NCBI GenBank assembly: GCA_023053545.1
Contig: JAKZAN010000004.1
Span: 10,168,001 to 10,232,000, forward strand
Reading direction: 5' to 3'
DNA length: 64,000 bases
Source: Lepidurus packardi
Lineage: Eukaryota > Arthropoda > Branchiopoda > Notostraca > Triopsidae
Shown here: piece by piece, positions 1 through 64,000 of the stretch
How positions within the stretch are numbered: position 1 is the stretch's first letter
Layout: each line of letters opens with the position of its first letter
The notes under the pieces: generated by a model
What the model saw: the letters and a program-made list of their open reading frames with translations, nothing else
Databases searched by the model: none
What the model was told of the DNA's origin: nothing
Program-made: the position numbers and the translations under genes

Positions 1-423
1 TAGTATGGATCGTTGATTTCTGTCTCTTTGCTGGTGTTGGGCGAGCTGTGAAAATACCTTCCGGGAAAGAAATGGAACATGCTCAAAGTCCGTTCAATTA
101 TGGAACTGATATCCGGGCCTTAAGACGGTTATAACGTCAACTTTTTACGATATTGGAACAGATTGCAAGGGTTTGCTGACCAGTTTACAGGGCATTCGGT
201 GGGCTGTTACCGAGGTTAAAAGTGTATAGAACACACACTAGATGGCTATGTTAACATTCCAGTAAATCAAGTTTAATGTAAACTGTAAATGGTAAAGTCA
301 GGTATACGTTAAGTGTGTTTTTTTCTGACGATGTACAGTTTAGTAAGTATATTTTTTCACTATTTTTCTTTGTACTGTAGTTACAGTAATTATATTTTAT
401 TGTTAGGACTTGTAGGAAGTTAA

Positions 424-788
424 GGCCACGGTGTACTGCAAGTAGTTTATCTTTTTGCCAAAAGATGGCACTAATGTGATACCATATCTCGTACTAATTT
501 CATAAACTTTAAACAAAGAATTAAAAGAAACAGAAAGAGATAATCGAACAAATATTTTTTCTAAAAGTATCTAGATGGTAAATGATTTATTTAAAATTTT
601 CATAACTTGAACGCTATCGAAATAGTGAAACCGGTATTAAAAAATGAAAACCTGTGGGTAAAACAGATTCATACATCCCATGCATTACTGTCACAATACA
701 ATTTCATTATATTGTACAGGGAATGGGAATTTTTGAATCAAAATTTGCGACACTGTAGCGCCATAAGGGATTCCAGTATGTCGTGGCC
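424..788 (+). mobile_element. MITE with TTAA target duplication, copy 1
   Basis: The element begins GGCCACGGTGTACTG and ends CAGTATGTCGTGGCC, giving terminal inverted repeats of about 15 bp with three mismatches. It is bounded by TTAA on both sides (420-423 and 789-792). TTAA duplications are typical of piggyBac-type transposition. It carries no transposase frame. A related copy in the opposite orientation lies at about 30355-30702, which supports a dispersed non-autonomous family. Confidence 0.75.
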
Positions 789-2911
789 TTAAAGTAGTAA
801 AATAGTAAAATAAAGAATAATAGAATAAATAAAATAAATAGGCGAAAGCCTACGCTGGTATAATTATTTTTTAAAAAGAATAATAATAGTTAGTGCTTTT
901 AGCTTCGTTTGGAGTTGACTTCAGGTCGAGATTTGTAAATCTTCTTGAACATTTTTCAAACATATCTGTTGCTTAAAGTGTAAACTACCTTATAAGCAGG
1001 AAACACTGAAAAACGCGTTATTTATCCATATTGCAAAGAAGTTTCAACTTGCATTACCTGAATACAAACTAGAACAAAACACTTAAGTAGGAGCAGTTGA
1101 AAATTGTTTAGCAGTCAAGGAAAAAAAGTTACAGCAACATTATTTTTGTTTTGTTTTTTCTTTTTCGCTTTTGATAGGAAATTTACGAGTGTTTTGCTTT
1201 TAATGGTATTTCCAAGGATCGCAAACAGACTCATTATGTTGTCTAAACAACGCTTAATTGTGTAGCGAGAGTCCAACTTGTTACTTCAGCATTCAGATTT
1301 TCCTTAAAGTTTAATAACAACAAAACCCCGTCATGAGAGCGCTGAAACGAGAAGGAGCAGAGGAGCAGATGTATATTGATTCAGGCGCCAAGCTCCCAGG
1401 GGCGTCCTAGTGCATTCTCTCATGCATGCAGCACATCCCAAAAGCTTTACCCTCCTTGCTCAGGACTTCCTACTTTAGAAACCTGGCATCCACGCTCCGC
1501 CTTCTTGACTGAATGTACGCGCATGCACCGCCAACAACAAACATTCTAATATCGCCGCTTTTGTGAGTGTCTAGAAACATCTTTGACTCTGAATATTAAC
1601 ACTTATTATCATTCTTATTTCGCAATTTCCATAGAATGACGCATTTTTTATTATTCTTTCTGTGAATGCTGATTTTTATCAGAAATAATTTCAAGACATG
1701 ATTTTTAAGAAATTTTCCCCCAGTTTGTTCGCGACATGTGTTTGCTTTTTAGATATTTATTTATTTTGGGTACCGAAAGTAAGCTCAAAGGAAAGTGAAA
1801 GTAGAATAAAAGGAAGTGTCAAGTGACAAACTATAGAGTTAGGAAGAAAAAGTTTACTATTGTACTCCTTGCTCCCCAACAAAGGATGCAAGAGACATGT
1901 GTCGTCTTGAAAAATGAAGACTCTGCTCCTTTTCGGTTTTTCTTGGGATACTTTTGGAACCAAAGAAGCTGAAGAAGGAGTTTCTTCAAGTTCTCTTCCC
2001 TTTTGCAGTCTTTGTATCATTCCTTAAAAAAAAAAAAAAAGAATATTCGGTGTTCGGCCCACACTTTATAAAATGGATGGGGCTCTGTTGTTCCGTAAAA
2101 CACGCCTTTTGTACTTTTTTTTTTTTTTTAACTTTAAATAGTTGTATTATTTCTTATTTTTTTCTACCTTCTTGCTTCTTTGATTTCATGGGACTTCTGC
2201 AAGAAAACATTTCTTTGTATGTGCGTTTTGTAAAGAAAGTAACGATTTTCCGAGTTGCTTGGCCCGCAACACCACAGCCGCTAATTTGCGGGACAACAAA
2301 GGACTTATTATACCCACAAACCACACACTACAGTTGCTCCAAACCACGCCCCCGCAATTACGTTGCTTGGAACGTAGCGCCCAAAAGTTGAACCTCCCTG
2401 CGCAGGCGCAAACAGCAAGATTTTCTTTTCTGTTTTTTTTTTTTTTTTTTTTTTTTTCGCTTTTCACCCGCTCGGTCCCTATTGGGGTTCATCTTCGAGG
2501 CCAGAATCAGTGCGATCCTGACCCTCGTGTCAGGCTGAATCGCTCCACGTGTCTTTTAAAAATCTTTTTTAAAAAATCGCTGATCAAGACGTTTTCCCTT
2601 TCACGGAAATAATTCCTTAACAAGAAATACCCCAAAGCGGCTTAAAGGATCAAGTAAAAGCGGTATTTTTTATTACGAAACCATCGCCAAAGTTGCTTAG
2701 AAGAAGCTTTTTAACGTTAGTATGGAGCTGCCAAAAGGGTTCCCAAGTAGCTCTGATTAAATCGAAGCTTCGTGGGCGTGGCTTAAGCAGTATTTCCAGC
2801 CGTATTTGCGAGTCGCCAAGTGCTATTTTTTTATTTGAATTCTATGCGTGTCCGGAAAATCTGCAGTAAAAGATTGAAAGATTAGTACATAAAAAAAGGG
2901 GGTGTTTCCGC

Positions 2912-3063
2912 ATGGGTTCGTGGTTGGTAGTGCTCTTCTTCGCCCAGTTGTCGACAAGTGGAACTGAACTCGGGCAGAGTCGAGAGATTGTCGTGCTGGC
3001 GTGGATGGCAGCAAACGTCATTGTGCCACTTCTCATTCCTTTGTCTGCTGACTTGGAAAATGG
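2912..3063 (+). other. Possible alternative first exon with signal peptide
   Basis: An ATG at 2912 opens a 51-codon frame beginning MGSWLVVLFFAQLSTSG, which looks like a secretory signal peptide. It runs to AATG followed by GTTAGT, a usable donor that leaves one nucleotide. The next CadN exon (3762) needs exactly one nucleotide from upstream, so the phases match. If used, it would give a short CadN starting in the middle of the ectodomain. The rest of the encoded peptide is not recognisable, and a chance ORF remains quite possible. Confidence 0.22.
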
Positions 3064-3199
3064 TTAGTAACTATGCCAGATTTTCACGCCGCCCGGCTCC
3101 ACTTCTGTCTTCTCACCCAAAAAGCAAGAAGAAGAGCGAATAACCACTTGTGATGAGTGGCGAAACGGGAGACCGTCTTTCGTTGCCTCCTCATGAAAA

Positions 3200-3755
3200 A
3201 AAAGGGGGGTGGGGTGACATGCTAGTAGAAAGTTTGCTCTCATCCCGAGATTCTTGGCATTTGAATTTTGTTTTCCAGTATTTTTACTATTTTTTTCACA
3301 TTAAAATTAGTATTAAATGTATCAACAGTCTTTGAGTTTATTGGGGTGATGAAAGTTAAATTAACTAAAAATGCTTTTTCGTTTTCGCCAAAAGAGGGTG
3401 GGCTGACATGCTAGTAGATAGTTTGCTCTCGGCCCGAGATTCTTGCCATTTGAATCTGTTTTCCAATATTTTACTAATGTTTCCCATTTAGATGAGTATT
3501 AAATGTATCAACAATCTTTGAGTTTATTGGGGTGACGAAAGTAAAATTAACTAAAAATGCTTTTTCGTTTTCGCCAAAAGGGGGTGGGGTGACATACTAG
3601 TAGATAGTTTGCTCTCGGCCCGAGGTTCTTGCCATTTGAATCTGTTTTCCAATATTTTACTAATGTTTCCCATTTAGATGAGTATTAAATGAATCAACAG
3701 TCTTTGAGTTTACTGGGGTGACGAAGGTTAAATTAACTAAAAATTCTTTTTCGTC
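3200..3755 (+). repeat. Three tandem repeats (about 182-190 bp) abutting a splice acceptor
   Basis: Units begin near 3207, 3397 and 3580 with a GGGTGGGGTGACAT-like core and share the phrases TTTGCTCTCGGCCCGAG and TCAACAGTCTTTGAGTTTA. Each unit ends in a T-rich CTTTTTCGTTTTCGCC segment. The last unit ends CTTTTTCGTCTTCTAG, the functional acceptor of the first visible CadN exon. Confidence 0.85.
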
Positions 3756-3761
3756 TTCTAG

Positions 3762-6700
3762 TGACCAAATTTATCCGGATTGGCATCGCAGACAAGAACG
3801 ACAACCCGCCGTACTTCGATAAAGCCTTGTACGAAGCTGAAGTGGACGAAAATGAGGATATCCAACACACTGTGCTCACCGTTACTGCGAAAGACCTCGA
3901 CGAATGTAAGTCATTTTACTTTACTTCAGAATCTTTATTTCTGCATCTTAATTCAGCATGTATAAGCTAAAAAAAAACCGTTAGAAATGTGAAGATTCAA
4001 AAAAATAATGAAAACACCATCTGGCGGCAGAAATGTGAGGTTTTTGCTCTATCCCAAAGTGCAATTTAACTCACATTTTTTTCTTTTTTTTGGGTGGCGG
4101 GGGGCAGAATGGAGGTGAAAAGAATCTGAAATAGGACATTTTCTTTTTTGTGGGGGGGGGAAGAGGGGTTTCATTTACTTTTTGGAAGAAGTTGAAAGCG
4201 TTCCACTGCTTCGTTGGCTCCTGTTTTTCCTTTCGGGAGCAAATCGAGAAAGAAGCGGGACATGTATAGAGTTCCTAACCTAGTTTTGCTGCAACGTTGG
4301 GCATTCCACTATTTTTTATTATTTTTTTGGCATTTACTTGGTGAAGCAGGAGATGGAACAGTAGCATAAGACGAGGAAGAAAGGGGGAAAGAGAGAAAAA
4401 GAAGGGGAGAACGACATGAAGCCTCTCTTAGTTTCTCAAGCGAATTGAATGGAAAATGTGGGAACTTTTTATGCAGAGTGTATCATATAGCGACAGAAGA
4501 GACGCCTAAAGTGTTGATTTGAGAGGCTTTATGTTTTCTCCACAACTCTGGAAAAAATCGTAAAAAATAAGTACACGAAAAGTTTACTTGCTCTCGAGTT
4601 GTTTGGGTGTGCTGGAGATTTTTTGGTGTTTTTTGTTTTTAAGTACTGGACTTGTTCCTGGAGGCACCTCGAGCTGTAGAAATATCTAGCCATCCAAGCT
4701 CCAAGCGAGTTAAATGGAAAACAAGTTGGAAGCCCCTTTTTTTTTTTTTTTTTTTTTTCTGGAGTTTCTTGTTGGGCGTAAGAGATCTATGCTTAGGGAT
4801 GGGCGAGAAGAAGCGAGGGCAAGTAATTAATGGGAGTAGCAAGTACAGAAACACTTCTTAAGAGGGGAGGGATAACCAGTAAATGTAAATACCAGTATTT
4901 TGTTCTTTTTTTTGAGGAGGAGGAGCTTAAAAGAAGCTTAAAAGCTTAAGAGTGGGTTACTGTTTGGTATGCTTCACACGCGTACTTAACAAAGTCAGAT
5001 GTGCGGGTGCGGGGGAACGGGTTTTAGAGGGGTGGCGGTAAAGGCTGGAAGTTACGGGCCGAACTTGAGACTGGGCGCGACTGGTTAAGTAAAGTTGACG
5101 TTTTAGGGCTAATGTCGAGCCGGGAATGACCCAAGCTAAATGCCTTGGTGTCGACTGTCGAGCGAGAGTTTTATGGGGGGTCTGCGAAGTTTATTAACTC
5201 TGTATTTTATTTTTTTTCTCTTCTAAATTTGTTTTGTTTAGCGTCGAGGATTCGGTATGAAATCACCCGAGGAAATCTGGGCGGAGCGTTCGCGGTGAAG
5301 AACATGACTGGCGCGATTTACGTGGCGGGGCCTTTAGACTATGAAACTCGCAAACGAGTAAGTTTTATTTCTATTTTATTTCTATTTTTTAGTATTGTTA
5401 TACTTTGGTCATTTTTTTAAAGGCAAAGCTGGTTTCCTTATTCGGGGTGTCTGAAGGAGGTATAGATTTTTTTTTAGAAGGGATTTGAATGTATTTTGCA
5501 AGGCTTTTCAGGCGTATTTCCTTTTGAGGAGTTGGAATTTAAGAGTTGGGAACTTTTCTCCGATTTCTAAGATTCTCTCCGGTTCTTCTAATCTTCTAAG
5601 ATTTCTCCGATTTCTAAGATTCTCTACAACATTTCTCACTTTTCTGCTCTTGATCAAAAGATCTTGAAAAAAGGAAGAATTTAGGGCAAAAGTGTTGAAC
5701 ATATTTTTGCCGTGTTCGTGCTGTTGCGGAAAATTTGTTGCAAAAAGTTCGTTTTTACGGACCATAAAAAGGGAGGAGCCCTTTGAAGCGAGAAATTTGC
5801 CGTTTTTTTTTTTTTTTTTTTTTTTTTTAAGTTAAATGAACGGTGTGAGCAAAGGTGGTTATGGTAGGTAAACTCATGTCGCGTTAGCGTTTAGTGCATA
5901 CATTGTAAAGTTTTGTTCAGCTTTTTGTTCACTTTATCTAAAAGTGGGGGATAGTAAGGATAACGGTTTTGAACTTCTGGTTTTTCGAAAAAAAAAAATA
6001 AGTTCGAAATTTTGGGGAAATTAATGTTAGGGTTTCCAGTTTCCAAACGTTAACAGTTTTCGTGTTATTAACGATTGCGACAATTATGAATTTTGGCTTG
6101 TGTTCTTCAAATTACCGTCTTTAATTAGCTGATGACTGATTACAGCGGAGAGGTTCTGCTTTCGTAATTCCCGTCTAAATATGCAGCGAACCTAGACAGG
6201 GTTTGGCGTGCGGAATGGCCTGCATTGCCGTGCGGAATTGCTTTGAGGATGAATTTGCTGATTGACAAAGTCTTTTGTCTTTCTATGGGGTTTCTCATTA
6301 TTATTCTTGGGGTGGAAAGGAAAGAGAATTAACATGAGCAATAAACAGGAATGAGTGAGTTTGAAGGAAAAGGCTTTTAAAGCTAGCAATATCCTGCAAC
6401 TTGAAAGTTGACTTTTCACTTGGAAAGGAAGCTGGCTGCATAGATTGTTAGTTCGGCTCTTTTTTTCATTTTGATTCATTTCCCGGGAGATTCACAATAA
6501 GCTTAAATTTCCAGCCAAATGAGAGATTTATACACCATTTTGCTTAACAACACGTTGCCTAGCCAGCAGCTCCTCCTTTTAGCTAAACTTGTTGAAAGAG
6601 AAGCTGCGTGTTCCGGATTTGTATTGAAAGACCCCCCAAAAAGCGAAAAAAAGAGAAAGAGGCAAAGGGAAAGAAACCTTTTTATTAAACGAATGAATTG

Positions 6701-9700
6701 GGGGCGTAATCTTTCAACAGTACGAGTTGCGATTGGTGGCGTCGGATAACTTGAACGAAAACTACACGACGGTGGTGATCCACGTGAAAGACGTCAATGA
6801 CAACCCGCCAGTTTTCGATCGACCCACGTACGAGACTCAAATCACTGAAGAAGATGATCGCAATTTGCCCAAACGCGTCTTACAGGTGCTTTACTTCATT
6901 GCCAGCAAGCTCCGCCCACCTCCGTCGCACTCTTTTCGTTGTATTCGTAGTCGCACGATTGTTTGGGCTCATGCAAATCCACGCTTTGTTTGTTGTACGT
7001 TTTGAGTTTTCATTATGCATGATTTGTCTTGTTTTTTTCTTTGTTTTCTTTTGCACCTGCAAGTACGAGTTGACTTTGGTAGCCTCCGATAGCTTGAACG
7101 AGAATGTTACCACTGTAGTGGTCCATATCAATGACGCCAATGATTTGCCGCCCGTCTTCAATCAATCGCTTTATGAAGCTGCACTCCTGGAAGAATCCAC
7201 CCAACCCCTCCCTCGAGTCCTCCTCCAGGTCCGTTTTCATCCCCATCCCTTTTTAAGGGGAAAAAAAAAAAAAATTTTTTTTCAAGAAAATTTTTTCCCC
7301 CAAAAGTTTCTGTTTATTGCACGGAAGGCATGGAAAGGGAAGGTGGTAGTGCATGAAGTCAGTCCGAACCCGTTTATTTATTTATTTTTGCAATTGAGCA
7401 CTTTAGACTAGATTTAAAAAAAACAACAAAAAAACTTATGTTTATGAATGTCGTTCCAGGTGACGGCAACAGATGGCGATAAAGATCGGCCTCAGAATAT
7501 CGTTTATTTCTTGACGGGCCAAGGAATTGATGCTGACAACCCCGCCAATTCCAAGTTTGATATCAACAAAACCACTGGAGAGATTTACGTGCTCAAGGTA
7601 ACATCCCTCCTTTTGCAGTCCTCAAAAAAAATCTAAAAAATTGAATGCTTTGCTTGGCTTGAATGCCCATAAATTTTCAAGTGTTCAATTTCCTGAAGAT
7701 TTCTCTTTTTATTCACTAAAAAAAAGATTAAGACACATAGAAATATAGTGTGGCTGGTCGTTTATAGCTAAGGAAAGCGATGGCAAGATCTATAGAGTTG
7801 GTTTATACTGTGTTGTATTTTTCCAGCCACTGGACCGCGATCAACCTAACGGACGTCCCCAATGGCGTTTCACGGTGTTTGCGCAAGATGAAGGCGGGGA
7901 AGGCTTGGTTGGTTACGCGGATGTGCAAGTCAACTTGAAGGATATTAACGACAACGCGCCCATTTTCCCCCAGGGCGTCTATTTTGGCAACGTGACGGAA
8001 AACGGCACTGCTGGTATGAAAATAATTTTTGGCTGGTATAAAAAAAAATCAAGTAAAATGGGAAATAGTTTTTCTTCATCCAACGTTATTTTTGCTCGTT
8101 TCCCGATAAAGAGTGGAGGAGAAAGGGGATGAGAGAAAAAAAAAACTCTAATAACATTTTTAGAATGGTAGAATTGACTTTTTTTGGTGTGTTTTTTTGG
8201 GTCCTTTCCCACAGGAATGGTGGTGATGACCATGACAGCCGTGGACTATGACGACCCTAATGAAGGCACCAATGCCAAGCTGACATACTCGATAGAGAAA
8301 AATGTCATCGATGAGAATACGGGCATGCCCATCTTCGAAATTGAACCCGAAACGGGGGTTATCAAGACGGCAGTTTATGGCCTGGACCGCGAGAAGACGC
8401 CTGATTATTCCATTCAAGTTGTCGCCATGGATGGAGGAGGCTTGAAAGGTAATAAAATAGACGACATAACGGATGTTGTTAAAAAAAGATAATAAGAAAC
8501 ACCAAACAATCCCATACAAAAGTTGATTGGAAACTAAAAGTTTCCAATTTTTTATTTTTTTATTTTTTGGGCGAATTTGTTTTTTGTTACTTCATTCCGA
8601 GGAAAGAAGCGAATGAACTTAAACTCTTGGTAACTTGTATGTGTATATTTTCGTAATTGGATTGGAAAAATTGGATTGGAAACTAAAAATTTCCAATTTT
8701 TTTTTTTTATTTTTTGGGAAGGTGTTTTTTATTACTTAATTCCGAGGGAAGAAGCGAATGAACTTAAACTCTTGGTAACTTGCATGTATATTTTCGTAAT
8801 TGGATTGGAAAAGTTGGATTGGAAACTAAAAATTTCCAATTTTTTTTATATTTTGTGGGAATGTGTTTTTTATTACTTAATTCCGAGGAAAGAAGCGAAT
8901 GAACTTAAACTCTTGGTAACTTGTATGTGTATATTTTGTTGGGAAGGAAGGCCTATCTATTTATCTTATTTTTTGGGGGAAATATTTTGAGTTTTTTGTG
9001 TGTTGAGAGAAGCTGTTTGTCGGGAGAGGCAGTTATTAATTGCTCCATCGCTACATTAGAGATAAAAGCGATATTGGGAGAATTTTCCATCTATTTTTTC
9101 GGGCATGTGTGTTTTTTCCGTTTGCTCAAGTAGAATATTGTGTTAGCTTAGAAGGATGCAGAAACGGAGTTGCGTTGTTTATGGGAATTTCTGGGGAATG
9201 GAATTGGGAAATCGAGATTGCAGATTGGTCGGGCTGTCATCCGCAAACTTTACTGTTGGAAGTTTTTTGCTAGACATTTGATTAATTTTGCGGATGTTCG
9301 CGAATTTGTGGAACGGGCGAAATTGATTCCATGCATAAAACCATGCTTTTTTTTAGAGTATATTCTTAGACTAGAAAGAGTGAAATCCAATTTTTTTCCA
9401 ATTTTTTTCCAATTTTAAGGGTTTGGAAAGAGACGTTGGGGGATTTTAGCACAGGAAGTTGCTAGCTTCCGGTGTAAGTGGCTTGCTAAAATTGTCGGCC
9501 TTTTCCTCGCTGTTTCTGTGAAGCGAAGCGAGCTTTCTTTTCATTAATGAGAAATGCAAACAATGCTCAAACTACAGGAGTTTTTCCACGCAGCGATTGT
9601 CTACAAGAATCTGTGTTGTGTTTACGAGGATATCGTGCACTTTAAAGATACAGTATGATGCCGCTTTTTGTGATCACTGGCTATTAGAATCAACCGCTTT

Positions 9701-11689
9701 CTCGAATCCAGTTTTAAAGGGCCGATTCAAAGTGATAACATTCACAGTATCTTAATCGGTTATTAGAATCACACTTTCGGATATTAGAATCGATTACAAA
9801 AGAATTTTCATGTGCAGTAACGAAACTTCAGTAGTGATTGCTACGTAAACTTTGCATATTGACCAATGACATTTGCTTTTACGTCATTTTGTCATATCAT
9901 GTTATTTCCAGTCTACTTAGGGCAAATCCCTTCTAAACTCCCAAGTCAATTAAATGAGCAGGTTATTCTATTGAATGACCAGTTCCTTGAATTGACTGGG
10001 AAAATTAGAAGGGAAATCGTGTTGAGAACCCTACCTAAGCGTAGGAGAAGGCTTCAAAGGGGCGGTGTTAGTTGTGTTTCAGACGCGTGGTTATATAAAA
10101 ATGGTGACGAAGAAGAAAAGAGGTGGTTTAAATGTAAAAGAGAAGTTGCGGCTCATGGGAAATTATGACAAGTTAAAGTTAAAAGATTTGCCACAAAGGG
10201 AAGCGGTCGTTAAGTTAGGAATCTCTCAATCATCTCTATCAAAATTGTTGATAAGTTACGAAGTAACGAACGAAGTTCATTACGAAGTAAACAATAGTGG
10301 TTATAGTGAATTTACAAAAAGGTAAACATGCGGGAAAGTAGGAAAAAGTAGGCAATGCTTTGTTTCTTTGGTTTAAACAAGCCAGTTCGTTTCACACGCC
10401 GATTAATCGTAGCATTCTATTACATATTTCCGATTTTCTAGTAGAATCTCCGCTTAATAGAATGAATATTTACTTGACAAACATAATCACAATAAGGGGC
10501 ATATACTGTAAACTGTAATTAAACTTTCTATGAATGTATTTCTTGAAGAAGGTACCCAAACGAGCTATATTTTGTTATTTATTAGTCTAAAAACAAATAT
10601 AGGATCTACCCTTGTTTTTCTTTATAAGTTAGGAAGTAACGAACGAAGTTCATTACGAAGTAAACAATAGTGGTTGTAGTGAATCTAGAAAAGGAAAACA
10701 TGTGGGAAAGTAGGAAAAAGTAGGCAATGCTTTGTTTCTTTGGTTTAAACAAGCCAGTTCGTTTCACACGCCGATTAATCGTAGCATTCTATTACATATT
10801 TCCGATTTTCTAGTAGAATCTGCGCTTAATAGAATGAATATTTTCTTGACAAACAATCACAATAAGCGACATATACTGTAATTAAACTTCCTATGAATGT
10901 ATTTCTTGAGGAAGGTACCCAAACGAGCTATATTTTGTTATTTATTAGTCTAAAAACAAAGATAGGATATACCCTTGTTTTTTTTTTGTTATCTTTATTT
11001 TAATTAATTTTTTTTTGTATTTTTAGGGACGGGAACGGCTTCGATTCGAGTGAAGGATATTAACGATATGCCACCGCAGTTCACTAAAGCCGAATGGTAC
11101 ACCGAAGTAGATGAAACGGACGGCTCAGCGTTGCCAGACACGCCGATTTTAACGGTGACAGTCCACGACGAGGACGAAACCAACAAATTCCATTACAAAG
11201 TGATGGAAAGTAGCGGTTTTGGAGCTGATAAGTTCACCATGGTCCGGAACTCGGATGGGACGGGCTCCCTGAAAGTCGTCCAACCCCTCGATTACGAAGA
11301 TAAACAGCAACGTAATGGATTCCGCTTCATGATCCAAGTCAATGACAAAGTAAACACCTCAACATGCCCTTTTGTTGTACCCAATAGCTCACTAAAATGG
11401 GGTCATTTTCTGCTCTTTCAAGGGTGAAGATAACGACAATGACAAGTACCATGTCGCCTACTCCTGGGTGAATGTGAAATTAAGGGATATTAACGACAAC
11501 AAACCGGTTTTTGACCGCGCAAACATTGAAACTTCCGTTTATGAAAACGCCGAAGTAGGAAAATCGTTGGAAACCTTCCGCGCCACAGATCCTGATCAGG
11601 TAAAAATTGGATTTGAGGGTTTCGTGTGGGGAACATAAAGGGAGGATCTGTCTTGTCCTGAGGAATTGAAAAGCGAGGGAGCTTAAAAC

Positions 11690-11746
<57 letters not shown>

Positions 11747-14700
11747 CGTTTAGGGGGGCAAGAGCAAAGTGACGTATGCTATTGATCGAGCGTCGGATCG
11801 CCGTCGCCAGTTCTTCATTAATCCCAATGGAACAGTCACGATCCAACGGCAATTAGATCGGGAAGACACGCCTCGACATCAGGTAGGAATTACGCTGCAA
11901 TTAGTTGCCATGGCTGCGAGTCTTAATTTACTTATGGTTTTATTGTATATTTTTCTAAAAAATTTAAAGGTGAAAATTTTGGCTATTGATGATGGAGTAC
12001 CACCGAAAACTGCTACAGCCACCTTGACGGTTATTGTGCAAGACATGAACGATAACGCGCCCAAGTTTTTGAAGGAATATCGCCCCGTATTGCCGGAGCA
12101 TGTGCCACCAAGAAAAGTCATTGAGATCTTAGCAACTGATGATGACGACCGCTCTAAAGGCAATGGACCGCCCTTTTATTTCCGTATGGATCCCAATGCA
12201 GATGATGAAATCAGGGCCTCTTTCAAAGTTGAGCACGATCCAAGTAAGTTTCATTCCTTTTTTCCCGGGTGGGGGGAGAATAGAAGAACAAACATATATA
12301 AGATGGTGAAAGTTAACTTGGGGTTCTCTCTAATCTAATTAGTGGAGCGAAAAGTTTCAACGCATCCCCCTTGTGTCATCCTTTAAAGTTGATTTCTTGA
12401 CACCACAAAAAAGAGTTTGGTATCTTGAAGCTTCTTCTTAAAGAAACACAAATCTATTCCTGCATTTGTTCGGTATGGCTAGAACTTCTGTAAGCGGTAT
12501 CGACTTTTGTGCAGTCATTTGAGGTTGTGATCTCAAGTCTAAACATTTTATCTTTTGATCTCAAGTCTAAATGTTTTAGTGTTAGTGATTGAGTTTGGTT
12601 CATTTTAATTTGATATTTTTTTTAACAATTGGGGAATTCTTCGACCTTCCTTTGACCTTTAAGTTTCAGTTAAATTTAATTGAGCTTGGTGTCGATTTCC
12701 AACTGTCGATTTTAAGTTAGATTAACAGTTGAATATCGATATCCTACTGTCGATTCTTGTCGATTTCAAGTTAAAATTGATAGTTGGATATTGCTATTGA
12801 GTTCCCGAAGTTTTCTTCACCAATGGTTTTGTGCAAATTCCCAAACTTTCAGCTAATGTAACTACTTAAACTGAGACAAAGTTTTTCAGACCAAAATTTG
12901 CACACGCAGAAACTCGGCATGTTAACTTAAGTATCGATATCAAACTAAAAAAATGTAAATAATTCGATGGTATAATTGCATAGACTCGGAATGTTAAGTA
13001 AGCTATCGATACCAAACTAATTCTTTTATCAATTTCAAATATCGATATTTAAGTTTAAAAAATCTTGCAACGATCGTTTTTTACGCTTTAGTGAAGAAAT
13101 GAAAGGGGATATTGCTGTTTTCTAAAAAGGCAAATGAACTTATACGCCAAGTTTTAGTACCATACATAAGTTTACAGTGTTTTGCAAGCATAGAGAAGTT
13201 AAGAAGCATGGGAAGGCAGGAGAGGAAGCCTGAGGCCATAAATGTAGGGTTATGTGATCTCGTTTGTTGTTCTAAAGCCATGTTAATGGGTTGTTATGTA
13301 TTTTAGAGGGTGCCAACGGGGATGGCATGGCCATTGTATCGTCTTTACGGTCTTTTGACCGGGAGCAGCAGAAGGAGTTTCATGTGCCCATCGTGATCAA
13401 GGATTCTGGGAACCCGGCCATGTCAGGCACTTCAACTTTGACGGTCATTATCGGCGATGTGAATGATAACAAGATGCAGCCGGGAGCCAAGGACATCCTC
13501 GTGTATTCCTACATGGGCCAGACCCCGGATACGGAAATCGGACGTGTCTACGTTTACGATTTGGACGATTGGGATTTGCCGGATAAGAAGTTCTACTGGG
13601 ACACCAAAGAACATCCACATTTCGCCCTAGACGAGAATACGGGCATGATTACCATGCGACATGCCACCCGCGAAGGAAGGTTAGTCTTTCCCTTCTTTTT
13701 TTCTTATTTTATTGTACTCTCCCCTTCTTTTCGTCCCTGGATTTTATCTCTTGGTTCCCTTTAAAAGCCTCGAGTATCGGTTTGGCGCTAATTAAGGATT
13801 TTTTAAGAAGATCTTGGGTCTTTGCCTGCTGCCTTTCGTTTTGTTTCTGGGAAGCTTAGGAGCTTGTTTGTAGGGCCCAAACTTTGGTTTTAAAAGGAAT
13901 GCATGTTTGTCTCTCTGTCGTGATTTTTAAATGAATTTTGTGGACTTTTGTCTGGCAGGTACTTTCTCCGGTTCAGGGTTTATGACCGGAAACATACCCA
14001 AACTGACGTCCCGGCCAATGTTACGGTCACCGTGAGGGAAATACCACATGAAGCTGTCCTCCAATCAGGATCTGTGCGCATTGCGGGGATCTCTGATGAG
14101 GATTTCATTCGCATTTGGGATTATAAGGTAAAAAAAAAAAAAAAAAAAAAAAGTTTACAAAGCTCCTTAGGGAGTTGGTTTTCATTCGTTTCTTACTTCT
14201 TTAAGGTGCAAGATGTGGTCAAAAGCAAGCTGGAGAAGTTCAGAGATAAAATTGCTCAGTTGGTGCGCGTAGACCGGGATAACGTCGACGTTTTTAGCGT
14301 TCAATTGAGGAGCCAAAACCCACTTATTACCGACGTTCGATTCTCGGCCCATGGATCGCCTTATTACAAGCCTATTCGACTCGACGGCCTTGTTTTACAA
14401 CATCGTGAAGAGGTAGAGGAGTTTAATTCCACTTTTTCCTGTTTTGACAGTTTTCATTGTCTCGTATACTTAATTAATTCCTTCATTTAAGACGTCTATG
14501 TTTCAGACATTTGGATTGTATTTAACTTACTAGTAGTCTTGACTCAACTGTTATTTGAAATAATAAGTAGAAAAGTTGGGAAAAAGAAGTTGAGGAAATT
14601 TCGGTAATTTCAGCTGTTAGATATTAATGTATTCTATTATTTTATATTTTGTATTTTTTACAGTTTTAATTGTCTATATTTAATTTATTCCTTAATTTAA

Positions 14701-17700
14701 GACGTCTACTTTTCGGACGTTTGGATTGTATTTAATTACCTATTTGTATTAATTACTTACTAACAATTTGGAGTCAAATACTATTTGAAATCGTTTTAAG
14801 TTGAAAAATTCGGTAATTATAATGATTAAAATTCGGTAGTTCAGCTATTTGGTATTAATGTATTTGGTTACTCGACTTTCGACAGATTGAAGCAGAGGTG
14901 GGAATCAATATCACTATGGTTTCCATCAACGATTGCTTGGACGAGAATAAGGCGTGCGAAGGATCGTGCACATCAACGTTGGACGTGTCTTCGCTGCCGT
15001 ACTTGGTGAATGCCAATAAGACGGCTCTGGTAGGCGTACGGGTGGATGTCTTGGCGGAATGTACGTGTGGAGCACGGAATTTCTCTCGCTCCGAGTCTTG
15101 TCGCTCGGCGCCTTGCCATAACGGGGGGCGTTGCGTAGAAGGCAGGGGCGGAGTTTCGTGTCAATGTCCCACAGCTTACGATGGTCCTCGTTGTCAGCAA
15201 ACCACCCGTACTTTCCGCGGTGCTGGCTGGGCGTGGTATCCTTCTTTAGCTATGTGCGATTCTTCTCACTTAAGCATCGAGTTCCTTACCAAGAAGCCAG
15301 ACGGCCTTTTACTCTACAACGGACCTATTGTCCCTCCAGAGCCGGATCAAATGATTTTTTCTGGTATTTTTGTACCTAAACAATTGACGGTAGGTCGTAA
15401 CCGCTTTTGATTTTTCTAAAGATTTCATCGCCCTGGAACTGGAAGGAGGCAGTCCGAGATTATTACTCGATTTTGGATCAGGAACGTTGGAACTCAAAAT
15501 TAAACCTGTCCGGAGGCTTGAAGATGGAGAATGGCATCGTATTGATGTTTTCTGGGAGACAGATGTAAGAAAGTTTCTTCATTTTGAAGGAAGTTTAGGC
15601 GTGAAAAAAGGAAAAACTGTAGATCTTTGTTTAGATGTTCTTCGAGAGCTCATTTCAATGGCTTTTAAAACGAAATTTGTTTAGAAATCGACTTGGTTTT
15701 TGTTATTTTAAAGCGATTCTAGACGAAGTCATTCTGAAATCCAATTTTAGATGGATATTCCTGTGGAAATCCATTACGTGATATTTTTGGAAGGTAGATT
15801 AGGGGATAGAATCTCTTTAAAAATTAACTGGCCAGGCAGATATTTCTTTTTATATCGATTTAGGATACTAGTCATCCTTGAGTAATCGATTTGGAGATAG
15901 TAATACCTTTCAGGAACTGGATTCTTGAAAGTAATGATTTTAGTAATCTATTTTATGAATTTATCCTCTAGAGAACGATTTCTAGAAAGTAAGCGCTTTA
16001 GTAATCGATTCCTAAAGCTTTCGATGATAAAATAAATCGATTAGTAAAGCTTCAGTAACTGAATTCTTGAAAGTAATAATAGTTGGATTCCGTTTCTAGG
16101 AATTTATCCTTTAGAAATCGATTTCTAGACAGTAATAGTTTTAGTAATCAATTGAAAAGTAAAGCTTTCGGTGATAAAGTAAACTAAATTGATTAGTAGA
16201 GCTTTCAGTAACCAAATTCTTGAAAGTAACAAATTAGTAGTCTGTTTCAAGGAATTTATCCTTTAGATATCGTTTTCTAGACTGTAATAGTTTAGTAATC
16301 AATTGAAAAGTAAAGCTTTCGATGATAAAGTAAACTAAATTGATTAGTAGAGCTTTCAGTAACCAAATTCTTGAAAGTAACACAATTAGTAGTTTATTTC
16401 AAGGAATTTATCCTTTAGATATCGTTTTCTAGACTGTAATAGTTTAGTAATCAATTGAAAAGTAAAGCTTTCGATGATAAAGTAAACTAAATTGATTAAT
16501 AGAGCTTTCAGTAACCAAATTCTTGAAAGCAACAAAATTATTAGTCTGTTTCAAGGAATTTATCCTTTAGATATCGTTTTCTAGAAAGTAATCGTTTTTA
16601 TAATCAAAGTCGATTGGTTTCTTTTCTAATTCGTTATTTGTGTATTTGCAGACGGTAAGGATGGTTTTGGATCTTTGTCGCCATGCTCACGTGTCCGAAC
16701 CCGAAGACGGGACTGCTGCTCAATTCAATACGACCCACTGCCAAGTTACTGGCACCGTCCCTCCTTTTAACGAGTACCTGGACGTGAATAGTCCGTTGCA
16801 AGTGGGCGGTTTAGCCCATACGCCTCTTGATCCTTCGTTGTTCCGTTGGGACCACTTGCCGCAAGGCAAACACTTCGCAGGATGCATCCGTAATTTGATC
16901 CACAACAGCCAGATCTACGATTTGGCTGATCCAGGCATGCACCAAGGCAGTCAGTCAGGTTGTACGCCGTTAGAAGAGCTGTGTGCCGGAAATGAGATTT
17001 GGACAGGCTCTAATTCCATCAGCGCCGCAGGCACGCGTGTCGGGACCAGCAGCGGTTTCACGGCGAGCGTCGGACCTTATTATGGATGCGGAGAACACGG
17101 TACGTGTGTCGGATCCTTGACTGAACCGCGGTGCGAGTGTCGACCGGGTTGGACAGGGCCACATTGCAGCGTGGAAACGACTCCTGCAACTTTTAACCCG
17201 CAAAGTTATGTCAAATACGCACTGTCCTTTGAACCGGACCGCTTTGTAACCGCCATTCAGCTGCGATTCAGAACCCGGGAAGAGCATGGCGAACTTTTCC
17301 GCGTCTCGGATCAACACGCGCGAGAATACGGCATTCTCGAGCTCAAAGACAGTCGCCTTCGGTTCAAATTTAACCTCAACAGCTTACGGACGGAGGAAAA
17401 AGTGCTCTGGCTGACCGCCGTGGCTGTTAACGACGGCCAATGGCATACGGTCAAAGTGCAGCGCTATGGATCAGTCGCCATGTTGGAGTTGGATGGAGGG
17501 GAAGGTCGACGGTACAATGAAACCTTCTTATTTGAAGGCCACCAATGGATGCAGGTGGATAAGCAAGAAGGTGTGTATGCGGGCGGCAAAGCAGAGTACA
17601 CCGGCGTTCGGTCATACGAAGTGTACGGGGACTACCAGAAGGGATGCTTGGATGACGTCCGATTAGAGTGGAAAGCCTTGCCGCTGCCTCCAGCGCTCAA

Positions 17701-20672
17701 TGGGACCCAGTGGGGACAGGCGACAACTTCCCATAACGTTCGAAAGCACTGTCCTTCTAATAATCCTTGTGCCAACGTTATTTGTCCGCCTCCGTTTGAA
17801 TGTAACGACCTTTGGATGGACTACGAATGCAGGTAAGTGACATGCGTTCCCAAAATCGATTGCAAAAAGAAAAGACTCGGGCAACATCTTTAAACTGTTG
17901 AATGATTTCGACTATCGATTAATCTCCATCTAACACTCGAAACGTTAGTTATGAAATTGGGTATACGAGATCAATTTTCATTTTTTTTTCGTTCGAAATC
18001 TATCTTATTCAAAATTTTCATTCAATTTCTTATTCGAAATCAATCTTATTCAAAATTTTCATTCAGTTTCTCATTCGAAATCAATCTTATTCAAATTTTA
18101 GATTTTTATGAGCGGGGCCTCGAAGAGTACCTTTTTAATATCGTTGAAATCGAATTTACTAGATAATAGCGATTTTAGTATCGATATTTAGTTTTATATG
18201 GATACCTATTTTAATATCGGTATTTACTTTGACAGCGTTTTTAGTATCGATTGTTAAGTATATATTTACTTTAATATCAGCCTGGTCTGTCGTAACGTGA
18301 CGGATCCGTCACTTTAGGAGCTGAGGCAAATTTGACCGAAACCCATATCAAGTCAAGACCGAATACCTCCTCACACCCCTGTAAATCGATTTATAACCTG
18401 TTTATATCGAAACCATTTGTTACTTTCAAAATGAACTTGACGACTAGTGAAAACGAACATGGCGAACATGAAGAAAACAACAATGAAAGTAGACTTCCGA
18501 AGAAGATAAGAACGTTACGAGATTGCTCAAACTAACCTAACCTAACGTTCTTTGTTTGTGCCAACGTAAAGTGAAGAGCTCGTTTTGTGTTTATCTGGCA
18601 CCACCGTCAGGGGCTGTGAAGTGCTATTCGGTCTGAACTTGATACCGTTTTCAGTAAAATTTGCCTCAGCTCCCTTCAGGAGACTGACGGATCCGTCAGT
18701 TTACACGACAGGCCAAGTTCTTATATGGATGCCTATTTTAATATCGGTATTTACTTTGATAGCGTTTTTAGTATCGATTGTTAAGTGTATATTTACTTTA
18801 ATATCGACTATATGCGAAGCTAAGCAATCGATTTATGGTACATCACTTTCTATGATCGATATTTTCAATATTTAGATTTAAAATCAAAACTTTCTCAACG
18901 TAATGGGAGCTTATTGCTTACATCGCTTAACTCAATAAGTAATCATTTCTAGATGGTCGTTTTCGACATTTTAACTGAAAAGAAGCTTCCTGGATAGTCT
19001 TGTATCTGTAGTGACTCATTGTAATGACAACTTAACATTTCTGGGAATCTTTTCCACACCTTTGTGTTCTCTTCTGCTTTGGTCTTGCGGGAACGGCTAT
19101 AAAACAGTTGTGGAGAGTCAAAGATCATGACAGCTGATGGAAAAGGCTGCGAAGATCGGAATGAATGCTTGGGCAATCCGTGTCTCAATGGGGGAGTGTG
19201 TATTAACCGAGAACCTTTCTACATCTGTGCATGCCCTGAGGGCTTTTCGGGTGATAACTGCGAACTTTTACAACAAGGACAAATCGTTCGATTGTCCATG
19301 GGCGCTCTAGCGGCTATTCTCGTCTGTTTACTCATAATTCTCAGTAAGTTCTCATCTTTCCTCCACTTTCCCCCACTCTTTTCATGTCTTTACCCCTAGT
19401 CAGCATGGTTTATAGTTACACGCATGTGCATGTTAGAAAAAGTCGACATTTACTTCCAAAATTCCGCCCGGGTCAACTCTGAAGCGTCTAAGACAGAAAC
19501 AGTACGTATATTGTGAGGTTGTTGCAACTTTTTTGTTCGTTTTTAGTTGTCCCGAAGGGCAAGAAATCTGGGGATCCAATTGCCGGGATGTCAATGAGTG
19601 TTTATTGTATCGGCCATGCGTCAATGGCGGTACTTGTATAAATTACCAAGACGCCCGCCAATACGAATGTTTATGTCCCAGCGAGTATATGGGCCGCCAT
19701 TGTGAATTAGCTTCCTTACCCAGTACTACCCTGACCACCTCCACCGAGTTCATTGTTACTGTCATCGTATGCTTAGCAGTCTTGCTCAGTAAGTGTTGAT
19801 GTTTTTTGAGTTTGAACTGTCGCTTGTTTATCCCCTGCAATTTTACATTTTTAGTCAATTTTAATTTTCTACATTTTTTCCCCCGTATATTGAAAGGAAT
19901 TCATTTCGTGTTTTTCGCAGTTATGGTGCTCATCTATGTGGTTTACAACCGGAGAAGAGAAGCCATCGTCCGGTACCCGGGTCCTGATGATGACGTCAGA
20001 GAGAACATCATCAATTATGACGATGAAGGGGGTGGGGAAGACGATATGACCGCCTATGATATAACTCCTCTACAAATTCCTATCGGTGGGCCCGGAATGG
20101 GTATTCCTTTAGGATTAGGTCATGATCTCAAAAGCGGGAAGATGTCTTGTAAATTCCTTTGTTTATTATTAGATCTGACCCAATTTTTTACTGAAATTTT
20201 TGAATAAATAGACACACGGCCACCAATGGTGGGTTTGGCAGGAGAACCCAATGTAGGCGTGTTTATCGACGATCATAAAAAACGAGCGGATAACGATCTC
20301 AACGCACCACCTTACGATGATTTAAGGAATTACGCCTACGAAGGAGGCGGTTCTACTGCTGGTTCCTTGTCTTCCTTGGCTTCAGGTAAGGATTATCGCC
20401 CCTTTCAGTCTTGTTACCATAGTCTGAATTGTTAGATTAGCTTTCAAATGTGGAATTTGACATTTCAAAGAAGGCAATTTGCATTTCAATGAAAATGAAA
20501 CGATTTCTGTACTAATTGGGAATCCTTTGTTTTACTGCCAGGCACAGAAGACGATGAACAAGATTACGATTACTTGAATGGATGGGGGGTGCGGTTCCAG
20601 AAACTGGCGGATATGTACGGCCATGGGGAGAGTGAAGAAGAAGGCGAAGGGGAGGAGGACCTTGGAGAATGA
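3762..20672 (+). CDS. CadN: N-cadherin (CadN), 3' part of the gene
   Basis: Classical cadherin of the arthropod N-cadherin type, a homophilic adhesion receptor linked to catenins. Exons: 3762-3905, 5242-5357, 6721-6885 or 7064-7228, 7460-7597, 7827-8013, 8215-8448, 11027-11349, 11423-11599, 11754-11882, 11970-12243, 13307-13679, 13959-14127, 14206-14412, 14886-15363, 15422-15564, 16652-17832, 19108-19343 or 19547-19788, 19921-20148, 20212-20385, 20542-20672. One isoform gives about 1734 residues here. Seven cadherin linker motifs are visible ([54 protein letters not shown], and the degenerate DVNDNK). They are followed by the non-chordate membrane-proximal region, an EGF domain, laminin G, EGF, laminin G, an EGF plus transmembrane exon, and a tail with the p120/beta-catenin-type stretches [11 protein letters not shown] and [17 protein letters not shown]. 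The first exon starts in phase, so the N-terminal repeats and start codon are outside the window. Confidence 0.97.
6721..6885 (+). CDS. CadN: CadN alternative ectodomain exon, version a
   Basis: A 165-nt, 55-codon phase-0 exon beginning [19 protein letters not shown] and containing the calcium-linker motif DVNDNPPVF. It corresponds in position and sequence to exon 7 of fly CadN, which is known to have mutually exclusive 7a and 7b versions. Acceptor TTTCAACAG and donor CAG/GTGCTT are clear. It lies 178 bp before the paralogous exon at 7064-7228 and is identical to it at about 32 of 55 residues. Confidence 0.92.
7064..7228 (+). CDS. CadN: CadN alternative ectodomain exon, version b
   Basis: A second 165-nt, 55-codon exon of the same phase, beginning [19 protein letters not shown]. 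Acceptor CCTGCAAG and donor CAG/GTCCGT flank it. Including both versions would duplicate one half of a cadherin repeat, so one of the two is expected per transcript. Its linker motif reads DANDLPPVF instead of DxNDNxPxF, so an asparagine of the calcium site is replaced by leucine. The length and phase match to 6721-6885 is exact. Confidence 0.9.
8522..8940 (+). repeat. Three tandem repeats (about 145 bp) in a CadN intron
   Basis: Units start near 8522, 8671 and 8814 with TTGGATTGGAAACTAAAA and share AGAAGCGAATGAACTTAAAC and CTCTTGGTAACTTG. Each unit begins with the short hairpin TTGGAAACTAAAAGTTTCCAA. No coding potential is apparent. Confidence 0.85.
9651..10325 (+). mobile_element. Truncated pogo/Tigger-like transposon (5' end)
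   Basis: A TA dinucleotide is followed by CAGTATGATGCCGC, a pogo/Tigger-style terminus, at 9651. A frame from the ATG at 10101 encodes about 74 residues beginning [19 protein letters not shown] and continuing with a helix-turn-helix ([13 protein letters not shown]). This matches the N-terminal CENP-B/pipsqueak DNA-binding domain of Tigger transposases. The frame stops at 10323-10325. No DDE catalytic domain follows, so the copy is dead. It lies in the 2.6-kb CadN intron 8449-11026. Confidence 0.7.
9815..10050 (+). mobile_element. Left part of a CAGTAACG-family MITE or transposon
   Basis: The segment starts CAGTAACGAAACTT and shares about 230 bp of patchy similarity with the complete element at 53308-53600, including CAGTCTAC, CTCCCAAGTCAA, AAATGAGCAGG and CCTACCTAAGCGTAGG. 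No right end was found nearby. It appears nested in, or fused with, the Tigger-like element. Confidence 0.55.
10251..10990 (+). repeat. 373-bp direct tandem duplication
   Basis: Two head-to-tail copies begin ATAAGTTACGAAGTAACGAA (10251) and ATAAGTTAGGAAGTAACGAA (10624). They stay close to identical for about 360 bp with only small changes. The first copy starts inside the Tigger-like reading frame, so the duplication happened after the transposon inserted. Confidence 0.9.
11693..11746 (+). repeat. 54-nt T homopolymer upstream of a CadN acceptor
   Basis: An uninterrupted run of T that ends seven bases before the acceptor GTTTAG of the exon at 11754. It acts as an extreme polypyrimidine tract in a 154-bp intron. 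The length is prone to sequencing error. Confidence 0.9.
14448..14790 (+). repeat. Two diverged direct repeats in a CadN intron
   Basis: A unit containing TTTAAGACGTCTA and GGACGTTTGGATTGTATTTAA-like text occurs at about 14451 and again at about 14664, a spacing of roughly 212 bp, with moderate divergence. No coding content. Confidence 0.65.
15890..16600 (+). repeat. About 151-bp tandem repeats filling a CadN intron
   Basis: Units marked by AATTGAAAAGTAAAGCTTTC at 16150, 16301 and 16453, preceded by one or two more diverged units from about 15890. Each contains GGAATTTATCCTTTAGATAT and TTCTAGACTGTAATAG. The array occupies most of intron 15565-16651. Confidence 0.85.
17993..18101 (+). repeat. 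43-bp tandem repeats
   Basis: Nearly three copies of a unit containing CGAAATCAATCTTATTCAAA and ATTTTCATTCAATTTCT, in the intron before the alternative transmembrane exons of CadN. Confidence 0.8.
18280..18713 (+). mobile_element. MITE with long inverted ends in a CadN intron
   Basis: The left end (GCCTGGTCTGTCGT, then a GACGGATCCGTC palindrome, then GGAGCTGAGGCAAATTT) is mirrored at the right end (AAATTTGCCTCAGCTCC, GACGGATCCGTC, ACGACAGGCC). The arms are about 60 bp with small indels. The flanks are copies of a roughly 90-bp direct repeat (18189-18280 and 18720-18806), so a short target duplication cannot be told apart from that repeat. No transposase is encoded. Confidence 0.75.
19108..19343 (+). 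CDS. CadN: CadN alternative EGF/transmembrane exon, version a
   Basis: A 236-nt exon that completes the AG left by 17832. It encodes [20 protein letters not shown], then an EGF-like domain ([13 protein letters not shown]), then the transmembrane segment [17 protein letters not shown]. The transmembrane segment closely matches fly CadN exon 18a. Acceptor AAAACAG and donor CA/GTAAGT are clear. It ends with one nucleotide, as version b does. Confidence 0.92.
19547..19788 (+). CDS. CadN: CadN alternative EGF/transmembrane exon, version b
   Basis: A 242-nt exon of the same phase as 19108-19343, encoding [18 protein letters not shown], an EGF-like domain ([14 protein letters not shown]) and a different transmembrane helix, [15 protein letters not shown]. 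The two versions differ by two codons in length. They are separated by 203 bp, too close together for much regulatory sequence. Joining both would encode two membrane spans, so mutually exclusive use is expected, as known for fly exon 18a/18b. Confidence 0.92.
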
Positions 20673-22954
20673 AAAATCAACCGAGTTTTGAAGTCTTCGT
20701 TGTCATTTTCCTGTTTTTTATCCCGGAAAAGTCTCATTTCTAGTTAAGCATATAAAAAATTGTTTTCTTTTGATGGAGGTCCATTTATATAGCTGTCTTA
20801 CAATGAAGGGAGCAAAAAAAAGCGTATATGATCCTATTCTGGTCAAAGACATTCCAAGGATGAAAATCGCCCTCGGTTGTTTATTTCCCGCCCGTCTCTC
20901 ACCCCACCCTCCTCTCCCCGACTCCCAAATCTCCGAAGAACAAGAAGAAACCTTTTTGCAAAAAAAAAGTTGCCCGGAGTTTCGATTATGACGAGTGACG
21001 AGAACAAGAGCTTTAATTGCGGCTACAAAAACGACAAAAAAGAAGAAAAAAGGAATTGGAGGGACGTGAAGAAGAGTCACTTTCACTGCTCAATTTCGCC
21101 TGACCTCTTCGCATATTCACATACAAACTTTTACACACTCCCCCTGTCCCCACCACGCCTAGCTCTTGGCTCCTCCCCCTTCGCCGTACTTAGGGTTCCA
21201 CAAATAATACTAATAATTAGCGAAAGCAGAAAGAGAGATTACCTTTCAAATAATTCTCTTTGAGTTTCTCGCATTTCGCGTGCCAAGTTTGAGTTTGACG
21301 GAAGATATATTTGACCCCGCCCCCCTCAGTGCAAGTGTGAAGGTACTTAATAGACGACGTCGTTCAGTTTCATGGACGCAAAACGTAAAAGCGGGTGGAA
21401 CAAATTTTTTGACGTCACAGTCTTGTCGTAATTTGTGCCAGTGTAAAAAAAAATGTGGACACCGGAGCCATAAGAAATTGGAAAATTTTATTGACACACC
21501 CTTTGGAGATTTTTTTGCATTTTTGTTACATTGAGTAATATTGGGGGATTATTAGAAATTTTTTTGGAGGCGGAGCTTTTCGAGTGAAAGTTTCCTAGGG
21601 AGAATTTCACCAGATCTCATCCTTAAAAAAAAAATCTCCTTGCACTGTTTATTACTCTTTTTTTTACGGTAATTGTAAAGCTAAGTTTTTGTACAGACGT
21701 GAATGTAAACTGTGTGTGTGTATAAACTGGCCCCTATTTCACCTCCCTCCCACCCTTCCTTGAACCCTCCCATTCTCGAAATTCTCACAAGGCCTCTCTT
21801 AATGCACGCCCTTCCCCCTTTTTGGAATTTCACGCTCACAATACTGATTATTGCGCAGCTATGTTTGCGAATCATATGACAAATTAAAAAAAAAAAAAAA
21901 AAACATCTAATGGCAGCTTTAGAGGACGCATATCTGACCCCGCCTACCTTTTCCTGGGTTTCTTATGCATGGCCACGCCCCATTTTTGTCATCCTGTTGA
22001 CCAAGATGCTAGTTTCGAAGAATCTCGAGAATTTTTTGTATAAGAAAAAGTATAGCAAGCTTGGGAAAGAACGGGTTGCGATAAAACTTTGAAATGGAAA
22101 TTTTGAGTTGTAAAACGACCCCTTCCCAAACCCTTTATTCCCCTTTGAACCTTGTCTCGCTCCTTGTGCTTGTGTAATCCATGTGTGAACGGACAAAGAC
22201 AACTCAGTGACCAATAGAACTTTCTTTGTATGTCAAATTCTCTTATTTTACTTTTAATTTAGTTACTGTTGTCATCCATATGGGTAAAGCATGACTTCTA
22301 TCAAACTCATTCTTTGTAGGATACATTTTCAAAGATGTAAACAATTTCGTCCTGGGTAGTACTTTAGGGTCTACGCGGATACCCTTAAATTCGACCCAAG
22401 GATGTATTTATAGTTTTAGAATTTAAGCTTTCAAGATTTACACAACTGTTGAATAGCTTTTGACATTATTATTGCATGTAACTGCGGTATAACTCGTTAT
22501 CGCCTGAAATGATGTAAAAAGGCAATACGACGGTTAGAAAACCTTTGCCACGTTACAATTTCCGGAGCCACGTGGAAGGCCGCCAAATAGTTCGATAGGA
22601 AGCCGCTTGATGTCGCTATTGAGAACTTGCTGGGTTGGTCATTTCAAAGTTGCTTCAACTGCTGCATTATGAGGTGATTTGTAAATGTAAACAGCATATT
22701 CCGCATTTATAGATTAATTCCTCGTCACTATTCTATTTCGTGAGCCATCTTACACGTCATGTTTAGCATTTTCCAATTTCCTATTCAAATTGTATCAACA
22801 GCCGTCAGAAGCGATTTCACAGCTCATACTCCTTGTAGTAAACAGAAACGTGCTCAGTTTGCTCGTGGCTCACTTGGAGTCTTTGTTGCTTGAGTCTTGT
22901 ACATTTGAATACTAAAAACGTGGAATAATTTAATGGTTTAAAGCGTACTATTGA
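20673..22954. other. CadN 3' flank and PRMT7 upstream region
   Basis: Contains the CadN 3' UTR (length unknown), A/T-rich stretches and runs such as the A-tract near 21885-21902. ORFs here are short, lack motifs and overlap low-complexity sequence. No RNA gene or clear promoter element was recognised. Confidence 0.5.
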
Positions 22955-25859
<2,905 letters not shown>

Positions 25860-28800
25860 ACTCGAAGGAGCCTATCCAATTAGGTTTGTGTTAAATTAAC
25901 TTGGACCCAGACTTTGTCACGCGTTGTTTTCTTTAAAGGTATTTTGTTTTGTCTTATATCGCGTTCCACCGGCATTCTAGAGATACGGAAAGCTTGGTTG
26001 GGATGTTCTGGAAGTTGTTCGGAAGAACTCGTAGAACTTTGAACTTTCCAAAAGTTTTTAGACAAAGCAACAAGGTTATTGTTGTCCCAGGTTCCATGAA
26101 AGCATTCTACAACGGCGAAGCTGTTTTATGACCGATTTATGGTTATTGAAAACGCCCCGTTTTATTGTCTAGGAAAACAAAGAACGTCGTTTGCTACTTT
26201 TCTATCGGAGGAATCCTCCTTAACCTGTTTTATTGTTGCGGTAATTATCCCTATAGAAGCCAAGTTTTCGCGGGGCTTTTATTAATGTCGATATTTAAAA
26301 GGCTTCCATAGGTAAGAAAATTGTCTAAACGTTTCCTTTTTGGCGGCGGCTGAGCAGTTTGATTAATAGGTGGCTTTCGGGCTCGAAGAAGACAAGAATA
26401 CTCAATTGGGATGCGCGCGCAGCACGTGCGTTGGCCTAGTAGCCTACGTTGGTTCAATGCTCAGGTGTGTTGCTTAGCAAGCACGAGGGAAGAAAATCAC
26501 CTCTAAAAGGACGCCCTAATGTTCGCCTATTATGTCAGGGAACGTGGCGTGCGGCTTTGATCGTGTTAATGAATCTGAAATCTTCTCATTTTCATTCAAA
26601 ACTGCCCCAAACTCGAAATTTCCTTCAATTTCATTAGCGTTCCAGGTTTCGCTCGTAGGCACGACTAGACTTGGATAGCTTTGATAGATAGATGTCAACT
26701 TACGGAAGGCCATAACCTTTATTTGCATGCCAAGAGTGACATTCTTCTCCGTCAATTTAATGATCTACGCTGCTTATTCCGATCCCGGAAAGTTTTCAAG
26801 TCCGAAAGGTATATATGCGGGCTTGATTTGTTTGTCTCCTGAAAATGACACTCGGGTCGGGGGAGGTTGTGGTTACAGGTCCAATTCCAAGACAATCGGA
26901 ATCACGCCAATGGCTCGTTAACTCTATTCGCCCATGGAGCGCACTGCTGACAAGTTTTTTGTGGAAAAGGAAAGAATCCTCAAAAACAGAATTATCAGCT
27001 TTTGATTCATTACAGTTGCCTCGGGCTAAAATCGTAAAAACTAATAAAAACTGTCGTCGGAAATAAAAAGAAGAGACACGATATGAAACACTGTGTGACC
27101 TTTCCTCCTTTTTTCTTGTTTTGTCGTTTGTTCTTTTGTATTTATGGATTATATGATCATATATATATTTTCATATGTAATCGTATATAATCATATATAT
27201 GTTCAAAAAAGCGTCCAAACTGGGTACAAACTCGAACTTGTTCCTTTTCTTTGACAAGTTTATGGTAGATTTATTGCACTAAGAAAAAATTGAGAAAATC
27301 AGCTTTGTTGCGGTACAATACTGTTTTATGACGGGAAGTTGCATTGTTCGATTCTTGTTACGCGTTAGTGATCGCGTTCAAGTATTTGCCACAAGTAAAA
27401 ACCTTGGAACGCTTTGAAGCTACAGAAATTATTATGGCGCAGAACAGCTGGTGAGTTGAATGGACAAGCTAAGCTGCAATGCGTTAACTGCAGGATTAAT
27501 TGGTAGAGCCATTTTTATAAATTGTTTATAATTATTGCTAGTATGAAATTGAGGTAGTTTTGTTCGACAGAAAAACGGAGGAAATTAGCTTGGGATTGTT
27601 TTCCGGGCGAAACAACAGTGGCGTCTGTTTCATTATCTTGGAATTCTTCGAATCGGTTCAAAAGAAAATTCTAGTCCTAACTAAGACATGGTACAAAGTG
27701 ACGAATTTTCGTGATAGATGCAATTATTTCCTAACGAAAAACGCAGAGCTCATCTCTTCAGAACGTTGAAGGGCAATTGCGTAAGGACTTGAACGCTATA
27801 ACATCCGTTTAACTTCGAAATAAATGAAGACCATTAGCCTTAGAAATAAATGAAGACATTACCATTAGCCAATAATTGGTACAAGTTTAATTACTTAATT
27901 CGCAACATACAATTTCTTATTTGTTTAGTTAACTACTTTTGTTTACTTTTGTTCTATTCACTATTCTACTAAACAATAACGACGTTAATTGCTACATTAG
28001 AAAATGTAAATTAAAATCGCACATAAATTCAACAAAACATAACCAAACATCCGATTTAACAAGTTTGCAGAATAAAATACTGGTATTCATTTGACAGGAA
28101 ACTATCCGGAAATCAAACTTGGGAACTTAGTATACAAACATCAGAATGAGTCGGAAACTGCAACAATGGTTCTCGTCATTCCGCTTTTAATTAGACGTGC
28201 GAACGTTATAAAATTACCACTGCACTGCTTTTGTGTTCGAAATTAGGCGGATTTCATGACCCATCCCCGCCGGGGTTCAATTGTTCTATGGTTGGAGGGC
28301 TCGTATTGAGCTTTTGGGGGCGTGGAGGAAATGTACTAGGAAGTAAAGCGTCGTTGTATAATACGATCTTGTATCTTGTTCTTGTTCTTGGCGGCCATAC
28401 GAGTAAAACCGTTGTGACATGGAGGGTTATGGGGGGCATGCGTGTGTATATATGCTCCGGGGACAGATAATGGATGAGTCCCAAGGGGGTTGACTTTGAG
28501 CTGACTTTATGTCCGAGGACGACGCAAGTCGGGTCGTTTTCTTGCGACATATAAAAGGGGCCACCCAGATATACGTCCGCGTCCATTCTTGTCCTGAAGT
28601 TTTGCGTGTTACCTTTGCCATGGTTATTAACCATAAATTGGCTCGTAATTATTTCATTGCAGATCAAGTTGTGAGGTTAATTAAGTGTCTGCAATTAAGT
28701 GTCTTCTTGGTGCAGAGGTGTACGTAGAAGCCTTCAGGAGAAACAATAGCCCCTTTCAGATATTCTTTTTACCAGTGTTTATTATTCCATTTATTCCATG

Positions 28801-28919
28801 TATTCCCGCTTTCAATTATTCTTATAATTATTCTTGTGTTGTTTAGATCGTAAGCGTCGTTACCTGTGAAGCCTCATGATTTGCAAAACAGGAGAAGGAA
28901 GTTGTTTGGCGGAAGTTGA
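25860..28919. other. Intergenic region between PRMT7 and the next gene
   Basis: No gene recognised on either strand. An AT-rich patch with repeated ATATGATCATATATAT-like text lies at about 27147-27200. ORFs of 60-137 codons here have no motif or compositional support. Confidence 0.5.
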
Positions 28920-31637
28920 ATGGCGCTTTTTCGACTGGAAGACCTGTTGGCTCCACGGAAGGAGGCCGCTCCAGTTTTGGATTTGGCGGGCGCTCGACCG
29001 ACTTCGCAGTCCGAGCTCGACAAGTTGCTCCAACGGGTGCCAGAATTCCGTATTAAGCCTGAGAAGGTACATACAAGCGCACCTATATGGAATAGTAATA
29101 AAAAAGATTTGTTTAAATTTTTATCGGAAATCGTTATCGCCACCTAAATCCGAAAGGACACGGAATGTAGGCGTGGCTTTACATTTTATTATTTATTTAT
29201 TTTTTACTGTCTACTTTTTTAACTTTTTTTTTTTTTTACTGTCTACTTTTTTAACTTTTTCAACTTTTTTTTTTTAACTTTTTTTTTTTACTGCAAGTTT
29301 TAATATTTTGTGATTCTTGTCAGGTGCGAAATGAAGATATGCACATTTTAGAGGAATTTATACCGCTTCTCTGTGGAGGTGAGAAAGGCCCCGCCCCTTT
29401 AGCTACAGAAACAGCGGCCGGGGCTTTCCCTTACGGGGACCCTTGTCCAGCTAGTTTGTCACCTTGTCGCTTATCCGAATTGGCCGCTTTGCACATTCAT
29501 TGGAGGATGTTGACCACTGCCCGGCCTCGGACAAAGCTAGAAGAGGAATACTTTTCAAGGTATGTCAAGCTACCAATGCAATGAGAAGTAATCAACCGTC
29601 CATTTCTGTCGAGGGGGAAGAAACGCAGACAAAAGAGATAAGCAACGAGGCCTTTCTGCATGCGTGGGTAGTGGGTGAGTCGGGTATAAAATGAAACCTT
29701 GAACAAAACTAAGGACCGCCTGATAAGTATCTTTTTATTTTATTCAGTTTGATTTTCCATATACTTCAATTTTCTGGCTAGCAATGTACTAAAACTTTAG
29801 TTTCCCGTCTATTTTTGTGGTCAGTGTGTATCGATTTTCAGTAGGTTTCAGTTTGGGGTTTTCTGTACATTTTTATTAGCTTAATTTATTTGTGTATTTT
29901 AATGACTGGTTTCAAAAGGTTTGGCTAATTTTTTTAAGGAATAAGTGGTAAACTTACACATGTATTAATTGGTTAAATTTAACAGTTAGGTAAATTAGGA
30001 AGAAATTCAAGTGAATTACATTTTCAGTGTGTTTCGATTTTCAATAGATTTCCGTTTGGGATTTTCGGATAGTTTGAATGGCGTAATTTAGTGTATTTAC
30101 ATGACTGGTTTCAGAAGTCTGGAAGGTCTGGAAGGTCTGGGCAAGGGTCTGGGTAATCTTAAGGACTAAGTGATAAATTCATACATGTATGCACTGGTTA
30201 AATTAAGATTTAGGTAAATTAGGATGAAATTTAAATGAATTTACTTTAAGTAAAGTGAGCTAATGAATGAAGTCAAATAATTCTATATTGTAAAAATGAT
30301 TCGATTTTTGTTGGGAAGGAAAAGGATAGTAGACATTGGTTTGAAAAATGAAAAGTTCCACCATATATTGGAACCCCTTATGGTGCTACAGCATGGTTTT
30401 GATTCGAAATTTTTTTTTACAAAATTTACATTTTGATTCGAAAACTCTCATTCTGTCTGCAGTAGAACGACATTGTACTGTGACAGTAATGTATGGCATG
30501 TATAAGTCTACTTTACCTGCTGATTTTCGTTTTGATATCGGTTTCACTAATTTTTTTCATAGTGTTCAAATTGTGAAAATTTTAAATATAATTTTAATTT
30601 CTTGTTTACAGTTTACCAGATTAGAACGAGATCATTCATAGAAATTAGAATCAGTGCCATCTTTAGACAAAAAAGATCCACTACTGGCAGTACACCGTGG
30701 CCTTTAAGGATTTTTTACAGAATTTAAGTGAGCTGTAGGATTTGCAAATTAAACGCTTAACTTGGATATTCTGAATTCTGTTTTTTCTGTCTAGCAACAT
30801 AAAATTACGCTATCTTTGATCCGACGATTAAGAATTTAGGCAAATCAAGTCAAGGTTCTTGTCCGTTTTTGTTGTACGTGATTCCCACGTCTTTTGAAGT
30901 CTTGGCAACATTTCCATGTTTTTTTACGGTTAATTTGGAAAGCCGGCGTCGAGTCTTAATTTATGACAAGCCATGTTTCTTTTATATGTACCCTCATAAT
31001 CTCAATTCTTTTTCTTTTCAAGTTCCTAGCTTGAACGCTTCCGCTTGGGTGAAACAATACTCTGTTCCCTCTTAATTCTAACCCGGTTTACTTAAAAAAA
31101 AAATTCTCTGTTTTTCGGGATCGTGTCAGGTTGGTTGACCTAGAGAAGCTTAAACAAGCCGCCGTGATGAGTTGGCGCGTGCCTGTTGCCGGGAGACCAC
31201 GCCCCCAGTTACCCGCCAATCAAATCCGTCGGATTGTCCGGACTCACAAATCAGGCGTATCGGAAACGCGACTTAAATGTTGTTCGCAATGTGGGGAAGA
31301 ACTGTGTGGAGGCGGGGCCTGTACTGAATGGGTCTACGACTTGTTTCTCCGTCAAGCGTTGCCCGATGCTATGGATTCGGTTCTACCCGGAACGAAGGAT
31401 GAAGACGGCCTGGTAGGAACCGAAGGCGTGGGTGGGACTGGTATTGCTGGGATCTCGACGGCGCTTAGTTTAACTGGAATTAACGGAAGCAAACATCCGT
31501 CGAGCAACAATAAAGCCGCCGATATAACGGGATCGATGAAGAATCGCGCCATGAAAATCCGGGCCATGAAAAAGAACATGGCCTCGCAGCATAAAAACAG
31601 AACGCCCCGCCCCCTTCCTTCGGCAGCCACTAGATAG
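28920..31637 (+). CDS. Unrecognised 296-residue protein with a cysteine cluster
   Basis: Three exons (28920-29066, 29324-29559, 31130-31637) join in frame to 891 nt. The first begins MALFRLEDLLAPRKEAAP, and the second ends in an AG completed to Arg. The N-terminal half is leucine-rich and probably helical (SELDKLLQRVPEFRI; ILEEFIPLLCGG; LSELAALHIHWRML). Exon 3 carries a likely zinc-binding cluster KCCSQCGEELCGGGAC followed by TEWVYDLFLRQALPDAMDS, then a low-complexity, basic tail with KNRAMKIRAMKKNM and RTPRPLPSAATR. The basic tail suggests nucleic-acid binding or nuclear location, which is inference. No signal peptide or membrane span. An AATAAA lies at about 31659, 22 bp after the stop. I do not recognise the family. 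Confidence 0.8.
29825..30260 (+). repeat. Two diverged direct repeats in intron 2 of the 28920 gene
   Basis: A unit starting GTGTATCGATTTTCAGTAGG at about 29825 recurs as GTGTTTCGATTTTCAATAG at about 30029, about 204 bp later. Both continue into ATGACTGGTTTCA and GGTTAAATT text. Confidence 0.65.
30355..30702 (-). mobile_element. TTAA-type MITE, copy 2 (inverted)
   Basis: Read on the minus strand this is a diverged copy of the element at 424-788. It ends CAGTACACCGTGGCC followed by TTTAA on the right, and shares CTTATGGTGCTACAG, TTTTGATTCGAAA and TTGTACTGTGACAGTAATG with the reverse complement of copy 1. The left end is degenerate. It sits in the long intron of the 28920 gene. Confidence 0.7.
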
Positions 31638-31720
31638 ACCTCTATGCGAGACTAAAAAATAAAAAAATATATACTGTAAAAATATTCAAGGAAATCGATG
31701 ATTTTTTGTCAAGTTTTCGC

Positions 31721-32003
31721 TTCCATGGTTGTGTGTTGGTGTGACGTCATCGACTCATAAGAAACATGGAATCGATTTTTCGATATGCAAGCTCGTCGCG
31801 GGTATCAAATATCGATTATCCACGCAGGTGCGATTCGCAAACCCAAACCGTTCGCTAAAACCTTCCATGGTTGTGTGATGGTGTGACGTCATCGACTCAT
31901 AAGAAACATGGAATCGATTTTTCGATATGCAAGCTCGTCGCGGGTATCAAATATCGATTATCCACGCAGATGCGATTCGCAAACCCAAACCGTTCGCTAA
32001 AGA
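31721..32003 (+). repeat. Near-perfect 142-bp tandem duplication with TGACGTCA
   Basis: Two head-to-tail copies start TTCCATGGTTGTGTG at 31721 and 31863 and differ at only a few positions. Each contains a perfect cyclic-AMP-type palindrome TGACGTCA, the inverted repeat ATCGATTTTTCGAT and GCTCGTCGCGGGTATC. The pair lies 84 bp after the stop codon of the 28920 gene. Confidence 0.9.
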
Positions 32004-34403
32004 GTAGTGCTCAACTTTTTATAGCAAGTGCAAGATAAGGATGCTTAAATCTTGTCTTGCACAAGGCAAGATTATGGGAAAAGGAGCCTTTTTGTCAACG
32101 GCTGTTGATATTCTTGGTCCGGTCAAGTGTTTTTGTGTGTGACGTTGACCTTTGTCTTTGCTACCAACGGTGAATTTCCCCAACTCACTCAGAATAAAAA
32201 GTCCGGGTCATTGTTCCAAAGAGGCTCAAGTTGTGTTTCAAATAGAAAAAAGTAATTACACTCTCTTACTACGTTGTAGGAAATAACGGAAACCACAAAT
32301 AGACCTCCCTGCAAAGAAAAAAATATATATAATTGGGTAGATACGTGTCGAAGTCTAATTCCTTTAACCGGTTATTGTAAATATAGAAACCGAAAGGTTT
32401 TTGTACCTATTTTTCCAGATCTGTTGAAACATATGATAGTGGTGGGATTAGCATTTTATTGAACTATTTCTTTTTTTTTTAGCGTTTCACCTTTTTTAGC
32501 TTTGAACGGTTTTCTTTTGTTGTTTTCATTCTCAAGCCCTACTAGACGCATGGCGTTCTGCTGCAGACACCGGAGCCGGGAGGGGCTAGGGTTCGCGTAC
32601 CCTACGACCCTGTGAAGTTGTAGCGCGTATGGACTAAAGTAGCCTCGGGCTATATGGGCGAACTTTCTCTGAGTAGGTGCGATTAACCGTGGGGAAACAT
32701 TTGCCTGCGCCATAGTGTTGACGTCATTTACTAGAGTTGTGTACAATTAACTGCTCTGTGAACTACAAATTTTATTCCTATTCTCGTATTGGAAGGTTTC
32801 ACAAAGTGGTAAAAGACTTGCACTTCTAACCCAAGAAAGGTAATAAATAACGATTAGCTTTTCTATGCATTTTTTCCGAGCAGAAGGATAGGGGACTGTC
32901 AGAACGGACAGAACTCAGAAGAGGTATAACACTAGTTTTACTAACATTTTCATAAGCTTAATGAGCTGAATAATGTACTTGACATCGTTATTGAAGTTTA
33001 CTGAAATGAGTAGTAGTATTCGAATTTTCGTCGTTAAGCTTAACGGGCAGTTCAGTGAGACCGGATATGATAACAGACAAAAAAATTAGTGTGGTTTGGA
33101 ATACTAAGCCGCGAACTGAAACTATTTTTGTGTATATTTTTCCTTGTAGGCTCTGTAGTCCTAGGATGCCAACACAGTGCATTGGGTGTGATTCACTATT
33201 CCTAGACGTGCAACGTTCTGTTGGCGACTTTGACGACAAGTGTAAGTTAGTTTCAAATTTGAAATTTTTTTCATACTTTGAAAGTTTAAAAAAATGATGA
33301 CTTCCATACTCAGGTTTATCGTGAAAAACGGAAGTCTTGGTTAGATCAAGGAAGACTTATCGTGAGTCGAATGTCACTTTTTTCTGAAGGTGATCAAAAG
33401 TTGACAGTGTCAACTGGTTTTGGAATGACGTCATGCCGAGAGGTTGACCTAAGAGAGATACATCCCTAGAAGGTTAAGGAGCTAAGGCGAGAGCGCAGAG
33501 TCAAGTGTCAAGTCGAGTTAAGAACTGCAGCACTGTATACACGACGCTACAGAATAAACGATATCGACTTATATGAAATTATCAAGTCATTCCAGGTTTA
33601 GCATAGTTTAACGACTTAGAAGGGTAAGATCTACAAGAAAAAGATCTTAAGAAAAACTGTGTTACTATCTAAAAGATCCACACCAACCAAATTTCAAAGC
33701 TTTCGCCTGACACGGGAATACTGTTAGTAAAGTGATATTGCCGTAGAATCGTTTTCCGTTTCCTTTCCATTGCAGTCCCCTTTCGAGGTGTTTGGATATC
33801 GAGTGTTCCGAACTGTACAAGTTTAGAAACGTGCATAATTAGTCGACAGAAACGTGAAACTATGTAAGTAAGAAACACTCATTTAGAAAATGTTAGAACA
33901 ACACAAGGGAAAGCAACTATTTTATCAAAATTTACAAAATATTGCATTACTGTTCAGAAAAAAAGAAAAACAAACACAGAAAGTATAGGCAAAAGTTACC
34001 CTAAGCATTACAGCAAATTTAGGCTGTAAAGTACATTTAAGTTTTGTTTTGAAAAGTATGTTCAATTTATTCTAGAAAGCACACTCTACTTGGTCGAAAG
34101 ATGTGCTAAATGTATCCCAAAAAACACGCTATAATTAATTCCACAAATTGTGTTACATTTAAAATGTACAAACGTTAATATATAAACGAAACATACGCCT
34201 AAAAACGTCAAAATGTCCTGAATTGAGTAAAAAATTATGCTAGGTGTACTCTAAATTCTCAAAGCACTCCAATGACGTTAAGTGTGCTCAATTTCTTAAA
34301 AAATAATGAAGGACAACTTTTGCAACGAAGATAGACGTTTGTGCCTATCTAATTTCTCTTTGATTTGAACAGATTAAACTTCTGTAAGATTGTGTTTTTT
34401 AGT

Positions 34404-34422
34404 AGATTTCCGTTACGGAAAT
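34404..34422. repeat. Perfect 8-bp-arm hairpin
   Basis: GATTTCCG-TTA-CGGAAATC is a perfect stem with a three-base loop in otherwise featureless AT-rich DNA. Function unknown. Confidence 0.6.
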
Positions 34423-35412
34423 CTTAGCTCTTACTGCCGTGTGACTAATATTCTTCTTCTTCGTATTATTATTGTATTATATTATTATTCCACGCTCATT
34501 GGAACTGAGCTCTAGCAATTGGATCTGTAGCAAATTTGCGTTAACCTTGGGGGGTTGGGCTCGAACTTTGTCCGGGTGGTATACTTCGTCCAATTTCTAA
34601 ACCCGTTTGGACCTTTTCTTCTCTTCTAGGATACCCTCGAGTTTTACCCTTTGCCAAATCCGTACCTTAAAATCAGTAAGAATAACTGCTTAAACTTTGA
34701 TGTGAAGTATATAGGTTGAAGGGAAGGGTCCAATAGAATGTACGAGATCTTGCATTAATCTGCGGATTATTACAACAGCGTATACTTTACCAAGTATAGC
34801 CCAACAAATTTGGGCTTGTGGAAAGTACGGGTAAAAAGGGTTTGGCCAGATCTAACCTTTATTTCTGGGAAAGCTAAATGGTATTGCGTAGCAAAAAGTT
34901 CGGTATCCTTCCATATCGGGGCCTCCCTATACCACGCTCTATTCACGCCAGATTCGCTCAAGGTAAAGGGTAGGCTATGCAGAAAGAAGGGGGTTTGTCC
35001 AATTAAGGTTTGAATCTTCCAACATCTTCTTCGTCTCCTAGTCAGTTTTCGAGAATCATGGAAAGAACTCGAAATCATTAAGAAGTCCATGTAAACTATA
35101 AGATTATCTAAGAGGGCCTCTTTCGATGCACAAGCAAAGCTAAATTGAAAGTTTCTTGTATTTTCTTGATCTTTATGGCCTCCCTAAAGATTCACTATTG
35201 CCAGTAAATGGAAATGGATACTATAAAGCCACAAATGCGGTGTTCCCCATAGTTTAGATATGACTAAACGATACTAAATTCCTAGAAGGAAATCCTCTTG
35301 TGAGCTGCAACTTTTCACTTAAATTTTAGGCTGTCGGCGCTATTATTCAAGGTAAAATTGTCTGACACATTTAAATGATAGTTCAAATCACAGTATAAAG
35401 GTTATGCAATAC

Positions 35413-35755
35413 GATAATAGGGGTATCTTCCAATATTAAGGTTTTCCGACGACTTTCTCGGTCTCAAGAGGATGTGGCAGTACATAGGACGATAGGAGGC
35501 GATGGATTCACAGATTTGCTGTCAAAGTAGGCATTCCTAATCTACTAAAAAAAGGGTTTGGTAAAGAAAAGAAAACATTCCAAAATAGGTTACCTAAGAT
35601 CCTACCTGCATTGCGCTTTGTAAACCGTCGTGATCTTTTTGGAATTGCACTGTTTGGGAATTTTCCCTTTGAAATTGTGGTTATTTACCGGAACTTACTC
35701 TGAGGACCGAGAAAGTCGTCGGAAAACCTTAAGATTCGAAGATAGCCCTGTTATC
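35413..35755. mobile_element. Inverted-repeat (fold-back) element, about 343 bp
   Basis: The left arm (35413-35471) contains TTAAGGTTTTCCGACGAC and TTTCTCGGTC. The right arm (35698-35755) is its reverse complement with only a few mismatches over about 58 bp. The middle has no ORF of note. No clear target-site duplication was identified, so the transposon class is open. Confidence 0.7.
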
Positions 35756-38700
35756 CTACTATGTAATCTTAATACTGTGATTCAGATTAATTTGGGCGAA
35801 TGCCCTCAAGCAGTCTGGGTTGGGTGCTTGGGATTGACTCTGGGTCGTTCAACGGGGTGATTTTTTCATCCTTTCCAATTCATTTGTATTCCAAGTTCAA
35901 TTCGCTGAATAAAAGTTCGGGGATCTCAATACATCCGCGTCATTCCAAAACTTTTGCAGTCGGATTGCCTTTAGCGACACTTCACTAAAACCAAGTGGAG
36001 CAGGAGTAAGCGAACAGAACTTATTGCAGTAATGTTCGACGCAGGTGCACTGTGACAATTTATCGCATAGGGACGTTAACATTGGCTATACGCTCACCCA
36101 GCGCGTCCTATAGAATTCCACCAGGTAAACGCTTGCATTTTTGCTTTTCTATTTGTATAAAAACAAGAAGGAAACAACTTTCAATACTGCAGTCGAATCT
36201 TGTCGTCTTAGTTATCGATTTGTCAAATTGCAAGCTATTTTTTCGCCAATGGTTGACGTTATTTCCATGGAATGATTATTTCCTAGGAAAATTAGTTACA
36301 CCTGAGAAAATTAAGTATGAACTGCGCTGACTCAATGTTTTGCAGTTGGGAATTTCGGTGCGTTTATACCCAGCACAAGTAGTTTCAGTGCTAATCCCGA
36401 CGAGGAATTGCACAAAGCTTGCAAGTGATCAGAATAGCTAGATGGTCGTCTCTGTAATTATTTGTTTCTCTGTAATTATCAAGTAAAGTAGCCACTTTCC
36501 ATTAATAGACTTCCATTGGTGGTCTCATGGGTGGAGCAACAAGTCTTTGTAGGCGGGATGTCGAGTGAAGTGCTTGTAGCAGTACTTCCTATGGAAGCCG
36601 CCATTTTGGTATGGATCTCATTTAGCCCCTCCCTTTTCCTTACGTGCCCATATTAGATCGGCTCAAGCTAGATCTGTTCTGTACTGAATTTTATCTCCAA
36701 CTCGGTATGTTTTCCACCAGTTACACTACACTTGCGCTTTACGTATAAAAGTATTCGAGAGGGTAAATTCCATGCCAGTGTGCAGCCCAAGAACGCCCAA
36801 GTGCGCTGGTCCCAATTCAGTAGTGTTTTTTTGGCGGTTTTCCTTTTCGCTCCCAAGACTTACATTAGTAGACTTACATTAGGTATTAAAGCCCCGATTC
36901 CTGCTATCGTGGCTTGATAACAAGACAGGTAATGTTTTCTGTTCTGTAAAAATTAATACTTTTACTACGGTTTGGAATTGTCAAATTTTCCGGCCCATTT
37001 TTAGACACTAGGTCCCTTTGCATTGTAATAAAAGCACATTTCAATCGTTTTTTGGAGAGATCTTGTTCGTTAGGTTAAGTTAATTTGTTAACTGGACTCA
37101 TAGAGTAGGATAGAAAAGAGTTCTGGCCGTTTCCTTATGAGCCTTCTCCCACAAACTTTTGAGCCTTCAGGCTAATGCCTTGCGAGATGAGGGTTGTCCC
37201 GACTCCTGTTTGACTCCACCTTCCTTATAGCGGGACTATGAAAATGCGTTTAAACGTGAATCGATATTAGAAATATAATATATCGATTATTTCGCTCTCT
37301 ATATATTGATATTACTATATTGATATTATTTGAAAATATATTATCAATTGAGCCTTCGACTACGGTATGGTCGATACATTTGGGCAACAAATATCGATTC
37401 ATATCTTCTAACCAATCAACAGTTTGCTCCACTCCAGTTGGGAACCTCCTTTTCTTTCTATTTTCTTATGAAAGACCTATTATCTTCTTTATTATTTATT
37501 ATTCTTTTATTTATTCTTTATTTATTATTCTTTTATTATTCTTTTATTTATTTATTATTCTTTATTATTTTCTTTGTACAGACCTATTATCTCTATGAAC
37601 TCTATAACTGGATTTCCTCAAATGCTTCAGATGAACGATCCCGTGTGAACCAGAAGCAGTTTGAACCCCTAGATTAGGCTTCAAACCCTGTTTTCTCCTC
37701 GAAATATTAAAAATCTCGCTCGAAACGTCATTCTTCGCTGGAAAATTAAATCAAAGACGGCCGAGGTTTTAGATCAAGTTTCCCACTAAAATGTAAGGTT
37801 CAGCGTTTGCATTTCCCGGTGACTTAGGCCCCCGCCTCTTTGCAATCTTGCAGATGTAGTTACAGTATCCGGGAGGGTACGCAACCCGTCGTACACACTC
37901 TTAATGGCTTTAGTTGAGACAGTAATTGTCTGAAATGCATCTAAATAGTGCTTAAAGTGCATAATAGATTCTGATCCTGCCATTTAAACATAGTAAAAAA
38001 CTCACAAGTATCGAACTTGTTTTTACACCTCGGGTTTATTCGTAACAATTTTCAGTACAGGTTTTCGGAAGGTGTTTTGAAGGCTTCTCTGTAATTATAA
38101 ACATAAAGCTATCTGTGTTTGTCAGAATGTTTTAAAACTTCACCTTACGGTTGTTTAAAAGTTATTCTATATTGTGTTTTTTTAAGATTTTAATTGGCAC
38201 TTTCTACCTTGTCTGACGTAATTACTAATAGAAGGGGCCTTCGACAGAAAAGTTATTACGAGAAGTTCCTAGCTTTGAACATTACACGTGTACCGTAGCC
38301 TCAATTACCACTCAAATCAACCTCGCGTGTGAAATAACAAAATAACACTTAATTAAAAGGGAAAGCCCCTCTTGTAATTCCATAACTATGAATCTGGTCC
38401 CAGTCTTTGTTTTTCTAATGTCTTGATGGGCTACGCACATTTCAATGTGTTTCAATTTGTATAGTGCTATGTATTGCACAATAGCTATATCTAAAGTCTT
38501 CCTTTGCGTGCCAGTTCAGCACTAATATTTATGTACCTGTTTTTTTATGTTCGTACGACATTTAAGCTTCGTCAGTTCGTCAGTTCCTTTTCGAATATCC
38601 ATTGTCTAGAAAAACTGGGGCAGGATCTGTATGGCATCGAGACGCCCCCGACAGCCATCGATCACTTTTATCTCGTGCTAAACTCGTGCACTATCAAGCT

Positions 38701-41700
38701 GAGTCACGTACGTGACTGTATATACAGGTATGTCGCGTCCAGCGACCTTGCCAACAATGAACTTGTGCAAGTACGGCCTAATAAACCTGGCTAGTTGCGA
38801 CCAGAAACGTTCCTTCTTTCTCCCCTTAGGTGTATTTATCAGTAAAATGCAGAAGTTATTTATCATCCCTTAGGTAGTAGGTGCTACGTGCGCGTCGTCA
38901 TAGCCTCTGGCGGCGGCTCCTGAACCCCGCCGCACTCAACGACCTCAATGTTACCCTTGTTTGTCGCTTTCTATCACGCTTTGAGCTGGTAGGCCTCTGC
39001 CTGCTCTGCCTAGAAAGGCTGTTTGTCCGTATGATGGGTTCAGGGAGTTTGTAGAGGACTGTTTTCCTAACAAAGATGGAAAGTCCCCGGTCGCTTAGCA
39101 AAGAGCTTTCGGCAAGTCTTTCAGTGATTTCTTGTGACATTTTTAGGAGAGAAGAAAGATAAAATGGTAAAGCGTAGAAATATTAATGTTGCTTTTTGGA
39201 AGGGAGGTCTAGGATACCTACGATGAATCCCTGATTGATAGTGACTGGAGGCCTAGTTGACTCAATGACCTCTCTCCCGAACAGGAATAGACCGAGCAGG
39301 TTCCGTTTTTTTGTGGCTTTGTCTAGTATTCTCATACATAGGTAAGGCAAGTGATCGATATCAAAAATTCAGAAGAGAAAGAAGCAAAGGAATGCCACGA
39401 TATTGCATTACATGTAGTGTGGTCGTTATCTAGAGGTTGTTTTCAAATTCTAAGTGCTACAATATTTATAGGAATTTCTGTACAGAGGGGGAATGGAATT
39501 TAATTAGGGAATGTTTATTTTTGTGAACTTGTTTCTAACTAATGGAAGGAAGAAAAAGTCAACGAGGTGATAGGTAGTGTTGAAATAGGCTCTTGAGAGA
39601 AAGGAAAATGTATATTGAGGAGTAAGGAGAATGTAAAGCGGAGGAAAGGACAAGGCAAGAAGGTAAAGGAAAGGCGGGGAGCGTGAAGGACTAGTATAGA
39701 AGGAACACGCCGAGGTCACTGGGTACGTCCGGGCTTGGGTGCAAATTTTGTTGCCGCCCAGCGCAGCGAAGCGGGGAGTAAACGCACGCTAGCTCGTTCG
39801 GCCTGCCGGGAGTGCTCGCTCGGTGTTGCCCCGGTGTGGTATCACAGTCGTTCGTGACGTTCTTGCCCAGTTATTTTCATTATTGAAAAAAGTGCACCAG
39901 TTTGGTATCCCAGTGGCGTTTGAGGCATTCATTTTCTTTCACGCTGTTGCTCTAAAAGTCTGTTTTTTCTTCCTAAAAAACGAACCATTAAGAACATATG
40001 TGGAAAAGTGTGTTTTTGACTTTGAGTATTCGATAACAAACTATCCCTAAGTTATCGAGTGAGTGTTCTACTTCGTATTGTCTAAACAACAAATCCGAGC
40101 AGGCCCAATCAGCACTCTTTGTTTTCTCTTGTGGCTTCTTTATCTGGCTGTTGAAGTATATCCTGTGTCTGAATGCAGGTAATATTGATAGCAAGTGACG
40201 CAGCAACCCCCAACCCCTATTTTTTGTGTTTTGCCCGGTTATAGTAGTAGATCCGAGAGTAGGAGAATGACGGTAATGAGCGCTTTCCTCTCGCCGACTT
40301 TGTGAGCGATGGCTGGGCGGCGCTGTTGCCCAAATTGCCGGAGCGATCCCGACCTAGGCAAGGCGAGCGGCGTAGTAGAAGTCGTAGTAGTAGTAGCGTA
40401 GGAGCGCCGCTCTAATCCTTTTATTAAGACGTCTACGTCGCGTACAGTACAGTCGCGTCACAGCAATTACTGTCTCGTTCGCCAAAAGGTTGTCAATTTA
40501 TCGCCCTGTTAAATGCGTTTTAAGCTCGGTAGATTGTGTAAAACTTTCCTTCACGGTCGGTTGACTCCGACGGCCTACCCCAACATTATGCGTAGAGGCC
40601 CCTTAACCTGGATGCTACGGACAGCTTGGGTAGCACACTTGAACAGGACCAGAGCTCTTTTGCGTGGCGCAGGTCATTTAATAGCCTTCTTGGGGTTTGT
40701 GTTTATCTCACTTATGAGGGTGAAGGTAAGCAGAAGGTGAAGGCGGAGGGGAAGGAGAGGGAATAGAAGAGACAACGTAATTCTTGGAACAGGCCAAGGT
40801 AAGGGTACAGATAGTCAAGCAAGGGGGAAAGGAATGGGAACATAAGGGATATTATTTGTTGCTGCTACGCGCACTCTCATTGGCTCACACGTCGCATCAT
40901 GGCGTCTGTGACGTATGGTTGGAAGGGATTTTTCGTATATTTCGTATGTTGATAACAAGCAAATGTTGCTATTTTGTTGTGATAAAAGTTGTAAACTTTA
41001 CCATGTTATATTACCGTCATGACGTACCAATTTTCGAATGTACCGGTTCTTTGCGCCCAGTGTAGAGCAATTTTAATGACGCAGTTGGTAGCAAGACCGA
41101 GGTCAGCGTCGTGTTTTTTTATTTACCTATTGGTAATTTAATTTTAGCAAATAATAGTTAAAGAAAAATACATGTACATATTATTAAGTATATTTATTAT
41201 TAAATATTTATGTTTATTGTTATTTACTGTATTGTTCTATATTATTATATCTTTTATCGGAAAAGTTTCCACGTTAGCTAGTTTTGCAGCAGCTATACCG
41301 AAGTCCAGGTGGCCGTTTGAGTCGCGTTTCTCAATTTCTAAGAACGTGTTATGCAAAATGGGGTTTCAAGACGAGAGCGGTAATAAAATGGAGCCACTTA
41401 ATTCTATTTTTGTCGGAACAAACCATGCGCGTAATGTCTTCCCTCTAAAAATATCGTTGACCACGTTGACGTAGCGTATGTGGTTGGTAGTTTCTATTGC
41501 AGTGTGGATAGAAAAAATCCTCTCTATGACGGACAGAAGGCAAGGTAAATGCTCCCGCATTATGCACCTGTCCTCCTTTTCTATATTTTACCTGTCGCGA
41601 GGCCGGTCCTATCCTAAAGTGACAGAGGCCAAGTGTTACTAAAAGTAGTAAAGTATACATCCCTTCTTTTCCGAGATTGAGAACACTTTTTTCACAAAAT

Positions 41701-41746
41701 TAGCTTAGCGCCAGGAGAGGGAAGCTTTTTTAAGGGTCCGTTTTGC

Positions 41747-42165
41747 GTCGCGCGCCGACTGCTGAGGCGTACAACGCAGTTCGGTTCGCTTCTTTCAGTA
41801 GATTAACTTGTTTTTTGTTTTTTTACCCCCAGGTATAAAATCCCTTCGTTTTAGAGATTGGAAACCATTTGTTCTCAAGTAGTTTGGCTCCAAGAGAGGG
41901 TGGGCGAGCTTTCTGAAGGGTCGAATTCTAGGTTGAGACGTGGACGATACTTTATCAACCAAATAGGCGCAGAAAGCTCAGTTGACACTTCCGTGTTTTC
42001 GAGAATAAAAGCTAAAGAAACGTTACGTTGTTTCCATCTCATCCTTGGCAGGTGTCCTTCCAAAAGTGGACGAAAAGCTCACGTTCACGCTTTGTTTGGC
42101 GTCGTGCGCCCACTGCGGAGGCGTAGAACGCAGTTCGGCTCACTTCTTTTAGAAGATTAAACTTA
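41747..42165 (+). repeat. Direct repeat pair upstream of Kr-h1
   Basis: A block including ACGCAGTTCGGTTCGCTTCT at about 41747-41815 recurs with few changes at about 42100-42165 (ACGCAGTTCGGCTCACTTCT), a spacing of about 355 bp. Flanking phrases, such as AGGAGAGGGAAGCTTTTTT versus AGAGAGGGTGGGCGAGCTTT, also match loosely, so the duplicated unit is about 350 bp. Confidence 0.7.
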
Positions 42166-42455
42166 CTTTTTCTTTACCCCCACCCCAAAAATGGGGGTTA
42201 AAAGGCGGAGAAGAAACGAGAAAGGAACAAGAAAAGGTCGCGTGGTTGAACTTCTGAGTAATTAATCCTACTCGTAAGAATGTAAACAATAGCGGCCAGT
42301 CGCCATTTTGTTTCTGAGATGTTGTGGTTCTTACAGAGATATTAACCGTATATTTTCTTTTCCCGTTTCGGTATTGAATAGGAGAGGGTTATAGGCTGAC
42401 TCCCCGTATACGTTCTGCCCAAAACAAGAGGATTTTGGTGATTTTTGAGCAACGC

Positions 42456-44228
42456 ATGGCCAGTTCAGGTGCAGCTTCCGTCGCCATCCCGGCAGATTTG
42501 TCGCCTGCACCCAGCCAAAGTTTGTTCGACATGCCGCCAGGCGTTGAACCCCGCCTGGCTTCTACTGTTGGCGTTCCTCCTCCGGACGTTCACGAAGGCA
42601 CGAGTGGGACCGAAAACGTAGACGCGGACCCCGATGGCGACGTGGAAACTGGCGGGGACTATCGGTGCAATCTCTGCGAGAAGAGTTTCGCCGTTCCCGC
42701 GCGCCTGACTCGTCACTACCGTATCCATACGGGGGAGAAACCCTTCCGCTGTGACGAATGCGGCAAGTGTTTCTCAGTGAAGGAGAACTTGTCGGTTCAC
42801 CAACGGACCCACACCAAGGAACGGCCCTACAAATGCGAATACTGTGACCGGGCTTTCGAACATTCCGGCAAGCTACACCGCCACCTTCGGATCCATACGG
42901 GTGAGCGACCCCATCGGTGCTCGGACTGCGGTAAAACGTTCATCCAGAGCGGGCAGCTCGTCATCCACCTGCGGACCCATACCGGGGAGAAACCGTACGT
43001 CTGCACGGTCTGCAGCAAAGGTTTCACTTGTTCCAAACAGCTCAAGGTGCACCACCGCACCCACACGGGCGAAAAACCTTACGTTTGCCCCATCTGCGGC
43101 AAGGCGTTCGGTTACAACCATGTGTTGAAGTTACACCAAATGCAGCATTTCGGAGAGAAACTCTACAAGTGCGTCCTCTGCTTCGAGACCTTGACGTCCA
43201 AGAAGGCGTTGGAAACCCATTTGCGGCAGCACAAAGACACCCGGCCGCCACACTCTTCGAGCTCCCCGCCGTCGCAACTCGCCAAAAATCCGGCGGCCTG
43301 TACCTCATGGAACCGACCGGTCCCGTCACCTATCGGGTCGGCCGATACTTCCACGTCCGACAGCGCTCAGAGCTCGCTGTCGGGCCAGGAGGACGGCGAA
43401 GTCATGGATCTCAAGAAGCGACATATCCCTAACCCAGCTCTGCTCGCCAATAACCCTATGACGTCATCCGGTCCCCTTTTTGGTGCCAATTCTTCACCCG
43501 TTTGGAGCTACCGAGATCACATGGCTTTACCAGGCCCGGAATCGCGTTTCCAAGTCCCTTTTCAACCGAGTCAACCATACCCTTGGCTGCCCCGCCCCCT
43601 CCCGCCTTTATTGCCTTTGCCCACGACACCTCAGTCAATCCAAGGACCTAGCGAAGAGGATCTCATGTCGTGGTCCCGGGTCGTCTCCTTGCAGCAATAC
43701 GCGTCTCAGTTCCAAAAACATCATCAACAGCAGCATCAACACCACCGCTTGGGCGTCGCCGCACCTGGAACGTGTTCTCAACCCTCCTTGTTAGCATTGG
43801 CCCCGCCCCGGAAGCGATTCCGTCCGTTAGCCGTTGACTCCGCCCCTGTCACGACTGCCTCTTCTTCGTTACCGTTGGATCAGCGTCTGTTTCCCTGCAA
43901 TCCGAGGAGCGGCGGTAGTAGCAGTAGTAATAGCAATCCACGCCCTTTGGCCGCCTCACCTCAGCAAGTCAACCTCAATGGCCGTTTACCCGCCGTAGTC
44001 GATATTGATCTGGAGAGCGTAAGACTGCGGTCCGTGATTCAGTTCGCCCACCGTGCCACTGCCCGGCAATCTCAGGAGGCCCGTGCTGGAATACATGGAA
44101 CCATGTCGTCCCCCGCGTCCTCCTCCGCCTCAGCCTCGCCCCAGCTTCGTAACTATTTATCTCAGCCAGACAGCCACCACACCCGCACTCGCTCAGCCAG
44201 TTATCCGCCCGATCGTCCACCTCTTTAA
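42456..44228 (+). CDS. Kr-h1: Kruppel homolog 1 (Kr-h1) zinc-finger factor
   Basis: Transcriptional effector of juvenile hormone signalling, acting in the nucleus downstream of Met. It is a single coding exon of 590 residues. The ATG at 42456 is the first in frame. Residues of about 69-262 hold seven consecutive C2H2 fingers with TGEKP-type linkers: RCNLCEKSFAVPARLTRHY, RCDECGKCFSVKENLSVHQ, KCEYCDRAFEHSGKLHRHL, RCSDCGKTFIQSGQLVIHL, VCTVCSKGFTCSKQLKVHH, VCPICGKAFGYNHVLKLHQ, KCVLCFETLTSKKALETHL. The order and sequence match insect Kr-h1. The remainder is Ser/Pro/Gln-rich, with a C-terminal block SVRLRSVIQFAHRATA resembling the conserved Kr-h1 repressive motif. Codon third positions are much more GC-rich than in the flanks. 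Upstream non-coding exons are likely but not resolved. Confidence 0.96.
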   Translation: MASSGAASVAIPADLSPAPSQSLFDMPPGVEPRLASTVGVPPPDVHEGTSGTENVDADPDGDVETGGDYRCNLCEKSFAVPARLTRHYRIHTGEKPFRCDECGKCFSVKENLSVHQRTHTKERPYKCEYCDRAFEHSGKLHRHLRIHTGERPHRCSDCGKTFIQSGQLVIHLRTHTGEKPYVCTVCSKGFTCSKQLKVHHRTHTGEKPYVCPICGKAFGYNHVLKLHQMQHFGEKLYKCVLCFETLTSKKALETHLRQHKDTRPPHSSSSPPSQLAKNPAACTSWNRPVPSPIGSADTSTSDSAQSSLSGQEDGEVMDLKKRHIPNPALLANNPMTSSGPLFGANSSPVWSYRDHMALPGPESRFQVPFQPSQPYPWLPRPLPPLLPLPTTPQSIQGPSEEDLMSWSRVVSLQQYASQFQKHHQQQHQHHRLGVAAPGTCSQPSLLALAPPRKRFRPLAVDSAPVTTASSSLPLDQRLFPCNPRSGGSSSSNSNPRPLAASPQQVNLNGRLPAVVDIDLESVRLRSVIQFAHRATARQSQEARAGIHGTMSSPASSSASASPQLRNYLSQPDSHHTRTRSASYPPDRPPL

Positions 44229-44490
44229 AATTACCAAAAATTCACTTTTGTGGCGGATTTTGCAAACTCCAAAGGGAGATTTTTAAAGGGAGATAACCTA
44301 GCCAAGCTAAAAGGAAAGGGAAAAGGCAACAGGAGAGAGAGAATGTTATACCCAAAACGTAAATGTTACAAGCTCAAAAACTTTTGCTCAAGAAACCGAG
44401 GAAGACTTAACAAAGTTGCACTAAAACTTGTGTACAAAACTCATGTCCTTCGAAATTTTCCCTTCAACGCCCAACTCCTGATTGCGCATT

Positions 44491-44592
44491 CCATTGGCTG
44501 CACTGGTGCAACATTTTTGACACTCAGTGCGTCAAAAATGTATATGCTTACCCACTGAGTGCCAAAAATATTGCACCAGTGCAGCCCACTGG
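44491..44592. mobile_element. 102-bp hairpin MITE
   Basis: The left arm (CCATTGGCTGCACTGGTGCA, then a TTTTTGACACTCAGTG stretch) is the near-perfect reverse complement of the right arm (CACTGAGTGCCAAAAATATT, then GCACCAGTGCAGCCCACTGG). The arms are about 40 bp around a 22-bp centre. No target duplication is obvious. Confidence 0.7.
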
Positions 44593-45599
44593 ACCGCGCT
44601 ACTGAGAAACGACCTTTTTTTGAAGCTGCAGTTACGTTAAACAAGAAATAGAAGAATTACGTTAAAACAAAAGCTGCATTTAAGATCCCCTTTTTACATA
44701 TTTTAGAGGTTTAACCAAAAGCTGTTGATGTGGATTCTCTTTAACTATATTTCTTCGTTTTCGTTCATTTGTAATCTTCTTTCTTGGAATTTGGATGTTA
44801 AGGAAAACTCGATTGGATTTCGAGGAACTCGGTCGAGAATTGTTTTTTGAAAAATGAAATTCAGAGCTGACTGGCCTATAGGTACCTACACTTGTCTCGG
44901 GGAAATAACGCTAGTGTTTTCTTTGTGAAGCAGTGTTACTTTTCCCTTTTTTCTATTCGTTTCGCAGCCTTTTTTTCAAGTATGGAAAAGGAACTACCTT
45001 TTCGTCAGCTCAAAATCAAAAAACGCTAAGTTCACATATCATTACCGCTGAGTGTATTTATTGTACCTAAAAGACGTTTTATCAGATTCCCAACCGTGAT
45101 TTTGTAGGGTTTATGGTTCCTGTTATGTGTCGTTGCATTTTTCTTTTTTTAATGTTTTCAACTACCTCGACAACAGGTAGAAACGATGAACCGAAGTCAT
45201 TTCAACCGAAGTAAATCGGTTTCAGGTCAACGTTTTGAATTCCACGGTGAAAAGTTTTACTATTTTAAGACAAAAAAGAAAGGTCCTAGTGCCATATTTG
45301 TGTTTCCGGGAAGTTGCAAAGAGAAAATATCCATTTTTTTTCACAATCGTTGATTCGGAGATTCCTCCGCAGTTAATTACCCATTTTTCTTCTTTTCTAA
45401 AATTAAAAATCTTTTCATTACGCGCGTTAAACCCCTTGGGACCACTTTCCCCCCGTCTACGGCGAGAGTTAGTTAATCTCGAGTAAACATAAATGACGGC
45501 AGTGACCTATAAAAAAAATGCTTAAGATTTGTTCTATTCGATTGTTTGTTGGAGTTTTTATCTGTTATTCTTGGGTGTACTGTTTGAATAAAGTTGAAA

Positions 45600-45980
45600 C
45601 CTCGCAGCAAAATCTGTGCACTGATTTATGCACCGATATGAATTACGTTTGTCTAGAAATTCGGATTTTATATTCAAGAGAGGCCTAAAAGATAAATAAG
45701 GCAGAATGTCTGCTATCGTTATTCCGAAACAGCAAAATCTGTGTACTGACATAATGCACCGATATGAATGACGTTTGTCTAGAAATTCGGAGTTTATATT
45801 CAAGAGAGGCCCAAAACATAAATAAGGCAGAATGTCTTCTATCGTTATTCCGAAACAACAAAATCTGTGTACTGACATAATGCACCGATATGAATTACGT
45901 TTGTCTAGAAATTCGGAGTTTATATTCAAGAGAGGCCCAAAACATAAATAAGGCAGAACGTCTTCTATCGTTATTCCCAA
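45600..45980 (-). repeat. Three 126-bp tandem repeats with an open frame
   Basis: Copies begin near 45606, 45731 and 45857 with AGCAAAATCTGTG and share TTCGGAGTTTATATTCAAGA. Because 126 is a multiple of three, the minus strand stays open across all three and would encode a 42-residue repeat containing LPYLCFGPLLNINSEFLDKR. The first ATG, a third-copy frameshift and the lack of splice or promoter context argue that this frame is incidental. Confidence 0.8.
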
Positions 45981-46445
45981 ACAATAAAACTAAAGTCCAC
46001 GGTCGTGTGATGCTTCCTCCCCATCCGATACCAGTTTTCCCTCTCGCGTACCCAAGGACCTTTCGCACACGCATTACCGGCCTTCTCCGAGTTCTCGGAA
46101 GAGGAAACGTACCCCATACCCCTGTACGATAGATAAACAACAAAGCTACACGAGGCTGACGACAGTGATCCCATTTTGTCAATTACTGCGAGCTGGCTTA
46201 ACCTATCATTATTCTAAAGTGACTGAAGAACACCCCTGACAACTGAAAAAAAGGAAACGGAAACACAAGTTGTAATTTTGTATCTTTTGTTTCAACCTTG
46301 ACCTATCACGCAAACCTAACACAAATTCTTATGCAAAAAAAAAAAAATCTCTAGAAAAATAGAACATACAAAGTCCGGCCCACATAAAATTTCGCTTCCC
46401 CTTCTTGGAATATTGTAATTTTTTTTTATAAAAAGGGAATCGCTC

Positions 46446-47522
46446 TTAACCGAACATGGAACGCATGGGCATATTGCCTACGAGTGGCAATGGCGACTTG
46501 CCCAAGGCAGCTACTAACAAGCAATTAGCCGCAGACATGCCGTAATGGAACCAATCCACAGGAGGCAAGCCCATCTTATTCGGAGCTTGGTTGCCCACCA
46601 TCCAGGATGAAACGGCCATCAAAACAGAGGCGAGGAAGCCCCATAAGTTGCCGTGGAAAATGGAGAACAGTCCCAAAGATAGATCGCCACCCAATGCCAA
46701 CAAACGGGTTACGCGGTTCTTACCAGCCCTACGAGTATAAAAACATTCGTAACGGTTAAATGTCCAACTCCAAATCCATATAAAGCTTAGAAGGCCTCGC
46801 AAGACCTGCGTTCTTGCTCGTTAATCGACGACACGTGGAAGAAAGTTTCCGTTTCGAGGAACTTGCGCGAGAGCTTAGCTGGCCTACGTTCCATTCTTTG
46901 AACCTGAAAGAGCGTGGCGTTTCCGTTGAAAGTTCCCAGAAACCGCGCAATCAAGTTTCGCCCAGAACGCAAGTCTTACGGCGTATGACATGAACTCGGG
47001 GTATCAATTTGCTTGATGGATGAGATTAAGATGTTTCGAGTTCGAGTTTGTTTAGTTACCTGTGTCCCCCTAGCCAGGACAGGATAGCGGGCAGAATCGA
47101 CAGCAAGTGAAGGTTTCCAAGCAACGTAGAGTGCACGTTGTAATAGAACTGACCTACCAAACAAGGTAGGCCTACGACTAATGCAAGCCAGGAAAGCATT
47201 TCGTGGATTGGGGTCAAACGCTCAAATAGTTCGCGGCGACCTAAAGTTATAGATAACTAAGTTTTTTCGTTTCGTGCATAGAGCTATGGTTAGGTTTACT
47301 GAATCTGAAGATGCCGAGTAGCGAGGCGATAAAGGAGAGGAAAAACCACGTTTGCGCAAAAATGAACGTGGAAGGCGCGCCTTGCATTGTTTGCTGGGCT
47401 TTTTGGGCTGTGTCCGTGGCGCTGGGCATTCCACCGCCACTCAGCTGATATAATCCCCATAACGAGGAAAGAGCCAGCACTGCATCCGAGGCAGCAGTCG
47501 ATTTTGCAGGAGCCAACACCAT
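46446..47522 (-). CDS. Unrecognised multi-pass membrane protein
   Basis: Three exons on the minus strand (47522-47300, 47240-47060, 46728-46446) join to 687 nt and 228 residues. Start is MVLAPAKSTAASDAVLALSS. Splice sites are GT-AG, with introns of 59 and 331 bp. About six hydrophobic helices are visible, including FAQTWFFLSFIASLLGIFRF, LSWLALVVGLPCLVGQFYY, LHLLSILPAILSWLGG, a long span in GDLSLGLFSIFHGNLWGF and AANCLLVAALG. There is no cleavable signal peptide and no recognised catalytic motif. A polytopic endomembrane or mitochondrial protein is likely. It is divergent from BSDC1, 867 bp away, so the two may share a promoter region. I do not recognise the family. Confidence 0.85.
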
Positions 47523-48389
47523 GGTTTTGTTACCAGTATGTGAAAGTCTATAAAATACGTAAAACACCCGTGTAATTGAGACTTGAGGTTTTGTAAGGTT
47601 CAGGATTCGATCACCGACTAAAGCTGGGATTCCGATGTCGCTTAGTAGTGATGGGGGGTGCGTAGGAAGAACTTGGGCAAACGTTTCGCGAACGTAGCTT
47701 TTCTCCTAAATGGCGAGCAACGTTGTAAAGAAGGAGAAATGCGCCTGGAATGACCGTCAACGTCGAGCAAGTTCTTGGCAAAGGCTTTCTTGTCCTAGGT
47801 TAATCAGCTAGACTGTTTTATCTGGTGTTACCTTGACTTTCATTTTATAATTTATTTTCCCCTTTTTGATCGCATAGGCGAAGATGTAGGAACGCTCTGG
47901 AGTCACATTACACGAGTAATGTCAGCTTCTTTCTTATCTTGTCTCTTTAAGTTACTTCCCGTGAAATATTTACAACAAACAAAGCATGTAAAGGAAAAGT
48001 TGGTTTGTTGCTTGGGGTTCATTAATGCAAACAAAAAATTTATGCAATGCAACGAAAAAAGTTTTTTCGTTGCATAATTAATTCTTTTGTTCAACGAAAC
48101 ATTAGTTCTTATGTTGTATAATGAAGCATTTTTTCTTTAACGTTTTAGATGCCCAAGTTGCATAATGAATAATGCAACGAAACATATTTCGTAGATACTA
48201 GATGTGCAATTGAGAGCATAAGAGATTTGTTTAGCCTATTGCGATAGGCTTCGTAGCGTAAGCGTAGCTCGCGTTTGTGGCAGATGTTCCATGTTTGTTG
48301 TCAACAAAAACAAGTCTTTGTGCTTTGATGTGTCGTCGTTTCGATCAATTATTGTGTAAGCAAGCAAAGTAATTTAAGAGGCTTAAAAT
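47523..48389. promoter_or_regulatory. Divergent intergenic region between the 46446 gene and BSDC1
   Basis: 867 bp separate the two start codons, so both promoters must lie here. It includes a perfect 14-bp-arm palindrome (48047-48075) and further partial copies of TGCAACGAAA. No TATA box or initiator can be assigned with confidence. Confidence 0.45.
48047..48075. repeat. Perfect palindrome with 14-bp arms
   Basis: ATGCAACGAAAAAA, a single G, then TTTTTTCGTTGCAT. Partial copies (TTCAACGAAACATTAG; AATGCAACGAAACAT) follow within 130 bp, suggesting the remains of a small hairpin-type element. Confidence 0.7.
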
Positions 48390-50002
48390 ATGGCGGAAGC
48401 GAATCCAGCCAGGTAAAGATTATTTTGCCTTCACTTCCTAATGTTGATCTTAAAATTCTGCGTGGTCAGCATTGTTTTCTGTTGGTTTTGCGTCGTAGTT
48501 CCAGTTGACGTTGTCGTTTTCATTTTTGGTATTTATCCATATGATCTTCCATTCAATTATCTCTATTTTTTTCTTAGTGAGGAAGTTACACAACCAAGTC
48601 AAGAAACTTCTGGATCTGGAAGTTGGTGGGGATGGATTCAAGCTGCCAAGGAAAAAGTAAAACTTTTAGTCAATTCCGAAATTTAGTCATGATATTGATA
48701 AAATTTGTTTTCTTTTAGTCCGTGGAAGTCTATGATTTTGTTAAGAAGGACTTGGACGAGTTTACGCAAGCTGTACAATCAGAAGCCAGTTCCATCGTCA
48801 ATTCTACCACTGCGGTGTTCAAGGAGAAGCTTAAAGTAGTTAACGTTGATTTCTTTACTGTTTTGTTTTGAAAGCCCGGGATTCTAGATTGACGACAATA
48901 ATGGCGCTGCAGCTGTGGTTAAAAAGAGCATGAGTACTTTCCTGAACACAGTTTCTGACGTGTTTTATATCCCGCCTGAGGATGAAGAAGGTGAAGCCAT
49001 GGTAGTGAAAGGAAATGAACCGATTGTCCTCGATAGATTTCAGGTAACACTGCATAATTTGTTTGTTATTATAGTTATCAACCTTGTTTGTGAATAATTT
49101 CTTCTGATATTTTTATTTGTTTTTTAGATTCATTTGTTTGGTCTGGCGAATGAACCTAAAACTTTCCTTACTGAACCCCAAGAGCCTGGTTTTGCTGAGT
49201 GGGCCGCCAACTTGAACCCTGAACGCAAAGAAGCCGAAATCGAACTCTTTTTAGCCACCAACGAGAAGCTTCAACTGATACATGACCAACTCGTGCCTGA
49301 CCAGGTGAGTTCTATTCTTCCGATCTATTTCGATCCGTTTTTTCTTTATTTCACCACACTTGAAATCAAGTTCGTTCCGTTTTTTTGGTATTTCAACAAC
49401 ATTGTGTTGGCAGGTGTCGAGCGAAGCCTTCTGGGACCGATATTTGTACCAAGTCCACCTAGCCCGTCAAGAAGAAGCCCAGAGACTGCAACTGAGACAG
49501 CGAGCTGAAGAACAAGCGCGAGTGGAGACCGAGGATATTAACTGGGATGAAGAAGAGATTGGGACACACGTGGACATTCCCGAGGAAATACAAGACAAGC
49601 TGCTCAAGGATTACGAAAAAGAATGTGAAGAACTCTCCTTATCCCAGTCCAGTTCCAGCCACAGTTTACAAAGCAAGCAATCCCCGACCAAATCAACCCT
49701 CTCTTCCCCCACTGCAGCCCATGACAAGCTCCGTACAGAAGAAGATGGCGATTTGGTTCTAGTTTCCAAAGCTGCTTCTTCCGAAGTGGCCTCTTCAGGT
49801 AAAGTTTACCGTTTTTAAACTAATATTCATATTTAATGTATTTTTTTCCTTTTATTTTTCTTTACATCTTGGATCTATAGGAGATAGCGCTAATGCTGAC
49901 AGCGAATTTGATGATTGGGACCGTCCAGCTGTAAAACCTGAACCCAAAACTAAAGTGGCTGCCTCAACGGACAATCCTAAACGAAAGAAAGACCGGAAAT
50001 GA
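48390..50002 (+). CDS. BSDC1: BSD domain-containing protein 1
   Basis: Seven exons (48390-48412, 48578-48656, 48719-48835, 48888-49043, 49128-49304, 49414-49798, 49881-50002) join to 1059 nt, 352 residues. The start is MAEANPASEE, with short GT-AG introns of 52-165 bp. The N-terminal part has SGSGSWWGWIQAAKEKS and an amphipathic VYDFVKKDLDEFTQAVQSEA stretch typical of the family. The BSD domain (about residues 145-220) includes FAEWAANLNPERKEAEIELF and the hallmark Phe-Trp in VSSEAFWDRYLYQVH. A coiled-coil-like EEAQRLQLRQRAEEQ and an acidic/Ser-rich tail ending FDDWDRPA and KRKKDRK follow. The molecular role of this family is poorly defined. It is probably cytosolic. Confidence 0.96.
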
Positions 50003-50522
50003 GGTTAATTACTATTAGAGATTGTTTATTAAGGAGTTCCTTATTAAAGATTTTAAATTTTGAATTGTTTTTCTTTATTAGAGCAGTAGGAACAGAACGA
50101 TTGCTAAACTGCCTGGTATGACTGGTGGACACGGGACGTAACGGATTGTGGGCCTGGCATGCGTTTTACCCTGGTAAATTTTTTTCATACAGAACAGATG
50201 GAGATATATGTTTTTGGGCCGATGGCATGAAGGTGTTGGGTTTTAAAAGAAATACTGTGTCCTGTGGGAGTCATATCGCCTTGAATCACGTCCTTCTTGA
50301 CTTGGAAATCTTTCATTCAAAAAATAATTAATGCACTGTTTCGGGGTTTCAAACTTGTTCCATTCATTTTGCTATTCTGCACCCATATAATATAGCATAC
50401 ACGTTTTTGGGGGCTGAGAAATTTTCTCATCGAGGCTGTAGAACTATGTACAGAATTTATAAGCTTTCCTGGAGGTATATCAAAGCGCCAATAATACACA
50501 AAGTGGAAAGAAAAGGTGCTTT

Positions 50523-52827
50523 TTAAACTCGTTCGTGGAACGTGTAGCGCAGGGGTTGATCAGGAACGTTTACTACACGTGTGATACAGTCTACAGGGCC
50601 GTACTTCCATTCCACGCGGAATTGACGGATCATCTGTAAGTAAATAAATTTAATATAAGCATAAATTTAAGTTATTCGGGCGTATTTTCAGTACAGAACA
50701 GTGCAGAAGAGTACTTTTCAGTACAGAAAAGTAATTCCAGTACTTCCTTTCAGTACAGAAAAGTACTTTTCAGTAAAGAACAAAGTTAGTATTTTATTTT
50801 ATTTTACTTTAGCGGTCAATGTCCACATTTCTTGTTCAGCAAAGCGTCGACCAATGCAAGCTCGCACGCCGAAGCCAAACGGTAAGGATGCATATGGATT
50901 AGCTTTACACTCGAGTGCATGGCCTTTGATCCAGCGCTCCGGTATGAATTGATGTGGATCTCGGAAGTACTTTTCCATGCGAGATGTTACTTGGTGCTGG
51001 GAAACCATCAGAGTCTGTATTGACGAGTAAAGTCGCATGTGATTAGTGGAAGTGGTTTTCACGTTTCATTAAGTTCGCGTTGTACCCCTTTAGGAATCCT
51101 GTACCCTGAGCAGACGATATCCTTGGCAATAATGCGAGCGTTGGCGTTGGCAGCAGGCATTAGTCGCAGCGTTTCACGTATGCAGGCTTTGACATAACGC
51201 AGCTGAGCCAGCTTTTCGGACGTTAAAGGCGTGGTTTGGGTTGGTAGTACGCTTTGAACTTCTTCAAAGAGTAACTCCTGCTTTTCAGGATTGGTTGCCA
51301 GGAAGTAGAGCAGAAAAGACATCGTGTGGGAAGTCTAACGAGATTTGCCAAGAGTTTTAAGGTATGTTACAAGGTTTGTGTAGCTTACTGTATCAATCCC
51401 AGCCATGAGTAAGTCAATAATCATGACTGTAGCTTCTTTGGGTTCAAGGCCTCTTGTTAGGATCATTTCCAGCAAGCTGGCTTGCTCGTCAGAATCCGGA
51501 GAACGAGTTTCGGCATCCTTCAACGTTTTGTTGATGTATTTGACTGAAGTTCTGCCATTTAAAGGTATATTTTATTTATATATTATATTTTTTTTATATA
51601 ATATTTATATGTATATTTATATCTGCCATTTAAAGGTATAATTTAGTCTAGGTTCTCAAGTTAATTAACTTTTTTAAAGATATTTTTGGCTTTATTGTAG
51701 GTAAAACTTACTCGATGAAGAAATCTTGACCTTCCACCATATCTTCCCAAATTTGGTTACGTAGCCACTTGATTTTCCAGTAAGGCAGACCAAATTCTAA
51801 TGCACTGAAGGCAGAAAAAGAAGCGTTTGTGGCTTGGATCATCCTTTGCGGCTCAGGCGCTGGATTGGGCTTCAAGCAGCCCAAACGTGTATTAAGAGCC
51901 ACCAGTCCCACAGCTACACGGTAAAAATGGGTTAATGTGATTGGTCTAACTTAATTTAACGCAGTTTTTCGTACATTCTAGGGCCCATTTATATAGTTCG
52001 TTGATGAAGTCCTCTGGTACTTGGCGTTCGTCGTCGCGGGTGATACGTACCCTGTTGAAAAAGGATTTTATACCTGATTTAAGGTTAGGTTATTAGAAGG
52101 AAACCTGTCGAGCAGCTCTTGAGCTATGACATCCATGGCAGGCAGATAAGTTAGCACATTTTGGGGTTTTAGCATGGGTTGCTGCACTTTGGACCTTAGT
52201 TTCCACCAAGCTTCGCCATTACTGTTAAGTTTTGAATATGTGTTATGTTAAAAAGTAATAATTTGGTTTGAATTTTATATGGATCTATACACAGCTAGAA
52301 GCCCTGCAGCATCGAGTTCGTTTACTCGTTCCTCGCGGTACTGTTTAAGGGTTTCGAAGCCTGGCCGTTCAGGGAATTTGCCTTCAGCGCGGAACATCTT
52401 TTCCATGTCTTGGGGATCTGTGACGGAAACGATTGGAGGATTAAATGGGAAGATGTCTCTCCAAATGGGACCGAATCTTTCGTACTGGGCTCGGGCCATC
52501 TTGTCGAGATGTCTGGCATCGCATTTTGCTACAAGTTGGGGAAGGGATTAGGGACTGCTTTAGGCTTAGGCGTAGTCAAAGGTAAGGTTTACTGTAGTTT
52601 TTGAATCCAGGGAAAAGCTGCCACACAGTACCCAAAACTGGTAAGTTCACTGGTCCAGGAATGTTTTCGAAAGATCGGGCGTTGCGCAGTTCCTCTTCTT
52701 CCGAGTCTAAGGTAAGATTTGTGGATGTGGCTGTGGCTTTCGAACGTTTGCTGAAACATTGATAGCTTACAGACACAGAGGATGAGCGTGGCACGAGCCA
52801 AAGATTGTGTAGAATTCGTTTAGACAT
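50523..52827 (-). CDS. Mitochondrial-clan cytochrome P450
   Basis: Nine exons on the minus strand: 52827-52593, 52528-52291, 52221-52105, 52051-51975, 51913-51712, 51551-51389, 51334-51086, 51014-50808, 50633-50523. They total 1599 nt, 532 residues. The N-terminus MSKRILHNLWLVPRSSSVSV is Arg/Ser-rich, without a hydrophobic ER anchor, as in mitochondrial P450s. Visible motifs: the proline-rich IPGPVNLPVLGT, WALES-VGLVALNTRLG of the mitochondrial clan, I-helix AGIDTTSHT, K-helix ExxR in RETLRLMP, PERW, and the heme loop FGFGVRACIGRRFAEQE with its cysteine ligand. A mono-oxygenase fed by adrenodoxin is expected. It could be a CYP49/CYP301-like enzyme or an ecdysteroid-pathway member. The subfamily cannot be fixed by eye. 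Confidence 0.96.
50690..50785 (+). repeat. Short CAGTACAGAAAAGTA repeats in a P450 intron
   Basis: Repeated TTCAGTACAGAAAAGTA units of about 17-30 bp, in the 174-bp intron between the last two P450 exons. Confidence 0.7.
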
Positions 52828-54765
52828 TCTGTTCAAGCGTATTAGCTATTCTGTCTAGTTACAATAATTTAACTAGTAGGTAGTTTAATGCAGCGTCAGC
52901 AGAGGAACTGCGGAGATAAGGGACCTTCTTTTATCGTGCACTGCAGATTCTCATTTGTTTACACTGGGCTAGGAAATAGGAGGAGCTTTCCTTATAAGAA
53001 AGAGTTTTTGTCTTACCGCGCCTGTGTAGCACGTCGGTAAAGGAAAATTCGTTGAATGAGTTAACCTACTTCCTTGATTCTGGCAATGGAAAGCGCAATC
53101 TCCGGGCAAAGGACATGGGGCATTTTTTGAAAATAACCTGATCTTGACGCGTATTTTGTTCACGTTCTACAGGTAAACTAAAATCTGAAAATAAGATCGA
53201 TAAACATGTACAAAAATTATACTCTTGTAATTGTGTAGAGGATTGGGCCGTTCTGGGAATCTAAATCGCTGTGCTAATGCATTGGCTTTGTAGTACATTA
53301 CTTTGTACAGTAACGAAACTATCATTTCATGGACTTTGCAAATTGACCAATAACATTGCTTTTCCGTAGTTTTGACCAATCCTGTCATTAAAAGTCTACT
53401 CCTACGCTTAGGTAGGGTTCTCAACACTCCCAAGTCAACTAAAGGAGCAGGTCATTCACTTAAATGAGCAGGTAGAAAGAATTCCCCTACTTAAACGTAG
53501 TTGTAGACTGGAAATGACAGGATTGGTCGAAACGACGTAGAAGCAATATCATTTGTCAAAATGCAAAGTCCTTTTGTAGCGGTCAATAGTTCCGTTACTG
53601 TACTTCTGGGCTTACGGTAAATTAAGAAATTAGAATAAGATAAATGGTTCTGAAGTTGCTTTGGTTGAATATAATTTGTAAATCAAGAAAATAGTTCACT
53701 TTTGTATTCAAGTACTCATATACTAAGACTTGTTGTTGTAAAGGAATATAGTATACTTTTCACAAGGGTGCGCATATGTACTTTACACACTAGTACATAT
53801 ACATATTATACTTATACTTTTATGTACACTGTCTTATATGTGTATCGCGTGCAGCATTAATAGGATCCCCCTAGTAAATGGATGGACCCGGTAAATTTTT
53901 TTTTAAATTCTATTGGTCCCTTAAAAGATGATGGACCTTCTGTTCGTCCTTCTGTTGGGGTCCGGCGTCCTTATGTCGGGCCCGGAGTCTTTGCATCGGG
54001 TACACGGAACCCTTTTGTTTAGTCATCCTCGTGTCTACTCCCCGTCGAAGCTTATTTCAGGCGCAGTGAGAAGCACGCCAATTTCAAATTGACAAATTGC
54101 TTAACTTCTTGAGCAATTTTACCAATCGCTTGAGTTACGGAAACAATGCACGGAATTTGGAATGCTTTAAACTTGAACGTGCTCTCAAACGAGACTAACA
54201 TCCCTATGTCTCTTTATGGGGTATTTACTTGTTTACCATCGGTACTTAAAACATCCAACAGGTGCGTTGATTATCTCGAAGAGCATACGTGAGTTAGCTT
54301 ATGGCTTCCCAGCAGGGTTTGCCGTCGGTCACGTTATAAGTTCTATTAAATCTAGTCACGTAAGTACAACGTTACGGCCCCATGTTAACCTGTCACAGCC
54401 AAGACGAGGGCCTCTCACTACAGTTTCTGAAATATACTTGCTAAGGCTTTCTTTCTGCGTTACCCAAAATCTGTATTACTGCCAATTCCGTGAAAAAAGC
54501 AGGCTTCTACGTGCAAGTTTACAAGTTGCTTTACCCATCCCTCAAAGTTTGTTAAACCGTACTACGTCACTGACCAACGTGTTGAAAAATACAAGGCATA
54601 AGAATACTACGCTTGTTAAGATGTTCGAAACCTCGCTCGCTCGCGACGTAAGTATCTTGCCAGTTTTTGCAACGCAGTAAATGCGGCCAGCTATGCAGTT
54701 TCTTGAAGAACATTCCACAAGCCAAAGCCGAGCTGCTATAAGAGTTAATCCCTAAAACCAGCACT
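52828..54765. other. Intergenic region between P450 and the IL-17R-like gene
   Basis: Contains the complete MITE at 53308-53600. An ORF of 154 codons from the ATG at 54216 lacks motifs and overlaps the start of the segmental duplication, so it is not annotated as a gene. The P450 promoter must lie at its left end. Confidence 0.5.
53308..53600. mobile_element. Complete 293-bp MITE with TA target duplication
   Basis: Flanked by TA on both sides (53306-53307, 53601-53602). It starts CAGTAACGAAACTAT and ends ATAGTTCCGTTACTG. The arms are about 115 bp and nearly reverse-complementary, sharing CAATCCTGTCATT, AGTCTAC and GGACTTTGCA. TA duplication and a CAGT terminus point to a Tc1/mariner-pogo source. 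A partial relative lies at 9815 in the CadN intron. Confidence 0.85.
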
Positions 54766-55385
54766 ATGAATCGTGTATTCAGTTGTGACAAAGTTTTCGT
54801 TACCTTGTTGATCTGGTTCTCCATTGCACATCGCCAATGCCGTGGTTGTTTCCGGAGCTCAGCATTAGACTGGATAGCCAGTTACGATCCCAACCAACAC
54901 GTTCTTCAAATCAAAGTACCCGAATTGCTTCCCAGCTGTAACATCACAGGATACGAGGTCAATCTGCTGACCAACAGCACAATAGTGGACGCTCAAACCA
55001 ACGCAACTTTGCCTTGTATTGAAGGCGAAGATTACTTCATGCAGCATTCCCAGCCGAAACGCCTACAACGAGCTGAGTGGATGGATGTGAGTACTGAAAC
55101 CCCATTTTTTTTTTCTTTTTATGTAACTTAGTCGAAATTTTCGGTTTCGCAATTCTTACGTGAGTCTATTTTTACCCAACATGACACAGACGGAGTTTAT
55201 TGAATTTCATCATGTATACAGCGGGCTCTACTGCATACAAGTTACGCCGTGGATTCACTACGACTCAGGGCCCATACTGAAATCCAGTCCTAAATTTCTA
55301 CAAAGCCCTCATCTTGCTCCAGATGTGGGTCATTGGAATACAACCTTTTCAATCGAGCCCCTCCCACATAAGTATACTAATAAAC
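54585..55385 (+). repeat. Segmental duplication, copy A (left part)
   Basis: Matches 62520-63302, beginning AATACTACGCTTGTTAAGAT against AATACTACGGTGGTTAAGAT. It covers the 5' flank, exon 1 and exon 2 of the IL-17R-like gene and the first bases of intron 2. Confidence 0.85.
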
Positions 55386-56812
55386 GCCACGAATCATACC
55401 TTAAATTATCGATAGTTGAACCCTACTTATCAGACGAGCAATACAAGTGCGCTTTACGCCAGCTCCGCCTGACTTTGAATTCCACAAGTACGAAGTTACG
55501 CTTCTCTTTGGCGTCTCCAACTGCGAGGAAACGACTCAGGGGTGGCCTGTGTTTGGAGAAGTTGATGAGGTAAAAGCTTCCTCGACTAAATAATGTTATC
55601 TTATGTAAATACGCGTTATGTACAACTCTAGCCCCTAAGTGAGTGCATTTTCACGGACCTGAAGCCGGGGATGTATTGCGTTCTAGTAGGCTTATTTCCA
55701 TACTTGATTTGTCATCTCTTTCTCAACCTTAGCAGCTTATTTTCTGACAGGTAAGACCACTCGACGACCGTTGCATTCCAGGCACGGTGTGGCGAATACA
55801 CGATGCCTGTACGGTCCACAGCAACCTTGTAATTCTGCATGGTAAACATCGCTCTGTAATAATAGAGCTTCCTTTCTAAATAAGGAATTCTTAGAACCCT
55901 CAGCGCGACCAAAACTGACTGTTCAAGTCCCTGCAGATATTAACCTTCCTGCGCTTTGCGGAGGCGCAGTTATCTTCTTACTAATCGTCTTCCTTTTGAC
56001 TTCTTCATGGGTATGGAAACGCGGAAGACCCGGACAGAATTCCATCCATCTAAGAAGTAAAATAAAATAATAATCAATACGTGACACAGTACTCATACAT
56101 AAGATATCAATCTAATGGAAAGTTTATATATAACAACGAAGTAGAGCGACATGCTGAAGCTTCTGACATCGAAATCCGAATTGGTCAATCGCAGAATCCT
56201 AATAACGTCGATCCAATCTCAAGCACTATTTCCGTCCGTACATACTATAGTAGTTCCGTTCTTTTGCTTTACACTAGAGACAATCCTGATTATTGTGAAG
56301 CGGCGGAGAAACTACGCATGATTCTTCAGTCTAACTATTTCCAGGTAATTCTAGTTAAATCTGTATAGAACGACTTTATAATTAACTTTCTTTAGGTTTA
56401 CGACTATTATGATGAAGAGCAATTCGACGCCATTGCAGTGAACCCTCTAGCTTGGCTAACCAATTTAATTCGGAATTCACAGACCCACGTAGTTCTTATC
56501 TGCTCACCCAAGTCGTTACGGGAGTACAACAGCTTGCTTCATCTTGACACAAGAGATTCAATCGTCGCAGATGAGGATGACGAATCGACAGCTTTCCCAT
56601 TGGATGATCATCCATATGACAGTCTTTTCACGATTGGTCTCCAGACCATTATGGAGTTAATTGGCGCTTCTCCGTCACTTTACAAATCCGTGTTTGTAAT
56701 AAAGTTCGCCAAACTAGATCCTCCAGCGGGTGCATTCGATTGCATCACTCCTTTCCGTTGTTATATCTTACCACAACACCTACAAACATTAACAAACCAT
56801 TTACGATTGTAG
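54766..56812 (+). CDS. IL-17 receptor-like protein with SEFIR domain
   Basis: Eight exons (54766-55086, 55190-55371, 55434-55569, 55632-55685, 55751-55841, 55895-56010, 56090-56344, 56396-56812) join to 1572 nt, 523 residues. Single-pass receptor: a hydrophobic N-terminal segment (VFVTLLIWFSIAH), a Cys-containing ectodomain with FNIII-like text (RFTPAPPDFEFHKYEVTLLF; GLYCIQVTP; GMYCVLVRPLDDRC), a membrane span (AVIFLLIVFLLTSSW), then a SEFIR domain: SVLLLYTRDNPDYCEAAEKL, VYDYYDEEQFDAI, WLTNLI, THVVLICSPKS. SEFIR domains recruit CIKS/Act1-type adaptors. Introns are mostly 60-105 bp. The exon 5 end and the exon 6 donor (TGG/GTATGG) are the least certain boundaries. Reading through the latter gives a basic juxtamembrane tail and a stop at about 56068. 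Confidence 0.85.
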
Positions 56813-57352
56813 CAGATATAAGCAATTATTTGCTAAGCAAAATTACAAAAATGGTTCTCCCTTTCTAATCAAGTAATCTGGGTTAACCGGTTTTGAAAAC
56901 AAGAGCAAAAAGCAGTAATACAGATATGTCCAACTATAGCACGGGTGTCATTGCAACCGGTAATCTCAAAACGAAAACTTAAAAGAGTAGTCATGCCATA
57001 TTCCGTAGTCATGCCGTAGTCATGCCTTCTTTGTGGTTTCGTGGTATTGGAAGTAATGACTAATGATAATTTGGTGATGCCTTGTATATAAGAGACTTTT
57101 AATACAAATAACTTAAACCAAACAATTGCCTTGTAATTTATTTTGAACGATTTTGACTCGTAAACAAAAAGTACGTAGGGATTTTTTTTTATCTAATAAT
57201 GCAAACATCTAGAGAATTACAAGTCGTTTAGGCGAACCATCGTATTTTTATAAATTGAACAATTTTTCACGATGCTACTCAAGCACACCATATAGCAGCT
57301 TTATTCATATCTTGTATTTATAGGAGTTTCAACAGACTTCTATCAAGGACTT

Positions 57353-57415
57353 ATGACCGAGTGGTTAAGACGCAAGACTGGCGAACCAGAGGTCCTCGGT
57401 TCGAAACCCGGTCGA
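57353..57415 (+). repeat. tRNA-like head, probably a SINE or tRNA pseudogene
   Basis: An A-box-like TGACCGAGTGG (57353-57363) and a perfect B-box GTTCGAAAC (57399-57407) are spaced as in a tRNA with Ser/Leu-like D-arm text (GAGTGGTTAAGACG). The expected acceptor stem does not pair: the 5' side is GGACTTA where the 3' side TCGAGAC would need GTCTCGA. The T stem has a mismatch. A SINE head or decayed tRNA is therefore more likely than a working tRNA. Confidence 0.5.
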
Positions 57416-57950
57416 GACATTTTATTTCGTCGGAAAAACGAAATATTCAATGGCTCTCTTTCTCTGTACCTCATGCCTTCGCTGCAAGGTTCCTATACCT
57501 ATATTCGAAATTGTGAAGCTTCTTCTACATCACGAGCTCGAATATCGGGAATATGAAACCGAGCAGGGGAGTTGGGAACAGGGACAAGGGGCGAGGCTCT
57601 CAATTTTTGACGATTTTTCAAGGGGACCCCCTTGATCGTGCAGGGATCCTTATGGAAAAAAGCCCAGAAAACGCTTTCCCAGCTCGAAAAGGAGCCACGC
57701 CCACTTTTTGCCAAATCCACCAATAGGATTTGTCATTTTTACCGAGGTCACGCCCCTTTTAGCGATTTTTTGGGAGAAATTAAAAAAAGATTCCCAAAAA
57801 ATATCCACAAAATTCCCAAAAATATCCACAAAATTCCCAAAAATGTCGTTTTTAATTAAAAAAATTAGAATCGTACAACAAAATGACATTTTTGGAACTA
57901 TATTTGCGGGAAATTTTTGGGTACATAAAAAAGGCAAATAAGGCATTCCA

Positions 57951-57951
<1 letters not shown>

Positions 57952-57995
<44 letters not shown>
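57952..57995 (+). repeat. 44-nt G homopolymer
   Basis: Uninterrupted G run, ending in GAGACATGACATTTG. Such a run can form G-quadruplex structures and is difficult to sequence, so its true length is uncertain. Confidence 0.85.
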
Positions 57996-57996
<1 letters not shown>

Positions 57997-58322
57997 GACA
58001 TGACATTTGAATAATTTTGGAATCCATTTATTGGAGCTAAAAAGTCACACATGAAATAGATTTGGGAAACGGAGCGCCAGAGCAATGTTTAGGAGGAACA
58101 CGTTGTACAATAAAAGCAAAAAATTGTGAAAACCACCTTCACAGTTCCACTCAATTCTTAAAAACTTTACAATAATACACACAGTCGAACCCGAAAGCTG
58201 CTTTGTCCAACATCGGGTTCCTTCCAATGTGTCAATTTTGCCTTGGTGCACTGTACAACAGCCGCAGTTGGAAGGGATAATAATTGATGATTCACAGACA
58301 GAAGATCCATTGGTACGTGAAA

Positions 58323-58954
58323 TCAGCAAGGAATCTTGTAGGTCGTTTCACCGTGCTCCTCTTCCTGTATACCCAAACCAGAAAGCCGTTAAACAACACT
58401 TACGGTAAACACATTAGGTCTGAAATTTATATAAACACATGGCTGATTATATATTACCAAAGGGTTCGGTGTAGCTACGGACTTGGCCCTTCTAAGGTCT
58501 TCCAGCGTTAAAAGTGCACAATCCACGAACTTAATCTTGATCCCCGTTCAATCTTGGTAGTAGCCACAATTAGGACAATTCCATATAAGAACGAAAGTCA
58601 TTTTACCCTCTCAGCAGCTAATGCGATGTCGAGGTGAAGAAGTTTCTGTTCATTAGCTAACCAGAGATTCAAACATTCCTAAACCGTATTAATAATTACG
58701 TCATACAGACGATGAACCGCGGCGTATCTATTCTATTAAACAATTAAATATGTTTTAAACAATCTTTCCTCAATCCCATACCCAACTGTGCCACGTGGCA
58801 CGTTCCATGATTTCACTGAGCTTCATTTGTATAAGAGGATGGCTCTCCTAAAATAATAAAATTTGCGAACTGGATCAGGCCAAAGATAACACAGAACAAC
58901 CCCAGCGGCATCTTGTTTGGACTCGTACAGCCTACAATTGACAAACTCGTATGT
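58323..58954 (-). CDS. Unrecognised small minus-strand gene, 3' exons
   Basis: Five small blocks read in one frame on the minus strand, each bounded by AG and GT and each a whole number of codons: 58954-58901 (TYEFVNCRLYESKQDAAG), 58847-58782 (ESHPLIQMKLSEIMERATWH then SW), 58678-58607 (ECLNLWLANEQKLLHLDIAL then AAER), 58535-58458 (IKFVDCALLTLEDLRRAKSV then ATPNPL), 58364-58323 (EEEHGETTYKIPC, stop). The four introns are 53, 103, 71 and 93 bp, matching other genes here. The product looks helical, with no signal peptide visible in these exons. The first exon(s) were not found. Translation could start at the ATG in the second block. The GTTGTT donor of the first block is weak. The first block is also kept open in the duplicate near 63330-63390. 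The family is not recognised. Confidence 0.5.
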
Positions 58955-60420
58955 CTTAAGCGTAATAAAATATTCCAAACTTCTACACGCGCAATAACGT
59001 TTGAAACGAAACACCGCACTGAAAACACGCCCAAACTCCAAAAACGAAGCTAAATTAATGCTTAGGAATCACAGGAATGTTTTCGTAACTATAAGTAGAG
59101 TAAGTTATCAAAATTTCCTTAAAAATCAACAAATATCACAAAAGTAAACCGTACCAACGTAATTCGGTAACATATGCAGCTCGTTCGGCTCCGCGAGCGC
59201 GACTGAGGCCAGGCGAGGCTGCGAGGCCCAGCTCGGTGGAGCGCCTCTCGCGGAGATTCCCGTAGCGCGCTTTGTTCGAAACCAACGGAACTCTCAGATA
59301 GAACCCCTTGATATAATAGAATTGTACCACACATACAAAGATATAGTATACATAACAATAGAACTTATAATCCATGTTCAATTCCCATGTTTTTATCGAA
59401 AAATGCTTTTCTCGACTCACAAGTACCAGTTTCGCTTGCTTCTGGAAAAATGGTAGCTCTTCGCTTTACATAATCCTAACCTGTAACAGAAAACATCAAC
59501 GAAAGCCCAAAATACAGGTACTAAATTTCAATACAACGTACAGTCATGAAAGCAATTACACTAACTTATTAATTACAAAAAAAATCCAAGTGTTTACAAT
59601 AAACGTAATATGCTTTTAAAAGTATTATATCTATGTTCCGAGATCTGGAGTTATATTTAATAGATATGACGTGCTTAATCTCAAACTGTACGTAGAAACT
59701 GCGACGTACTAATGTGTCTCTGACGTCAGAACGCCACGTTTCCTATTTTTGCAGAATTTATTTTTAATAAGCTTAATCCTTCCTTCGTGCAACGATGGAA
59801 AGAACAAGACACTTTAAAGTCTTATAGTAAATTTTTTTAGATCAAAATTACTTTAAATCATCAACTTGATAAGCATACGTTACGAACCATACTGATAAAA
59901 AGCTTTATATCAACCAGTTCAAGTTGGGATTGCCACAATCTACGCCCAGTAGAAATTGAGATGAATACACGCTGCAGTAGGAAGATAGAGGAAATAGGAA
60001 AAGGAAAAAAGTTTACCAAAACAAGTATAACTAACAACAATTTTTCTAATTTACTTTACTACAATGGCGTCAAATTGAAAACTAATACACACTGCACGTA
60101 ATGTACTCACGTTATTGCAATTAGATGATTTTTAAAACACTTGACCAGTTCAGTCACGAAACAGAAATTTGATCCGGTTCCCTTATTCCATTTAAACTCG
60201 TCAGTAAAGAAAACTGCAGAGGTAAAAAATTGTATAAATTGGTGTGCAATTTATCCAAGTTTCCTCCTACATAACAAGGCCAATTTTTTTCGAGCTTTAA
60301 AACAGTTGAGGCTAAAATTTAGTTCAGTGGGTTAACTCATCCACTTGAACATTTGTACACTAAAAAATAATTATTGTGCCAATTCCTATGTCTCAAAATT
60401 ATAAAAAAAAATTGCTTTAA
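58899..60420 (+). repeat. Segmental duplication, copy A (right part)
   Basis: Aligns discontinuously with 63303-64000: for example GGCATCTTGTTTGGACTCGT with GGGATCTTGTTTGGACTCGT, TGAAAACACGCCCAAACTCC in both, and the TTTCCTCCTACATAACAAGG and TTTTCTCCTACACAGCAAGG stretches. Copy A holds a GC-rich segment (about 59175-59290) that is missing from copy B. Confidence 0.75.
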
Positions 60421-60628
60421 AATGTTTTGTCCCACATAAAAATAATACTAATTAATAAATAAGATAAATACAGTCCTGCTTGAAAAAATATTACGTGTCC
60501 TCCTAACACGAACAGTTCCGAAAACTCACAAAATTCCACACGCAAACAGGTGTGCATGTATACCGTCCGATAAATACGGCTGCACACGCCGTATAGCCAA
60601 GCACTTACGAGCAAGAACTGGACAGACA
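58955..60628. other. Intergenic or 5' region between the two divergent genes
   Basis: Upstream of both the minus-strand 58323 gene and the plus-strand 60629 gene. It contains a GC-rich block at about 59175-59290 (CGCTCGCGGAGC-type text) in otherwise AT-rich DNA. Missing 5' exons of the minus-strand gene may lie here, but none could be identified. Confidence 0.4.
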
Positions 60629-62180
60629 ATGAAGCTGATCAGTTATTCCGTGCTTTTAAACTGTTTGCTTTGGTGCAGTGCTGCTGTACTTCAAGTAAAA
60701 AAAAAAATCCATTCAAATTACATGTTTTATTTATCTACTAACATTTGAATTCCTTACCTACAGAATCAGGAAGCAGCACTTCTAACGAACCAGAAACACC
60801 AAGATGTTGCACCAAACCAAGTAGATGAAGCCATTGCGTTGGAGAACTTGAGACACGTCGGAACCGTTACCTACGATCGCGAGACATATTACGTAATATC
60901 TGCGAACACCAGTCAAAGTAGCAAGGGTACTCCCAACGTGAGTGGCCAGAATCTGCAGAAAATTGTCGAAGACATTCTCAAAGCCCAAAAGAAAGCAGCT
61001 AGCGAAGCTATGAAAGGAGGTAAAGGCAAGAAAAAAGGCGGTAAGGGCGGTAAGGGCGGCAAGGGCGGCAAGGGCGGTGGAAAAAAGAAGTGCAAACCAA
61101 GTAAATGCAATTGTGACACAACGACTCAGGCCCCAAACAACCCAAGCACCGAAACGGGAACAACGAAAGGTAAACGTAAACCTTAGCAACTTATGCTTAT
61201 ATCAATGCAGCACTCTATGTTTTCCTTATTACCCGGTATGATCAAGTTTATTTCCTTACTTATCCCTAAAACCCTTAGCTGTTAGGAGTATGACTCAGTT
61301 GTTGGTCAAGCAATGCTTTTTTAATAAACAAACTCGTGGCTAAACTTTCTTATTATATTGCGACGCATAATTGCTTTGAAAGGCAGCTTTGGCAAAGCCA
61401 CAGCTGTGAAATCGGAACCCACTTACCAGGCCCGCAACACACATAATTAGGACTCAGGCTTTCCCGACCACAAATTTCATTGCCACGAACGTATTCACTT
61501 TTCTGGAAACGGTAATCACTACAGTGGGAGTTCCGACTACGACAGATAAGTTTGCTATGGTTCCATCTCGCGGCAGCACGAGCATGCCACCGATAACTCC
61601 CAAATTCAGTACGTTGAAATTTTTTTTAAAAAACTTACATTTTTTATCAAACTTTTTCGAATAAAATCAATTCATTACTTTCTTCTTGTAACTTATTGTA
61701 GTCAGAATTCTAACGTTTTTCCCCGTCCAAAAAAGGAGGAGTCCCAAAATGACTAACTTAAGACTAGCACTTAGGCCCTTCCCAGTACTTAAGTTTTTAC
61801 GTTGGAAATTATCGCAGCATCACATGAACAAACAAAAGGAATTCTTTTGCTCATCAGGGCTTACGAAATTGATATACCTATTCACTTGAATGTGAAACTG
61901 ACAATTAGCATTCGTTGCATTGAATTCCATCAAAAGAACCTCACATTTTATGTACATTGAAGCAGTTGGGAATTACCGTCAAAATACCTGTTGATATTAA
62001 TTACGACTGTCATTTATAGGATTTGAAGTCAGTACCCCAACTACAACGAAAGCTATTACTACAACGACAGCTACTGCTACAACGACAGCTCCTGCTACAA
62101 CGACAGCTACTCCTACAACAGAAGACTATAACTACGGAGACGGCGGAGACTACGGAGACGGCGGAGACTACGAATACTAA
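60629..62180 (+). CDS. Secreted Lys/Gly-, Thr- and Tyr/Asp-rich repeat protein
   Basis: Three exons (60629-60694, 60764-61169, 62020-62180) join to 633 nt, 210 residues. Exon 1 is a clean signal peptide, MKLISYSVLLNCLLWCSAAV. The mature part has a short helical region (QNLQKIVEDILKAQKKAASE), then a block of GGK repeats (about GKGGKGGKGGKGG), a small Cys motif (KKKCKPSKCNCD), and a Thr-rich, probably O-glycosylated stretch (TTTTATATTTAPATTT). The acidic tail carries repeats of YGDGGD and ends DYEY. The strongly basic middle and acidic Tyr-rich end suggest a self-associating extracellular matrix, cuticle or adhesive protein, which is inference. AATAAA at 62203 follows the stop. The duplicate block at the window end suggests a paralogue just beyond it. 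Confidence 0.75.
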
Positions 62181-62519
62181 GCGTAACAATTAACCAAAAA
62201 TGAATAAACCTAGCAACATTTTACGCAGAAATAACAGCAAAAAGTCCACAAACAATAGCCCAAAGTCAATAACTAACCCACCATAGTTAACCCACATTTA
62301 CTTCAAAGTAACATAAGAACGCTTACCTTGAAAAGATCCAGTCTCTATTAACTTTACAGAAAAGTGAATGACAGCTCTATAACAACCCATACCTAATACA
62401 AAAGACAAATAATGTAAGCATGAAATACACATATCTACTGGAACGAAACCTTCACGCAAACCGTTCATTTCACGAAACAAGAACAATATAAAGTAATTTC
62501 GTACCTACTGTTATTAACC

Positions 62520-63302
62520 AACCTGTGCGAAAAACACAAGGCACACGAATACTACGGTGGTTAAGATGTTCGCAACATCGATCTCGACGTAAGTCTCTTG
62601 CCAGTTGTTACAACGCAGTAAATGCGGCCAGCTATGCAGTTTCTCGAAGAACACTCCACAAGCCAAAGTCGAGCTGCTATAAGAGTTAATCCCTAAAACC
62701 AGCACTATGAATCGCGTCTTTAGTTTCGACACAGTTTTTTTACCTTGGTGATCTGGTTCTCCATTGCTCGGCAATGCCGTGGTTGTTTCCGGAGCTCAAC
62801 ATTAGACTGGATAGCCAGTTACGATTCCAACCAACACGAAAAATCAAAAAAAAAATCGAAAATTCAAATCAAAGCACCCGAATTGCTTCCCAGCTGTAAC
62901 AAAACAGGATACGAGGTCAAACTGCTGACAAACAGCACAATAGTGGACGCTTAAACCAAACCAACTTTGTCTTGTATTGAAGACGAAGGTTACTTCATGC
63001 AGCATTCCCTGCCGAAACGCCTACAACGAGATGAGTGGATGGATGTGAGTACTGAAACCCCTAATTTTGTTTCTTTTTATGTAGCTCAGTCAAAGTTTTC
63101 GGTTTCGCAATTCTTAGGCAAGCTTCTTTTTACCCAACATGACACGGAGCGGAGTTTATTGACTTTCATCATGTATACAGCGGGCTCTACTGCACACAAG
63201 TTACGCCGTGCGTCATTGTCAATGTTATTGTCATGGTCAATGTGGTCATGGTCATTGAAATACAACCTTTTCCATCGAGTCCCTCCCACACAAGTAAACT
63301 AA
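62520..63302 (+). pseudogene. Truncated IL-17R-like pseudogene in duplicated block
   Basis: Copies the 5' flank and exons 1-2 of the 54766 gene. The ATG is kept at 62706, but the frame breaks in the signal-peptide region (an ACCTTGGTGATC stretch gives an early stop), and a CAA is replaced by TAA at about 62952. An insertion in exon 1 brings AAAAATCAAAAAAAAAATCG. In exon 2 a stretch is replaced by GTCAATGTTATTGTCATGG-like simple sequence. The copy ends just after the exon 2 donor and jumps to sequence equal to 58899. Exons 3-8, the membrane span and the SEFIR domain are missing. Confidence 0.85.
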
Positions 63303-64000
63303 GAAACATCAACCCCAGCGGGATCTTGTTTGGACTCGTATAGCCTAAATTTAACAAACTCGCATGTTTTAAACGTAATAAAATTTCCAAACTTCTACAC
63401 GCCCAAACGTTTGAAATGCAACATCACACTGAAAACACGCCCAAACTCCACAAAAGAAAGCTAAATTAATTATTACGAATCACAGGGATTTTGTGCGTAA
63501 TTACAAATAGAAAAAGTTCTAAAAACTTTATAAAACCCACCAAATATCATAAAAGTGAATCGTACAAACAAAGTTCTGTATCCAAATGTAGCAGAAAAAG
63601 TTCTGCAAGTTCTGTAACAGAAAACAATACAATGTAAAATTCTGTAATAGAAAACAGTTCTGTAAAGTTCTGTAACAGAAAATAAAATAATGTAAACCCG
63701 AAATACAGGAACTAATGTTCAATAAAACGTACAGGCATGAAGAAACAGCCGTTACAATCACTTATTAATTCGACAAGAAACCTCGTCAGTAAAAAAAAAT
63801 CTGTAAAAAAAAAATAATCCCTCTGCAGAAGGATTATTTTTTTTACAAATTGATGTATTTTATCCACATTTTCTCCTACACAGCAAGGACAAAACTTTTG
63901 CCGTTTTAATACAGTTGAAGTTACAAGTTTAATTCATCCCCATCCAATTGAAAACTTGTACACTATAAATTAATAGAATTTTGTGTCTTAAAATATGAAA
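63303..64000 (+). repeat. Segmental duplication, copy B (right part, runs off the window)
   Basis: Corresponds to 58899 onward in copy A, with a deletion of about 3.5 kb at the junction and further small deletions. It includes a still-open relative of the first block of the minus-strand 58323 gene (about 63330-63390). Short TTCTGTAACAGAAAA repeats at about 63596-63682 and a hairpin near 63800-63845 (AAATAATCC...GGATTATTT) are extra. It continues past the window end. Confidence 0.75.

Follow-up and report, generated by a model that had tools for sequence, protein, structure and literature searches.

A probable ME-13 pair of mutually exclusive exons in the N-cadherin gene (CadN) of Lepidurus packardi

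The 64,000-nt stretch of Lepidurus packardi DNA analysed here (the window, in whose coordinates all positions are given, negative ones lying 5' of it) contains part of one long plus-strand gene that fits reading frames from about -18.6 kb to 20.67 kb, the upstream frames having been read in four 10-kb stretches 5' of the window. Pfam analysis of the encoded protein revealed cadherin repeats and the domains Ig_Shg, EGF and Laminin_G, together with a PF01049 tail, and a transmembrane segment is also encoded. The gene is CadN, a type III DN-cadherin, and the original prediction had named it correctly. Fifteen mature ECs were counted by eye from their linkers in the separate frames, starting from the match with the neural-cadherin chain 3ubh, whose last repeat corresponds to the one encoded from about -8146. 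This chain represents Drosophila EC1-EC4. The end of the match fixes the EC numbering and therefore places the ME-7 exons at the EC7-EC8 linker and the exon 13 pair at the EC10-EC11 linker. Introns of the gene include repeated stretches, recognised as alike open frames and similar to each other at 3265-3411 and 3682-3819, just before exon 11, and nearly identical at 10342-10515 and 10714-10878. The downstream neighbour (22955-24000) resembles by eye a protein arginine methyltransferase of PRMT7 type.

Two tandem exons of this gene, both of 165 nt and phase 0 and bordered by AG and GT, were found exactly where they had been predicted, with the predicted identity of 32/55 residues and the predicted 178-nt intron between them; at the nucleotide level, 101 of 165 positions are identical. 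Their coordinates and those of other features of the locus are presented in Table 1, under the exon names for which the reasons are given below. The junctions 5357-6721, 5357-7064, 6885-7460 and 7228-7460 are all compatible with the gene model, and the products in which exon 12 is spliced to either exon and then to exon 14 are both free of stop codons.

Table 1. Features of the CadN locus in window coordinates; functions of the RBFOX-like and CELF-like motifs are putative.
Feature	Position	Strand	Description
Constitutive exon 12	5242..5357	+	Ends LDYETRKR; donor CGA|gtaagt
ME-13a	6721..6885	+	Mature EC10 (second half), Ca2+ linker DVNDNPPVF to EC11, beginning of EC11
ME-13a splice sites	6721..6885	+	Acceptor with 8/16 pyrimidines, bottom of constitutive range; weak donor CAG|gtgctt
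Intron between 13a and 13b	6886..7063	+	178 nt; TTTGTTTGTTGT at 6985 (CELF-like), TGCATG at 7016 (RBFOX-like)
ME-13b	7064..7228	+	Same half-repeat region as 13a; linker DANDLPPVF
ME-13b splice sites	7064..7228	+	Ordinary acceptor; weak donor CAG|gtccgt
Intron downstream of 13b	7229..7459	+	GCATG at 7328, TGCATG at 7350 (RBFOX-like)
Constitutive exon 14	7460..7597	+	
ME-7a	-4895..-4705	+	191 nt, 63 aa
ME-7b	-4437..-4247	+	191 nt, 63 aa
ME-18a	19108..19343	+	236 nt; EGF and start of transmembrane segment
ME-18b	19547..19788	+	242 nt; EGF and start of transmembrane segment

The similarity between both exons exceeds the general likeness of cadherin repeats, because their BLOSUM62 local score is 169 and the maximum reached in 2000 shuffles of the second exon was 47, and because seven other CadN half-repeats are identical to either exon at 8-15 of 55 residues. 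This ungapped comparison, carried out in the DxND register, included ME-7a and the repeats downstream of it. The best near-full-length gapped match of the first exon to another repeat reached 36.7% identity over 60 columns, compared with 58.2% for the pair. The values of dN (0.38) and dS (1.93, near saturation; NG86 method) give a dN/dS of about 0.2, as is expected from the sequences of two constrained coding exons. When the protein encoded by the first exon and exons 14 and 15 was searched against the genome, at least 25 matches were obtained at E<=1e-10, none of which revealed a second exon pair of this kind. Five of these matches are in the CadN gene, where they comprise both exons, the exons next to them and a repeat further upstream, and the other 20, with 30-43% identity, are in other parts of the genome; all counts are lower bounds. 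A tblastn search of the introns 5358-6720, 6886-7063 and 7229-7459 (E<=1) detected no third copy. Pfam recognised no family in either exon alone, and matches were obtained in the spliced context. None of 17 pattern matches in viral contigs scanned for relatives was confirmed.

Three mutually exclusive exon pairs have been reported in arthropod N-cadherin, ME-7 with 63 aa, ME-13 with 54-55 aa and ME-18 with 68-70 aa (PMC2655722). The original prediction had recognised an exclusive pair, which both anatomy and homology support, and had equated it with exons 7a/7b. This label was wrong, since the exons encode 55 aa and the true ME-7 exons are found some 11 kb further 5', beyond the window. Both pairs are tandem CadN half-repeat exons and their internal identities are comparable (32/55 versus 35/63 residues), and to this extent an ME-7 reading has something in its favour. 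Against it, a pair with the published ME-7 length occupies the upstream position, and 3 of the 6 insect ME-7 oligonucleotides, after translation, selected that pair (VTVGTVV and RENVTVGT the 7a exon, YGPIFI the 7b exon); the other three matched best elsewhere, and none of the six showed a strong match to the exons at 6721-7228. Length, position and oligonucleotide matches together rule out the 7a/7b identity, which can be regarded as practically negligible.

An ME-13 identity is indicated by the same kind of test, in which oligonucleotides published for insects (PMC2655722) were translated into short fragments and matched against the exons. Three of the four 13a fragments matched the first exon best and the fourth tied, and the Drosophila 13a sequences QITEEDD and PKRVLQV and the Tribolium 13a sequence EEDDRNL are identical in this exon. 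Among the four 13b fragments, all of them short, none preferred the second exon over the first, and the second exon is therefore called 13b because of its place in the order and by exclusion. Both exons are flanked in the expected order by the ME-7 pair upstream and the ME-18 pair downstream. The pair thus resembles the arthropod ME-13 described in PMC2655722 in gene, flanking order, length, linker region and the 13a residues QITEEDD and PKRVLQV. Taken together, both exons are very probably the orthologues of arthropod ME-13a and ME-13b, with one of them used in each mRNA; this high confidence covers the identity and the exclusive use of the pair, and the activator considered below stands outside it.

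The linker of 13a fits the motif DxNDNxPxF, which has been reported in all ME-13 exons of the genomes described in PMC2655722 as a trait rather than a definition, and that of 13b departs from it at one position, an N-to-L change within 7130-7160 with respect to the published ME-13 exons. The 13b exon also differs from that of insects in the GATGCAG element, which was reported for insect 13b in a set of 15 insects (PMC3303723) and is absent here. In the ME-7 pair the EC7-EC8 linkers depart as well (VDRNNKPPLW and VDRANNPPIW), and this linker of DN-cadherin has been predicted to be a partial Ca2+-free linker (PMC8325961). The ME-18 exons encode 78 and 80 whole residues and are somewhat longer than the published ones. 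The Drosophila 18a probe gave 30 with 18a and 28 with 18b of L. packardi, and the Drosophila 18b probe 30 and 31; the corresponding values were 29 and 18 for the Tribolium 18a probe and 10 and 7 for the Tribolium 18b probe, so that only the Tribolium 18a probe separated both exons well.

The splice sites of the exon 13 pair are weak. The donors of 13a (1.4) and 13b (2.7) scored below all 18 constitutive donors analysed (3.9-12.3), and among the acceptors (2.2-17.6 in constitutive exons) 13a reached no more than the constitutive minimum, 2.2, and 13b 6.7. Consensus was one guide in setting the borders of the constitutive exons, and their scores are flattered by this. The acceptor of the first exon is the weaker one in each of the three pairs (7a -0.9 and 7b 0.0; 13a and 13b as above; 18a -7.4 and 18b 9.3). 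In this gene exclusive exons need not have weak donors, since the donors of 7a (7.3), 18a and 18b (5.2 each) are within the constitutive range. The reading frame is kept whether 13a and 13b are both omitted or both included, so that frame-based surveillance cannot enforce exclusivity and the control acts on splicing; a frame shift as the cause of exclusivity is ruled out, both aberrant products being in frame.

Several other explanations of the pair have been weighed. Steric hindrance in an intron that is too short and a mismatch between U2 and U12 splice-site classes are known ways to achieve exclusivity (PMC3585155), and the original prediction had singled out the 178-nt intron for its shortness. 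This length is nothing unusual in CadN, whose model includes six shorter constitutive introns (59, 73, 78, 87, 92 and 154 nt). Two of the four YTNAY-like sites in the 178-nt intron are normally spaced, one being 85 nt from the donor of 13a and 93 nt from the acceptor of 13b, the other 126 and 52 nt. A scan of 6880-7470 revealed no U12-like motifs. The shorter constitutive introns and the lack of U12-like motifs in this interval therefore make both mechanisms very improbable, and they were rejected on these grounds. Competing long-range pairing of intron RNA through a docking site and selectors, as described for beetle Dscam1 (PMC8042237), is unlikely, to a slightly lesser degree. The duplex energies of all five intron pairs fell within those of 100 shuffles (z from -0.40 to +1.02), in a single-genome test that covered 300 nt at each end of the upstream intron, the middle intron and the downstream intron, and the middle intron folded no better than shuffled sequences, 181 of 200 being as good. 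It might also be that one exon is a decaying, unused duplicate: in 13b the donor (gtccgt) is unusual and the linker motif is altered, and the honeybee is reported to have lost its 13b (PMC2655722). This is nevertheless highly unlikely in view of the open frame, the equal length and phase, the dN/dS of about 0.2 and the ordinary 13b acceptor.

The preferred explanation is that 13a and 13b would be used exclusively through competition between weak, regulated splice sites, with 13a predicted in neural and 13b in mesodermal tissue by analogy with insects. The protein region exchanged by this choice would run from the C-terminal half of EC10 through the calcium linker between EC10 and EC11 to the first strand of EC11. 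In the default state, exon 12 would be spliced to 13b and the weak 13a bypassed; in neurons, an activator would boost 13a and lower 13b, an RBFOX/CELF pair being the leading candidate. The locus offers named sites at which the 13a/13b choice may be controlled, and the evidence from it makes it unlikely that this choice is enforced by the length of the intron, the class of its splice sites or frame-based surveillance.

The motif analysis on which this candidate is based was carried out on short flanking introns in full and on up to 300 nt of long ones, in comparison with 15 stretches of constitutive intron that may contain unmodelled exons. Near the exclusive exons, GCATG occurred 6 times in 2211 nt, versus 12 times in 20758 nt of constitutive intron (P 0.005, uncorrected); it was the seventh best 5-mer there and one of 12 splicing patterns tested. 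Within this panel an excess was found for GCATG, TGCATG, CELF-type and GTGTG patterns, to which, for the last two, a single GT run downstream of 7b contributed. Enrichment near the exclusive exons was not significant for the remaining eight (PTB, MBNL, two STAR, TAGGG, poly-T, G5 and paired YCAY). When each intron was compared with its own shuffles, poly-T was in excess in the introns upstream of 13a (21 versus 4.7 expected) and downstream of 7b (11 versus 1.5 expected), the latter also with an excess of GTGTG. GCATG was enriched upstream of 7a, downstream of 13b and in the 18a-18b intron, and CTAAC weakly so upstream of 18a. In the three inter-exon introns pooled, TGCATG was observed twice and expected 0.21 times (P 0.02), with P 0.15 for the 13a-13b intron by itself, and the inter-exon intron of ME-7 contains no GCATG. 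According to fold prediction, the TGCATG at 7016 is base-paired to the CATGCA at 6970. The CELF-like TTTGTTTGTTGT occurs only once in the CadN span and, as a unique 12-mer, carries little weight. The 203-nt intron between 18a and 18b has three GCATG, two of them within GCATGTGCATG (19422-19432). A Pfam Fox-1_C search gave no match in the host genome, nor in the controls of the search, and is uninformative for this reason.

A comparable layout has been reported for exons 7a/7b of unc-32 in Caenorhabditis elegans, where 7a is selected in neurons through its weak splice sites together with a CELF site located between 7a and 7b and UGCAUG in intron 7b (PMC3585155). The L. packardi pair is similar in its weak first exon, in the predicted neuronal use of this exon, in the UG-rich inter-exon element and in UGCAUG after the second exon, a placement that in unc-32 depends on how the intron names of PMC3585155 are taken. 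It differs in that the gene is unrelated, the regulators are guessed from motifs alone, and an additional UGCAUG is present between the exons. Some role of RBFOX/CELF in the 13a/13b choice, as candidate activator, is a tentative possibility that arose post hoc from these motifs. The more specific proposal, that RBFOX and CELF would switch the exons through UGCAUG at 7016 and 7350 and the UGUU-rich element at 6985, that RBFOX sites at 19403-19432 would couple the 18a/18b choice, and that the code would be ecdysozoan-wide, is rather doubtful. If it were true, one ancient splicing code for exclusive exons, laid out as in exon 7 of nematode unc-32, would be common to ecdysozoans.

The ME-13 pair is an already known system, described for one crustacean as well. 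All three exclusive pairs with the same organisation have been described in Daphnia pulex CadN (Hsu et al. 2009, PMC2655722), and the duplication was placed before the parting of insects and Daphnia in the same work. The proposal that the splice choice predates insects is right insofar as the pairs are older than the insect-crustacean split, but it is not new, since the D. pulex pairs were published in 2009; what changes here is the name of the exons. The description of the choice as adhesion-tuning finds no support for exon 13, the 13a and 13b isoforms having rescued the lethality of fly mutants alike, and Hsu et al. favour a role of this choice in the timing and place of CadN expression (PMC2655722). 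In bead aggregation assays, EC1-EC10 was the minimum and EC11 strengthened aggregation (PMC8325961), and exon 13 is therefore at the edge of the adhesive unit. This position and the DANDLPPVF linker of 13b give a structural ground for the adhesion question despite the equal rescue.

A second, shorter classical cadherin gene of this genome is located on the minus strand of contig C3 (C3:5154508-5160364), with Ig_Shg and a PF01049 tail. Seven EC linkers were recognised in it, mostly in open frames of at least 45 aa, and further N-terminal repeats are possible. Its sequence has the type IVa layout, which is reported from hexapods, branchiopods and copepods, and as in Daphnia pulex, with its type III Dp2-cadherin, the genome carries both a type III and a type IVa classical cadherin (PMC5473995). 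The homologue of exons 13-14 is one open frame, and no second exon 13 copy was found among the frames listed around it; the duplication is therefore not seen in the type IVa paralogue. As an outgroup, this E-cadherin of the same genome is about equidistant from both exons, with 23 identities and a score of 71 to 13a and 21 and 73 to 13b.

Many COX1 pieces with in-frame TGA are present in the assembly (contigs C1, C2, C4, C5, C6, C21 and C38) and are possibly nuclear copies of mitochondrial DNA, and stop-free COX1 frames in contigs C43, C52 and C214 are possibly of bacterial origin. Whereas the 18S rRNA of Daphnia pulex has been called unusually long, the 18S rRNA gene of the host genome has an ordinary length of 1754 nt.
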